Origin: an uncultured Erysipelotrichaceae bacterium
GTDB taxonomy: Bacteria > Bacillota_I > Bacilli_A > Erysipelotrichales > Erysipelotrichaceae
NCBI GenBank assembly: GCA_949289855.1
Contig: CASEPS010000028.1
Span: 1 to 45,821, forward strand
DNA length: 45,821 nucleotides
Reading direction: 5' to 3'
Shown: positions 1-45,821 of the stretch, one piece after another
Position numbering within the stretch: position 1 is the stretch's first letter
Layout of the letters: each line of letters starts with the position of its first letter
Program-made: the position numbers and the translations under genes
The notes under the pieces: generated by a model
The model's input: only the letters and a program-made list of their open reading frames with translations
The model's database searches: none
What the model was told of the DNA's origin: nothing

Positions 1-17
1 AGTGAAAGGAGGCTGCT

Positions 18-836
18 ATGAATAAAAAAGAGCGGTTGGAATATGAAAAGATACTTCGTGACCTCACCATGATGAGTGACACCTTTTCTGCTGAGATTTT
101 CAAACACAAAGAATGTGCAGAACACCTGCTGCGCACACTGTTGCGTGATGAAACCATCAGGCTGAAACATGTGGAAGTACAGAAGACCATCAGAAACATG
201 TGGGGTAAAGGTATCGAACTCGATGTATATGGCATCAGTGATACGGGTGATGTCTATGATGCTGAAATTCAAAATGATTTAGCGGATGCCTCAGTAAACC
301 GGGCTGCCTATAATGGAGCGCTCATGGCAATGCACAACCTGAAGAAAGGCTTGAAATTCCGAAAGAAGAAGTACAGGGAGAAGTTCCATGTTGCCTTTAT
401 CACAAATGGCGATGCCTTGGGCTATGGACAAAAAGAAAATCATATATCATACTATTGTAAAGAAAACATGGAAAAGATAGATGCAGGAGCTGACATACAT
501 TACTACAACAGCAGAATGCATGATGACAGTCCAATTGGCAGGATGATGCATGATTTTCATGAAAAGTGTGTGGACGCCATGCAGGATGAGGTATTTCAGA
601 AATATGTGCGTTATTACAAAGAAACGCCGAAAGGAAGGAAACATATGTGCAAGGTAATGGAAAAGATTCGCAGAGATGGTTACAAAGATGGTGAGAAAAC
701 AGGATATAGAAAAGGTGAAAATCACAAGAGTAAGATGATCGCTAGAAACCTGTACAAGTATGGCATGTCGATCAATGATATCGTTTTGAATACAGGGGAA
801 TCTGAACAACAGATCCGCAAATGGGTGAAGGCATAA
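18..836 (+). CDS. Rpn/PD-(D/E)XK nuclease family transposase-like protein
   Basis: A 272-residue protein of the PD-(D/E)XK superfamily, in the branch annotated as Rpn recombination-promoting nuclease/putative transposase. The catalytic core is visible: D69 in ELDVYG, then E83-x-Q85 in YDAEIQ, the usual D...ExQ arrangement. The C-terminal tail (MSINDIVLNTGESEQQIRKWVK) is the helix-turn-helix-like end typical of the family. The start is supported by AAAGGAGG seven bases upstream. Two relatives lie in this window, a broken copy near 13924 and a partial one at the right edge. The family is known for DNA cleavage and RecA-independent recombination; activity here is inferred. It is complete and shows no frameshift. 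Confidence 0.85.
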   Translation: MNKKERLEYEKILRDLTMMSDTFSAEIFKHKECAEHLLRTLLRDETIRLKHVEVQKTIRNMWGKGIELDVYGISDTGDVYDAEIQNDLADASVNRAAYNGALMAMHNLKKGLKFRKKKYREKFHVAFITNGDALGYGQKENHISYYCKENMEKIDAGADIHYYNSRMHDDSPIGRMMHDFHEKCVDAMQDEVFQKYVRYYKETPKGRKHMCKVMEKIRRDGYKDGEKTGYRKGENHKSKMIARNLYKYGMSINDIVLNTGESEQQIRKWVKA

Positions 837-855
837 TTGCCCCGGGTACAGAAAT

Positions 856-882
856 ATGGCAGGAAGAATATCTTCCTGCCAT
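856..882. terminator. Bidirectional hairpin between convergent genes
   Basis: A perfect 12-bp stem, ATGGCAGGAAGA / TCTTCCTGCCAT, with a 3-nt loop. It lies 20 bases after the nuclease stop and 17 bases before the end of the opposing ABC gene, so it can end both transcripts, although T-runs are weak. The ATGGCAGG / CCTGCCAT core recurs in the hairpin after the related pseudogene (14742-14770). Confidence 0.6.
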
Positions 883-898
883 TTGCAGTTTTGGTGGT

Positions 899-3800
899 TT
901 ATTCTGTCCGTAATGCAGTAACCGGATCGCTATTAGCCGCTTTGCGGGAAGGCAACAGTCCTGCGATGATTGTCAGCAGGATGCTGAGAAGGACAAGGGC
1001 GATGGCATTTGGAATCGGGAGAATCGCATTGATTTCCGTATTTCCGGCAATGGCATGGATGATGGCATTGCCTGGTATCAATAATAACCACGAAACACCT
1101 ACACCAATGGCGCCTGCCAATAGTCCGGTGATAAATGTTTCCGCATTGAATACCTGTGCAACATTGTGCTTTGAAGCGCCAAGAGCACGTAATATACCAA
1201 TTTCCTTTCGTCTTTCCAGTACGCTGATATAGGTGATGACACCAATCATAATGGAAGAGACAATGAGGGATATCGCGACAAAGGCAATCAATACATAACT
1301 GATTGTGTCCACAATGGTTGTGACTGAAGACATCATTGCGGCAACAAGATCGGCATAGATGATAACCTTGTCTTCCTGACCGCTGTTCTGCATGTTTTCG
1401 TTGTAAGTATCCAGGATATTTGTGATTTCTCCCTTTGCGGCAAAGTTCACCGGATAAATATCAATTTCTTCTGGTGCCTCCTCATCCGCATAGCCAAGTG
1501 TTGAAAGATTTGTCTTGTAGGAACTTTCTGTATTGTTCATCAGTGAAGACATCATTTCAGCTATTTCATTTGCGGACATGTTCACCTTGATGACATTGGC
1601 AAAAGCTTCCGGATCAATGTTGAACATGCTTTGCATATTTGTAGACAATGAACCCATCATGTTTTGCATGGATGTCGTTAACTGGGCACTGACCTGTTGG
1701 AGAATGGAAGAAGTGGCAGTGGAAATCTGTGTGCTGAGGGTATTGGTGAAGGAAGTCATAGAAGATTGCAATACATTTGTCATCGCTTTGGCAATTCCAT
1801 TTGTATCGACCATAGAAGCTACCGTGTCTTTTATTGTTTGTTGTACTGCTGCACTATTGAGATAGGTTTCAAAAGAAGAAACAATGGCAGTGCTGTCCGT
1901 ATAGCTATGTGCTTTTGCATAGGCATCATAACCGGTTGAGAGGGAATGAATGAAGTTTGTGATATCTTCTTCACTGATTTCGATGGACACAAGTGCAGAA
2001 ACAATGGTATCAGACTGCTGTTGGAACAGGTTTTGTGCTTCTTCTGTCTGCATATATGCAGCTATATTGGTTTCAAAATCGGTTGGATCAGGTTGTGTCA
2101 TTGCAAACTCTGCATAGTCCTGCATGATGACTTCAACCATCTTCTGTAATGCTTCCGGGGAAAGAGCTGCAGAAGCCTCATCACTGATCAGGGAAGACAC
2201 AAAGTCGCATAGAATGGTTTTGCCTTCTTCACTCTTGAGATAGTCCAATAGTCCTGCAGAGTATTGTTCAATGGTGGAAGGGTCATACCCTTTGAGTAAT
2301 GTATTGAACAAATTGGACAACTGTTCTGTACTGATGGTGATATTTGCAGCATCGATGATGGTTTGTATATCACTGGAAGATAATGATGGCATAACACTGG
2401 AAAGGGCAGAAGGATCGATCATGCTGGAGGTATCGATATTGGAAAGGTCGAAGTTCATGGAGGAAGGATCCACATTGAGAGCGGATGGATCAATGGAGAA
2501 AGCTTCCTGCAAAGCTGTTTCATCTACCGTGAACAGGTCTTCCATAGAAAAACTATCTGCCGCATTTTCATCTGTAAATGATTTGCCGGTAAAGACATTG
2601 ATGTCAGGATTATCCAGCTGTGCTTTGACGACATCGCTGTTTTGCGCTTCATCCATCAGTTCCAGGGTTAACGAAGCAGGGTAGTAAATCCCCGTCTGCA
2701 ACATCACGGTATCGCTGTCTGGAACAGGCTGTACAATGCCGCTGATCACCATATCTTCCTGTTCATCGAGCAGTGTTTTCATCTTTGCCTTGTCGTTTTC
2801 AAAGCTTGTATAGACATTGTGCTCCGCATCATACTGGTAGGTGAGCGACGGGCTGATGACCTTGAAAGACAAACCGAGGAAAGAGCCATAGCTGTATGTT
2901 TCATCATATTCTTTAATGTCCACATTTTGTCCTGACTGCATGGCCTGCATCATTTCCTGCATTTCCGTGCGGTCACGGAAGCCAAGCGTATACATGAGGG
3001 TGTCGGTCACCATACCGCCATCGGTAAGGACAAGTACACATTCATGGCTGTTTTGCGGCCAGTGTCCTGCCCGCAACATATACTGGTCTTCATAGAGGGT
3101 TGCATCTGCTGGTAATTCATTGAAGGCACCACCAGTGCCTGTGGTCATGGCAGTGCTTGAAGCAGAAGTGCTGGATGGATAGATTTTGTAATAGCCATCA
3201 TCTTCTGGCTGATAGATGGAAGGTGTAACAGCATAGGAATAGCGGATACTGCGGGCAAATGTATCAATGTTGGATTCACCGCTTTCCAGATATTTTTTCA
3301 ATGATTTCAGGTCATTATCAGACATGCCGGAAAACATACTCGAAATCGTATCCACAACTTTTACAGTATCATCATCTTTTGTGCCAGCATTTTGTGCACC
3401 TTCCGCATTTTCGATAAGACTGGAAGAAACATTGGTCATAATCGAAGCGAGGTTATAACCAACACTTGTAATCTGCAGAGGGTATTCCGCCATCGCTTCC
3501 TGTTCAATGGAAGCGATATAGGCATTGGCACCTGTACTTAAGGACATGATCAGGGCAATACCGATAATACCGATGGAACCAGCTGCTGAAACAAGGAAGG
3601 TTCTTGCTTTTTTGGTAAGCAGGTTGTTAAAGCTGAGAGACAATGCTGTTTTAAAAGACATCGATGATTTGCCGGTCTTTTTGACAATGCCTTCTTCCAG
3701 CTGTTCCTTTGGAATGTTATATGGATTTGTATCATTGATGAGCTTTCCATCTTTGATGGTGACTATGCGGGTCGCATATTGTTCGGCAAGTTCCGGGTTG

Positions 3801-4393
3801 TGGGTGACCATGACAACCAGCCGGTCTTTGGCAACTTCCTGCAACAGGTTCATGACCTGTACACTTGTCTCAGAGTCCAAAGCACCAGTTGGTTCATCGG
3901 CCAATACAATATCCGGATCATTGACAAGGGCCCGGGCAATGGCAACCCTCTGCATCTGACCACCAGAGAGCTGGTTTGGCTTCTTGTGTGCCTGTTCCTT
4001 CAAACCTACAGATTCCAGTGCCTTTAGAGCCCGCTGCTTTCGTTCACTGCCGGATATGCCGGAAATGGTCAATGCGAGTTCAACATTGGCAAGCAGTGTC
4101 TGGTGGGGAATGAGGTTATAGCTTTGAAAGACAAAACCGATCGTATGGTTGCGGTAATAATCCCAGTCAGAATCTTTATATTTCTTTGTGGTGAGACCGT
4201 TGATGATGAGCTCTCCCGAGTCATAGCGGTCAAGTCCACCGATGACGTTTAACAATGTTGTCTTACCAGAACCCGATGGTCCAAGTATGGCAACAAATTC
4301 ATTATCACGCAGGTTCAGACTGACCCCATCGAGTGCTTTTTGCACAAGATTGCCAGTCCGGTACTGTTTTTTTACATTTTTAACCTGTAACAT
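899..4393 (-). CDS. Fused ABC exporter ATPase-FtsX permease with giant extracellular domain
   Basis: A 1164-residue single-chain ABC protein of the MacB/LolD-FtsX type. Residues 1-225 are the ATPase: Walker A GPSGSGKT (38-45), signature LSGGQ (142-146) and Walker B IVLADEP (162-168). A first membrane helix follows at about 262-285. The last 140 residues hold the FtsX helices with the family motif ERRKEIGILRALGAS. Between them are roughly 730 residues, presumably outside the membrane and rich in Ser, Thr, Asp and Met. They include low-complexity Ser/Met/Gln stretches and predicted helices around 560-960. Usual MacB periplasmic domains are about 200 residues, so this one is unusually large. Such exporters move peptides or lipids or act as mechanotransducers; the substrate cannot be read here. 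An AGGAGAAG ribosome site precedes the ATG. No partner gene is adjacent. Confidence 0.85.
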   Translation of the reverse strand: MLQVKNVKKQYRTGNLVQKALDGVSLNLRDNEFVAILGPSGSGKTTLLNVIGGLDRYDSGELIINGLTTKKYKDSDWDYYRNHTIGFVFQSYNLIPHQTLLANVELALTISGISGSERKQRALKALESVGLKEQAHKKPNQLSGGQMQRVAIARALVNDPDIVLADEPTGALDSETSVQVMNLLQEVAKDRLVVMVTHNPELAEQYATRIVTIKDGKLINDTNPYNIPKEQLEEGIVKKTGKSSMSFKTALSLSFNNLLTKKARTFLVSAAGSIGIIGIALIMSLSTGANAYIASIEQEAMAEYPLQITSVGYNLASIMTNVSSSLIENAEGAQNAGTKDDDTVKVVDTISSMFSGMSDNDLKSLKKYLESGESNIDTFARSIRYSYAVTPSIYQPEDDGYYKIYPSSTSASSTAMTTGTGGAFNELPADATLYEDQYMLRAGHWPQNSHECVLVLTDGGMVTDTLMYTLGFRDRTEMQEMMQAMQSGQNVDIKEYDETYSYGSFLGLSFKVISPSLTYQYDAEHNVYTSFENDKAKMKTLLDEQEDMVISGIVQPVPDSDTVMLQTGIYYPASLTLELMDEAQNSDVVKAQLDNPDINVFTGKSFTDENAADSFSMEDLFTVDETALQEAFSIDPSALNVDPSSMNFDLSNIDTSSMIDPSALSSVMPSLSSSDIQTIIDAANITISTEQLSNLFNTLLKGYDPSTIEQYSAGLLDYLKSEEGKTILCDFVSSLISDEASAALSPEALQKMVEVIMQDYAEFAMTQPDPTDFETNIAAYMQTEEAQNLFQQQSDTIVSALVSIEISEEDITNFIHSLSTGYDAYAKAHSYTDSTAIVSSFETYLNSAAVQQTIKDTVASMVDTNGIAKAMTNVLQSSMTSFTNTLSTQISTATSSILQQVSAQLTTSMQNMMGSLSTNMQSMFNIDPEAFANVIKVNMSANEIAEMMSSLMNNTESSYKTNLSTLGYADEEAPEEIDIYPVNFAAKGEITNILDTYNENMQNSGQEDKVIIYADLVAAMMSSVTTIVDTISYVLIAFVAISLIVSSIMIGVITYISVLERRKEIGILRALGASKHNVAQVFNAETFITGLLAGAIGVGVSWLLLIPGNAIIHAIAGNTEINAILPIPNAIALVLLSILLTIIAGLLPSRKAANSDPVTALRTE

Positions 4394-4558
4394 GGCTTTT
4401 CTTCTCCTGTCAGAACCACAATTAATTCTAGCATAGGGCAGGATATTAAAATCTGAACATCTGGTGACAATTTAACTCTGGAACAATGCATTTTGGAAAG
4501 TCAAGTATGCATATTTTGTGAATGCAGGGTATGATAAGGCTGGTCAGGGAGGAAGGCA

Positions 4559-4687
4559 ATGTTTGAAGATGATCGCAATGCGGATCTCTCATTGAACTTT
4601 TCTCTTGTGGAAGAGGATGGTGGAAGTTATACTGACAGCCTCTCCATGGATGAAATAGAGGAAGTACTTGCGGAGATCCGTTTCTGA
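4559..4687 (+). CDS. Small acidic protein, 42 residues, unknown function
   Basis: ATG at 4559 is preceded by a strong ribosome site, AGGGAGGAAGG, at good spacing. The frame runs 42 codons to TGA at 4685. The product begins MFEDDRNADLSLNFSLVEED and ends EIEEVLAEIRF. It is strongly acidic, has no Cys, signal peptide or membrane segment, and its C-terminal half could form an amphipathic helix. I do not recognise it. It lies 85 bases upstream of the dipeptidase, which has its own ribosome site. The good ribosome site and codon use like its neighbours argue for a real gene. Confidence 0.5.
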   Translation: MFEDDRNADLSLNFSLVEEDGGSYTDSLSMDEIEEVLAEIRF

Positions 4688-4772
4688 CCAGACAGAAGGG
4701 AAGGTGTGAATATCATGCCTTCTTTTTAGTATATCTGGTGGTAAAATATGGAATGGAAAAGAGGTAACGAAC

Positions 4773-6233
4773 ATGTCTTGTACAACAATCCTTGTTGGAA
4801 AAAAAGCTTCCTGGAATGGCAGTACGATGATCGCGAGAAACGATGATTCTGCTTCCGGTCATTATATGCCAAAGAAATTTGTGGTCGTTCATCCTGAACA
4901 ACAGCCACGTACATATAAAAGTGTCATTTCTCATGTAGAAATTGAACTTCCAGACAATCCGATGCGCTATACGGCTATGCCAAATGCAGTGGAAGGCAAA
5001 GGCACATGGGCAGCTGCAGGTGCCAATAGTGCCGGTGTAGCGATGACGGCAACGGAAACCATCACTTCCAATGAACGTGTGCTTGGTGCAGATCCCCTTG
5101 TGGAATATGAAAAGAAAGATGGGGTTGAAAAAGCAGGTGGTATTGGAGAAGAGGATATTGTGGTCCTTGTGCTCCCTTATATTCATAGTGCCCGTGAAGG
5201 TGTCGAAAGACTTGGAACATTATTGGAGAAATATGGTACCTATGAAAGCAATGGCATTGCCTTTGCGGATGAAGAGGAAATCTGGTGGTTTGAAAGTGTT
5301 GGTGGACACCATTATCTGGCGGTAAGGGTGCCGGATGATGCCTATGTTGTCATGCCAAACCAGTTTGGTATCGACCATTTTGACTTTGAAGATGCATTTG
5401 GAGAAAAGAAGAACTATATGTGTTCTTCTGATATGAAGGCATTCATTGAAGAAAATCATCTTGATCTGACACTAAGTGGACCATTTTCACCACGTGATGC
5501 ATTCGGTTCTCATTCTGACAGCGACCATGTCTATAACACACCGCGCGCATGGTATATGTTAAAAACACTCAATCCGCATACATACAAGTGGGAAGGAGAA
5601 AATGCGGACTATACACCGGTGAGCGATGATCTTCCATGGTCAATGGTTCCGGAAAGAAAGATTACGGTGGAAGATGTGAAATATGTGCTGAGTTCCTATT
5701 ACCAGGGCACACCATACAATCCGTATGGTAAGGATGAAAGAGCTGGTATTTATCGGACGATTGGCATTAACCGTACAGACTTCCTTGGTATGCTTGAAGT
5801 GAAGAAGGAACGCAGACAGGTACTGGAGTGGGTTGCATTTGCGTCCAATGCCTTTAATGTGATGGTGCCTTTCTATACGTGTATTGATAAAACACCTGAT
5901 TATCTTTCTTCCACAACAAAGACCGTTTCTACGGATTCTTTCTATTGGACAAGCCGGCTGATTGCTGCGCTTTCTGATGTGGCTTATGGGAAAAACATCA
6001 TGCATATTGAACGCTATCAGGAAAGTGTAGGCGCAAAGGCCCATGCCCTGGTGAAGAAGTATGATGCATTGCTGGCAAAACTGACAGATGAAAATGAGAT
6101 TGTTCAGCTTTGTGAAACGGCCAATGCGGAAATGGCTGAAATGGTGCGCACAGAAAGTGAAAAGGTATTGGAAAAGGTTCTTGCGGAAGCGAGCAATACG
6201 ATGAAAAACGGCTATGTCCGCAGCGATAACTGA
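4773..6233 (+). CDS. C69 family dipeptidase (PepD-like)
   Basis: A 486-residue N-terminal-nucleophile dipeptidase of MEROPS family C69. The protein opens MSCTTILVGKKAS. Cys3 is the family's catalytic nucleophile, normally exposed by trimming the N terminus, and the following TTILVGK is the family signature. Also typical are the NDD motif near residue 24 and the motif WWFESVGGHHYLAVRVPDD at about 171-189. The length matches family members (about 470-490). It probably hydrolyses a broad range of dipeptides in the cytosol, with no signal peptide present. An AAGAGG ribosome site precedes the ATG and a TAAAAT -10-like box lies about 30 bases upstream. A terminator right after the stop makes it monocistronic. 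Confidence 0.9.
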   Translation: MSCTTILVGKKASWNGSTMIARNDDSASGHYMPKKFVVVHPEQQPRTYKSVISHVEIELPDNPMRYTAMPNAVEGKGTWAAAGANSAGVAMTATETITSNERVLGADPLVEYEKKDGVEKAGGIGEEDIVVLVLPYIHSAREGVERLGTLLEKYGTYESNGIAFADEEEIWWFESVGGHHYLAVRVPDDAYVVMPNQFGIDHFDFEDAFGEKKNYMCSSDMKAFIEENHLDLTLSGPFSPRDAFGSHSDSDHVYNTPRAWYMLKTLNPHTYKWEGENADYTPVSDDLPWSMVPERKITVEDVKYVLSSYYQGTPYNPYGKDERAGIYRTIGINRTDFLGMLEVKKERRQVLEWVAFASNAFNVMVPFYTCIDKTPDYLSSTTKTVSTDSFYWTSRLIAALSDVAYGKNIMHIERYQESVGAKAHALVKKYDALLAKLTDENEIVQLCETANAEMAEMVRTESEKVLEKVLAEASNTMKNGYVRSDN

Positions 6234-6235
6234 TC

Positions 6236-6256
6236 ACCCGGTATATCCGGGTTTTT
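6236..6256 (+). terminator. Intrinsic terminator after dipeptidase gene
   Basis: Stem ACCCGG / CCGGGT with a 5-nt loop, followed by TTTTT. It starts two bases after the dipeptidase stop and separates it from the ABC importer operon. Confidence 0.75.
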
Positions 6257-6280
6257 CTGCTTTGACAAAGGAGAGAAAGA

Positions 6281-7390
6281 ATGAATATTGAACTCACAAA
6301 TCTCACGAAACGTTTCCCATCAAGAGATAAGAAAAAACAGGAAGATGTTGTGGCAGTGGATGGGCTGACCATTGAAATTCCTGATGGAAAACTTGTCAGT
6401 CTGCTTGGACCATCTGGTTGTGGAAAGAGCACAACATTGAATATGATCTGTGGTCTTGAAAAACCAAGTGAAGGCAAAATCTTTTTTGGAGGAGAAGATG
6501 TTACGGATCTGCCGCCGGAAAACAGAGGGGTTGGCATGGTGTTCCAGAGCTATGCCCTCTATCCGCATCTGACGGTCAGAAAGAATATTCTTTTCCCATT
6601 GGAGAATAAAAAAGGGAAGGAAAAGCTTTCCAAAGAAGAAATGAACAGGCGTGTGGAAGAAGCCGCAAAGCTTGTGCAGATTGAAGATCTCATGGACCGC
6701 AGACCATCTGAGCTTTCTGGTGGCCAGCAGCAGCGTGTAGCTATTGCCCGTGCCATTGTGCGCATGCCTAAGGTATTACTGCTCGATGAGCCGCTTTCCA
6801 ACCTTGACGCAAGGCTTCGTCTTGCGACCCGTGAAGAAATCCGCAGGATTCAGAAAGAAACCGGTATTACTACAGTATTTGTCACCCATGACCAGGAAGA
6901 AGCCATGAGTATTTCTGACATCATGGTTGTCATGAAAGATGGTGTGTTGCAGCAGATGGGCAGACCACAGGATATTTATGACTATCCATGTAATCTGTTT
7001 GTGGCAAAGTTTCTTGGCAATCCGCCGATCAATGTCTTTATGGGTGAAATAAAAGAGGGAAGTCTCTACATTGGTGAAGAAGCTGTCATGAAGTGGCATG
7101 GCCAAAGTGGAAAGGTATATGTCGGCATACGGCCGGAGGGGCTGATGGTAGATGCACAAGGCACTCTGACATGTCACCTGAAGTCTGTTGAGCGCCTTGG
7201 CCGTGATACGAGCATTGTGGCAGAACATGATGGAATGTGTTCGGAAACAATTCGTGCCATTGTTCCTTCTGGTACGGAGGTGGATTCTGAAAGTGAAGTT
7301 GTACGATTCACTATCCGGAAGGACAAGCTCTTTGTATTTGATGAAAAGAGTGAAATGCTCTTGAAGGAAGATGGTTATGAGAAAGGTTAA
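6281..7390 (+). CDS. Carbohydrate ABC importer ATPase (MsmK/UgpC type)
   Basis: A 369-residue ATPase of the CUT1 (MalK/MsmK/UgpC) family that powers a sugar importer. Visible motifs: Walker A GPSGCGKS (43-50), Q-loop VFQSYALYPHLTV, signature LSGGQ (145-149), Walker B VLLLDEP (165-171), D-loop SNLDARLR and H-loop VTHDQEEA. The last 130 residues form the MalK-type regulatory/TOBE region, including the VGIRPEG motif. It is the first gene of a tight operon (ATPase, permease, permease, binding protein), and its end overlaps the next gene. An AAAGGAGAG ribosome site sits before the ATG. The sugar is not identifiable; glycerol-3-phosphate or an oligosaccharide are both possible for this type. Confidence 0.9.
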   Translation: MNIELTNLTKRFPSRDKKKQEDVVAVDGLTIEIPDGKLVSLLGPSGCGKSTTLNMICGLEKPSEGKIFFGGEDVTDLPPENRGVGMVFQSYALYPHLTVRKNILFPLENKKGKEKLSKEEMNRRVEEAAKLVQIEDLMDRRPSELSGGQQQRVAIARAIVRMPKVLLLDEPLSNLDARLRLATREEIRRIQKETGITTVFVTHDQEEAMSISDIMVVMKDGVLQQMGRPQDIYDYPCNLFVAKFLGNPPINVFMGEIKEGSLYIGEEAVMKWHGQSGKVYVGIRPEGLMVDAQGTLTCHLKSVERLGRDTSIVAEHDGMCSETIRAIVPSGTEVDSESEVVRFTIRKDKLFVFDEKSEMLLKEDGYEKG

Positions 7391-8270
7391 GCCATTCCTC
7401 TACCTTCTTCCGGCCTTTGTCTTTCTTGCAGTATTTCTTATCTATCCTTTGTTTGATGTATTTGTCTATTCTGTTGAAGAAGGTTATAACTCAGCTTCCC
7501 AGACATATTACGGAACTGGTTTATACAACTTTCAGTATGTGTTACGGGATCCATATTTCCTGCAGGCGGTGAAGAATACATTGCTGCTTGTCATCATCAC
7601 GGTACCCATTTCTACCGGGTTGTCATTGTTAATCGCCCTCGGACTCAATTCGATCAAAAAGCTGAAAGAACTGTTTCAGACGGTCTTCTTTCTGCCTTAT
7701 GTGACCAATACCCTTGCGGTAGGTCTTGTCTTTATGATTTTGTTTGACAAGACACCTTACAGCGATGGGTTTATCAATATGTTAATTTCCTTCTTTGGGG
7801 GAAGTGCGATTGATTTTATTGAAGGCCCATATTGGGCAAAGATGCTTGTCATGAGTATTTATACGATCTGGATTGTCATGCCTTTCAAGATATTGATTCT
7901 CACCAGTGCCCTTGCGTCTGTGGATGAAACGTTGTATAAGGCAGCCCGGATTGATGGCACTTCCCGGCTTCGCACATTTACAAAGATTACATTACCGATG
8001 ATCGCACCATCGATTTCCTATCTTGTCATCACCGGTTTTATCGGTGCCTTCAAGGCGTATAGTGATGAGGTTGCTATCTTTGGCACAAACCTCAATGCGG
8101 CAGGCATGAATACAATGGTCGGTTTTGTCTATGACATGTTGTATGGAGAAGGGGGAGGTTATCCTTCTTATGCCAGTGCTGCGGCTTTGATTCTCTTTGC
8201 GATCATTTTGACGATTACGGTCATCAACCTGCTCATCACTAGAAAAAGTGGTGTGAAAGGAGGACTCTGA
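7371..8270 (+). CDS. Sugar ABC importer permease 1 (MalF/UgpA type)
   Basis: A 299-residue membrane protein with six predicted helices and the binding-protein-dependent permease signature (EAA loop, ETLYKAARIDGTSRLRTFTK) at about 186-205, which docks on the ATPase. It pairs with the next permease to form the membrane channel of a CUT1 sugar importer. Two starts are possible, ATG 7371 (MVMRK) and ATG 7377 (MRKVK). Both overlap the upstream ATPase gene, which suggests translational coupling. The GAAGG just upstream fits either start. Confidence 0.9.
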   Translation: MVMRKVKPFLYLLPAFVFLAVFLIYPLFDVFVYSVEEGYNSASQTYYGTGLYNFQYVLRDPYFLQAVKNTLLLVIITVPISTGLSLLIALGLNSIKKLKELFQTVFFLPYVTNTLAVGLVFMILFDKTPYSDGFINMLISFFGGSAIDFIEGPYWAKMLVMSIYTIWIVMPFKILILTSALASVDETLYKAARIDGTSRLRTFTKITLPMIAPSISYLVITGFIGAFKAYSDEVAIFGTNLNAAGMNTMVGFVYDMLYGEGGGYPSYASAAALILFAIILTITVINLLITRKSGVKGGL

Positions 8271-8271
8271 T

Positions 8272-9138
8272 ATGGAAAACTATGCTGAAATTGAAAAAAA
8301 GGCGAAACGCAGGGAAAAAATAAGGCGCATTGTGACTTATGTTTTCCTTGGTATATGGGCACTTGTAGTCCTGTTTCCTTTCTATTGGATGGTTCTGACA
8401 TCTTTCAAGAGTTATGGGGCATACAATGCGGAATATGTACCACAGCTGTTCACATTGTCTCCGACAATAGAAAACTATGTTTCTGCTTTTACGGAAGTAC
8501 CTCTGGCCCGTTACTTTGCCAATTCGGTTATCTTTACGGTAGTGACAACATTGATCATGTTAGTGGTGACGGTACTGGCGGCATTTGCTTTTGCGCGTCT
8601 TGAGTTCAAAGGCAAAAATCTGATCTTTACCGGGTTTCTTGCTCTGATGATGATTCCTTCAGAACTAGTCATCATCACCAATTTTGTGACGATTACCGAA
8701 CTGGATATGCGCAATACATTCCTTGGTCTTATCCTGCCATCTGTCACGTCGGTCTTCTATATTTACCTTTTGAAGGAAAACTTTGAAGCGGTGCCGGATG
8801 AGCTGTACAAAGCTGCCAAAGTAGATGGCTGCTCAGATCTTCGTTTTCTGTTGAAGGTGATGGTGCCGATCTGCTCACCGACCATTGTGACCATTACGAT
8901 TCTCAAGGTCATCGAATGCTGGAATTCGTATGTATGGCCAAGACTCATCACAGATGATCAGGCGTACTTCCTTGTGTCCAACGGTATTCAGGAAATTCGA
9001 GAAAATGGTTTTGGCAGAGAGAACATTCCGGCGATGATGGCAGCGGTTGTGGTGATTTCCATTCCGCTCATCATCCTGTTCCTCATCTTCCACAAAAAGA
9101 TTATGTCGGGTGTTTCAAGGGGTGGTACAAAAGGATGA
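8272..9138 (+). CDS. Sugar ABC importer permease 2 (MalG/UgpE type)
   Basis: A 288-residue inner-membrane permease, partner of the preceding MalF-type subunit. The N terminus is cytoplasmic and charged, followed by six predicted helices. The EAA loop (DELYKAAKVDGCSDLRFLLKV) contacts the ATPase. The C terminus IMSGVSRGGTKG carries the GxxxGxxKG pattern typical of MalG-like proteins. AAAGGAGG is placed ideally before ATG 8272, one base after the upstream stop. Its last four bases (ATGA) are shared with the start of the binding-protein gene. Confidence 0.9.
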   Translation: MENYAEIEKKAKRREKIRRIVTYVFLGIWALVVLFPFYWMVLTSFKSYGAYNAEYVPQLFTLSPTIENYVSAFTEVPLARYFANSVIFTVVTTLIMLVVTVLAAFAFARLEFKGKNLIFTGFLALMMIPSELVIITNFVTITELDMRNTFLGLILPSVTSVFYIYLLKENFEAVPDELYKAAKVDGCSDLRFLLKVMVPICSPTIVTITILKVIECWNSYVWPRLITDDQAYFLVSNGIQEIRENGFGRENIPAMMAAVVVISIPLIILFLIFHKKIMSGVSRGGTKG

Positions 9139-10724
9139 AAGTTTTAAAAGTATGGTTGAGTGCATTGCTTGCCCTGGGTCTTTGCGGCTGTCATGGCTCC
9201 AAAGGTGCCAGTGCTTTTGCAAAGCCTGAAGCTTTTGATGAATCAAAGCAATATGAAATCACATTCTGGGCAAAGAATGATACAAACAAGACACAGACGG
9301 ATATTTATGAAAAGGCAATTGCGGATTTTGAACAGCTCTATCCAAACATTACCGTCAATCTGCGTCTCTATACGGACTATGGCAAAATCTACAACGATGT
9401 CATTACCAATATTTCTACCGGTACAACACCGAATATATGTATCACATATCCGGATCATATTGCGACATATATGACAGGTGAAAATGTGGTCGTTCCACTG
9501 GATGAGCTGATGGATGATCCTTCTTATGGACTTGGTGGCAGTGCCCTGAAGTTTGATTCGCCTTCAACGGAAGAAATCGTTCCGCAGTTTCTTGCGGAAT
9601 GTGTGCTGGACGACCAGCATTATGCGCTTCCGTATATGCGTTCTACAGAAGCTGTCTACATTAACAAGGACTATGTGGAACAGCTTGGCTATACGATTCC
9701 GGATGTATTGACATGGGACTTTATCTTTGAGGTTTCTCGTGCTGCGACTGCCAAAAATCCGGATGGTACATATGTGCTCAATGGACAGAATGTCATGTTG
9801 CCGTTTATTTACAAGTCTACGGACAATATGATGATCCAGATTCTCAAGCAGATGGGAGCCGGGTATTCAACAGAAGATGGCACAATTGAAATCTTTAATG
9901 AAGATACAAAGGAAGTGCTTGGCATCATCGCGGATAGTGCCAGTGCTGGTGCCTTCTCCACTTTCAGCATATCTGGTTATCCGGCAAACTTTCTCAATGC
10001 CGGACAGTGTGTATTTGCGATTGATTCGACTGCCGGTGCAACATGGATGGGGTCTGATGCACCACTTATCGATATAGCAGAGGATGCCATCATTCCATTT
10101 GAAACAGAAGTGCGCATGGTGCCACAGATCAATCCGGATGATCCAAAGATGATTTCCCAGGGACCTTCTATTTGTATATTCAATAAGAGTGATCCACAGG
10201 AAGTGATGGCTTCGTGGCTGTTTGCCCAGTATCTATTGACAGATGAGGTACAAATGGCTTATGCACAAACGGAAGGTTATGTACCTGTCACAAGCAAAGC
10301 ACAGAACAATCCTGCCTATCAGGAATATCTTGCCCTGAGTGGAACTGATAATGATACGCATTATAGTGTCAAGATTGAAGCGACAAAGCTGTTATTGGAA
10401 AATGCTGAGAATACCTTCATTACACCGGTATTCAATGGTTCCACATCTTTGCGCAATGCGGCAGGGCAGATGATAGAAGATGTTGTCAAGGCCATCAACC
10501 GCAACCAGACAGTGGATGATGCCTTTGTGGAAAAGGAATTCGACAGTGTGTCTTCGATGTACCGCCTGGATCAGCTTGGGTCTGATACGATCGGTGGAAA
10601 AGAAGATCTTGGTCCGCTTCCGACGATGAGTAAGGTTCTGCTTGGTACACTTGGTGTGGTATGGATATTGATTGTGGTGTATTTCATCGTTGATCGTATG
10701 AAGAAGATGCCACATTCAAAGTGA
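9135..10724 (+). CDS. Sugar-binding lipoprotein with C-terminal membrane helix
   Basis: A 529-residue extracellular solute-binding protein, family 1. The N terminus is a lipoprotein signal ending in LCGC, with Cys19 as the likely lipidated residue. The body (about 40-470) is a two-lobe binding fold, as in YEITFWAKND and the IADFEQLYPNITV-like segment. Unusually, a second hydrophobic segment at about 499-519 (LLGTLGVVWILIVVYFIVD) is followed by a basic tail RMKKMPHSK. It should anchor the C terminus in the membrane as well. Most binding proteins of this class are about 420-450 residues and have no such helix. It is the last gene of the importer operon, where such proteins more often come first. 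Ligand unknown. Confidence 0.88.
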   Translation: MKVLKVWLSALLALGLCGCHGSKGASAFAKPEAFDESKQYEITFWAKNDTNKTQTDIYEKAIADFEQLYPNITVNLRLYTDYGKIYNDVITNISTGTTPNICITYPDHIATYMTGENVVVPLDELMDDPSYGLGGSALKFDSPSTEEIVPQFLAECVLDDQHYALPYMRSTEAVYINKDYVEQLGYTIPDVLTWDFIFEVSRAATAKNPDGTYVLNGQNVMLPFIYKSTDNMMIQILKQMGAGYSTEDGTIEIFNEDTKEVLGIIADSASAGAFSTFSISGYPANFLNAGQCVFAIDSTAGATWMGSDAPLIDIAEDAIIPFETEVRMVPQINPDDPKMISQGPSICIFNKSDPQEVMASWLFAQYLLTDEVQMAYAQTEGYVPVTSKAQNNPAYQEYLALSGTDNDTHYSVKIEATKLLLENAENTFITPVFNGSTSLRNAAGQMIEDVVKAINRNQTVDDAFVEKEFDSVSSMYRLDQLGSDTIGGKEDLGPLPTMSKVLLGTLGVVWILIVVYFIVDRMKKMPHSK

Positions 10725-10731
10725 AACAGTT

Positions 10732-10767
10732 TATAATAGATGTGTTCAAATAATCCGCAATGCGGAT
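10732..10767 (+). promoter_or_regulatory. -10 box and small inverted repeat before lipoprotein gene
   Basis: TATAAT at 10732-10737, without a good -35, is followed by ATCCGC-AAT-GCGGAT (10753-10767). The repeat sits just upstream of the ribosome site AAGGGAGAG. It may be a weak terminator for the importer operon, an operator, or a 5' stabilising hairpin. No T-run follows. Confidence 0.4.
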
Positions 10768-10784
10768 AAGGGAGAGAAAAGGAA

Positions 10785-11552
10785 ATGAACAAGTTTGTAA
10801 AAGCAATGATCGCATCTTTGACAGTTGTGTCCATGGTTGGCTGTTCCAACAATACAACTGCAGAGACAAGCACACCAGAGGCGACAGCTGCACCAGATGT
10901 CAAGAGCGAAGGTGTTATGACATATGATGAATATGTCGCAGCTGCTGTTGACTCTGAAGTAATTGTTGAAACCTATGTACAGGCAAAGCAGTCCTGGTGG
11001 GAAGACAATGGTGTAGGCAAGGCTACCCTGTATACACAGGACCAGGATGGTGCTTACTTCATCTATGATCTGCCGATTTCTGAAGAAGATTACAACAAGC
11101 TTGAAGAAGGCACAAAGATCAAGGTTACCGGTTATAAGGCTGAATGGTCTGGCGAAGTGGAAATCATCGATGGTACATATGAAATCCTCGATGGCAACTG
11201 GATTGCTGAACCACTTGATGTAACAGATCTTCTTGCGGATGAAGAAGAACTCATCAAGCACCAGAATGAAAAGGTTACTTTCACAGGTATGACAGTTGAA
11301 GCTTCTGACAATGGTGAAGCGTTCACATATAACTGGGATGGTTCTGGTACACAGGGTGATGATGTTTACTTCAATGTTTCCAAGGATGGTAACACATATT
11401 CCTTCCTCGTTGAGTCTTATCTCTGCGATAGTGAATCCGATGTGTATAAGGCAGCAGAAAGCCTTGAAGTTGGAGACACAATTGATATGGAAGGTTACCT
11501 CTACTGGTATGAAGGTGTAAACCCACATATCACTTCCATCAGTGTAAAGTAA
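10785..11552 (+). CDS. Lipoprotein with two OB-like beta repeats
   Basis: A 255-residue secreted lipoprotein. The signal peptide ends VSMVGC with Cys20 as the lipid site, followed by a Thr/Pro/Ala linker (21-42). Two similar beta-rich modules follow, about 45-150 and 155-255. Each contains a phrase of the type 'G(T/D)xIxxxGY' (EEGTKIKVTGYKAEW and EVGDTIDMEGYLYWYEG) and ends in a strand leading to I. This pattern resembles tandem OB folds found in Gram-positive surface lipoproteins. No catalytic motif is visible. It may assist the neighbouring importer but has its own -10 box and terminator. Function not known. Confidence 0.7.
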   Translation: MNKFVKAMIASLTVVSMVGCSNNTTAETSTPEATAAPDVKSEGVMTYDEYVAAAVDSEVIVETYVQAKQSWWEDNGVGKATLYTQDQDGAYFIYDLPISEEDYNKLEEGTKIKVTGYKAEWSGEVEIIDGTYEILDGNWIAEPLDVTDLLADEEELIKHQNEKVTFTGMTVEASDNGEAFTYNWDGSGTQGDDVYFNVSKDGNTYSFLVESYLCDSESDVYKAAESLEVGDTIDMEGYLYWYEGVNPHITSISVK

Positions 11553-11583
11553 GGTAAATGAAAAATACCAGCAATGCTGGTTG

Positions 11584-11622
11584 AGGTGTTGGTCTCTGTC
11601 AAACGAGGCTGACACCTTTTTT
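11584..11622 (+). terminator. Intrinsic terminator after lipoprotein gene
   Basis: A 13-bp stem starting AGGTGT and ending ACACCT with three G-U wobbles, an 8-nt loop, then TTTTTT. A small ACCAGC-AAT-GCTGGT repeat lies just before it at 11567-11581. Confidence 0.8.
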
Positions 11623-11629
11623 ATAGTCA

Positions 11630-11661
11630 TAAAAGAAAACGCCGGCAATATAACCGACGTT
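11630..11661 (-). terminator. Terminator of the MYG1 gene
   Basis: Read on the minus strand: AACGTCGG / CCGGCGTT with one G-U pair, loop of 8, then TTTTCTTTT. It lies 33 bases after the MYG1 stop and faces the lipoprotein terminator. Confidence 0.7.
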
Positions 11662-11694
11662 TCAAATGTCTTTGTGTATTGGAAATTTTCTGCT

Positions 11695-12663
11695 TTAGCG
11701 CAATGCAGCAGAAGCCAGTGCTAACGCATCTTCTTCTGACTTTGTACCGGCAAGGAAACCGGACACATGACAGAAGTCTGCACCTTTTACACCACTTGCT
11801 TTCGCGAAGTCTTCTCCCCGTAAGCCATACCAGCTTTCTGGGAATGGATGGCGGTAACTTGTGCGATCATCGGAATCCTTTAGTGCGCATTGTACATTCC
11901 AGCCTCCTCTTAATGCAGGATAGATGACATACCATATATCGTTTGCTTTTGGGTCGTTATGCTGGCTGCTGAGAATACCTTCCCATGGCGCGAATTTGTC
12001 CATGATCATGATATGGTTTGCGGAATAGGATATGCAGCGCAGGACAAAGTCTCTTGCATCAAGAGAAGAAATAATGGAATCAAGGCGTAATTCCAACAGG
12101 TCTTTGGCAAAGCTCACCGCATCCATGAATGCATCATCATAGCTGTATGTGCTGTTCCATGTCGGGTTGAAGTCGCGGATCATCTGTGAGATAGTGAATC
12201 CGGTACCTGCTGTTCCGACAACTTCTTTACGTTGTGCGTCGGTGACATTTGGCATGGCAGAAAGTTTCTCAGCAATCGGATTAAAGCCGTTGTCATGGGC
12301 ATCAATGCCAAGTATCAATGAAGATTCAAGGCGGGCATACACCCTTTCATAGTAAGATTCCGGACAATCCTGTTCAGCCAGTATTTCCTTATAGTACTTC
12401 TTCCAGACAAGACCACAGGAGGCATAAGGAATGTCTGTCCCCGGGTGGCAGCCGTTATTTTCCTTGTTTTCTGCTGTATGGTGGTCGAGTTCTCCACCAC
12501 CAATGTCATAGATGATCCATTCATCTTTATTTTCTGGTACTGTGGTATCACCACCACGTACAACATGGATATCTTCTGCCATCATGGAAAGCAGGGCAGT
12601 CGCAAATACATCATCCGCATGGAAGATTCCATCGTGGGTATATAAATTCAGTTTCTTGTACAT
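11695..12663 (-). CDS. MYG1 family protein (DHH-like phosphoesterase)
   Basis: A 322-residue member of the MYG1/UPF0160 family, related to DHH phosphoesterases; the eukaryotic member is a 3'-5' exoribonuclease. The signatures are clear: THDGIFHADD (9-18) and YDIGGGELDHH (52-62), which carry the metal-binding Asp and His residues. A further GIDAHDNG motif lies near 118-125, and the GWNVQC strand and the CHVSGFLAGT end are typical. The length is normal for the family. The role in bacteria is not established; RNA processing is an inference from the eukaryotic work. It is divergent from the MerR gene. AAAGGAGAC lies before the ATG on the minus strand. Confidence 0.88.
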   Translation of the reverse strand: MYKKLNLYTHDGIFHADDVFATALLSMMAEDIHVVRGGDTTVPENKDEWIIYDIGGGELDHHTAENKENNGCHPGTDIPYASCGLVWKKYYKEILAEQDCPESYYERVYARLESSLILGIDAHDNGFNPIAEKLSAMPNVTDAQRKEVVGTAGTGFTISQMIRDFNPTWNSTYSYDDAFMDAVSFAKDLLELRLDSIISSLDARDFVLRCISYSANHIMIMDKFAPWEGILSSQHNDPKANDIWYVIYPALRGGWNVQCALKDSDDRTSYRHPFPESWYGLRGEDFAKASGVKGADFCHVSGFLAGTKSEEDALALASAALR

Positions 12664-12723
12664 GTTGTCTCCTTTTCTCTAACAGAATACAACGGAAATG
12701 GGAAAAAGGAAGAAAAATGTGTT

Positions 12724-12754
12724 GACATGTACGCTGCGTACAGGTGTGAAATGA
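12724..12754 (+). promoter_or_regulatory. MerR-type promoter with operator in a 19-bp spacer
   Basis: -35 TTGACA (12724-12729) and -10 TGAAAT (12749-12754) are separated by exactly 19 bp, the long spacer typical of MerR-controlled promoters. The spacer holds a perfect palindrome, TGTACGC-T-GCGTACA (12730-12744). It drives the MerR gene 18 bp downstream, so autoregulation is likely. Confidence 0.85.
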
Positions 12755-12772
12755 AGGTGGAAAGGAGAGGTT

Positions 12773-13633
12773 ATGAAAATACAGGAAGCGGCTGACAGAC
12801 TGAAGATGACCAAAAGGGCCATCAAGTATTATGAAGAGAAGGGGTTGTTGAAGCCAAAACGGTCAGTAAATGGATACCGGGAATACGATGAAGAAGACAT
12901 AGAGTGTCTTGCACAAATTGTCTTTTTGCGAAGACTTGGACTTTCACTTGATGAAATCAAAATGTTTCTGGATGGAAATGACAGGGTATTGGAAGATGTT
13001 CTTGCAAGACAAGAACAGGCAATGCAGGAAGAAAGCAGGTGTATGGAAGCTTTGTGCAGGTTTATGCAAACGAAGAACCGGAAAGAGGGGGAACAATTAC
13101 TGTCTGCTTCTTCAATGCTTGAAGCAATAGAAACACTCTTGCCGGGAGAATGGGGAAAGTATCTTTCTTCTCATTTTGCACCATTTTTGAAAGAACCGCT
13201 GCATACAGAAGAACAGAAGCAGGCAATGGAAAGAATACTCCGCTATTGTGATGACCATCCATTGAAACTGCCATGGTACTACCGGTTTTTCATTTCACCA
13301 GTGCAGGAGTCTCGTACCGCAGAGGAAATGATTGCCCAATGGGAAATGGATGAAGAAACATACCAGAAGCGAAAGGTGGATTGGGAGAAGGCAATCCGCT
13401 TCAAGATGGGCATATGGAGGTTTCATCCGGTCTATATCATGCAAAGGCGTATGCAGAGACAGATGCAGGATAGTGGATATAACGCCATTGTCATAGAGAA
13501 TATGAAAATCGTTTCACCATCGTATGCAAGATACAAAAAGAATCTAGATGCGGTCAACGAACGGTTTATGCGGGAAATGGGCGTGTATTATGATCATCAT
13601 TTCAATCTGAAAAAACAAAAGGCATCCCGATAA
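12773..13633 (+). CDS. MerR family transcriptional regulator
   Basis: A 286-residue regulator. Residues 1-70 are a typical MerR winged helix: helix-turn-helix [20 protein letters not shown], wing [22 protein letters not shown], and the second helix pair ending [15 protein letters not shown] coiled-coil dimer helix follows (about 75-120). The remaining 165 residues are the sensing part, rich in Trp, Tyr, Arg and Met, and match no effector domain I recognise. It lacks the clustered Cys of metal sensors, so an organic ligand is more likely. AAAGGAGAGG precedes the ATG. The stop lies inside the terminator stem. No obvious target gene other than itself is adjacent. Confidence 0.88.
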
Positions 13634-13646
13634 AGGATGCCTTCTT
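13621..13646. terminator. Bidirectional terminator between merR-type gene and tRNA-Leu
   Basis: Stem GGCATCC / GGATGCC, loop of 7, with T-rich flanks on both strands (TTCTT on plus, TTTTGTTTTTT on minus). The stop codon of the MerR gene is in its loop. It also closes the minus-strand tRNA transcript. Confidence 0.75.
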
Positions 13647-13648
13647 CA

Positions 13649-13733
13649 TGGTGCACCAGACAAGACTTGAACTTGCACGGGTTGCCCCATACGCCCCTCA
13701 AGCGTACGTGTCTGCCGATTCCACCACTGGTGC
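13649..13733 (-). tRNA. tRNA-Leu (anticodon GAG)
   Basis: An 85-nt class II tRNA read on the minus strand. Acceptor stem is GCACCAG / CTGGTGC, discriminator A and encoded CCA end (13649-13651). The D arm is of the Leu type (GTGGAAT...GGCAGACAC). Anticodon stem ACGC/GCGT encloses loop TTGAGGG, giving anticodon GAG for CUC/CUU. A long variable arm follows (TGGGGCAACCCG), then T arm GTGCAAGTTCAAGTCTTG. Confidence 0.95.
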
Positions 13734-13744
13734 GTCGCTCAAAT

Positions 13745-13772
13745 ATAATACCACACTTGAATGGAGTGTCAA
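13745..13772 (-). promoter_or_regulatory. tRNA-Leu promoter
   Basis: On the minus strand: -35 TTGACA (13767-13772), 16-bp spacer, -10 TATTAT (13745-13750). Transcription would begin a few bases before the tRNA 5' end at 13733. Confidence 0.75.
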
Positions 13773-13880
13773 CACTATTTTTGAGAAATTTCGGGAATTT
13801 ATAATGGCGTAATTTTTGAACTGTATTTTAATTGCTTTACCAGTCTGGATTAAAAACTTTTTTTACTTTTTTTGAGGGAA

Positions 13881-13924
13881 TTTTGCTTTTCCCGGTAACA
13901 AAACATGCAGGGGAAAAAGCAAAA
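13881..13924 (+). promoter_or_regulatory. 5' hairpin enclosing the ribosome site of the Rpn-type pseudogene
   Basis: TTTTGCTTTTCCC (13881-13893) pairs with GGGAAAAAGCAAAA (13911-13924), with one bulge and a 17-nt loop. The 3' arm contains the only purine-rich ribosome site (GGGGAAAAA) and abuts the ATG at 13924. Folded mRNA would hide the start, a device known from transposase genes that limits translation. Confidence 0.5.
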
Positions 13925-14729
13925 TGAATCAGGATAAAAAAGATAATGATCAGGTGGAAGAATCCAATGAAAGCGTCGCCCAGAGTATGACTATGATGCA
14001 GGACACATTCATGCGTGTTGTCTTTGAAGATCCTGCCTGTGTTGAAGCTGTCATTCAGGAAATCTTTCAGGATCCCTCAATCAGAATAGTCAGATCATAT
14101 TCGCAGGCATAGCTGAACAACCTGTTTGGAAAAGAAGTCCGCCTTGATGTTCTTTCGCAGGACCTTGCTGGTACTGGTTACAACATTGAGCCGCAGGAGG
14201 AACTCTATGATGCAAGACCTGAGCATGCCCGGTATTATGGTTCGATGATTGACACGAAGATACTGGAACATGGAGACAAATATACAGCACTGCCAAAGCT
14301 GTATGTCATCTTCATCACCGATGGCGACATGTTTGGTCAGGGAGAACCTCTATATACTATTGAAAGAAACGTTCATCCAAACAGCAGCCAATTCCCAGAT
14401 GGATCATGTATTATGTATCTGAACAGCAGGATACAGGATGAATCATCACATATGCAAAGCTGATGCACGATTTCACAACAAGCGATCCGGAACAAATCAT
14501 CATTCCGGCTTTAAAGAAGAGAATGAAAGAAGTAAAACATATTGGAGAGGATGGTAGAAGCTATATGTGTAAAGTTATTGATGAATTGATTGACGAGAGA
14601 GTCACTGAAGCAGAAGAAAAGAAGAGCAAAGAAATTGCATTGAGAATGCATGCGGATGGTCTTGATGATGACCACATTGCAAGGTATACAGACACACCTG
14701 TTGAACAGGTTAAAGCGTGGCTCTATTGA
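13924..14729 (+). pseudogene. Broken Rpn/PD-(D/E)XK nuclease family transposase
   Basis: A related gene to the one at 18-836, now interrupted twice. The first 62 codons end at TAG 14110-14112, but the same frame continues with family sequence (LFGKEVRLDVLSQD, YNIEPQ with the ExQ motif, RYYGSMIDTKIL, YVIFITDGDMFGQG, MYLNSRIQD) to TGA 14461-14463. The C-terminal part LMHDFTTSDPEQI...VEQVKAWLY lies in another frame (14463-14729), so a frameshift is located about 14450-14460. The 3' end, which matches the right-edge copy closely (MHADGLDDDHIARYTDTPVEQVKAWL), and the downstream hairpin are intact. The catalytic D and ExQ are still readable, so decay is recent. It sits next to tRNA-Leu, a common landing area. 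Confidence 0.85.
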
Positions 14730-14741
14730 AACTGACTGGTG

Positions 14742-14775
14742 ATGAATGGCAGGTTTAGCCTGCCATTCATTTTGT
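14742..14775 (+). terminator. Hairpin after the Rpn-type pseudogene
   Basis: Perfect 12-bp stem ATGAATGGCAGG / CCTGCCATTCAT, loop TTTAG, then TTTTG. It shares its ATGGCAGG core with the hairpin after the intact gene at 18-836. Confidence 0.7.
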
Positions 14776-14896
14776 CTTTAAGCAGTGATGGCTGTCTGAA
14801 TTGATTGTGGAATGTCTGTTTGCGGAAGGAATAAGACTGCCAGGAAAGTACGATATACAGATTTTTGTTGGATTTTGGACAAAAGAAACACAAAGT

Positions 14897-14910
14897 TGTA
14901 AACGCTTAAC
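14897..14910 (+). promoter_or_regulatory. Candidate cre (CcpA) site before glgB
   Basis: TGTAAACGCTTAAC matches the catabolite-response consensus TGWAANCGNTNWCA at 12 of 14 positions; the last two differ. It lies 75 bases before glgB, near a weak promoter-like pair (CTTAAC, 17 bp, TATATA). Control of glycogen and maltodextrin genes by CcpA is common in Bacillota. The rest of the 14730-14984 gap shows only the hairpin above. Confidence 0.4.
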
Positions 14911-14984
14911 CTCTGTTTGTGGTATCTTATATAGAGAGAATATTGAACTGATATCCATCATAGAATGACAAACAGGAGGAGAAT

Positions 14985-16994
14985 ATGGCAGTGAAAAAGA
15001 CAGAAAGGAAGCCAGCAGTTTCCAAGAAGGAAAAGCCTCTGGCAAGTCCTGAATTTCTTTCCGCAATGGACAGGTATCTGTTCGGCAAAGGCAGAAATTA
15101 TAAGTGCTATAAGAAGTTTGGTGCACATCTGACAAAAGTAAATGGTAAAGAGGGTATGCACTTTGCGGTATGGGCACCTCATGCAAAGAGTGTTTCTGTC
15201 GTATGCGACCGCAATAACTGGACAGCTGGTGTAAACAAGATGGAACTTCTTGAAACATCCGGTATCTATGAGTGTTTCATTGAAGGCATGGGATATGGCG
15301 AAATTTATAAATATGCCATTGAAACAGCGAATGGTGAAACCATTCTCAAGGCAGACCCATATGCTTTCTCGGCAGAACTTCGTCCGGGTACTGCATCCAG
15401 AACAGCAAACATCGACAATTTCAAATGGTCTGATGCGACATGGATGAAGAAGCGCTCTGAGACAGATGTCTTTGAGCAGCCGATGGCGATTTATGAATGC
15501 CACCTTGGTTCATGGAAGAAGGATCCTGCAACGGAACAAAATCCGGATGGATTCAAGAATTACCGTGACCTTGCAAAAGAGCTTGTGGAGTATCTGACAT
15601 GGATGGGATATACACATGTAGAACTGATGGGTATTGCTGAACATCCATTTGATGGTTCATGGGGTTATCAGGTAACTGGTTACTATGCACCGACTTCCCG
15701 CTATGGTACACCAGAGGATTTCCAGTGGATGGTCAACTACCTGCATAAGAATGGTATTGGTGTCATCCTTGACTGGGTACCTGCACACTTCCCGCGTGAT
15801 GCCTTTGGTCTGGCGGACTTTGATGGGCAGCCACTCTATGAATATCCGGATCCACGTATGGGTGAACATCCGGACTGGGGCACAAAGATTTTCAACTATG
15901 CCATGAATGAAGTAAAGAACTTCCTCATTGGCAATGCTCTGTACTGGTATGATGAATACCATATTGATGGACTGCGTGTAGATGCAGTTGCGTCTATGCT
16001 CTACCTTGACTATGGCCGTAAGGATGGACAGTGGATTCCGAACAAATATGGTGGAAATGGTAACCTCGATGCAATTGAATTCTTCAAGCATCTCAATTCT
16101 GTCATTCGTGGCAGAAAAGATGGAACGATTATCATTGCGGAAGAATCTACCGCATGGCCAAAGATTACCTCTGCCCCTGAGGATGATGGTCTTGGTTTCT
16201 CCTTCAAGTGGAACATGGGCTGGATGCATGACTTCCTCGACTACATGAAACTTGACCCTTACTTCCGTAAGTACAACCACAACAAGATGACATTTGGCAT
16301 GAGCTATGCGACAAGTGAGAAGTTCATCCTTGTGCTGTCTCATGACGAAGTTGTTCACCTCAAGTGTTCCATGATCAACAAAATGCCAGGCCTTGGCATT
16401 GATAAATTCCTGAATCTCAAGTGTGGCTACCTGTTCATGATGGGTCATTCTGGCAAGAAGCTGTTATTCATGGGGCAGGAGTTTGCCCAGGACCATGAAT
16501 GGGATGAAAAGGTACAGCTTTCCTGGGAGCTTTGCGATGAACCGATGCATCGCAGCGTCCTCTTGTTTGTAAGAGACCTGTTACAGATGTATCGTAAATA
16601 TCCTGCTCTCTATGAACTTGACAGTTCCTGGAATGGCTTTGAATGGATCAATGCGGATGATGGAGACCGTTCTATCTTCTCCTTCATGAGACGTGACCGT
16701 TCTGGCAAGAATGCATTGCTCTTTGTGATCAACTTTACACCGATGGAGAGAAGTGACTACATGGTTGGCGCTCCACAATCTGGCAGATATACATTGATTC
16801 TTGACAGGGATGGCGCAATTGGTCCTGATAGTGACAAGAAGACGACTTATACAGCAAAGAAGGGTGAATGTGATGGCAAACCATACCACATTGAATATCC
16901 TCTGCCGCCATATGGCTGTGCTGTCTTCCGCTTCAACATCAAGCAGGAAAAGAAACCTGCCGCAAAGAAGACAACAAAGAAAACTACAAAATAA
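14985..16994 (+). CDS. glgB: 1,4-alpha-glucan (glycogen) branching enzyme
   Basis: A 669-residue GH13 branching enzyme that makes alpha-1,6 branches in glycogen. An N-terminal CBM48 module (about 45-140, HFAVWAPHAKSVSVVCDRNNW) precedes the (beta/alpha)8 barrel. The catalytic triad is D333 (DGLRVDAV), E386 or E387 (IIIAEEST) and D454 (LSHDEVVH). The family motif WGYQVTGYYAPTSRYG is near 225-240. Both termini are basic extensions: the start MAVKKTERKPAVSKKEK, and a C-terminal tail KPAAKKTTKKTTK resembling the repeats of the H1-like protein at 32547. An AGGAGGAG ribosome site is present. It heads an operon with the GH13 glucosidase and DegV. No glgC, glgA or glgP is in view. Confidence 0.93.
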   Translation: MAVKKTERKPAVSKKEKPLASPEFLSAMDRYLFGKGRNYKCYKKFGAHLTKVNGKEGMHFAVWAPHAKSVSVVCDRNNWTAGVNKMELLETSGIYECFIEGMGYGEIYKYAIETANGETILKADPYAFSAELRPGTASRTANIDNFKWSDATWMKKRSETDVFEQPMAIYECHLGSWKKDPATEQNPDGFKNYRDLAKELVEYLTWMGYTHVELMGIAEHPFDGSWGYQVTGYYAPTSRYGTPEDFQWMVNYLHKNGIGVILDWVPAHFPRDAFGLADFDGQPLYEYPDPRMGEHPDWGTKIFNYAMNEVKNFLIGNALYWYDEYHIDGLRVDAVASMLYLDYGRKDGQWIPNKYGGNGNLDAIEFFKHLNSVIRGRKDGTIIIAEESTAWPKITSAPEDDGLGFSFKWNMGWMHDFLDYMKLDPYFRKYNHNKMTFGMSYATSEKFILVLSHDEVVHLKCSMINKMPGLGIDKFLNLKCGYLFMMGHSGKKLLFMGQEFAQDHEWDEKVQLSWELCDEPMHRSVLLFVRDLLQMYRKYPALYELDSSWNGFEWINADDGDRSIFSFMRRDRSGKNALLFVINFTPMERSDYMVGAPQSGRYTLILDRDGAIGPDSDKKTTYTAKKGECDGKPYHIEYPLPPYGCAVFRFNIKQEKKPAAKKTTKKTTK

Positions 16995-17043
16995 CGACGA
17001 GAGGGCTGGCAAATTGCCGGTCTTCTTTGTTTGGGAGGAACAT

Positions 17044-18849
17044 ATGAAAGAAGTGACAATGGAAAGCCGCATCAAAGATGTATGGAATACACCGGTGGGG
17101 CATGACATACTTGCCAAAATATTGTTACAGCTTGGGGTGAAGGAAACATGGATCACCAATCCGGCTGTTTCTTCTTTGAAGCTGAAAACACTTGTCAAAC
17201 CTGCTTCCAAAATACTGGATGATGCTTTCTGGCCTGCTTTTCTGCATCTGATCAACCAGGAAAAAGACCATGTTGAAAGTAGTGATGAAATCACCCACAA
17301 GTGGTGGAAGGAAGCGGTCTTCTATCAGATCTATCCCCGTTCTTTTTGTGATAGTGATGGGGATGGCATGGGTGATCTTTCGGGCATATTATCAAAGCTG
17401 GATTATCTGAAGGATCTGGGAATAGATGCTTTGTGGCTTTCTCCGATCTATGACAGTCCGATGGATGATAATGGCTATGATATACGGGACTATCGCAAGA
17501 TCAGTCCATTGTTTGGAACGATGGATAATTTTGATATATTGCTTGAAGAAGTGCACAAAAGAGGGATGAAGCTCATCATGGATCTTGTGGTCAACCATAC
17601 AAGTGATGAACATGCTTTTTTCCAAGCTGCGATTGATGATGAAAACAGCCTATACAGGGATTATTACTTTATCCGGAAAGATGAAGGTGAGGTTCCCAAT
17701 AACTGGACTTCCTTCTTTTCGGGAAGTGCCTGGGACAAATATGGAGAAAATGGGGATTATGCTTTGCATCTGTTTTCAAAGAAACAGGTGGACCTCAACT
17801 GGGATAATCCGGATGTGAGACGTGCTGTTGCGGATATGGTTTCATGGTGGCTTGAAAAAGGCGTGGATGGTTTCCGGCTTGATGTCATCAACTACATTTC
17901 CAAGGAAGAGGGATTGCCAATGGGCAATGCATCCATTGGAAAACTGATGGGTTATACCGGTATTGAACATTACTATTATGGCCCTCACCTGCATGAGTAC
18001 CTCCATGAACTGCATGAATCTTCCTTTGCAAAATATGATGCGTTTTCTATTGGGGAGACACCAGGGCTTGGTAAGGAAATGGCAAAGCTTGTGACAGCGG
18101 AAGAAAGAAAGGAACTCGATATGATCTTTTCCTTTGACCATCTTGAGTCTCCTGGTCATGTGCGTTTTGAAGACTACCGGTATGATCTGAATTATCTCCG
18201 GGATTTCATGACGGACTGGTCACTTACCTATGGTAATAACTGCTGGATGTCTATCTTTTACAATAACCATGATAACCCCCGGATGATTTCCAAGATTGAT
18301 CCAACAGGTAAATACAGACTGGAAATTGCGAGGCTTCTTGCGGTGATGCAGTTTACGCTCAAAGGAACACCATTTGTCTACCAGGGGGACGAGATGGGGT
18401 TATTGAATATTGACTTTCAGAGCATAGAAGAGTTGAATGATGTGGAATCCATCAGGATGTATAATACACTTCTGGGGGAAGGAAAAAGCAAAGAAGAAGC
18501 GTTTGCGGTAGTCAAAGCAGGTTCAAGAGATCATGCAAGACATATGATCGATTGGGAAAAGGAAGATGCTGTTGCAAAAAAGATATGGGAAATCTATCGT
18601 TTCCTGATCCATCTGCGTAAGGAACATCCATCTCTTGTCTATGGGGACTTCAAAGTGGTTGATAACCGTCATGACCGCTTTGTCTATACAAGAAAACTTG
18701 GTGATGAGGAGTTTCTTGTGGATTGCAACCTTGGTGAAGATGAACATAGTGCACGGCATATGAATTATAACTGGACACTTGTTTTTCCTGATACTCTGGG
18801 CAATACTGTGCTTTCTCCCTATGAAGCGAGAATCTGGAAGAGGAGGTAA
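17044..18849 (+). CDS. GH13 alpha-glucosidase / oligo-1,6-glucosidase with N-terminal extra domain
   Basis: A 601-residue glycoside hydrolase of the GH13 oligo-1,6-glucosidase group, cytosolic, hydrolysing short alpha-glucans such as isomaltose or limit dextrins. Catalytic residues: D280 (DGFRLDVIN), E338 (SIGETPG) and D410 (YNNHDNPR). The barrel starts at WWKEAVFYQIYPRSF near residue 93. Known enzymes of this group begin at that motif and are about 555 residues. Here about 90 residues precede it, predicted helical, with phrases such as TPVGHDILAKILLQLG and LVKPASKILDDAFW. ATG 17044 was chosen because GGGAGGAA lies just before it; the open frame upstream overlaps glgB and has no ribosome site. 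It follows glgB by 49 bases and precedes degV by 5. Confidence 0.88.
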   Translation: MKEVTMESRIKDVWNTPVGHDILAKILLQLGVKETWITNPAVSSLKLKTLVKPASKILDDAFWPAFLHLINQEKDHVESSDEITHKWWKEAVFYQIYPRSFCDSDGDGMGDLSGILSKLDYLKDLGIDALWLSPIYDSPMDDNGYDIRDYRKISPLFGTMDNFDILLEEVHKRGMKLIMDLVVNHTSDEHAFFQAAIDDENSLYRDYYFIRKDEGEVPNNWTSFFSGSAWDKYGENGDYALHLFSKKQVDLNWDNPDVRRAVADMVSWWLEKGVDGFRLDVINYISKEEGLPMGNASIGKLMGYTGIEHYYYGPHLHEYLHELHESSFAKYDAFSIGETPGLGKEMAKLVTAEERKELDMIFSFDHLESPGHVRFEDYRYDLNYLRDFMTDWSLTYGNNCWMSIFYNNHDNPRMISKIDPTGKYRLEIARLLAVMQFTLKGTPFVYQGDEMGLLNIDFQSIEELNDVESIRMYNTLLGEGKSKEEAFAVVKAGSRDHARHMIDWEKEDAVAKKIWEIYRFLIHLRKEHPSLVYGDFKVVDNRHDRFVYTRKLGDEEFLVDCNLGEDEHSARHMNYNWTLVFPDTLGNTVLSPYEARIWKRR

Positions 18850-18854
18850 ATACG

Positions 18855-19739
18855 ATGACATATATGATTACATGCTGTTCAACAGTTGACCTGAGTGAGG
18901 AAAGGCTCAAAGAGCGGAATATTCCGTATATTCCGTTCCATTTCTTCCTTTCTGAACAGGAATATCTCGATGATTTTGGAAAGTCCATGGATCCGCATAC
19001 ATTGTATGAAAGGATGATTGCCGGGGAAATGTCCCGCACATCCCAGTGCAGTATCGGAGAATATGATGCCTTCTTCAGACAATATCTGGAAAAGGGTATC
19101 GATATCCTGCATTTCACACTTTCCAGCGGTATTTCCGGTACATACAATTCTGCCTGCCTTGCGGCTGAACAATTAAGAGACGATTTCCCGGACAGAACGA
19201 TTGAAATAGTTGACTCACTTTCTGCATCCAGCGGCTATGGCATGCTGGTGGAAATGGCAAAGGACAAGGCAGATGAAGGAAAGAGTCTTGAAGAAGTGAA
19301 GGAATATGCATTGAACCTTCGTGAAAACCTCAATCACTGGTTCATCACAACGGATCTCACGTTCTTCATCCGTGGTGGAAGGGTGACAAAGACAGCTGGT
19401 TTCTTTGGCAAGATGTTCAACATCTGCCCATTACTGGATGTGGATCCACGCGGTGGGCTTCGTCCGCTTGAAAAGGTTCGTTTGAAGAACAGAGCCATGA
19501 AGCGGCTTGTGGAGAAGATGGAAGAATGTGCGGATGGTGGTACTGCCTATAATGGCAGATGCTACATCAGCCAGTCAGACTGCCTTGAAGATGCAAGGAC
19601 TGTCGCAGATATGATCGAAGAGAAATTCCCGGCTCTAAAGGGTAAGGTGGAAATCTATCCGATTGGTGCTACGATTGGCTGCCATACAGGTCCTGGAACA
19701 ATAGCTTTGTTTTTTACAGGTAAAGAGAGAATGAACTAA
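18855..19739 (+). CDS. DegV family fatty-acid-binding protein (FakB-like), copy 1
   Basis: A 294-residue DegV protein. In Gram-positives these (FakB) hold a fatty acid while the kinase FakA phosphorylates it. Family marks are visible: the opening ITCCSTVDLSEE, the SSGISGTYNSA loop at about 96-106, the RGGRVTKTAGFFGKMFNICPLL helix at about 173-194, and the closing IGCHTGPGTIALFF. The length is typical. GAGGAGG lies six bases before ATG 18855. It is the third gene of the glgB operon and ends in its own terminator. The link with glycogen metabolism is positional only. A second DegV is at 44440. Confidence 0.9.
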   Translation: MTYMITCCSTVDLSEERLKERNIPYIPFHFFLSEQEYLDDFGKSMDPHTLYERMIAGEMSRTSQCSIGEYDAFFRQYLEKGIDILHFTLSSGISGTYNSACLAAEQLRDDFPDRTIEIVDSLSASSGYGMLVEMAKDKADEGKSLEEVKEYALNLRENLNHWFITTDLTFFIRGGRVTKTAGFFGKMFNICPLLDVDPRGGLRPLEKVRLKNRAMKRLVEKMEECADGGTAYNGRCYISQSDCLEDARTVADMIEEKFPALKGKVEIYPIGATIGCHTGPGTIALFFTGKERMN

Positions 19740-19763
19740 GACATGTATTTGCATGTCTTTTTT
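19738..19763 (+). terminator. Terminator after degV copy 1
   Basis: Stem AAGACATG / CATGTCTT, loop TATTTG, then TTTT. It begins immediately before the end of the degV stop codon and also precedes the next gene's promoter. Confidence 0.8.
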
Positions 19764-19778
19764 CTGTCTCTTTTCGGG

Positions 19779-19784
19779 TATAAT
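19779..19784 (+). promoter_or_regulatory. -10 box directly before the YihY-type gene (leaderless?)
   Basis: TATAAT ends 7 bases before the ATG at 19792. Transcription would start almost at the start codon, and no ribosome site fits between. The -35 region is a T-rich stretch without a clear hexamer. Confidence 0.5.
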
Positions 19785-19791
19785 ATGGGTA

Positions 19792-20688
19792 ATGAAAGTG
19801 TTAAGGAAAAGACATCATTCGCTCCCTTTTAAGGAGCTGATCCATAACATCTGGGAGATGGTCAAGTGGATTTTTGCCATATCACTGGAAAATGACTTTG
19901 ACGTATATGCTGGTAATGCGACATTGTATATCGTCATTGCGGCTTTTCCTTTTCTTGTGCTGCTGATTTCCTTTGTCAACTTTCTTCCTACGGAAAGCTA
20001 TACCCAATTGATCAATATGATCATCGGTGTACTGCCGGAAGTTTCAGAAATACAGGATCTTGTGCTCTATGTACTGGAGACGGTGCGCACACAGAGTTAT
20101 GAACTCATCATTTCAGCAGCTGCCATTATTTCCCTGTGGTTTGCGTCCAGTGGCATTACAGCCATACAAAAGGGATTGAAACGGGTTACCATCAATTCCG
20201 ACAATACGATTTATGATAAACCGATTGCCCTTCTTTGTACGGTCATCTTTCTGTTACTGATTCCATTCCTGCTTGTGTTCCAGTTGTTTGGTACATCTAT
20301 TCAGAATGTGATTTTGTTTCTGGCAGAGAGGCATAACTATATTGATTTTGCCCTGAAGCTGATTGATCTGATGAATGTGAGCGGCATCATTACGATGGTG
20401 ATGGCATCAGTCATCATTACCCTGACATTTACGTATCTTCCCGGTGGCAGGCGGAAGATCCGGGAACAGATACCAGGTGCTGTTATGACGACGGTTGTCT
20501 GGCTTGTCTTTTCCAGATTGTTTTCGATATTTATTCCGATGATTTACAGCACCAACAGTATTTATGGTTCCCTTACCGCATTGTTTCTGACATTGTTGTG
20601 GCTGCGGATATTGATGTTTATATTGTTAATTGGTGCTTCGCTGAATACGGTTTTGAAATTAAAGGCAGAACATGCATTGCCTTGGTGA
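19792..20688 (+). CDS. YihY/BrkB family membrane protein
   Basis: A 298-residue integral membrane protein of the YihY/virulence factor BrkB family (formerly misnamed RNase BN). About six helices are predicted. Family features: the GNATLYIVIAAFPFLVLLISF helix, the SLWFASSGITAIQKGLKRV segment and the LPGGRRKIREQIPGAV loop, followed by IYSTNSIYGSLTALFLTLLWL near the C terminus. Function in the family is unclear; transport or envelope roles have been proposed. ATG 19792 was chosen because an upstream in-frame ATG (19753) lies inside the preceding terminator hairpin. With a TATAAT 7 bases before it, the message would be leaderless. It ends 12 bases before the next gene. Confidence 0.82.
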   Translation: MKVLRKRHHSLPFKELIHNIWEMVKWIFAISLENDFDVYAGNATLYIVIAAFPFLVLLISFVNFLPTESYTQLINMIIGVLPEVSEIQDLVLYVLETVRTQSYELIISAAAIISLWFASSGITAIQKGLKRVTINSDNTIYDKPIALLCTVIFLLLIPFLLVFQLFGTSIQNVILFLAERHNYIDFALKLIDLMNVSGIITMVMASVIITLTFTYLPGGRRKIREQIPGAVMTTVVWLVFSRLFSIFIPMIYSTNSIYGSLTALFLTLLWLRILMFILLIGASLNTVLKLKAEHALPW

Positions 20689-20700
20689 GAAGGAACGGTG

Positions 20701-22065
20701 ATGAAAATGAAACAGAAACGAAATTACTGGGATGTTCTGATCGATGATCCATCTATCAGCCAGAATGACCTGTTTATGCGCATACGTGATCAATATGCGG
20801 CATTGATGCGCCATTTGTATGATGATCCATCTGATATACCGGATTTCCGCATTTATTTCTCTTGTGAACAGGTGAGTCCGGATGAAGGAATTGATCAGGG
20901 TGGCTATGAAATTGCGAAGGTTATGCGCAAGGGCAGTGAAGTTGAGAGGATGCATATCCGCGATGTGACAGAGATCGAAAACTTTGAGAATTCCTATACA
21001 TGGTACAGGGATGATGTATTCATTGTTTTTGATTTCAGGGAAATCGGTATATCGCCATTTACATTCATCACAGAGGCTTTCATGCAGGAAATTTTCAATA
21101 TCATCCTCACCCAGGGTGTGCGCAAGATGCGCATGTCCATGATGAGTGAACTTGTCATCTCCCAGGGCATTGTGGAATTCTTCTATGCCTTCTATCGGAT
21201 AGATGTCAACTTCCTGCAGAACCTTTCGGCTGTGACATATGAAAGCTCTTATGCGGACAGCCGTATCATCGTTTCAAGAACTGATGGAAAGGGGACGCAC
21301 CGCACAAAGAGAAGCGGTCTTAAGATTGCATTTACCGATCCTTTGGATTTCTCCATTGAAAATCTCAGACAGATCCGCAAACTGCTGGAACTTTCCAATG
21401 AAGACCTGGCAATTGTCATCGGCGAAAATGGAAAGATCAAAGGTCTTACGGCCGAGGCGGTATTCCCCAATGAATGTGAAATACGCATCCATGGACATCT
21501 TGCCATGACGATTTCCTTTGATGGCACAAAGATGATTTCCTATAACAATGGACATTACCATATCTATGTTCCACACACTGCTGATATCAACCTGCATAAA
21601 TTCCTGACCCGCATTGATCCTTCAATCAACGAAGACCAGGCAGCATTGCTGGCAGATGTAATAGCCAAAGCTTCCGAACAGCCCCATGGTACGATTCTCA
21701 TCATCGGCAGTAAGGAAGATGTTGACTCAGAAACAGAAAGGATCTGTTCTGCCAAACATGCGATTGGGATTCATACAGTAGATCTTTCCAAGGATCCACT
21801 GCTTGTGCCATCGATTACTTCTATCGATGGAGCGATCCTGATGGATACGGACTGCCATTGCAGCTGTATTGGGGCAATTCTCGATGGAGACTTTGTGACA
21901 CGAGGCAATATGGCACGTGGTTCCCGTTACAATTCCACATGTAATTACATCAAGAGACGGAAGGACTTTGGACAAAACTTTACCGGTATTGTCATTTCAG
22001 AAGATGGAACGGTTGATGCGGTGAATGATGAAAAGGTCTATCGTATTAACATCCCCCATGACTAA
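20701..22065 (+). CDS. DisA-N/DAC-domain protein with altered active-site motif
   Basis: A 454-residue cytosolic protein whose last 150 residues resemble the DisA_N diadenylate cyclase fold, which makes c-di-AMP in active members. The DGA motif is present (SIDGAILMDTD). The usual RHR/RHT motif is replaced by RYN in RGSRYNST, followed by a normal-looking TGIVISEDGTVDAV strand. The first 300 residues match nothing I know; they are soluble alpha/beta sequence without membrane helices, unlike CdaA, and no DisA helix-hairpin-helix DNA-binding domain is seen. It may be a weak cyclase, a nucleotide sensor or a diverged enzyme. ATG 20701 is preferred over GTG 20698 because AGAAGGA is then six bases away. 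It is probably co-transcribed with the YihY-type gene. Confidence 0.72.
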   Translation: MKMKQKRNYWDVLIDDPSISQNDLFMRIRDQYAALMRHLYDDPSDIPDFRIYFSCEQVSPDEGIDQGGYEIAKVMRKGSEVERMHIRDVTEIENFENSYTWYRDDVFIVFDFREIGISPFTFITEAFMQEIFNIILTQGVRKMRMSMMSELVISQGIVEFFYAFYRIDVNFLQNLSAVTYESSYADSRIIVSRTDGKGTHRTKRSGLKIAFTDPLDFSIENLRQIRKLLELSNEDLAIVIGENGKIKGLTAEAVFPNECEIRIHGHLAMTISFDGTKMISYNNGHYHIYVPHTADINLHKFLTRIDPSINEDQAALLADVIAKASEQPHGTILIIGSKEDVDSETERICSAKHAIGIHTVDLSKDPLLVPSITSIDGAILMDTDCHCSCIGAILDGDFVTRGNMARGSRYNSTCNYIKRRKDFGQNFTGIVISEDGTVDAVNDEKVYRINIPHD

Positions 22066-22071
22066 AAAGAA

Positions 22072-22092
22072 AAAAGGTGCCTGGCACCTTTT
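22072..22092. terminator. Bidirectional terminator between DAC and MATE genes
   Basis: Near-continuous palindrome AAAAGGTGCC-T-GGCACCTTTT, giving a stem of at least 8 bp with A and T runs on the two sides. It lies between the convergent stops at 22065 and 22099. Confidence 0.8.
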
Positions 22093-22098
22093 GTTGTT

Positions 22099-23430
22099 TT
22101 ATGCGGCACGGGCTTCTTCTCTTGCCAGCCAGTGACTGTGAATGTAATAACCTGCCGTAAACAGAGCCGCAAGAATCCATGTGATGCTGTAGCTGAAGCC
22201 GACCATGATGATGTCATGGAAGACATTGAGGGCTATCATCAGGAAGATCTGACGGATGACGACAAAGGCAAGAATGGATGTGATCATCGGTACAGAACTT
22301 CTGCCTGAGGCACGCAATGCGCCAGAGAATACCTGATGGAAACAAAGGGCAATATAGAATGGACACATTGCCCGGATACATTTGGCACCCGCTTCAATGA
22401 CGGCAGGGTCATTTGAGAAGAAGGAAATACATGTATCCGCAAAGATAAAGACAAGTGAACCAAGTACGACTACTGTTGCGATGGAAAGAATCAAAGCAGC
22501 CCGCACACCCTGTTTTACACGTGTGAATTGTTTTGCGCCAAGGTTTTGTCCGACAAATGTTGTGGTCGCAAGCATGAAGCTGTTTACCGGCAGGCCAAGG
22601 AAGTTGTCATACTTGTTGGCACTCGAGAAACCAGCAACTGAGGCGGAACCAAAGCCATTGATATAGGACATGACAATGACATTGGATACGGAGACGACCA
22701 TACCCTGCAGGCCTGCAGGTACGCCAATGCGGACGATCTCAGCAAGGATATGCATATCCATATGTAGTTTTTTGAAAGAGAACTGGTATTCTTTCTTTGC
22801 CCGTATGAGCACTAACATGACAAGGATCATGGAAAGGCATTCCGCTATGATGGTTGCCCATGCTGCACCAGCTACGCCCATCTTCAATACGACAACAAAG
22901 AACAAGTCGAGGAAGATATTGAGGATGGATGTGGCAATCAGGATATAGAGTGGTGTTTTGGAATCACCAACTGCCTGCAGGATACCGGTACCGGCATTAT
23001 AGACGGTGACGAAGATATTGCCGGCAAAATAGATTTCCAGATATGCTTCTGCCTGGGCGATGGTGTCGTCTGGTGTGCCCATTAATTGCAGGATTGGTGA
23101 AGCGGCGAATATACCGATAATGGAAAGGCCAAGGCCGAACAGGGTAGAGAATAAAATGAATGTATGGATGGCACGCGACTCTTCTTCAACTTTGCGGGCG
23201 CCATAGTAGCGTGAGACAACTACACCAGCACCGGTGGAAAGACCCATGAAGAAGGCGATCATCAGGTTGATGATCGGTGTGCTTGCGCCTACCGCCGCCA
23301 GGGCTGTAGGACCGACGAAGTTGCCGACGACAACTGAGTCGATGGTGTTGTACATCAGCTGGAAGAAGTTTCCTAGTAACAATGGAATGGAAAAAAGAAT
23401 CAGTTTCTGGAAAATGTTTCCACTGGTCAT
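22099..23430 (-). CDS. MATE family multidrug efflux transporter
   Basis: A 443-residue membrane protein with 12 predicted helices, of the NorM/DinF-like MATE family, which exports drugs or metabolites in exchange for Na+ or H+. Typical features: the opening LFSIPLLLGNFFQLMYNTIDSVVVGNFVG, the GLSTGAGVVVSRYYGA loop at about 60-76, and the symmetric second half with GVPAGLQGMVVSVSNVIV and FVGQNLGAKQ. Length is normal. It is monocistronic, with its own promoter on the minus strand and a shared terminator. The substrate cannot be deduced. Confidence 0.9.
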   Translation of the reverse strand: MTSGNIFQKLILFSIPLLLGNFFQLMYNTIDSVVVGNFVGPTALAAVGASTPIINLMIAFFMGLSTGAGVVVSRYYGARKVEEESRAIHTFILFSTLFGLGLSIIGIFAASPILQLMGTPDDTIAQAEAYLEIYFAGNIFVTVYNAGTGILQAVGDSKTPLYILIATSILNIFLDLFFVVVLKMGVAGAAWATIIAECLSMILVMLVLIRAKKEYQFSFKKLHMDMHILAEIVRIGVPAGLQGMVVSVSNVIVMSYINGFGSASVAGFSSANKYDNFLGLPVNSFMLATTTFVGQNLGAKQFTRVKQGVRAALILSIATVVVLGSLVFIFADTCISFFSNDPAVIEAGAKCIRAMCPFYIALCFHQVFSGALRASGRSSVPMITSILAFVVIRQIFLMIALNVFHDIIMVGFSYSITWILAALFTAGYYIHSHWLAREEARAA

Positions 23431-23487
23431 CAGACCTTTTTGTTCAACAGACGTAATACAATCCCCCTTTACATAAATGTAACGCTT

Positions 23488-23515
23488 ATTGTAGTACTTT
23501 GGATTTTTTGTACAA
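23488..23515 (-). promoter_or_regulatory. MATE gene promoter
   Basis: Minus strand: -35 TTGTAC (23510-23515), 16-bp spacer, -10 TACAAT (23488-23493). The gene starts about 58 bases downstream. Confidence 0.5.
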
Positions 23516-23539
23516 CATGCACAATGAATTCTGGTATGA

Positions 23540-23590
23540 AATTCCGGTAACTGTCTGTGTTAAGATACATATACCGGAATTGTTCCGGAA
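23540..23590 (+). repeat. TTCCGG inverted repeats before the GlsB-type gene
   Basis: AATTCCGGTA (23540-23549) and TACCGGAATT (23572-23581) are a perfect 10-bp inverted pair 22 bases apart. A third palindrome, TTCCGGAA (23583-23590), touches the ribosome site AAGGAG. The arms bracket a possible -10 (AAGATA/TACATA). It may be an operator or an RNA hairpin. Confidence 0.5.
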
Positions 23591-23601
23591 AAGGAGATAA
23601 T

Positions 23602-23850
23602 ATGATTCTTTGGATATTGAGCACATTGCTTGTTGGCGTGGTGGCTGGTTACGCTGCCAACCACATCATGGGAAGAAGCACTTCAGATATGACCGCCAAC
23701 CTTGTATTAGGTATTGTCGGCTCTCTTGTCGGCAGCCTTGTGGCAGGATTGTTAGGGCTGGGCAGTCGTAATATCATCGGTTCTTTGATCATTGCGATTG
23801 TTGGAGCCTGCCTTGCTTTGTGGCTGTTTGATCGTTTTCTTCGCAAATAA
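23602..23850 (+). CDS. GlsB/YeaQ/YmgE family stress-response membrane protein
   Basis: An 82-residue, very hydrophobic protein with three predicted helices and the glycine-rich pattern of the transglycosylase-associated (GlsB/YeaQ/YmgE) family: LVGVVAGYAANHIMGR, LVLGIVGSLVGSLVAGLLGLG, then LIIAIVGACLALWLFDRF. Family members are induced by general stress and sit in the membrane; the molecular role is unknown. The start at 23602 follows AAAGGAG at ideal distance. The longer frame from 23557 would place the TTCCGG repeats inside the coding region and has no ribosome site. Confidence 0.85.
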   Translation: MILWILSTLLVGVVAGYAANHIMGRSTSDMTANLVLGIVGSLVGSLVAGLLGLGSRNIIGSLIIAIVGACLALWLFDRFLRK

Positions 23851-23882
23851 TGATATAATAATCAACAGTAATGGAGGGTTTT

Positions 23883-24143
23883 ATGGAAAAACTGGAATTC
23901 AAATTTGATACACAGCTTCTCATCGATGGTGAAGACCTTGATGAAGATGAAGTACATGATTATATCCTTGAACATTTCAAGGGTGACTGCCTGCTTGCGG
24001 TAGGTGGTGATGGTGATCCGATCAAGATTCACTTTCATACAAATGAGCCATGGCTGATTCTCGAATATGGTCAGTCTATCGGTGACATCTATGATGTTGT
24101 TGTAGAGAACATGCAGAGACAGGAAGAAGGTCTCAAGGGATAA
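23883..24143 (+). CDS. Stand-alone FakA/YloV middle-domain-like protein
   Basis: An 86-residue protein resembling the part of FakA (YloV, the DhaL-type fatty acid kinase) that follows the kinase domain. The motif IKIHFHTNEPWLILEYGQSIG at about 47-67 parallels the FakA phrase 'KVHVHTNNPGKVLEYA...G', and VVVENMQRQ parallels its 'IDNMREQ'. The preceding GDCLLAVGGDGDP also fits. There is no DhaL kinase domain and no C-terminal region. Similar short proteins are known in databases as 'kinase to dihydroxyacetone kinase'. ATG 23883 is chosen over 23871 because GGAGGG lies just before it. TATAAT at 23854-23859 may be its -10. It could bind DegV proteins, two of which are in this window. Confidence 0.65.
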   Translation: MEKLEFKFDTQLLIDGEDLDEDEVHDYILEHFKGDCLLAVGGDGDPIKIHFHTNEPWLILEYGQSIGDIYDVVVENMQRQEEGLKG

Positions 24144-24156
24144 GTTTCTGAAAACT
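24142..24156. promoter_or_regulatory. Candidate CodY box 1, amino-acid importer operon
   Basis: AAGTTTCTGAAAACT matches the CodY consensus AATTTTCWGAAAATT at 13 of 15 positions. It overlaps the stop of the preceding gene and lies about 75 bases upstream of the T-box transcript start. Confidence 0.45.
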
Positions 24157-24173
24157 TTTTCATAATTGGAAAT

Positions 24174-24188
24174 TCTTTTCAGAAAGTT
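24174..24188. promoter_or_regulatory. Candidate CodY box 2, amino-acid importer operon
   Basis: TCTTTTCAGAAAGTT matches the CodY consensus at 12 of 15 positions. It abuts the -35 box (24190), where a bound repressor would block polymerase. With box 1 it also forms an inverted pair, TTTCTGAAAA / TTTTCAGAAA (24145-24185). Confidence 0.45.
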
Positions 24189-24189
24189 C

Positions 24190-24218
24190 TTGCAATTCGT
24201 TTTACGGTTGTTTATACT
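24190..24218 (+). promoter_or_regulatory. Promoter of the T-box leader
   Basis: -35 TTGCAA (24190-24195), 17-bp spacer, -10 TATACT (24213-24218). The start of transcription is expected near 24225. Confidence 0.8.
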
Positions 24219-24347
24219 ATACACATCAAAAGCAAAGAAGTGGAGTAGTACTCATGGATGGCTGTTTAGAGAGACTGCGTCTGGTGAAAGCAGGAGAGCA
24301 TAAGTGAGGAACGTGTCATGGAGCTGCATTCCCGAAGCTTGCGAGGG

Positions 24348-24467
24348 AATGATCGCAGAACCTGCGTTACGGGTCGAGTGTCCACATAAGAAAGATATGT
24401 GGGAAATAATGATCGCAGAACCTGCGTTACGGGTCGAGTGTCCACATAAGAAAGATATGTGGGAAAT
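24348..24467 (+). repeat. Exact 60-bp tandem duplication inside the T-box leader
   Basis: Positions 24348-24407 and 24408-24467 are identical 60-mers. Each carries two hairpins: CGCAG-AAC-CTGCG, and CCACATA / TATGTGG (the usual stem III before the antiterminator). The leader thus has two such modules in a row, leaving stem I and the antiterminator single. Confidence 0.95.
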
Positions 24468-24488
24468 AAGGTGGTACCGCGCATACAG

Positions 24489-24517
24489 CGTCCTTGTCTT
24501 GTGACAGGGACGTTTTT
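24489..24517 (+). terminator. T-box terminator hairpin
   Basis: A 10-bp stem CGTCCTTGTC / GACAGGGACG with one G-U pair, loop TTGT, then TTTTT. Its 5' arm would be used in the alternative antiterminator with the T-box sequence. Confidence 0.85.
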
Positions 24518-24541
24518 CTGTTAAAGGAAGGGAGAAAGCAG

Positions 24542-26065
24542 ATGAAGAAATGTAAAACATGGCTGATGACGGCAGTGATGGCATTTGCAGTGATGATTGC
24601 TTCGGCAGTTCCTGCATTTGCGGAAGATGACAAGAGTCTTCTTGATGAGATCAAAGAGCGTGGCGTTCTGGTAGTTGGTACATCACCAGACTTCCCGCCA
24701 AGTGAATTCATCGATCCATCCAAAACCGGACAGGACCAGTACGTTGGCAGTGATATGGAACTGGCAAGATACATTGCGGAAAAACTCGGGGTGGAGTTAC
24801 AGATTGAGGCGAGCAGTTTCGATACGGTACTTGCCAATATTTCTACCGGCCAGATTGATCTTGCGATTACCGGACTTGCCTATACGCCAGCCCGGGCAGA
24901 GTCCATGGAGATGTCCATTGGTTACAATGTGGATGAAGAGTCAGAATCCAGTGGGCATGGCATATTGATCCGTGCCGAGGATGCGGAAACATATACATCC
25001 TTTGAAGCACTGGATGGAGCAAAGATTGCAGCCCAGACGGGTTCTCTGCAGGAAATGTTCACAAAGGACCAGCTGCCAAATTGTGAAATCCAGAGTATTT
25101 CCTCCATCGATGATGGGGTGGCATTATTGAAGAATGGTACAGTGGATGGTGTAGCTTCTGCCTGGACAACCGGAAACCAGTATGTGACAAACAATCCGGA
25201 ACTTGCCATGATGGAACAGAAGTTTGACAACACGGAAGAATATGCCGGCACAAGAGTTGGTGCGCCAAAGGGTGAGACAGAACTGATTGAAGCTGTCAAT
25301 GATATTCTTGAAGAAGTCAATGAACTCGGACTGTATGAACAGTGGTCTGATGAGGCAATTGAGCTCAACAATTCCCTGACCTCTGTTGATTCCAGCGGTG
25401 GTTTCTTCTCTACCTGTGTACAGATTGTACAGGAGTACTGGGGACTGTTGTTACAGGGGTTGTTAATTACCCTTGGTCTTGCGGCGGTGACGGTATTGTT
25501 TGGTACACTGATCGGTTCAGTTGTTGCCTTCCTCTATCTTTTGAAAAATCCGATTACACACTTCATCTGCACAGCCTATGTTGAAGTGCTGAGAGGTACA
25601 CCGTTGCTGTTACAGCTCTGGCTGTTTATCACCGTGTTCTCTACGCTGACCGGTGGTGAAATGCCAATGCTTGTCAGTGTCATCATCGCCCTGATTATCA
25701 ATTCCAGTGCGTATGTAGCAGAAATTATCCGTTCTGGTTTACAGTCTGTGGACAAAGGACAGACAGAGGCAGCCAAGTCTCTTGGCATGAGCAACAAGAA
25801 TACAATGCTCAAGATCATCATGCCACAGGCTGTCAAGAATATTCTTCCTGCCCTTGGTAATGAATTCATTTCCATGGTCAAGGAAACATCTCTTGCGTCC
25901 ACGTTCTTCATCGGTGAACTGATGACGGTCAACAGTGTGATCAAATCCGCCATTTACAAGTCTATTGAACCACTTGTGATTGTCGGTATCATCTACTTCA
26001 TCGTAACATTCACATTATCCAAGTTTGTTAAATACATTGAAAGGAGGATGAGTGTCAGTGACTAA
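24542..26065 (+). CDS. Polar amino acid ABC importer: binding protein-permease fusion
   Basis: A 507-residue fusion of the GlnH and GlnP types. A signal peptide (1-27, ending PAFA) is followed by a family 3 solute-binding domain (about 33-265: [42 protein letters not shown]). A permease then runs from about 290 to 507 with the EAA loop ([27 protein letters not shown]). Such fusions tether the receptor to its own channel, as in lactococcal GlnP. ATG 24542 follows AAGGGAG; the longer frame from 24494 starts inside the terminator. The T-box suggests the substrate may be the amino acid of the specifier (arginine, if CGT is right). ATPase and peptidase genes follow. Confidence 0.9.
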
Positions 26066-26795
26066 CGAAGCATTGATTCAGGTAGTTGATCTCTATAAGA
26101 AGTTTGGTGACCTGGAAGTATTGAAAGGCGTCAGCGAAGAGATTCATAAAGGAGAGGTAGTTTCTATCATCGGTCCTTCCGGTAGTGGCAAGTCCACATT
26201 CCTGAGATGTCTCAATTTGCTGGAGAAACCGGATTCCGGCAGCGTTATCTTTGAGGGGGTGGACATTACCAAAAAGAATATCGATATTGACAAGCATCGT
26301 CAGAAGATGGGCATGATCTTCCAGCACTTCAATGTATTTCCACATCTGACCGTATTGGAAAATATCACCCTTGCCCCAACGCTTGAGCTTGGTATTTCCA
26401 AAAAGGAAGCAGAAGAAAAGGCATGTGAACTGCTCGACATGGTTGGACTTCTCGACAAGAAGGATGAATATCCACGGAAACTTTCCGGTGGTCAGAAGCA
26501 GCGTCTTGCGATTGTAAGAGCTCTTGCTATGAACCCGGATGTACTGTTGATGGATGAACCGACATCTGCCCTTGATCCGGAAATGGTCAAGGATGTATTG
26601 GAAGTCATCAGAAATCTTGCCAAACAGGGTATGACAATTGTTATCGTTACCCATGAAATGGCATTTGCCCGGGAAATCAGTAACCGCGTCCTGTTCATGG
26701 ATGGTGGTATTATTCAGGAAGAAGGTACACCACAGGAAGTCTTTGGCAATCCAAAGAATCCACGTACGATCAGCTTCCTGAGCAAGGTTCTATAA
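26052..26795 (+). CDS. Polar amino acid ABC importer ATPase (GlnQ/ArtP type)
   Basis: A 247-residue ATPase of the polar amino acid uptake family. Walker [10 protein letters not shown] lies at about 39-47, signature LSGGQKQR near 144-151, Walker [17 protein letters not shown] near 166-181, and H-loop VTHEM. It completes the importer with the upstream fusion protein, whose end it overlaps by 14 bases. No ATG fits. GTG 26052 or GTG 26058 is the start, with AAGGAGGA 4 or 10 bases upstream, so the exact N terminus is uncertain. Confidence 0.92.
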
Positions 26796-26809
26796 GAAGG
26801 AGAAATGAA

Positions 26810-28477
26810 ATGAAGACAACATTTACGTATGATCATTATTATGACTATGAAGAATTGACAAATTGTCTCAAACAGCTTTGTGAAACATATCCGGATCTGA
26901 TGAAGATGGAAAGCATCTGTGAAAGCGAAGAAGGCAAACAGGTATGGGCAGTGACCATTGCCAAAGGTGATGACACAAAGAAACCGGCCTTCTATATGGA
27001 TGGCAATCACCATGCCGGAGAAGTGACAGGTTCCATGGAATGCATGCACTTCATCGATACCATTGTTACAAACAATGCCGAAGCGTCTGTTGCAAAGCTT
27101 CTTGCCAAAAATACTATCTATGTCATCCCAAAGATTTCTCCAGATGGTTCAGATACGTACCTGCATACATCTGAGAAGCTGCGTTCTGTCAACCGGATGT
27201 ATCCGCTCAAAAATCTGGATGACGGCCTGCATGCGGCTGATATAGATCACAATGGCATCCAGGCAATGATGCGTGTCAAAACACCATATGGTGCATGGAA
27301 GAAGAAGCCTGGCAGTGATTTCCTGATGACAAAGCGTATGCCGGATGATACAGAAGGTGAATTCTATAATATCTATCCGGAAGGTGTTGTACAGAACTAT
27401 GATGGACTGCATATCACCATCGGTACAGAGAAGTGGGGTCTTGATTTCAACAGAAACTATCCATTTGGCTGGTTTACAGAATACCGTCAGCCAGGTGCTG
27501 GCAAATATCCGCTTTCCAATCCGGAAAACAAGGCGGTTGCGGACTTTGTCATCGCCCATCCTAATATTGTTACGGCATTGACAATGCATACAAGTGGTGG
27601 CGTGCTCTGCTATCCTCCGGGAACTATGCCAAGTGACAAGGCAGACCAGGAAGATATGCGTATGTATAAAGAAATCGGACTGATGGCAACAGAAGAAATG
27701 AAATATCCGGTTGTCAACATCTTCGATAATTTCCTGGCGGATAATGTCAACTACTCCAGTGGTGCTTTCGATGACTGGTGCTACCATACCCAGGGTATTC
27801 CAACCTATACGGTAGAGCTGTGGAATCTCAGTGAACGTGCCGGCTGTCCAAACCAGTGGCCTGTCAAGCGTGACAAGAGCGATGCTGAGAAGGAAGAGGA
27901 ATACGCAAAGGAAATGGCCTGGATTCAGCAAAACTGCCCGGACAAGATTCTGCCCTGGACTGCGGTTGAACATCCACAGCTTGGCGAAGTAGAAATTGGT
28001 GGTGTTGACTTCAAGTTTACTTTCCAGAATTGTCCGAACAACTTCCTTCTGCAGGAAATGGAAAAGACAACAGCATTTGCTTTACGCCATGCCAATGTCC
28101 TGCCTGAGCTGAAGATTGAAAAAGTAGAGACAGAAAAGCTTGGGGATGGTCTTTACCAGGTAAAGGCAGTTGTTGCCAACCGCGGTTATCTGCCTACCTA
28201 TGTATGCAATGAAGCAAAGCATGTACAGGTGGATAAGAAGCTGACGGTTTCCCTCACAGGAGCTGAAATTGTTTCTTCTTCCAAACCGGTTGAGTCACTG
28301 TCTGGTTTCTTCAATGTGAAGACAGGGTTCCGGTATTATGGTATTCAGACAGACAACTATGATCCATGTGTCAAGGCAATGACATGGGTTGTCAAAGCAG
28401 AAGAGGGAACAGATGTGACTGTATGCATGGAAAGCGAAAAGTGCGGTACGGTCAGCGAAACAGTAAAACTGAACTAA
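26810..28477 (+). CDS. M14 family zinc carboxypeptidase
   Basis: A 555-residue metallopeptidase of family M14. Zinc ligands are H68 and E71 (DGNHHAGE) and H260 (LTMHTSGG); the catalytic glutamate is E336 (YTVELWN). FNRNYPFGW near 220-228 is the substrate-binding Asn-Arg region. The last 120 residues are beta-rich and probably an accessory domain. No signal peptide is visible, so it should work in the cytosol. It starts 14 bases after the ATPase gene with AAGGAGAA before the ATG, so it shares the T-box and candidate CodY control. Its placement suggests that it releases C-terminal amino acids from imported peptides. Confidence 0.88.
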   Translation: MKTTFTYDHYYDYEELTNCLKQLCETYPDLMKMESICESEEGKQVWAVTIAKGDDTKKPAFYMDGNHHAGEVTGSMECMHFIDTIVTNNAEASVAKLLAKNTIYVIPKISPDGSDTYLHTSEKLRSVNRMYPLKNLDDGLHAADIDHNGIQAMMRVKTPYGAWKKKPGSDFLMTKRMPDDTEGEFYNIYPEGVVQNYDGLHITIGTEKWGLDFNRNYPFGWFTEYRQPGAGKYPLSNPENKAVADFVIAHPNIVTALTMHTSGGVLCYPPGTMPSDKADQEDMRMYKEIGLMATEEMKYPVVNIFDNFLADNVNYSSGAFDDWCYHTQGIPTYTVELWNLSERAGCPNQWPVKRDKSDAEKEEEYAKEMAWIQQNCPDKILPWTAVEHPQLGEVEIGGVDFKFTFQNCPNNFLLQEMEKTTAFALRHANVLPELKIEKVETEKLGDGLYQVKAVVANRGYLPTYVCNEAKHVQVDKKLTVSLTGAEIVSSSKPVESLSGFFNVKTGFRYYGIQTDNYDPCVKAMTWVVKAEEGTDVTVCMESEKCGTVSETVKLN

Positions 28478-28483
28478 ACGATG

Positions 28484-28506
28484 AAAGCCGGATTTCTCCG
28501 GCTTTT
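28484..28506. terminator. Bidirectional terminator, carboxypeptidase and GH3 genes
   Basis: Stem AAAGCCGG / CCGGCTTT with a 6-nt loop and a T-run on the plus strand. It lies between convergent stops at 28477 and 28508. Confidence 0.75.
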
Positions 28507-28507
28507 G

Positions 28508-30874
28508 TCATTTCTGGGATAGCTTTTGTCTCTGGCTTTTGAGAATGGCATCGAGAATCCTGAGACAGCTTGTCTCCAGTTCTTCTTTTGTAAACACACC
28601 GCGCTGGTAGTCATTTTTCAACAGAATCACATCTGCTTTATTGCCGGGCATGATGAGATCATTGCCAGCATGAATGGCTTTGCCGTGTCTTGCATGCCCA
28701 AGGCCAATCGAGAACCAGTCGGACATCACAACACCCTGATAGCCCCATTCCTTGCGCAGAATGGTTGTACATAAGGCATAGCTGTTTGCGGTATACGTGC
28801 CATTGAGTCTGTTGTAGGAAGTCATGACACCATGTGGTTTTCCTTCACGGATGGCAATGGCAAAAGGTTTGAGGTAGATTTCCCGCAAGGTGCGCTCATC
28901 AACGATGGAATTGGAAAGGGAACGTGCAGTTTCCCGGTTGTTTGCGGCAAAGTGTTTGATGACGGCATAACAGCCTTTGTGGCTTTCTACACCACGGATG
29001 ATGGCAGCTGCACATTTACCAGAAACAAGTGGATCTTCTGAAAAGTATTCATAGTTTCTTCCACAGAGTGGATTGCGGTGAATATTGACAGCAGGTCCCA
29101 GCCAGAATGTACAGCCATACTCTTCCATCTCCTCACCGATGGCAGTACCGATTTCTTCCAGCAATTGCGTGTTCCATGTTGCCCCGAGTACAATTTCACA
29201 TGGCCAGGCAGTCGCATACTGGTAACATAACTGTTCTTTGTCGGAAGCTTTTGTGTGATGTGTCAGCTTTCCGTTTTTTGTTTTTGCATATGTGTTATCA
29301 ATTCTTAAACCGGCAGGACCATCCGCAAAGCTGATGGACGCAATGCCTTTGTCATACAGCATTTCGGTTGTGCATCCACATGACCCGGGTAGGGCATATT
29401 TGCGTTTGTATGATTCCATGCCATCTCCCACAACAAGGTGGAACATTTCATTGAGACTGAGTGAGGAAAGCTTGTCTTTGGCAAGGGCAGAGAATTGTTC
29501 TTTACCTGTATGGTTTATAACCGACAGGGAAGAAGGGTCGATTTCCCATGTTGGAACAGTTACATCGTAAGATTGAGGTCTTGTTTTCAATGTTTCAAAG
29601 TTCTTATCCTGATAGATGGTATGACATTGTTCTGTCGCAATGGATGATTTAAGGGAAAGTGCTGCACATGGTGTAAGACACATAGCATTTTCACCAAGGG
29701 AGAGGATGTAGTTTCCTGCTTCGAGAATCCATGTGGCATTTGCTTTGTCATATGCAGCAAGGTCATAGAGGGAAAAGGAAAGCTGTACTGTTTCTGTTTC
29801 CTGTGGCGAGAGTTTCTTTGTTTTGGCAAATGCTACAAGCATATGTGCTTCCCGGTCAAGTGTTACACCAGGGCATGCACAATAGAGCTGCACGACATGT
29901 TGTCCTTCATATGTATGACCGGTATTTGTGACCGTGCAATGAATGGTGACGTTGTCTTTGTCTATGGCAAGGTCATCAAATTGCGTCTTGAATGCTGTAT
30001 AGGATAGCCCATAGCCAAATGGATATTGGACAGGTTTATGGAACGAGGTGAAGTAGCGGTAGCCGACATAGATACCTTCGCGGTATACTTCTTCTCTTTT
30101 CTTTGCAAAGTCATCCGCAAAAGGAATGGCATGCAGGGAAGTGACCCAGGTGTCAGTCAGTCTGCCGGATGGTGTTGTTTTACCAGTGAGTATGTCTGCC
30201 AGGGCGTTGCCGCCTTCCATGCCACACTGGCCAATATACAGGATGGCATGAATGCCTTTGATGTGGTTGAGCAAAGAGACATCGATGGAACAGCCGGCGT
30301 TGATCACAATGATGGTTTTTGCATAAGACGCAGCGCACGTTTTGATGTTGGCAATTTCTTCTTCATGGAGGTAGTAACTGCCTCTTTCCGCTTTGCGGTC
30401 ACTGCCTTCACCAGCCTGACGCACAATGGCATAGATGCATATATCGGTATGGCTGTTTCGGATATCATCGGCACTGATCAAAGGACCGCATGGCAAAGAG
30501 AAGGTTGCTGAGGTAATGTTGATGAGACCTTCTTTTGTGCGGGAGATGTATCTTGTGATGAGGGAATGGTCATAGTATTCCCTTGCATTTGTATAGACTG
30601 TGCGGCAGCGGGTGAGCCAGCTGTTTGTTGTGATGGTGAAACCGGCATTTTCAAGACCTTCTCTGATATTGACGGCATGGCGTTCATTGACTTCACCTGA
30701 ACCGGTTCCTCCTTTTGTTGTATATTCAGCACCCATGCCAAAAAGAGCGATGGGACATGGCTGGATGGGCAAAGCACCATCATTTTTCAAAAGGACAATG
30801 CCTTCTGCTGCGCTGGTGCGGGCGAGTTCGTTGTGACGGATTTCCATTGGGGAAGGTGATGCGCGGTGTGTCAT
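28508..30874 (-). CDS. GH3 beta-glycosidase with inverted domain order
   Basis: A 788-residue glycoside hydrolase family 3 enzyme, probably a beta-glucosidase or beta-xylosidase. The catalytic barrel is at the C-terminal end (about 500-788): GPAGLRIDN, GPAVNIHRNPLCGRNYEYFSEDP, KHFAANNRE, with nucleophile D719 in VVMSDW. The domain usually found second (EGIVLLKNDGALPI, then FGYGLSYTAF and a fibronectin-like part) comes first, at about 20-400. The same inverted order is known from some rumen and gut GH3 enzymes. No signal peptide: it is likely cytosolic. ATG 30874 follows AAGGAGG; the longer frame has no ribosome site. It lies 16 bases after nnr, in one operon. Confidence 0.88.
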   Translation of the reverse strand: MTHRASPSPMEIRHNELARTSAAEGIVLLKNDGALPIQPCPIALFGMGAEYTTKGGTGSGEVNERHAVNIREGLENAGFTITTNSWLTRCRTVYTNAREYYDHSLITRYISRTKEGLINITSATFSLPCGPLISADDIRNSHTDICIYAIVRQAGEGSDRKAERGSYYLHEEEIANIKTCAASYAKTIIVINAGCSIDVSLLNHIKGIHAILYIGQCGMEGGNALADILTGKTTPSGRLTDTWVTSLHAIPFADDFAKKREEVYREGIYVGYRYFTSFHKPVQYPFGYGLSYTAFKTQFDDLAIDKDNVTIHCTVTNTGHTYEGQHVVQLYCACPGVTLDREAHMLVAFAKTKKLSPQETETVQLSFSLYDLAAYDKANATWILEAGNYILSLGENAMCLTPCAALSLKSSIATEQCHTIYQDKNFETLKTRPQSYDVTVPTWEIDPSSLSVINHTGKEQFSALAKDKLSSLSLNEMFHLVVGDGMESYKRKYALPGSCGCTTEMLYDKGIASISFADGPAGLRIDNTYAKTKNGKLTHHTKASDKEQLCYQYATAWPCEIVLGATWNTQLLEEIGTAIGEEMEEYGCTFWLGPAVNIHRNPLCGRNYEYFSEDPLVSGKCAAAIIRGVESHKGCYAVIKHFAANNRETARSLSNSIVDERTLREIYLKPFAIAIREGKPHGVMTSYNRLNGTYTANSYALCTTILRKEWGYQGVVMSDWFSIGLGHARHGKAIHAGNDLIMPGNKADVILLKNDYQRGVFTKEELETSCLRILDAILKSQRQKLSQK

Positions 30875-30890
30875 ATTGCCTCCTTGATGA

Positions 30891-32354
30891 TCAGAAATGA
30901 TGTTTGAAGAATTGTTCATCCATGATGGATGGGTAAGAATTAAGGTCAAAGTTCTGCATGGACTTCGTTTCACATCCTTTTTCTGCTATCCATCCATGAA
31001 GCCATACAGCAGAGATGATGGCAGTGAATAAAGCTTTATATAGCGGAATGAGACCGGTAAGTATGCCGGTGAGAACATCCCCGCTGCCAGCAGTCGCAAG
31101 AGCCTGACAGCCAGACTGGTTGATATAGGTTTTCCCATCTGGTGCAGCAACGATGGTATGTGGTCCTTTTAAAACAATGTACACATTCCATGTCTTTGCG
31201 AAGTCCGTGGCACAGGCAAAGCGGTTTTTCTGTATTTCGGAAACCGGTTTGTTTACCAGTGCGGCAAATTCACCAATGTGTGGGGTCAGGATGACAGGTA
31301 CTTTGACAAATTGCAGGATGTAGTAGTTGTGCTCAAGAAGCCGCAGTGCTTCAGCATCAAGGACTACCGGGCATGTAGCATTTTGTAATACCAGGTCCAG
31401 CAGTTCTGCTTTTTTAGAGAAGTTTGTACAGCCACTGCCAAAGGAAACGGCCTTTACCTGTTTGAGCATGGGGATGATGACGTCCTGCATGTTGTTTTCG
31501 TTATAGGGATGGAAGACAGGGGTGATGAAGCGGGTTGCGGCGAGCGGATAAATACTGTCGGGACATGCGGCAAGAACATAGGATGCGCCGGTTGTTTTTG
31601 CGCCAAGGATGTTGAGCATCAATGCTCCGGCCATGCCATAGCTGCCGGCAATGATACCGCATTTTCCAAATGTGCCTTTGTAGGCATCGTCCTGTTTCTT
31701 TGGAAATGCTTGAAAGAAGAGGTCTTCGTTCATTTCCGGATAGAAGTCATTGCTATGCATGGGGATATGTAAAGACAACACTTCTGCTTTTGCAAAAAGA
31801 TGATGGTCTTTGCGTAACATATGGAATGGTTTATAGCAGCATAGGGCAAAGGTGATGTCAGAACGGATGGCATCTTCATCGAAGTTTCCACTGTCTGCTT
31901 CAGCCCCGCTGTTGATGTCAATGCTGTAGACGCATGCCTTTGCTGCATTGACTTTCTGGCACAGCGAACGGATGTTGTCCTTTAACTTGCCATGATAGGA
32001 AAAACCATAGATGGCATCGATGATGATGTCGCTTTCCTCTATTAAAGCATCCGCATTCTTCATTGGTTTTTTCATGCGGCGTGGCACTTTGGAGTATGCG
32101 GAAAGTGCTTCTTTTGAAGAAGGCTTTCCATCTGGTGTAACAATGGAAATACAATAGTCTTTTAAAATTCTTGCAAGCACAAAGCCATCGCCACCATTGT
32201 TGCCTTTGCCACAGAGGATCAGTATTTTCTTTTCTTTATCAAGGTGTGGAATGATTGCTTCAGCAAGTGCCTGACCTGCTTTTTCCATCAGTTCTTCATT
32301 GGAATAACCGGAGTTTTGTTCTATCTCACGCATTCCTTTGGTGTGTATGATCAT
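30891..32354 (-). CDS. nnr: Bifunctional NAD(P)H-hydrate epimerase/dehydratase
   Basis: A 487-residue fusion repairing damaged NAD(P)HX. Residues 1-215 are the epimerase (YjeF_N): NSGYSNEELMEKAG, LCGKGNNGGDGFVLARIL, and SDIIIDAIYGFSYHGKL. Residues about 225-487 are the ADP-dependent dehydratase of the ribokinase fold: GKCGIIAGSYGMAGA, LTPHIGEFAAL, and ATAGSGDVLTGILTGLI. The fused form is usual in bacteria. ATG 32354 lies after GGAAGGAAA; an open frame continuing another 253 codons upstream is only the mirror of the Lys-rich repeats on the other strand. It is the first gene of an operon with GH3. Confidence 0.92.
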   Translation of the reverse strand: MIIHTKGMREIEQNSGYSNEELMEKAGQALAEAIIPHLDKEKKILILCGKGNNGGDGFVLARILKDYCISIVTPDGKPSSKEALSAYSKVPRRMKKPMKNADALIEESDIIIDAIYGFSYHGKLKDNIRSLCQKVNAAKACVYSIDINSGAEADSGNFDEDAIRSDITFALCCYKPFHMLRKDHHLFAKAEVLSLHIPMHSNDFYPEMNEDLFFQAFPKKQDDAYKGTFGKCGIIAGSYGMAGALMLNILGAKTTGASYVLAACPDSIYPLAATRFITPVFHPYNENNMQDVIIPMLKQVKAVSFGSGCTNFSKKAELLDLVLQNATCPVVLDAEALRLLEHNYYILQFVKVPVILTPHIGEFAALVNKPVSEIQKNRFACATDFAKTWNVYIVLKGPHTIVAAPDGKTYINQSGCQALATAGSGDVLTGILTGLIPLYKALFTAIISAVWLHGWIAEKGCETKSMQNFDLNSYPSIMDEQFFKHHF

Positions 32355-32493
32355 AAATAGGTTTCCTTCCGCAACAATCTTATCATGATGTTTGAGACTT
32401 TGATATAGCAGGAAAACAAAGTGAAGAAGTGACTTTTTTTGAAAAAAGTTTGTGAAAATGTATGGAAAATGGCTTGAATAACGGGAAAAATGA

Positions 32494-32520
32494 TTGAAAA
32501 AATGAAAGAAATGATATAAT
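32494..32520 (+). promoter_or_regulatory. Promoter of the H1-like gene
   Basis: TTGAAA (32494-32499) and TATAAT (32515-32520) with a short 15-bp spacer, 26 bases before ATG 32547. The 192 bases between this gene and nnr hold little else. Confidence 0.5.
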
Positions 32521-32546
32521 AAAGCATATTCAAGGGAGGTATGAAC

Positions 32547-33116
32547 ATGCCAGCAAAGAAAACTGCAGCAGCTGCCGAAACTGAAACAAAAGAAACGGTA
32601 AAGAAGACTGCTGCCAAGAAGACAACTGCAACAAAGAAAACTGCAGCTGCAAAGAAGACTACAGCAGCAAGTGCAACAGATACAGAAACAAAGACAACTG
32701 CAAAGAAGGCTGCTGCCAAAAAGACTACTGCAGCGAAGAAGACAACTGCAACAAAGAAGACAACAGCGAAGAAGACAACAACAAAGAAGGCTGTCAAGGC
32801 TGAAGAGCCAAGTGCTGTTGTAAACAAGAAGTCTGTTCAGGATTATATCGACATTATCAACTGGAAGAAGGGTGAAGCCAATGGTATGGACTGGCTCTAT
32901 ATCGAAGTCAAGGCTGATGATCTTCTGACTGAAGTTGAAGCAGGTGTTGATAACCTTTCTACAGTATGCGAAGCTATTCAGAGCTGCATGCTTGAAGGTG
33001 ATACATTTGTTGTGGACTCTGCTGCTGATGGCAAGGTTGATCCAGCACTCACAGTGCGTTACTACTGCGATAACCTGAGCCCAGAACGCAAAAAGTATTC
33101 CGAAGTCAATCACTGA
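32547..33116 (+). CDS. Histone H1-like Lys/Ala/Thr-rich protein with C-terminal globular domain
   Basis: A 189-residue protein in two parts. Residues 1-88 are an imperfect repeat of A-K-K-T-T/A units with little else, strongly basic and disordered, like the tail of histone H1 or bacterial H1-like proteins that coat DNA. Residues about 95-189 form an acidic, apparently globular domain (SVQDYIDIINWKKGEANGMD, VDNLSTVCEAIQSCMLEGD, ALTVRYYCDNLS). I do not recognise this second domain. ATG 32547 rather than 32541 is chosen because AGGGAGG is then seven bases away. DNA or RNA binding is inferred from composition. The repeats may vary in length between strains. Confidence 0.7.
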   Translation: MPAKKTAAAAETETKETVKKTAAKKTTATKKTAAAKKTTAASATDTETKTTAKKAAAKKTTAAKKTTATKKTTAKKTTTKKAVKAEEPSAVVNKKSVQDYIDIINWKKGEANGMDWLYIEVKADDLLTEVEAGVDNLSTVCEAIQSCMLEGDTFVVDSAADGKVDPALTVRYYCDNLSPERKKYSEVNH

Positions 33117-33132
33117 TTGTTGCGAACGCTAT

Positions 33133-33154
33133 GCCGGCAATTTGCCGGCTTTTT
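33133..33154 (+). terminator. Terminator after H1-like gene
   Basis: GCCGGC / GCCGGC hairpin, loop AATTT, then TTTTT, 16 bases after the stop. Confidence 0.75.
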
Positions 33155-33247
33155 ATTATTGTCGTATTTCATGCATTTTACTATTTTTTGATTTTCGTAA
33201 TATAACCTGTATTGGAAAAAAGAAATTTGAAAAAGCTAATGTTTTCT

Positions 33248-33276
33248 TTGGCACTCATTTCACATATTGCTAAAAT
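33248..33276 (+). promoter_or_regulatory. Promoter of the AT-rich orphan gene
   Basis: -35 TTGGCA (33248-33253), 17-bp spacer, -10 TAAAAT (33271-33276). The gene begins 50 bases downstream with GAAGGAG before it. Confidence 0.7.
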
Positions 33277-33326
33277 GTGAGAAAAAAAGTTTTTGAAAAC
33301 CAAAGATTCGTTAGAAGGAGAAACCT

Positions 33327-34082
33327 ATGTATCTGAAACAAATGCTTGAGAAAATGCCTTTGGATATTCTTGAAGAACAATGCGATAAATTGTGGAAGGA
33401 GAAAGGCGTTTATTTTTCTGTATTAGCTCTTAGTAAATTGCGTGACGAATTGCTCAATACTCTTGATGCAAAGTCTGTTCCATGTACCTTCCTTGTATTT
33501 CCATTTAAAGAAGATGAAACTGAAGGAGATGAAGAAGTAATTTCAAAGGAAACGCTTAGAAGTATCGTCGTTTTTAACGAAGAAATTGAAGAACTATGTG
33601 AAAAGTATGGTAGAGAAAATCTTGTTAAAAATCTTAAAAACGATATAGCAGAAATTGATAGATTTCTTGCTATGAACACAATCCCGGAAACAGTGGAAGA
33701 TAAAGACTGGAGCGCGTTTATTCCAGATAACCTTTTAATTTATGATGCTCATTGGGATATGTTGTCTAACATGCAGATTTTTGCTGCTGATAAAGCGGTT
33801 TTTACGCCTCAACAAGGCAGAATTCTGGCTGCAGTTCTCTACGAAATATATGAAACTGGTTATACAAAGGATTCATTTCTCGAAAAATCGAAAGTTCAGA
33901 GAGAAATGACAGAATTTCTCAGTTCATTGCAAAATGAATCTCCAGAAGAATACGAGGAAGATTTTTCTGAAGAAGAAAAGGAAATTGAAAACAGAAAGAT
34001 ACAAGAAGAATATAGAAGAAGATTGTATAACCTCAAAGGATTTATGGGTGCATTAGTACAGATGCTGTCCGTAAATGATTAG
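33327..34082 (+). CDS. Hypothetical acidic protein, AT-rich
   Basis: A 251-residue soluble protein of unknown function. It is rich in Glu, Leu and Lys with several predicted helices; the segment 209-236 (EEYEEDFSEEEKEIENRKIQ...) is a charged helix, possibly coiled coil. The opening YLKQMLEKMPLDILEEQCDKLW faintly recalls DUF6557-type proteins, but I cannot confirm this. No catalytic motif, signal or membrane segment. Codon use differs from the neighbours (more TTT, AAA, TTA and GAA), which suggests transfer. It has its own promoter and no operon partner. Confidence 0.7.
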   Translation: MYLKQMLEKMPLDILEEQCDKLWKEKGVYFSVLALSKLRDELLNTLDAKSVPCTFLVFPFKEDETEGDEEVISKETLRSIVVFNEEIEELCEKYGRENLVKNLKNDIAEIDRFLAMNTIPETVEDKDWSAFIPDNLLIYDAHWDMLSNMQIFAADKAVFTPQQGRILAAVLYEIYETGYTKDSFLEKSKVQREMTEFLSSLQNESPEEYEEDFSEEEKEIENRKIQEEYRRRLYNLKGFMGALVQMLSVND

Positions 34083-34119
34083 AAAAAAGGTGGGCGATCT
34101 GAACCAATGCCAACCTTTA

Positions 34120-34647
34120 TTAGTTTCGTCTTTTATTGATGTTCAAATAATGCAATGTTAACAGGATGGAAAGACCAGCCCCATAGACGATTTCTGTGTA
34201 ACCGGTAATGGAAGAGAAAGTCAAGGTCAGAAGTACTGCAAGAAAGCACATGGCAAAGTAGTTTCTGGCAAAGGATATGTCTTTTAATAATACAGGAATG
34301 AGGGAAACCTGCAGAAAGAAGAAGCCGAGAAAAGCAAAAAGAAGGTGGAATTGTCCTGCTATAGAACCTTTGGCATATGGTGTAAGTACACCAGCAATCC
34401 AAAACAACATATATAAGTATGCGGATTTTGTCTTTGATGATGACAGGATAAGATAAAACAGGAATAAACCATACAGCAATGCAAAAAGGATGGCGGGAAT
34501 GCGGAGTGATGGAATGTTTAGTATACCCGTGAAGTTATATTTCAACGGATCCATGACCAATAATGAAATGGTGATAACTGTGGGGAAAAGAATGCAGCCG
34601 AAGAGAAAGATGGCTGTTTTTGGCAGTTGAAGGTGTGATTTTGTCAT
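34120..34647 (-). CDS. Small integral membrane protein, unknown
   Basis: A 175-residue protein with about six hydrophobic helices (AIFLFGCILFPTVITISLLV, IPAILFALLYGLFLFYLIL, and four more) and a short basic end NINKRRN. No family is recognisable to me. The start at 34647 (MTKSHLQ) leaves only 6 bases after a minus-strand TATAAT (34654-34659), so the message may be leaderless. The upstream in-frame start at 34710 would lie within pheA. It is divergent from pheA, and the two promoters overlap. Confidence 0.65.
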   Translation of the reverse strand: MTKSHLQLPKTAIFLFGCILFPTVITISLLVMDPLKYNFTGILNIPSLRIPAILFALLYGLFLFYLILSSSKTKSAYLYMLFWIAGVLTPYAKGSIAGQFHLLFAFLGFFFLQVSLIPVLLKDISFARNYFAMCFLAVLLTLTFSSITGYTEIVYGAGLSILLTLHYLNINKRRN

Positions 34648-34655
34648 ATTATGAT
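34627..34655 (+). promoter_or_regulatory. pheA promoter
   Basis: -35 TTGAAG (34627-34632), 17-bp spacer, -10 TATGAT (34650-34655). Start of transcription near 34662; AAGGGG ribosome site at about 34669. Confidence 0.65.
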
Positions 34656-34659
34656 TATA
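34654..34659 (-). promoter_or_regulatory. -10 box next to membrane-protein start (leaderless?)
   Basis: Minus-strand TATAAT, 6 bases before ATG 34647. No ribosome site fits. It overlaps the pheA promoter on the other strand. Confidence 0.45.
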
Positions 34660-34680
34660 GCCGCAAACAAGGGGAATGTT

Positions 34681-35511
34681 ATGAAGAAAGTTGGGTTTCA
34701 GGGCAATCATGGAACATTTAGTGAAATTGCCGCATTAGAGTATTTTCAAGGGGAAGATATCGAACAGATCGGTTACCACAATTTTGTGGAAATTATGAAT
34801 GATCTTGAAAGTCACAAACTGGATGATGCGGTATTACCGGTTGAGAATACAACAACAGGCATTATTTCAAGGACATATGATTTGTTCAAGGACTACCACA
34901 TTCATGCGGTGGGAGAGATCAATGTGCCAATCCGGGAAAATCTGATTGTTGTGCCTGGCACAAAGATGGAGGAAATCAAAGAGGTATACAGCCATCCGGA
35001 GGCTCTGTCGCAATGCCGCAGGTTTTTTCAGGAACATCCTTCCATCAAAGAGGTGCCTTTCCAGGATACGGCAAAGTCGGTGGAATATATTAAAGAACAA
35101 CATGAACATAGCAAAGCTGCGCTTGCGTCTTATCGGGCAGCGGAATATTACGGCATGGAATCACTTCTGTCCTGCGTGCAGGATTCTGATACGAATATGA
35201 CACGGTTTCTTGTTGTTACATGGCGTGATGAAGTGGTAGAGGGTGCCAATAAGACTTCTTTGATGCTGGTGGTGAATCATCAGCCAGGTTCTTTGTATAA
35301 GGTGCTGGAGTCTCTTGCAAGACGTGGCATCAATATGTTGAAGCTGGAGAGCAGACCAATTGTTGGCAGATTCTTTGAATATCTGTTTTATGTTGATGTG
35401 GAAGGTGACAGGAGTGATCCACAATTGCAGGAAGCTTTTAGAGAAATGCAGGAAAACTGCCTGGAGCTGCGTGTGTTTGGCAGTTACAGGGCAGCTTCTC
35501 TGCCAAAATGA
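34681..35511 (+). CDS. pheA: Prephenate dehydratase
   Basis: A 276-residue enzyme converting prephenate to phenylpyruvate in Phe synthesis. The catalytic domain is 1-180: KKVGFQGNHGTFSEIAA, DDAVLPVENTTTGII, and the catalytic NMTRFLVV (about 176-183). The ACT domain that binds Phe for feedback inhibition follows (NKTSLMLVVNHQPGSLYKVLE, then KLESRPIVGRF, with the ESRP motif). It has no chorismate mutase domain. ATG 34681 follows AAGGGG; the longer frame from 34651 begins inside the -10 box. No terminator is seen after it, so its transcripts may run into the attenuator before aroB. Confidence 0.93.
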   Translation: MKKVGFQGNHGTFSEIAALEYFQGEDIEQIGYHNFVEIMNDLESHKLDDAVLPVENTTTGIISRTYDLFKDYHIHAVGEINVPIRENLIVVPGTKMEEIKEVYSHPEALSQCRRFFQEHPSIKEVPFQDTAKSVEYIKEQHEHSKAALASYRAAEYYGMESLLSCVQDSDTNMTRFLVVTWRDEVVEGANKTSLMLVVNHQPGSLYKVLESLARRGINMLKLESRPIVGRFFEYLFYVDVEGDRSDPQLQEAFREMQENCLELRVFGSYRAASLPK

Positions 35512-35514
35512 AAA

Positions 35515-35529
35515 TATTTTCAGAAAATA
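35515..35529. promoter_or_regulatory. Candidate CodY box before the aro operon
   Basis: TATTTTCAGAAAATA matches the CodY consensus AATTTTCWGAAAATT at 13 of 15 positions and ends 6 bases before the -35 box. A partial second copy, TCTGAAAA (35542-35549), lies in the spacer. Confidence 0.5.
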
Positions 35530-35535
35530 AAATGA

Positions 35536-35564
35536 TTGTTATCTGAAAATGAATGCGCTATAAT
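35536..35564 (+). promoter_or_regulatory. aro operon promoter
   Basis: -35 TTGTTA (35536-35541), 17-bp spacer, -10 TATAAT (35559-35564). Transcription would start near 35571, about 175 bases before aroB. Confidence 0.8.
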
Positions 35565-35582
35565 CATTTTCGTACAAAAGCT

Positions 35583-35627
35583 ATGAAGACGATCAGGAAC
35601 ACATATTTTTACTTTACCTTTAGATAG
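35583..35627 (+). CDS. Phe/Tyr-rich leader peptide of the aro operon
   Basis: A 14-codon ORF, MKTIRNTYFYFTFR, with five aromatic residues among six consecutive codons (TAT TTT TAC TTT ACC TTT). It begins about 12 bases after the expected transcript start and ends 3 bases before the first RNA hairpin. Runs of the end-product amino acid are the hallmark of attenuation leaders, such as those of pheA and trp in enteric bacteria. A ribosome stalled for lack of charged tRNA-Tyr or tRNA-Phe would change folding of the downstream RNA. The weak point is the missing ribosome site: only ACAAAAGCT lies before the ATG, so initiation would be near-leaderless. Confidence 0.75.
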   Translation: MKTIRNTYFYFTFR

Positions 35628-35630
35628 TCA

Positions 35631-35731
35631 GGGCAGTTATGCAGATAATTGCCCGTTTCGTATGAATGAGGCATTATCTGTAAGGAAAGTGAGATTGAGC
35701 CATACGGATAATGCCGTATGGCTTTTGTTGT
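35631..35731 (+). promoter_or_regulatory. Attenuator RNA with mutually exclusive hairpins
   Basis: Segments pair in alternatives. 1:2 is GGGCAGTTAT / ATAATTGCCC (35631-35654). 2:3 is CAGATAATTGCC / GGCATTATCTG (35642-35653 with 35670-35680). 3:4 is GGCATTATC / GATAATGCC (35670-35678 with 35707-35715). 4:5 is the terminator. When 1:2 forms, segment 3 is free to open the terminator; when a ribosome finishing the leader covers segment 1, 2:3 forms and the terminator stands. This is consistent with attenuation by Phe and Tyr supply. Confidence 0.75.
35698..35731 (+). terminator. Attenuator terminator before aroB
   Basis: Perfect 10-bp stem AGCCATACGG / CCGTATGGCT, loop ATAATG, then TTTGTTGT. It ends 15 bases before aroB and lies inside the operon's own leader, so it must be conditional. 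Confidence 0.85.
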
Positions 35732-35746
35732 ATTGAGGAGAAACGT

Positions 35747-36754
35747 ATGAAGATTGAAGTCCATACAAGTACAAAAACATATCCGGTCATTGTCGAAAGA
35801 GGGATATTACAAAGGGCTGCTGAAGTCATTGGAAGACAAGGGCACGTCTATCTCATCAGTGACTCAGGTGTACCTTTGCAGTGGCGCAACATGTTACAGG
35901 CACAATATCCCGATGCACATATGTATGTGTTTGCGCATGGTGAAACAAACAAGAACCTTGTGACATGGCAGATGATTCTTGAAGATATGCTCAGGTGTAA
36001 CCTTTCCCGCAAGGATACGGTCATTGCCCTTGGTGGCGGTGTAGTAGGAGATATGGCAGGTTTTGCGGCTGCCTGCTACATGAGAGGGATTTCCTACATT
36101 AACATTCCGACCACAACATTGTCGCAGATTGATTCATCTATCGGTGGCAAGACAGCGGTTGACCTCGATGGCGCAAAGAATTGTGTCGGCGCTTTCTGGC
36201 AGCCAGACATGGTGCTCGTTGATACGGATGTGCTTTCCACATTAACCCCAAGGCATTATCGCAACGGGCTGGTGGAAGCTGTCAAAGAAGGGCTGACTTT
36301 TGATGAAAAACTGTTTGCCCTGTTTGAAGAAGGAAATGTTGATGATCATCTTGAAGAGATCATTACCCGCTGTCTTCTGATCAAAAAAGATGTGGTGGAA
36401 AAAGATGAACGGGAAGGCGGACTGAGGAAACTGCTGAACTTTGGTCATACGTATGGACATGCCTATGAAACATATTTCGGCATGGAAGGGTATTACCATG
36501 GTGAGTGTGTTGGTATGGGCATGATGACCATCATTGAAAATGAAGAAATTCGTACAAGACTGCAAAAAGTACTGGAAAAGATGGGCTGTCCTGTCAGATG
36601 TGAAGTGGATAGTGAAAAGATTATGGATCTTTTACGTCATGACAAGAAAGCGGACCACGATCATGTGACGGTTGTACGGGTAGAAGAGATTGGCAAAGGG
36701 TATCTGGAAGAGTGGACGTTTGCGCAATTGGAAAAGAGGCTGAAACATGAGTAA
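35747..36754 (+). CDS. aroB: 3-Dehydroquinate synthase
   Basis: A 335-residue NAD- and metal-dependent enzyme closing DAHP to 3-dehydroquinate, step 2 of the shikimate pathway. Motifs: LGGGVVGDMAGFAAACYMRG (about 97-116) for NAD, IPTTTLSQIDSSIGGKTAVD, NCVGAFWQP, and the metal-binding LNFGHTYGHAYE with its histidines. ATG 35747 follows GAGGAG; the longer frame from 35711 lies in the terminator. First structural gene of a seven-gene operon with tight overlaps; it shares 8 bases with aroC. Confidence 0.95.
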   Translation: MKIEVHTSTKTYPVIVERGILQRAAEVIGRQGHVYLISDSGVPLQWRNMLQAQYPDAHMYVFAHGETNKNLVTWQMILEDMLRCNLSRKDTVIALGGGVVGDMAGFAAACYMRGISYINIPTTTLSQIDSSIGGKTAVDLDGAKNCVGAFWQPDMVLVDTDVLSTLTPRHYRNGLVEAVKEGLTFDEKLFALFEEGNVDDHLEEIITRCLLIKKDVVEKDEREGGLRKLLNFGHTYGHAYETYFGMEGYYHGECVGMGMMTIIENEEIRTRLQKVLEKMGCPVRCEVDSEKIMDLLRHDKKADHDHVTVVRVEEIGKGYLEEWTFAQLEKRLKHE

Positions 36755-37853
36755 CATATTGGGAAAAAACCTGACATTGACATTATTTGGAGAAAGCCAT
36801 GGGGAAGCCATTGGTGCCATATTGGATGGTTTGCCAGGGGGCGTGAAAATAGATCGTTCATATATGCAGGAAATGATGGATCAGCGTAAGGCGGTTGGTT
36901 CATTATCTACCGGACGGCATGAAGCAGATGAAGTGCAGTTTCTTTCTGGTGTAAAGGATGGATATAGTGAAGGCACACCGATTGCTTTGGTCATTGCCAA
37001 TACAAACGTAAAGCGGAAGGATTATGATGCGCTTAAAGATACCGCCCGCCCAGGACATGCGGATTATGCCGGTGATGTGAAATATAACGGTTATGAAGAT
37101 GCCTCTGGTGGTGGTCATTTCTCGGGAAGGCTTACAGCGCCTATCGTTGCTGTAGGGGCAATTGCCCGTAACATGCTGGAAGAAAAGGGCATCTTCATCG
37201 GTACGCATATTGCTTCATTGCATGGCATCAAGGACAGACCATTTGATGAAGTACATCTTTTGGAAGATGTGAACTATCTCAACAAATGTACATTTGCCGT
37301 ACTCGATGCAGGTGTTGGAGAATGCATGAAGGCTGAAATTGAAAAGGCACGTGAACAATGTGATTCGGTTGGGGGTATTCTCGATACGGCAGTTGTGGGT
37401 CTTGAAGCAGGCATTGGTGAACCGGCATTTGATGCTTTGGAAAGTGATATTGCTAAAGCCATATTCTCCATTGGAGCAGTCAAGGGCATTGCTTTTGGAG
37501 CAGGCTTTGGCTTTGCGGATATGTATGGCAGTGAGGCAAATGATCCCTTTGCCATCAAAGATGGAAAGGTTGTGACAACGACCAATCATAATGGTGGTAT
37601 TAATGGCGGCATTTCCAATGGTATGCCTGTACGCTTCCATACGGTTATCAAACCTACACCTTCTATTGCAAAGAAGCAGAATACAGTCAACTATCGCACG
37701 AAGGAAGAAAAGGTATTGGAGATACATGGACGTCATGACCCGGCCATCATCCATCGGGCAAGAGTGGTTGTGGATGCTGTAACAGCACTTGTGATCGCGG
37801 ACAGTCTTATGGAACGCTATGGAAGAGAATACTTCGGAGGAAAAAGAAGATGA
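36747..37853 (+). CDS. aroC: Chorismate synthase
   Basis: A 368-residue FMN-dependent enzyme making chorismate from EPSP, the last step of the common pathway. Signatures: TLFGESHGEAIGAILDGLPGG (near 12-32), the EDASGGGHFSGRLTAPIVAVGA region at about 119-140, and KPTPSIAKKQNTVN followed by GRHDPAIIHRARVVVDA. The length is normal. It starts inside the end of aroB and shares 4 bases with the next gene, so translation is probably coupled. Confidence 0.95.
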   Translation: MSNILGKNLTLTLFGESHGEAIGAILDGLPGGVKIDRSYMQEMMDQRKAVGSLSTGRHEADEVQFLSGVKDGYSEGTPIALVIANTNVKRKDYDALKDTARPGHADYAGDVKYNGYEDASGGGHFSGRLTAPIVAVGAIARNMLEEKGIFIGTHIASLHGIKDRPFDEVHLLEDVNYLNKCTFAVLDAGVGECMKAEIEKAREQCDSVGGILDTAVVGLEAGIGEPAFDALESDIAKAIFSIGAVKGIAFGAGFGFADMYGSEANDPFAIKDGKVVTTTNHNGGINGGISNGMPVRFHTVIKPTPSIAKKQNTVNYRTKEEKVLEIHGRHDPAIIHRARVVVDAVTALVIADSLMERYGREYFGGKRR

Positions 37854-39088
37854 AGTATGGACTGATTGGCAGGCCCCTGGGACATTCATGGTCACCTGAG
37901 ATACATGCGCTGCTGGCAGATATTCCTTATGAGAAGAAGGAATTGCAGGAAGAAGCGCTGGAGGATTTCTTCCGGTTACGTGACTTCAAAGGTATAAATG
38001 TAACGATTCCGTATAAGGAAAAGGTGATACCGTATCTTGATGAACTGGATGAAAGTGCAAGAGCAGCTGGTGCAGTGAACTGCATTGTCAATGAGAATGG
38101 AAAGCTGAAAGGCTATAATACAGATCTTTTGGGATTACGGCAGATGCTGGAAAGAAATGGGATTGATCCAAAAGGAAAAACAGTTGCCATTCTTGGCAGT
38201 GGTGGTGCTGCTAAAGCAGCCTGTACTGCCATAGAACAAATGCATGGCACACCGGTTATCGTTTCCCGCCATCCGTCAAAGGACATGATCGGTTATGAAG
38301 AACTTTATGAAAGGGCAGCTGACTTTGAGATGATTGTCAATGCAACACCGGTTGGCATGAAACCTGACAGTGATAAGTGCCCGGTGGATATTGCGGTATT
38401 TGAGCATCTTGAAGCGGTTGTGGACATTGTTGCCAATCCCTTGATGACAAGGCTGTTGTTCAATGCAAAGATGCGTGACATACCATTTTGTGGAGGCTTT
38501 GAAATGCTTGTAAGACAGGCTGCTGAAGCAGATTGCCTTTTTACAGGTGAAAAAGTCAGTGAAGAAGTTATAGAAACATGTATAAAGAAGCTTCTGGCAA
38601 AACGCCGTAACATCGTATTGATCGGTATGCCGACAAGTGGAAAGACAACGCTTGCCGAGATGATCGCTTCTCATACCGGACGACCACTATTGGAGATGGA
38701 TGAAGTGCTTGTGGACAGGCTTGGTATGTCGATCAAAGACTGTTTTGCCCAATATGGGGAAGCATATTTCCGGCATATGGAAACAGAGCTTGCAAAGGAT
38801 CTTCGCAATAAGGAAGGTATTGTGATCTCTACCGGTGGCGGCATTATCAAAAATGAGGAGAATATGCGCTACCTGCATGAAAATGGCATAGTGATTGCGA
38901 TAGACCGCGATCCTGCATTGCTTTATCCGACTGATTCAAGACCGCTCAGTTCGACAGTGGATGCGGTGAAGGTTTTGTATGAGGAAAGAAAGTACTTATA
39001 TAAGAAGTACAGTGATGTTGTTGTGGATAACAATGGCTCACTGCAGAATACATTTGATGAAATCATGATAATAACAGGGGAGGAATAA
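37850..39088 (+). CDS. aroE/aroK: Shikimate dehydrogenase-shikimate kinase fusion
   Basis: A 412-residue bifunctional protein joining two consecutive pathway enzymes. Residues 1-248 are shikimate dehydrogenase: RPLGHSWSPEIHA, catalytic K56 (VTIPYKEKV) and D92 (YNTDLLG), NADPH loop LGSGGAAKA, and NATPVGM. Residues 252-412 are shikimate kinase: P-loop GMPTSGKT (259-266), shikimate-binding MDEVL and EAYFRHMET, the TGGGII loop and the adenine-side DSRPL. They are separate genes in many bacteria; fusions of the two are uncommon but known. The dehydrogenase makes shikimate, which the kinase domain phosphorylates next, so channelling is conceivable. Confidence 0.93.
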   Translation: MKYGLIGRPLGHSWSPEIHALLADIPYEKKELQEEALEDFFRLRDFKGINVTIPYKEKVIPYLDELDESARAAGAVNCIVNENGKLKGYNTDLLGLRQMLERNGIDPKGKTVAILGSGGAAKAACTAIEQMHGTPVIVSRHPSKDMIGYEELYERAADFEMIVNATPVGMKPDSDKCPVDIAVFEHLEAVVDIVANPLMTRLLFNAKMRDIPFCGGFEMLVRQAAEADCLFTGEKVSEEVIETCIKKLLAKRRNIVLIGMPTSGKTTLAEMIASHTGRPLLEMDEVLVDRLGMSIKDCFAQYGEAYFRHMETELAKDLRNKEGIVISTGGGIIKNEENMRYLHENGIVIAIDRDPALLYPTDSRPLSSTVDAVKVLYEERKYLYKKYSDVVVDNNGSLQNTFDEIMIITGEE

Positions 39089-39094
39089 GGAATT

Positions 39095-40114
39095 ATGATT
39101 ATCACATTGAAAAAAGAAGCACCAGAAAAGGAAGTGGAAAAAATCCGGAAGAATTTTGAGGACAAGGGACTGCGGGTCAATATGATCCTTGGTGAAGAGT
39201 TCAATGTCTTCGGTCTTGTTGGTGATACGGCACATCTTGATGATCGTGCAATCATGGCGAATGAATGGGTAGAAAATGTACAGCGCGTATCTGCACCATA
39301 CAAGCTTGCCAACCGTATGTTTCATCCGGAAGATTCTGTTGTGGATGTGGCTGGTATCCCGGTTGGTGGAAAGAGCCCGATTGTCATCATCGGTGGACCT
39401 TGTTCTGTAGAAAGTGAAGAACAGGTGACACGGATTGCGGAAGAAGTGAAGGATGCGGGTGGCTGCATGTTAAGAGGTGGTGCATATAAGCCACGCACTT
39501 CACCATATGCATTCCAGGGTCTTGGCTATGAAGGAATTCTCGATATGGTGGCTGCCCGCAAAAAGACAGGTCTTCCAATTGTTTCTGAGCTCATGAGTAT
39601 CGACAAGCTTGATGAGTTTGAAGAAAACGTGGACCTTGTGCAGATTGGTGCAAGAAATATGCAGAACTATGATCTTTTGAAGGCTTGTGGAAAGCTCAGT
39701 AAACCAGTACTTCTCAAACGTGGTATGTCCGCTACGATTGAGGAATGGATCATGAGTGCTGAATATATCATGGCAAGTGGTAATCCAAATGTCATTCTTT
39801 GTGAACGTGGTATCCGCACATTTGAAAAATATACAAGAAATACGCTTGATCTTGCGGTTGTGCCGATCATCAAGGAAAAGACACATCTGCCAATCATCAT
39901 CGACCCATCTCATGCGACAGGTGACTGGAAGTATGTGGAAGCAGTTTCCCTTGCAGCTATTGCGGCAGGTTGTGATGGTCTGATCGTTGAAGTACATGAT
40001 CATCCGGAAAGTGCATGGTCTGATGGTGCACAGTCTTTGAAGCCGCTCAAGTTCAAGCATCTGGTTGACAGAGCCCGTCCAATTGCTGAGGCGGTTGAAA
40101 GAAGTGTCAGATGA
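39095..40114 (+). CDS. aroF: 3-Deoxy-7-phosphoheptulonate synthase
   Basis: A 339-residue DAHP synthase of the AroA-beta type, the entry step from PEP and erythrose-4-phosphate. The N-terminal 70 residues (MIITLKKEAPEKEVEKIRKN) are the ferredoxin-like regulatory domain that binds Tyr or Phe in related enzymes. The barrel follows: GGPCSVESEEQ (about 98-108), LRGGAYKPRTSPYAFQGLG, IGARNMQNYDLL, CERGIRTFEKYTRNTLD, and DPSHATGDW. It is encoded fourth in the operon, six bases after aroE/aroK, and overlaps aroA by 4. Feedback inhibition by end products is likely, adding to attenuation. Confidence 0.93.
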   Translation: MIITLKKEAPEKEVEKIRKNFEDKGLRVNMILGEEFNVFGLVGDTAHLDDRAIMANEWVENVQRVSAPYKLANRMFHPEDSVVDVAGIPVGGKSPIVIIGGPCSVESEEQVTRIAEEVKDAGGCMLRGGAYKPRTSPYAFQGLGYEGILDMVAARKKTGLPIVSELMSIDKLDEFEENVDLVQIGARNMQNYDLLKACGKLSKPVLLKRGMSATIEEWIMSAEYIMASGNPNVILCERGIRTFEKYTRNTLDLAVVPIIKEKTHLPIIIDPSHATGDWKYVEAVSLAAIAAGCDGLIVEVHDHPESAWSDGAQSLKPLKFKHLVDRARPIAEAVERSVR

Positions 40115-41382
40115 TTGCCCGCATACAGCCTGAAAAGGCAGCAGGAGGAGAGGTAACACTGCCTGCCAGCAAATCTCTGAGTCACAGGGCAATCCTTGCG
40201 GCATCTTTAGCCAATGGGGTTAGTGTTCTGCATCATTCTGGCACCAACAAAGATATTCTTGCGACAAGAAAGGCAATGGAACACTTCGGTGTCCGCTTTG
40301 AAGAAGTGGGTAATGACCTGTATGTCTATGGGAATGGGAAATTACAATATGATGGTGAAGTGATTGATTGCAATGAATCCGGAAGTACGTTACGCTTTCT
40401 CATTCCGCTTGCGGCATTGCAGGAAAAAACAGTTGTTTTTACAGGGCATGGCAGGTTGATGGAACGGCCACAGACGGTTTATGAACAGTTGTTTCACGAA
40501 AGAGGGATGCGTTTTGAAAAAAAGGACAATCTTCTCTATGTCGGTGGCGGTCTCAAGGGTGGTGACTTCACTGCCTGTGGAAATATTTCTTCACAGTTTT
40601 TTACCGGTCTTCTCTATGCTCTGCCTCTTGTGGACAAAGACAGTACATTGACGATCATGCCTCCATTTGAATCGGAAAGCTATGTCAATCTGACCATGGA
40701 TGTATTGCGAAAAGCAGGCATTGAAATTCACCGTGATGGACTTGTTTATTCCATCAGGGGAGGTCAGCACTATCAGCCGATTGACTATGCGATCAGTGGG
40801 GATGATTCACAAATGGCATTCTTTGCCTCACTTGCATGTATTGCCAATGTGCCAGTAACCGTGCATCATGCGGATCATGACTCCCACCAGGGGGATCATG
40901 TGATTCTTGATATCATCCGAAACTTTGGTGGAAAGGTACAGGAAGTGCATGATGGCTATCAGTTTTCTTCTGGGAATTTGAAAGCTGTTACTGTGGATCT
41001 GGCGGATTGTCCGGATCTTGGGCCGGTATTGTTTGCCCTTGCCGCACAGGTGGAAGGGGAAACCGTATTTACGCATTGTGAACGGTTGCGCATCAAGGAG
41101 AGTGACCGCATAGCCCGTATGGAAGAAGAGCTGCATAAACTTGGTTGTGAAATACAAAGTGATGGGGGAACGGTTGTTGTCAAAGGAAAGACGCCGATTC
41201 ACGGTGGAGTGAAGCTTGATGGACATAATGACCATCGGATTGTGATGGCACTGAGTGTGCTAAGTGCCGTTTGTGAAGAAGCGGTTGAGATATGTGGGGC
41301 TGAGGCGATAGAGAAAAGCTATCCAGCTTTCTTTCAAGACCTGAAGCGTTGTGGAGTGCAGGTGGAGTATGTTGAAGAATAA
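40111..41382 (+). CDS. aroA: 5-Enolpyruvylshikimate-3-phosphate synthase
   Basis: A 423-residue EPSP synthase joining PEP to shikimate-3-phosphate. Motifs: LPASKSLSHRAIL with K21, S22 and R26; the PEP-site CNESGSTLRFLIPL near 88-101; SSQFFTGLLYALP; then RIKESDRIARMEEELHKLG and DGHNDHRIVMALSVL at the end. The PEP loop reads NESGST rather than the enteric NAGTA, typical of some Gram-positive lineages. It begins at an ATGA overlap with aroF and overlaps tyrA by 14 bases. Confidence 0.94.
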   Translation: MIARIQPEKAAGGEVTLPASKSLSHRAILAASLANGVSVLHHSGTNKDILATRKAMEHFGVRFEEVGNDLYVYGNGKLQYDGEVIDCNESGSTLRFLIPLAALQEKTVVFTGHGRLMERPQTVYEQLFHERGMRFEKKDNLLYVGGGLKGGDFTACGNISSQFFTGLLYALPLVDKDSTLTIMPPFESESYVNLTMDVLRKAGIEIHRDGLVYSIRGGQHYQPIDYAISGDDSQMAFFASLACIANVPVTVHHADHDSHQGDHVILDIIRNFGGKVQEVHDGYQFSSGNLKAVTVDLADCPDLGPVLFALAAQVEGETVFTHCERLRIKESDRIARMEEELHKLGCEIQSDGGTVVVKGKTPIHGGVKLDGHNDHRIVMALSVLSAVCEEAVEICGAEAIEKSYPAFFQDLKRCGVQVEYVEE

Positions 41383-42217
41383 GAAGATTACCATTCTTGG
41401 ACTTGGTGTGCTTGGTGGCAGTTATGCCAAAGGATTGCATAAGGCAGGCGTTGCGGTTTCCGCAATTGATATTGATGAAGATGCATTACAAACAGCATTG
41501 TCCAATGGATGGATTACAGAGGGTGATACAGATCCTGCAATGATCAAAGACAGCGATATTGTGATTTCCTGTCTTTATCCGCATGCTTTTGTGAAATGGA
41601 TTGCGGAGAATAAACAGTATTTCAAAAAGGGCGCACTTCTGACGGATGTGACTGGTGTAAAACGGGCAGTGATGGAAAGGGTGAATGCCGCATTGCCGGA
41701 TGGCGTGGAGTATATTGCCTGTCATCCGATGGCCGGCAGGGAGTCAAGGGGCCTTGCCTATGCGGATGAAAACTGCTTCACCAATGCCAATTTCATCATT
41801 GTGCCAGAACATAACAGTCAGTATGCACTGGACACTGCTTATGAAATTGCCCATATTCTTGGGTTTGGCAATATTGTGGAACTTACCCCGGAAGAACATG
41901 ACCGGATGGTTGGCTTCCTTTCCCAGCTGACACATGTTATAGCGGTATCTTTGATGAATGTGGCAGATAATACGGATCTTGCGGATTATACGGGTGATTC
42001 ATTCCGGGATCTTACCCGGATTGCCAATATCAATGAATTGTTATGGCCAGAGCTCTTTGTGCTGAACAAGGATTATCTCATGAAGGAAATTGATGCGTTT
42101 ACTGAGGAAATGCAGGTGTTCAAAAAGCTGATTGCGGATGAGGACTATGCTGCAATGCAGGAAAAACTCAGGATTTCCACAAGGCGAAGGGCATATTTCA
42201 ATAAGAAGAAGGGATGA
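41369..42217 (+). CDS. tyrA: Prephenate dehydrogenase
   Basis: A 282-residue NAD(P)-dependent enzyme leading from prephenate to 4-hydroxyphenylpyruvate (or from arogenate to Tyr). The Rossmann motif GLGVLGGSYAKGL is at about 10-22; also LTDVTGVK, ACHPMAGRESRGLAYAD and LTPEEHDRMVGFLSQLTHVIA, the TyrA core. It lacks a C-terminal ACT domain. The start is ATG 41369, three bases after AGGTGG, or TTG 41372 with better spacing. It lies in the aro operon although its partner pheA is separate. Confidence 0.92.
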   Translation: MLKNKKITILGLGVLGGSYAKGLHKAGVAVSAIDIDEDALQTALSNGWITEGDTDPAMIKDSDIVISCLYPHAFVKWIAENKQYFKKGALLTDVTGVKRAVMERVNAALPDGVEYIACHPMAGRESRGLAYADENCFTNANFIIVPEHNSQYALDTAYEIAHILGFGNIVELTPEEHDRMVGFLSQLTHVIAVSLMNVADNTDLADYTGDSFRDLTRIANINELLWPELFVLNKDYLMKEIDAFTEEMQVFKKLIADEDYAAMQEKLRISTRRRAYFNKKKG

Positions 42218-42663
42218 AGAAAATGAAGATCATGGTATTGAACGGACCGAATCTGAATATGGTCGGTATCCGTGAAAAAGGGATTTATGGCACGATGTCT
42301 TATGAAGACATGCTGGTGGAAATACAGAAGTATGCCAAAGAAAAAGGTGTTGAGACAGATTGCAGACAGAGCAACCATGAAGGTGATCTTGTAGACTGGA
42401 TTCAGGAAGCGTATTTCCAGCACTATGATGGCATTGTTATGAATCCTGGGGCATATACCCATACCAGTGTTGCCATTGCGGATGCGGTGAAGGCCATTGC
42501 GCCAATTCCGGTAGTGGAAGTACATATCAGTGATATCAATGCCCGGGAGGAATTCCGTCATATCAGTTATGCGGCACCATATTGCCTCACCCAGATCAAA
42601 GGACATGGGATTCGTGGCTATATGGAAGGTATTGATGCAATCATTTCTGCTTCAGAGCAATAA
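42214..42663 (+). CDS. aroQ: 3-Dehydroquinate dehydratase, type II
   Basis: A 149-residue type II dehydroquinase catalysing step 3 of the shikimate pathway. Signature LNGPNLNMVGIREKGIYGTMSYEDM carries the catalytic Arg and Tyr; QSNHEGDLVDWIQEA, NPGAYTHTSVAIADA and VEVHISDINAREEFRHIS complete the active site with the catalytic His. The length is standard. It shares ATGA with tyrA; a second ATG at 42223 is also possible. It is the last recognisable pathway gene of the operon, and no terminator hairpin follows. Confidence 0.95.
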   Translation: MKKMKIMVLNGPNLNMVGIREKGIYGTMSYEDMLVEIQKYAKEKGVETDCRQSNHEGDLVDWIQEAYFQHYDGIVMNPGAYTHTSVAIADAVKAIAPIPVVEVHISDINAREEFRHISYAAPYCLTQIKGHGIRGYMEGIDAIISASEQ

Positions 42664-42711
42664 ATCTGCTACAATAGTTCTGTTTGAAATAAATACGGGA
42701 GTGTGATCGCG

Positions 42712-43434
42712 ATGGGACAACGCAAAAAAATCTGTGTAAATTGTGGGGCTAAGGTGGACTATGATACAACGATCTGTCCGACATGTGGCAGTACACAATT
42801 TCGAAGATCTGAAGACGATGGTACGACCATCCTGCGGTTTACTTCTGTACAGAATACGATAGAAGAAGACACCCAGGAACTTCCACAGGTGAAGAAAAGA
42901 AAGATTGTTCTTGGTAAAAAGATCAAAAACAGATGGAAGAAATGGAAGATAAAAGCTGGGAAGTCACTGGCAAAGACAAATGATAAAGTGGAGGAACTGC
43001 AGGACAAATTCCAACAGCTTCCCGAAACGACAAAAAAGCTTTCTCTGCTTCTTGGGGCAGTTGTTATCCTGCTGGTTGTCGCATTGATCGTTGCTATGCT
43101 GGTCCTTGGTGGTAAAGGGGATGAAAAGGCAGGTCCTGCTGCTTCACCAACTCCATCTGCCCAGGTGACTGCAACGCCAGAGAGTCTTTCTGCAACGGCA
43201 AATCCGGATGGCAGTGCCATCGGTAAAGTCACTATCCTGGAAGATATTATCAATGTGCGTACTTCTCCAGATACAGAAGCCTCCATTCTTGGTATTGTGG
43301 AATTGGATACAGAACATGATGTCTATGAAATCAGAAGTGATGAAGACTATACATGGTACAGGATTGGGGCAGAGCAGTGGATCGCTGACAGTCATGATGA
43401 ATGGGTGAAATATACACCGAATGAGGAAGGTTGA
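42712..43434 (+). CDS. Zinc-ribbon, single-pass membrane protein with SH3-like domain
   Basis: A 240-residue protein in four parts. An N-terminal zinc ribbon has two Cys pairs (CVNCG and CPTCG, at about 8-25). A basic, helical stretch follows (about 60-105), then one membrane helix (about 109-133, LLLGAVVILLVVALIVAML). A Pro/Thr/Ser linker leads to a C-terminal SH3b-type domain (about 168-230, VTILEDIINVRTSPDTEASI then WYRIGAEQWIAD), expected outside the cell. Such domains often bind cell-wall peptides. The function is unknown. ATG 42712 is chosen, with GGGAG about 10 bases upstream; TACAAT at about 42671 may be its -10, though read-through from the aro operon is possible. Confidence 0.75.
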   Translation: MGQRKKICVNCGAKVDYDTTICPTCGSTQFRRSEDDGTTILRFTSVQNTIEEDTQELPQVKKRKIVLGKKIKNRWKKWKIKAGKSLAKTNDKVEELQDKFQQLPETTKKLSLLLGAVVILLVVALIVAMLVLGGKGDEKAGPAASPTPSAQVTATPESLSATANPDGSAIGKVTILEDIINVRTSPDTEASILGIVELDTEHDVYEIRSDEDYTWYRIGAEQWIADSHDEWVKYTPNEEG

Positions 43435-43446
43435 GCCTTCCTTTTT
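43424..43446 (+). terminator. Terminator overlapping the zinc-ribbon gene stop
   Basis: AGGAAGG / CCTTCCT hairpin with loop TTGAG, then TTTT. The stop codon (43432-43434) is in the loop. Confidence 0.75.
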
Positions 43447-43461
43447 GAGTGGAACAGATGG

Positions 43462-43467
43462 TATAAT
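43462..43467 (+). promoter_or_regulatory. Extended -10 box before the NusG-II gene
   Basis: TGGTATAAT (extended TGnTATAAT) with the hexamer at 43462-43467, ending 10 bases before ATG 43478. The expected transcript start leaves about four bases of leader and no ribosome site. Confidence 0.55.
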
Positions 43468-43477
43468 GCATTCCGTT

Positions 43478-43840
43478 ATGAAAAAGAAGGAAATTATCAT
43501 ACTGGCAATGATTGCCCTTATTGCAGCAATTGCCATTGTTTTATTCAATGTTTTCAAACCATCACAAGGTACAGAAGGTACAGAAGGTGTAAAGGTTGCG
43601 ATCTATCACCGCAACAGGATTGTGCAGGAATTTGATTCTGGCAAAGATGCCATCTATACGATTGATGGTGACTATGGCACATTGGACGTGGAAGTTAAAG
43701 ATGGAAAGTGGCGTGTAACCAATGAAGAATGTCCAAACCATATCTGTGCTGAGATGGGATGGATTGGTGAAGGGGAGTTTCTTCCGATTACATGTCTTCC
43801 CAATAATGTGGTTGTTGTTGAGGAAACCCCGGCATCATGA
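43478..43840 (+). CDS. NusG domain II-containing membrane-anchored protein
   Basis: A 120-residue protein with an N-terminal membrane anchor (5-23, EIIILAMIALIAAIAIVLF) and an extracellular NusG_II-type domain. The family motif, which includes two of its cysteines, is ECPNHICAEMGWIGEG followed by ITCLPNNVVV. These proteins commonly sit next to Gx-type transporter genes and sometimes FMN-linked redox systems, as here; the role is not established. ATG 43478 is chosen; the longer frame from 43421 lies in the previous gene and terminator. It overlaps the next gene by 4 bases. Confidence 0.85.
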   Translation: MKKKEIIILAMIALIAAIAIVLFNVFKPSQGTEGTEGVKVAIYHRNRIVQEFDSGKDAIYTIDGDYGTLDVEVKDGKWRVTNEECPNHICAEMGWIGEGEFLPITCLPNNVVVVEETPAS

Positions 43841-44352
43841 GAAACCAGAAAACAAAACATTTTGTCTATCTTGCCCTGTTATCCGCAATGGCCATTACCT
43901 TAAGCCTGATTGAGTCCATTTATATCGGACCGTTTCTCTTTGGTATATTGCGCATCGGTCTTGCCAATATCGTGGCTTTGATTACCATCAGACTGCTTGG
44001 GGTAAAGGACATGATCATTGTCAATGCGATGCGTGTCGTCATTTCTTCCCTGATGAGGGGGATGATTTTTGGTTCCACATTCTGGATCAGTATGGGTGGT
44101 GTTGTTCTGTCGAGCATTGTGCTTATCATTCTGGATAAATTGCACAGTTCATTGATGTTTACATCCATCCTCAGTGCCATTGCCCATTCGGCAGGACAGG
44201 TCATCATCGTCATGTTCTTTTATATGCAGCCAGGTATTGCTATCCTGCTGCCATATCTATTGCTGGGATCCATTCCGATGGGCATTCTGACCGGTACAGT
44301 AGCCCATCTGGTGCTGAAACGCATCAAACCACTCACAAAAAATGCACAGTAA
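43837..44352 (+). CDS. Gx transporter family protein (Hpre_diP_synt_I type)
   Basis: A 171-residue membrane protein with about five helices, of the family once called heptaprenyl diphosphate synthase component I and now 'Gx transporter'. Family phrases: LALLSAMAITLSLIESIYIGPFLFGILRIGLANIVALITI near the start, then MRVVISSLMRGMIFGSTFWISMGGVVLSS and LLPYLLLGSIPMGILTGTVAHLVL. It resembles ECF S-components in layout and may carry a small molecule. It is coupled to the NusG-II gene by an ATGA overlap, the usual pairing for this family. A terminator follows. Confidence 0.87.
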   Translation: MRNQKTKHFVYLALLSAMAITLSLIESIYIGPFLFGILRIGLANIVALITIRLLGVKDMIIVNAMRVVISSLMRGMIFGSTFWISMGGVVLSSIVLIILDKLHSSLMFTSILSAIAHSAGQVIIVMFFYMQPGIAILLPYLLLGSIPMGILTGTVAHLVLKRIKPLTKNAQ

Positions 44353-44387
44353 CCGTTTACATGTCGGAATGGTTACTTTCTTTTTTT
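44348..44387 (+). terminator. Terminator after Gx transporter gene
   Basis: Stem AGTAACC / GGTTACT (44348-44354 with 44371-44377) followed by TTCTTTTTTT. The stop codon lies in the 5' arm. Confidence 0.65.
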
Positions 44388-44439
44388 ATGGCTTGTGGTA
44401 GAATGCTTTTGGTTTTCTGAATGAGAGGGGGAATAACCA

Positions 44440-45318
44440 ATGAGTGAATATGTTATCGCAACTGGTTCTACATGTGATCTGGATGCTGAATGGCTGAATG
44501 AACATCATGTACCATTTATTTCCTATATATTTACAATTGATGGCAAGGACTATGAAGACCATTGTCATCCGGACACAAAGGTGTTTGTCAAAGAACAGAT
44601 GGATGCAGACCATGCGGTCACAACAGCAGCCGTTTCCCTGTATGCCTATGAAAAGTTCTTTGAATCTATCCTTAAGGAAGGCAAGGATATTATCTTCATG
44701 GATATGTGTAAGGCACTGACTTCTTCTTATAACAATTCATTGCTTGCGGCAAAGAATCTGATGGAGAAGTATCCGGATCGTAAGATTGAAGTGATCGATA
44801 CAAATTGTGTGACACTTGTCCTTGGTCTTTTACTGAAGGAAGCTGTCGCAATGAAGGAAAACGGTGCTTCATTTGAAGAAGTTGTTGAATATGCCAATAT
44901 GGCAAAGGAACACTTTACAGGCAGATTCATGGTCAATGATCTGAAGTGGCTGAGAAGAGGTGGCCGTCTTTCCAATGCGTCCGCAATTGTAGGTTCTTTG
45001 CTTTCCATCAAACCATTGATTGTTCTGGATGATGAAGGCAGGCTTGTTGCCTACAGCAAGGTTCGTGGTCACCAGAAGTGCAGAAAGCAGTTGCTTGAAG
45101 ATTGTGCAAGAACCTTTAATGATGAAACAGGAAAGCATGAAATTGCCCTTGTCTATTCAGGTGAAGATGAAGATGGACAGCTCTTCAAACAGGAATTCAT
45201 GGAAAAATATCCACAGTATGACAATGTCAACCTGTACCGTCTTGGACCGGTTATCATGGGACATATTGGACCAGGTTTCCTTGCGGTAGTTGCATTTGGT
45301 TCTTCCAGAGAAGCATAA
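44440..45318 (+). CDS. DegV family fatty-acid-binding protein (FakB-like), copy 2
   Basis: A 292-residue DegV protein, second in the window. Family features: ATGSTCDLDAEWLNEHHVPF at the start, the CKALTSSYNNSLLAAKNLMEKYP segment (about 88-110), NDLKWLRRGGRLSNASAIVGSLLSIKPLIVLDDEGRL (about 166-202) and GPVIMGHIGPGFLAVVAFG at the end. The likely role is to hold a fatty acid for FakA. It diverges clearly from copy 1, so the two may prefer different lipids. AGAGGGGG lies before the ATG and TAGAAT about 30 bases upstream may be a -10. It is monocistronic with a terminator. Confidence 0.9.
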   Translation: MSEYVIATGSTCDLDAEWLNEHHVPFISYIFTIDGKDYEDHCHPDTKVFVKEQMDADHAVTTAAVSLYAYEKFFESILKEGKDIIFMDMCKALTSSYNNSLLAAKNLMEKYPDRKIEVIDTNCVTLVLGLLLKEAVAMKENGASFEEVVEYANMAKEHFTGRFMVNDLKWLRRGGRLSNASAIVGSLLSIKPLIVLDDEGRLVAYSKVRGHQKCRKQLLEDCARTFNDETGKHEIALVYSGEDEDGQLFKQEFMEKYPQYDNVNLYRLGPVIMGHIGPGFLAVVAFGSSREA

Positions 45319-45321
45319 GTG

Positions 45322-45348
45322 AGATTCCTGCGGGAATCTTTTCTTTTG
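45322..45348 (+). terminator. Terminator after degV copy 2
   Basis: AGATTCC / GGAATCT hairpin, 4-nt loop, then TTTCTTTTG, a few bases after the stop. Confidence 0.75.
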
Positions 45349-45418
45349 CAAGGAAGTTATGTTGTAATACAGTGCCCACAGGAGACAATGACTGTATTTG
45401 AATAATTCGATTCAAAGC

Positions 45419-45456
45419 AAAACAGAGTTGCAGTAACTGCAACCCTGTTTTGTCTT
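45419..45456. terminator. Long bidirectional hairpin at the end of the Rpn-type gene
   Basis: A 15-bp stem AAAACAGAGTTGCAG / CTGCAACCCTGTTTT with one G-U pair and loop TAA, then GTCTTTTT on the plus strand. On the minus strand it lies 14 bases after the nuclease stop. Confidence 0.8.
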
Positions 45457-45465
45457 TTTGTGGGA

Positions 45466-45821
45466 TCAGCGAAGCCATGCCTTAACCTGCTCGATAGATG
45501 TTTCAGTGTATTTGGCAATATGCGCATCATCAATGCCATCCGCATGTAATCTCTTTGCGAATGCTTTTCTTTCTGTTTGTTGAGTGAATTCTCTTTCTTC
45601 TTTTCTGACAATTTTCTCTCTTTTCTCTACCAGTTCATCAATTTCTTTGCACATAGGGCTTTTACCATCCTTTCCGATTGTCTTTACTTCTCTGATTTTA
45701 TCCCGGAGTACCGGGTTAAGGATTTTTTCTGGATCTGCAGTTTTGAAATCGTGCATCAGTCTTCCACGACTTGTGGAGAGATCCTGCATCCTGCAGTTCA
45801 AATACATAATACACGATCCAT
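45466..45821 (-). CDS. Rpn/PD-(D/E)XK nuclease family protein, C-terminal part, cut by window edge
   Basis: The 3' portion of a third Rpn-type gene, open to the window edge. In frame from the edge it reads GSCIMYLNCRMQD, which matches the broken copy's GSCIMYLNSRIQD, so the ORF continues beyond the window and ATG 45807 is internal. It goes on with RLMHDFKTADPEKILNPVL, a basic helical stretch, and the family end MHADGIDDAHIAKYTETSIEQVKAWLR (Leu-His-Ala in this copy). It is closer to the pseudogene at 13924 than to the gene at 18. No stop or frameshift is visible in this part. The catalytic region lies outside the window. Confidence 0.8.
   Translation of the reverse strand, partial: GSCIMYLNCRMQDLSTSRGRLMHDFKTADPEKILNPVLRDKIREVKTIGKDGKSPMCKEIDELVEKREKIVRKEEREFTQQTERKAFAKRLHADGIDDAHIAKYTETSIEQVKAWLR

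Follow-up and report, generated by a model that had tools for sequence, protein, structure and literature searches.

The question raised by this locus is what an exact 60-bp repeat inside a T-box leader contains, how it arose, and whether the leader can still work as a switch. The window, that is, the whole stretch of DNA that was analysed (45,821 nucleotides), makes up an entire contig of an uncultured Erysipelotrichaceae bacterium of the gut, whose draft genome comprises 2.33 Mb in 116 contigs and contains 17 T-boxes.

Anatomy of the leader

The original prediction was that the leader is a T-box carrying an exact internal duplication, and this is borne out because a single match to RF00230, at 24226-24498, spans the repeat. 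The match scores 101.1 bits against a cut-off of 93 and covers the whole model (1-219), with the extra copy forming one long insertion in the alignment. At 273 nt it is the longest of the genome's 17 T-box matches, the others being 189-243 nt long. The parts of the leader are as follows; the names of the stem I motifs are in part those that we take to be customary.

24190..24218, + strand: candidate promoter TTGCAA-17-TATACT (consensus scan, 9/12; weak, with 2 promoter-like sites versus 0.7 per shuffle)
24226..24326, + strand: stem I with the AGUA/GAA specifier loop and the AGAGAG motif (RF00230 alignment)
24312..24314, + strand: specifier codon CGU (Arg), directly 3' of GAA at 24309-24311 (RF00230 codon columns)
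24327..24351, + strand: stem II, CAUUCCC/GGGAAUG (RF00230 alignment; pair probability 0.98-0.99)
24350..24409, + strand: copy 1 of the repeated unit (exact repeat)
24354-24356/24364-24366, + strand: copy 1 stem IIA, with the F-box CGUUA at 24365-24369 and stem IIB at 24360-24363/24371-24374
24376-24380, + strand: copy 1 GAGUG, followed by stem III at 24381-24388/24396-24403 and AA at 24404-24405
24410..24469, + strand: copy 2 of the repeated unit, with its elements as in copy 1 at +60 (exact repeat)
24468..24495, + strand: antiterminator, single (RF00230 alignment and sequence), with helix A1 at 24468-24471/24492-24495 and helix A2 at 24479-24482/24488-24491, the base of A2 being a G-U pair
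24472..24478, + strand: T-box bulge UGGUACC, single (RF00230 alignment and sequence)
24487..24514, + strand: intrinsic terminator, a 12-bp stem followed by a T run (-18.9 kcal/mol; pair probability 0.93)

The two side-by-side 60-mers that had been reported, at 24348-24407 and 24408-24467, are indeed 100% identical, and Tandem Repeats Finder gives 24348-24469 with period 60 and 100% matches, so that the identity runs over 122 bp. The slack of 2 bp makes the phase 24350-24409/24410-24469 equally valid, and the junction of the repeat shows a 2-bp (AA) microhomology. A perfect repeat of 60-mers cannot be put down to chance, and it is the sole perfect array among the nine Tandem Repeats Finder rows of the window. 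Both hairpins that had been described, CGCAG/CTGCG and CCACATA/TATGTGG, were found in each copy. The remainder of the T-box had been said to be single, and we found stem I, stem II, the T-box bulge and the terminator once each. Since specifier, bulge and terminator each occur once, the window does not hold a full tandem T-box; it holds a partially tandem one, in which stem IIA/B and stem III are repeated within one switch. Helices A1 and A2 of the antiterminator compete with the terminator, 24488-24495 being common to both.

That the real genome has one copy and the second is an assembly artefact could be suspected in a draft of so many contigs, but no other perfect tandem array is present in the window. 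Moreover, assemblers typically collapse repeats and seldom invent copies, and the junction requires reads that contain it. We therefore regard an artefact as improbable.

Contents of the repeated unit

The 60-bp unit had been labelled a linker, and this label is wrong. In the phase 24350-24409 the unit begins at the last bases of the 3' strand of stem II, ends where helix A1 starts, and consists of IIA (CGC/GCG), the F-box CGUUA, IIB (ACCU/GGGU), GAGUG, stem III (UCCACAUA/UAUGUGGG) and AA; in other words, it is the stem IIA/B pseudoknot together with stem III and its flanking purines. In the relevant passages of two papers (PMC7583486, PMC10482949) the IIA/B pseudoknot is described as a hub stacked on stem II, whose deletion lowered tRNA binding by a factor of about 1,200, and the discriminator is said to include stem III and the 5'-RRRxG...AA-3' purines. 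The same passages of the former (PMC7583486) describe IIA/B, and stem III with its purines, as required for tRNA binding and aminoacylation sensing.

Conservation of these elements was examined in the subfamily of leaders with a CGU specifier, in which 43 units, aligned as rows anchored on the F-box, reduce to 39 distinct ones including the window's own. In IIB, 126 of the 156 cells are standard pairs, compared with a mean of 91.6 and a maximum of 106 in 2000 row shuffles, which ignore relatedness; none of the 2000 reached 126. When the IIB strands were slid by -1, +1 and +2, the standard pairs numbered 92, 64 and 49, respectively. The 30 failing cells lie mostly in the innermost and outermost pair. 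The stem III hairpin is kept across the same 39 units despite sequence variation, and most of them, including the window's, have an RRRxG-like string and AA at its flanks. A MAFFT alignment of 37 of the 43 units, from which duplicates, near-duplicates and two badly cut rows had been omitted by hand, placed the IIA strand wrongly, and these counts do not draw on it.

Amino-acid specificity

The specifier loop of the window reads GAA-CGU-G, where the customary spacer of one base is missing. Leaders with GAACGUGUC placed 30-60 nt 5' of an F-box and a T-box were found in 48 of the 294 genomes of the order; the window's own leader cannot match this pattern because of its doubled unit. Downstream of 36 such leaders there are 17 argG-like genes and 18 parts of amino-acid ABC transporters, with no gene in reach in one case. 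These 36 rows stand for 35 loci, L174 and L175 showing one sequence, and most of the gene names were assigned by sequence recognition, two argG fragments and one permease fragment having been checked. The loop GAACGUGU can also be framed as GUG, UGU or ACG, and a UGGU bulge suggested a tRNA with A73; however, specificity for Val, Cys or Thr was rejected since the same loop is found before argG and the covariance-model columns put CGU at the codon. Thus, as read from the alignment columns and the genes behind such leaders, the specifier of the window's T-box is CGU, for arginine.

All four arginine tRNAs seen, in a scan of 30 of 44 tRNA loci and the window, carry G73, so that acceptor contact with the UGGU of the window's bulge would include a G-U wobble. 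Among the 17 argG leaders UGGU occurs in 10 and UGGC in 7, and the TBDB paper reports G-U wobbles between bulge and discriminator base in the case of Trp and permits them. It can be said of the CGU-type arginine T-boxes of this order in general that the codon directly follows GAA with no one-base spacer and that UGGC or UGGU faces a G73 tRNA-Arg. In one genome of the survey (G089) one CGU T-box lies before a binding-protein gene and a second, some 1.2 kb away, before a permease gene (L161:1501 and 2694), and each transporter part seems to have its own switch.

The operon and its neighbours

The genes that follow the leader are these:

24542..26065, + strand: amino-acid ABC transporter protein in which the solute-binding protein and the permease are fused (Pfam SBP_bac_3, BPD_transp_1)
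26052..26795, + strand: ABC transporter ATPase (scores below the displayed equivalog cut-offs of NCBIfam models for polar-amino-acid ATPases)
26810..28477, + strand: M14 zinc carboxypeptidase (Pfam PF00246; syntenic 70% homologue in Merdibacter massiliensis)

The gene order is conserved in M. massiliensis, where the fused protein is 74%, the ATPase 88% and the carboxypeptidase 70% identical, and the carboxypeptidase is likely to belong to the transporter operon. The best NCBIfam matches of the transporter are to several polar-amino-acid transporters. Since all of them are below equivalog cut-offs, the substrate is read from the leader and is probably arginine.

Three other genes of the window may be mentioned. 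The one at 20698-22065 has a DACNH sensor domain; it matches the nucleotide-binding domain of DisA weakly and an NCBIfam anti-phage protein model below the cut-off. At 23871-24143 there is a stand-alone 90-aa protein that matches the middle domain only of FakA (fatty acid kinase). The start of an open reading frame at 32547-32820 is rich in Lys/Ala/Thr repeats of the AAKKTT type, which we take to resemble a histone H1-like tail.

Leaders of orthologous transporters and the origin of the doubling

A scan of GTDB contigs for the transporter gave 12 loci, and at E <= 1e-150 it is present in 10 of the 272 family genomes, the window's included. The five closest transporters are those of M. massiliensis (74%), an Erysipelotrichaceae MAG (72%), a MAG named Eubacterium (64%) and two Holdemanella (63%). 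In the window's own genus no other sampled member passes this threshold, so the locus may have been acquired horizontally or lost elsewhere, as far as this sample indicates. Same-genus transporters of at most 44% identity, which have single-unit T-boxes, were dropped as orthologues when closer ones were found.

All nine other orthologous leaders are T-boxes, four with GAA-N-CGC-A and five with CGU. Six are single ordinary T-boxes, whereas the three from Merdibacter are two complete, near-identical tandem T-boxes about 238 bp apart (L078:2510-2961, L079:797-1248, and L173 on the reverse strand; genus g21 was taken to be Merdibacter on account of the match between its leaders and L078 and L079). 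The two T-boxes of a pair are 96, 91 and 89% identical within species, compared with 81-89% between species. Because identity within species is equal to or above that between species, the pairs point to recent duplication or homogenisation, and in M. massiliensis the middle sections of both T-boxes are identical. On the transporter tree, which has seven rows, the window and Merdibacter split from the rest at 97/97, with the window on a long branch.

These leaders bear on the claim that the duplication is recent. The claim agrees with the lack of a doubled unit in all nine orthologous leaders from the 272 family genomes searched, but it does not follow from it, because a deletion within ancestral tandem T-boxes would yield an identical sequence and an identical junction. 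The leader could thus be a remnant of two complete tandem T-boxes, from which a deletion took the antiterminator and terminator of the first and stems I and II of the second, so that two middle sections were left. All three Merdibacter, which are nearest by transporter, carry such a pair at this place, and the identity of the two middle sections in M. massiliensis fits as well. On the other hand, the six remaining orthologous leaders are single, and the window's stem I-II and terminator have no consistent affinity to either the first or the second Merdibacter T-box, so that an attempt to date the event by such affinities gave no consistent signal. Since those six leaders are single, a duplication in the window's lineage would take the same number of events as a deletion, and on the transporter tree the two routes would be equal in cost. 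We consider a tandem remnant possible but doubtful. It concerns origin only and is compatible with either a working or a broken leader.

Surveys for further cases

Further doubled units were sought with a double-F-box pattern, which needs exact CGTTA and GGTGGNACCRCG and covers about one third of T-boxes, as its single-unit form fits 6 of the 17 T-boxes of the source genome. The double pattern itself fits 1 of these 17. It matched in 15 of 294 genomes of the order and in 13 of 392 phylum-level genomes, sets that partly overlap, giving 24 distinct loci. In similarity of the two units the window has a z of 21.3 and the others range from -1.5 to 5.4. The other 23 loci were rejected as chance matches (z <=5.4), and the top one, L179, is ordinary when read by eye. 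Hence, within the third of T-boxes that the pattern sees, no second doubled unit was found in the 294 order-level and 392 phylum-level genomes. Among viral contigs, a search with a 30-mer of the unit gave no exact match.

Predicted folding and the proposed working of the doubled leader

In predicted folding each stem III forms within its own copy (P 0.87-0.95), and helices across the copies have P <=0.007. Folding at the nucleotide level gives helix IIA a P of 0.87-0.94 in copy 1 and of 0.01-0.04 in copy 2, since the copy-2 strand pairs with other regions of the leader. However, IIA also fails to form in the single-unit form, so the folding model may be unable to capture the pseudoknot, for which thermodynamic folding of the whole leader is uninformative. 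Opening the terminator is calculated to cost 13.3 kcal/mol, with one unit as with two.

We propose, as a reading that is somewhat probable, that this is a functional transcriptional arginine T-box with doubled IIA/B and stem III, which would control the operon of an amino-acid (probably arginine) ABC transporter. The leader has an arginine specifier, a single bulge and terminator, and, in each copy, intact elements that covary among relatives; the boundaries of the repeat lie at the edges of stem II and helix A1, and a single RF00230 match spans it. If this is the case, then the pseudoknot of copy 1 would adjoin stem II and complete the decoding part that captures tRNA-Arg, while copy 2 would bring its purine string and stem III up to the antiterminator and supply the rest of the discriminator, which reads the 3' end of the tRNA. 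What lies between, stem III of copy 1 and the copy-2 pseudoknot, would then form an extra 60-nt spacer, looped out, as the simplest model has it, or stacked elsewhere. Binding of uncharged tRNA-Arg would still switch the leader on, with a changed efficiency, for there would be extra transcription time between decoding and synthesis of the terminator but also a longer tether. The prediction that the duplication alters how far the decoding part lies from the antiterminator is supported. The doubled state would have come from one event with 2-bp microhomology. Against this reading stand the low P of IIA in copy 2 and the G-U wobble that the UGGU bulge would make with G73; moreover, the doubled unit occurs in no second genome, and there is thus no sign that it is maintained by selection.

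As a rival reading, the leader would be broken or crippled: the added 60 nt would uncouple decoding from the discriminator, so that the transporter is more or less constitutively terminated, and one strain would carry the duplication as a neutral or mildly harmful transient. The leader is unique among the 10 genomes that bear the orthologue and the sole real case in two pattern surveys, its copies are undiverged, and in a related construct a longer flexible linker, placed between stems I and II, reduced tRNA binding, according to the relevant section of PMC10482949. But every known functional element is intact, the junctions of stem II with IIA/B and of stem III with the antiterminator are both kept, and natural stem II regions span about 10 to 200 nt, as given in part of PMC7583486. 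We consider a broken leader unlikely, a shade more so than a tandem remnant.

A bolder version of the working leader has two alternative middle modules, in which the pseudoknot of either copy could seat stem II while the unused one is looped. There would then be two productive topologies and a built-in delay, tunable by copy number, in a leader family that would repeatedly duplicate some of its parts; we hold this to be improbable, though slightly less so than an assembly artefact. Least probable of all is a copy-number-variable (phase-variable) leader, in which gain and loss of units tunes transporter expression. Perfect tandem repeats of about 60 bp are able to expand and contract, but in none of the nine other orthologous leaders, from a sample with one genome per species, does a single T-box contain two or three units.

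Comparison with known T-boxes and significance

Like arginine-specific class I transcriptional T-boxes (B. subtilis tyrS type), the window's leader has stem I with a specifier loop, stem II, IIA/B, stem III, the bulge, antiterminator and terminator, as well as an Arg specifier and an amino-acid transporter downstream; unlike them it has IIA/B and stem III twice. It shares with the Merdibacter tandem T-boxes the extra near-identical T-box material 5' of an orthologous transporter. However, in Merdibacter the whole switch is repeated with its own terminator, whereas the window repeats the middle only. Partially tandem T-boxes are already in print (PMC7583486), in passages that leave unstated which domains are doubled, and the same review, in its account of such features, counts tandem and inserted T-boxes among those of unknown mode of action. 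Judged by its sequence, the window's leader is a rare, cleanly bounded internal duplication and a variant of these printed partially tandem T-boxes.

As a spacing mutant made by nature, the leader keeps all its elements intact and has its middle section doubled at clean domain borders. It bears on how firmly the decoding half of a T-box has to be tied to the half that senses aminoacylation, and its relatives, with one unit or two whole switches on the same transporter, provide a ready-made comparison set.

Follow-up and report, generated by a model that had tools for sequence, protein, structure and literature searches.

A probable tyrosine- and phenylalanine-sensing leader-peptide attenuator before the shikimate operon of an Erysipelotrichaceae bacterium and its relatives

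How an uncultured Erysipelotrichaceae bacterium adjusts transcription of its shikimate and tyrosine genes is the question raised by a stretch of 45,821 nucleotides of its DNA (contig CASEPS010000028.1 of assembly GCA_949289855.1), referred to here as the window. A leader separates pheA from an operon in the order aroB-aroC-aroE/K-DAHPS-aroA-tyrA-aroQ, and an earlier note on this DNA had read that leader as a Phe/Tyr leader-peptide attenuator. Inspection of the sequence located the promoter, open reading frame (ORF), RNA segments and terminator of that reading where the note had placed them (Table 1), and the leader itself is a real feature. Very probably it works as a transcription attenuator mediated by the ribosome, with charged tRNA-Tyr and tRNA-Phe as its signal and the shikimate/tyrosine operon as its target. 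The gap between the end of pheA and the promoter is 24 bp, and pheA is not part of the attenuated transcript. The palindrome TTTTCAGAAAA recurs 5 to 8 nt 5' of the -35 in about half of 24 relatives; the window's own genome has just two copies that are followed by TTG, the second of them at G000:C81:4223. This palindrome could be the operator of some regulator, or an UP-like element.

In the proposed mechanism, segment 3 of the leader RNA would be the pivot, with segment A (the 3' end of the ORF), segment 2 and segment 4 as its three possible partners. With no ribosome on the leader, 1:2 and A:3 would form, the terminator 4:5 would follow, and the operon would be off. When Tyr and Phe are ample, a ribosome at the stop codon would cover A and segment 1, giving 2:3 and again the terminator, so that the operon would be off in this state as well. 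A shortage of Tyr or Phe would stop the ribosome on the aromatic codons, where it would cover A but leave segment 1 uncovered to form 1:2; segment 3 would then be free to capture segment 4 as it emerges from RNA polymerase, and transcription would continue into aroB. This scheme builds on the ORF, codon positions, pairings, spacing and operon as read from sequence and comparison, and it supposes that the ORF is translated, that ribosomes stall on the leader, and that termination responds.

Table 1. Coordinates of the leader, its RNA segments and the neighbouring genes in the window
Feature	Position	Strand	Basis
pheA, prephenate dehydratase with ACT domain	34681-35511	+	Pfam PF00800 (1e-56), PF01842
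Palindrome TTTTCAGAAAA, conserved, just 5' of the -35	35517-35527	+	Same place in about half of 24 relatives
Promoter: -35 TTGTTA (35536-35541), 17-bp spacer, -10 TATAAT (35559-35564)	35536-35564	+	Sequence; position conserved in relatives
Putative 5' UTR of about 12 nt, without Shine-Dalgarno	35571-35582	+	-10 to ATG distance 18; predicted transcript start
Leader peptide ORF MKTIRNTYFYFTFR, 14 codons (ATG 35583, stop TAG 35625-35627)	35583-35627	+	41 nonredundant leaders keep the frame, the ATG and the F/Y codons
Sensor codons Tyr-Phe-Tyr-Phe-Thr-Phe, positions -7 to -2	35604-35621	+	F/Y 68-97% per position in relatives
Segment A, ORF end and stop (UUUAGAUAGU), partner of 3	35619-35628	+	Swap test z -5.7; minimum-energy structure; RNAalifold consensus
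Segment 1 (GGGCAGUUAU)	35631-35640	+	1:2 swap test z -9.9
Segment 2 (CAGAUAAUUGCCC), partner of 1 or 3	35642-35654	+	2:3 swap test z -5.8
Segment 3 (GGCAUUAUCUG), partner of A, 2 or 4	35670-35680	+	RNAalifold; swap test
Segment 4 core (GGAUAAUGCC), antiterminator partner of 3	35706-35715	+	3:4 swap test z -7.8
Intrinsic terminator 4:5 (GAGCCAUACGG / CCGUAUGGCUU and U tract; stem 35697-35724)	35697-35731	+	4:5 swap test z -13.6; compensatory stem changes
aroB, first controlled gene (ATG at 35747), own GAGGAG ribosome site	35747-36754	+	Pfam PF01761 (8e-45), PF24621 (6e-32)
aroC, aroE-aroK fusion, DAHP synthase, aroA, tyrA, aroQ	36747-42663	+	Pfam

The leader ORF lies between the promoter and the intrinsic terminator, and if the leader is an attenuator then homologous leaders would be expected to keep both the ORF and its aromatic codons. 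AroB homologues were gathered by protein similarity alone, and the first 24 leaders predate any criterion applied to the leader. All 24 of these distinct Erysipelotrichaceae loci have an ATG-started ORF of 11-15 codons with an aromatic block at its end, followed in order by a GGGC/GCCC hairpin, GGCATTATCT, and a terminator, so that the comparison of relatives bore the expectation out. Across a set of 38 nonredundant aro leaders the share of Phe or Tyr is 79% at codon -7, 89% at -6, 87% at -5, 97% at -4, 68% at -3 and 89% at -2, against 0-16% at each of the seven codons preceding -7, and codon -1 is Arg in 32 of the 38. Among 41 leaders the F/Y codon pattern TWY fills 85% of positions -7 to -2 in frame versus 19-21% in the other frames, where base composition predicts 9%. 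The start codon is ATG in every one of the 41, while the stop codons TAG, TAA and TGA interchange. The aromatic block is not due to chance, since all 41 nonredundant leaders have at least four Phe, Tyr or Trp residues at codons -7 to -2 and only 13 of 4100 regions shuffled by dinucleotide do; for the loci found later with the model, the conservation of the block is not fully independent evidence, as the F/Y block was partly used in the leader search. The conserved ORF with its F/Y block thus provides the short ORF with end-product codons that defines this class of attenuator, its translation being presumed.

Leader ORFs of similar length in Bacillota often act as arrest peptides (ermC, bmrB; PMC4191407), in which case stalling would be caused by the nascent chain on exposure to a small molecule or antibiotic, and codon hunger would not be the trigger. 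However, the peptide sequence is not conserved here, only its aromatic content and position being kept, and the operon that follows serves Phe and Tyr synthesis. Tyr readily replaces Phe, and Phe Tyr, among the leaders, whose N-terminal half is variable in length and sequence, and this interchange favours codon sensing over an arrest peptide, which we regard as exceedingly improbable.

The leader RNA (35571-35746) folds at -57 kcal/mol, compared with -35.5 +/- 3.2 kcal/mol for dinucleotide shuffles (z = -6.67), none of 200 being as good. In 34 leaders the distance between the first base of the stop codon and the start of segment 1 is mostly 4-6 nt. Pairing was assessed with an alignment-free swap test on 38 leaders and 5000 permutations, which compares how well each leader's segments pair within that leader and with the partner segments of other species. 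Own partners paired better for 1:2, 2:3, 3:4, 4:5 and A:3 (Table 1), and swapped partners reached the native value in 0 of 5000 permutations for each of these five pairings. The control pairings 1:3 and 1:4 showed no own-partner advantage in the same 38 leaders (z -1.0 and 0.0), and A:4 was marginal (z -2.2). The four stems proposed in the earlier note (1:2, 2:3, 3:4 and 4:5) therefore all co-vary between species while the controls do not, and its segments are all present; what it had missed is that the ORF's own 3' end is a further, sixth pairing element. RNAalifold independently chose both A:3 and 4:5, and the stem of the terminator shows compensatory changes. This co-varying stem with its U tract constitutes an intrinsic terminator before the first structural gene, although the terminator had been placed 15 bases before aroB and the stem in fact ends about 22 bases, and the T-run about 16-19 bases, before that gene. 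The interruption of the U tract (UUUUGUUGU) counts against the model.

In the added pairing, the ORF-end motif AGAUAR pairs with segment 3. A near-identical AGAUAA occurs in both A and segment 2, so the complementarity of A with segment 3 could be partly a by-product of that shared motif, and the Arg codon AGA and the stop could be fixed for other reasons; the attenuator would then be the same but would follow the five-segment scheme only, with A:3 playing no role. We consider this unlikely, because A:3 has its own-partner advantage and is present in the minimum-energy and RNAalifold structures, and joint changes in A and segment 3 are visible in L031 (CUCGGAUGA/AUCCGAU) and L111 (UUCAGGU/AUCUGAA). 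Furthermore, without A:3 the ribosome-free leader would be on. The switching logic that had been said to close is accordingly supported in its on/off scheme of four pairings but was incomplete, since the pairing of the ORF end with segment 3 would turn the ribosome-free leader off as well.

The position of the ribosome was modelled at every codon of 34 leaders, with the leading edge of the ribosome set 10, 12 or 14 nt downstream of where the A-site codon begins; L068, L069, L074 and L089, whose segment borders are unclear, were excluded from these scans. A:3 falls from 0.56 to 0.03 once the ribosome is at codons -5/-4, whereas 1:2 is kept until -2 and then drops from 0.96 to 0.18 at codon -1 and 0.02 at the stop. 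In the model, segment 3 is consequently free only with the ribosome at about -6 to -2, the same place as the F/Y codons, even though the calculation of this permissive range drew on the RNA and the ribosome footprint but not on the codons. For the leader of the window itself, A:3 keeps a value of 0.64 through codon -7, then falls to 0.10 at -6 and to 0 at -5 and beyond, while 1:2 stays at 1.0 until -2 and falls to 0.65 at -1 and 0.01 at the stop. Plain equilibrium folding did not serve: it gave no discrimination of states for the full transcript and partial discrimination for a transcript ending after segment 3. Because the terminator prevails at equilibrium in every ribosome state of the full transcript (P >= 0.89), antitermination must be kinetic, and because some homologues in the stalled state favour 2:3 over 1:2 at equilibrium, the model relies on 1:2 forming first. 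A sequential reading, with 1:2 formed before segment 3 is synthesised, is needed to tell the states apart; in known attenuators, too, antitermination is assumed to rest on the order of synthesis. Given this reading, folding with the ribosome footprint blocked produces the switch that had been predicted, and alternative structures set by the position of the ribosome are found across the 34 leaders, with kinetic ordering assumed.

A search of the leader against Rfam 15 returned no family at gathering score, with chance-level matches only at E up to 10, and the T-box (RF00230) is absent from it. The nearly invariant identity of some loop-side bases, such as the TTT after segment 2, and the conservation of the palindrome 5' of the -35 are features that a metabolite-binding riboswitch or a protein-binding attenuator might show, the aromatic ORF being incidental, but there is neither an aptamer-like conserved core nor an Rfam match. 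Such an element would also leave unaccounted for the conserved in-frame F/Y codons, ATG and interchangeable stop codons, as well as a codon block lying exactly where the modelled stalled ribosome would switch the fold, and we judge it very improbable.

The earlier note had admitted as a weak point that the leader ORF has no clear ribosome site, and indeed none is found at the ORF of the window. In the closest relative, L052, the distance from the -10 to the ATG is 6 nt, which would put the start codon at the very 5' end of the transcript or right beside it, with a UTR of about zero; in a dozen further leaders the distance is 6-9 nt. An unrooted AroB tree places leaders without a Shine-Dalgarno sequence (SD) on one side (28 rows) and nine leaders on the other, with support of 100/99. 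The exceptions among the 28 are three with weak or doubtful SD-like sequences and L084, which has a clear SD, while eight of the nine have a recognised GAGG-type site and the ninth, L093, has GAGG further upstream. As the two kinds separate on the AroB tree, the difference in initiation mode is a property of lineage, and in the clade of the window the leader ORF probably starts without a Shine-Dalgarno, from a very short or absent 5' UTR.

A sequence-only model (R1) built from the 24 leaders picked up the element in 34 of the 70 genomes from the window's genus, and its matches in 61 of the 316 genomes of the order all fall in Erysipelotrichaceae. After inspection, 47 genomes in 10 genera (the window included) have a leader ORF before an aro gene, which is nearly always aroB but is DAHP synthase in one genus (L094). 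In three genomes of an eleventh genus, g39 (L105, L107 and L110), the leader precedes an ABC_sub_bind (PF04392) transporter gene and encodes aromatic runs of the type FFFFF or FYYFYY (MVNNHNITNISFFFFFR, MKQQLISLTLAGSFYYFYYR), which suggests that Phe/Tyr uptake in this genus is under the same kind of attenuator. A transporter in the window's genome resembling that of g39 has a T-box instead (L125). Outside Erysipelotrichaceae, a class sample (395) and a phylum sample (392) gave four weak R1 matches (L139-L142), all of them rejected as unrelated on inspection, as were the weak matches L082, L103, L104, L106, L108 and L109. L080 and L081, before aroC, have a related terminator without a leader ORF, and L083 is a match to the terminator only. 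L097, L098, L101 and L102 (genus g40), located before an amino-acid ABC transporter, have only terminator sequence in common with the aro leader; we take them to resemble lysine riboswitch expression platforms (AGAGGTAGCG...TTGGGGC). About half of the genomes of the genus are without an R1 match, some of these assemblies being incomplete. Where pheA runs straight into aroB (L134-L137; also G001 and G010) no attenuator was found, nor was a T-box in the upstream region of L134-L137. The attenuator is therefore dispensable, since these members of the genus lack it.

Enteric trp and pheA leaders have four segments and share with the leader of the window a short ORF with end-product codons, mutually exclusive hairpins and an intrinsic terminator; the window's leader differs in having five segments plus the ORF end, which puts the antiterminator one step further down. 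The enteric his attenuator (RF00514) has six segments, A-F, whose alternating linear pairings lead to an intrinsic terminator, and it is off without a ribosome, on when the ribosome is stalled at the sensor codons, and off at the stop. The leader of the window has this same on/off parity, so that five segments, although different from the four of trp as had been noted, are not without precedent for exceeding four. The his attenuator senses His rather than Tyr/Phe, and its first segment pairs with the next (A:B), whereas in the window's leader the end of the ORF reaches over the 1:2 hairpin to pair with segment 3.

The earlier note had named T-boxes or TRAP as normal for Bacillota; leader-peptide attenuation was already known in that phylum (PMC2965389, PMC9413887, PMC5864092). 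His-gene leader peptides with sensor codons were predicted in bacilli in 2010 (PMC2965389), and in 2022 His leader-peptide attenuators were predicted for six Erysipelotrichales his operons and for the Bacillus cereus group and Peptostreptococcaceae (PMC9413887). These Erysipelotrichales leaders belong to the same order as the window and likewise have tandem sensor codons before a biosynthetic operon, also as a prediction only; they concern histidine and the his operon, and the portion of that paper available to us mentions no aromatic codons, leaderless start or ORF-end:segment-3 pairing (PMC9413887). Ribosome-mediated attenuation has experimental support at rli60 of Listeria monocytogenes (ilv-leu; 13-aa leader), where start-codon and RBS mutants have lower read-through, i.e. 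are off without translation; rli60 differs in responding to branched-chain amino acids, in its four segments and in having a ribosome binding site (PMC5864092). For uORFC-13-1, an aromatic-codon uORF with a terminator at Acholeplasma aroF, attenuation has been proposed. It has at least one Phe codon and an RBS and occurs before aroF only, in Acholeplasma and environmental sequences only (PMC8632094); as far as descriptions can be compared, the leader of the window differs in lying before aroB without an RBS, while its relative L094 lies before DAHP synthase with one. Two Phe/Tyr uORF candidates before shikimate genes were reported in 2019 (PMC6429828, Fig. 6b), and their likeness to the window's leader, as far as descriptions go, is that of an aromatic-codon uORF before a shikimate gene. 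Leaderless leader-peptide attenuators are represented by Sinorhizobium trpL (PMC7298713) and Corynebacterium ilvBNC (PMC11857589), with the ORF at or near the 5' end of the transcript, as would be so in the clade of the window, but these are from Alphaproteobacteria and Actinobacteria and respond to other amino acids; no leaderless example from Bacillota was found in the literature searched. As far as that literature goes, control of a whole shikimate operon across a family, the lock between ORF end and segment 3, and the SD/leaderless split appear to be new. We tentatively put forward a wider reading, which is quite possible: that the 3' end of the ORF is a regulatory strand permitting read-through only with a ribosome on about six codons, that initiation mode (Shine-Dalgarno or leaderless) is split between two branches of the family, and that Bacillota have here their first leaderless leader-peptide attenuator, and also their first for a whole shikimate operon.

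The window's own genome has 17 T-box candidates, eleven of which score above the Rfam cut-off; the candidates precede serS, metG, hisS, a his operon, ileS, valS, thrS, leuS, pheST and others, the products being named from a reading of protein starts. A T-box leader of 101 bits is present in the window itself (24226-24498), where the gene that follows encodes the substrate-binding component of an amino-acid ABC transporter. The cell probably has two sensors of Phe-tRNA, a T-box at pheST and the leader peptide of the aro operon. Control by tRNA charging in this genome would run largely through T-boxes, yet the aromatic pathway appears to use a leader peptide read by the ribosome, and one cell with two ways of sensing the same charged tRNAs would offer a natural comparison. 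The dozens of natural variants with compensatory changes are material on which the logic of the attenuator could be tested, and the split between SD-led and SD-less leaders allows the effect of initiation mode to be asked in an attenuator that depends on the timing of ribosome loading. The leader points to how Phe and Tyr synthesis is probably regulated in one group of gut bacteria, many of which are known only from metagenomes.
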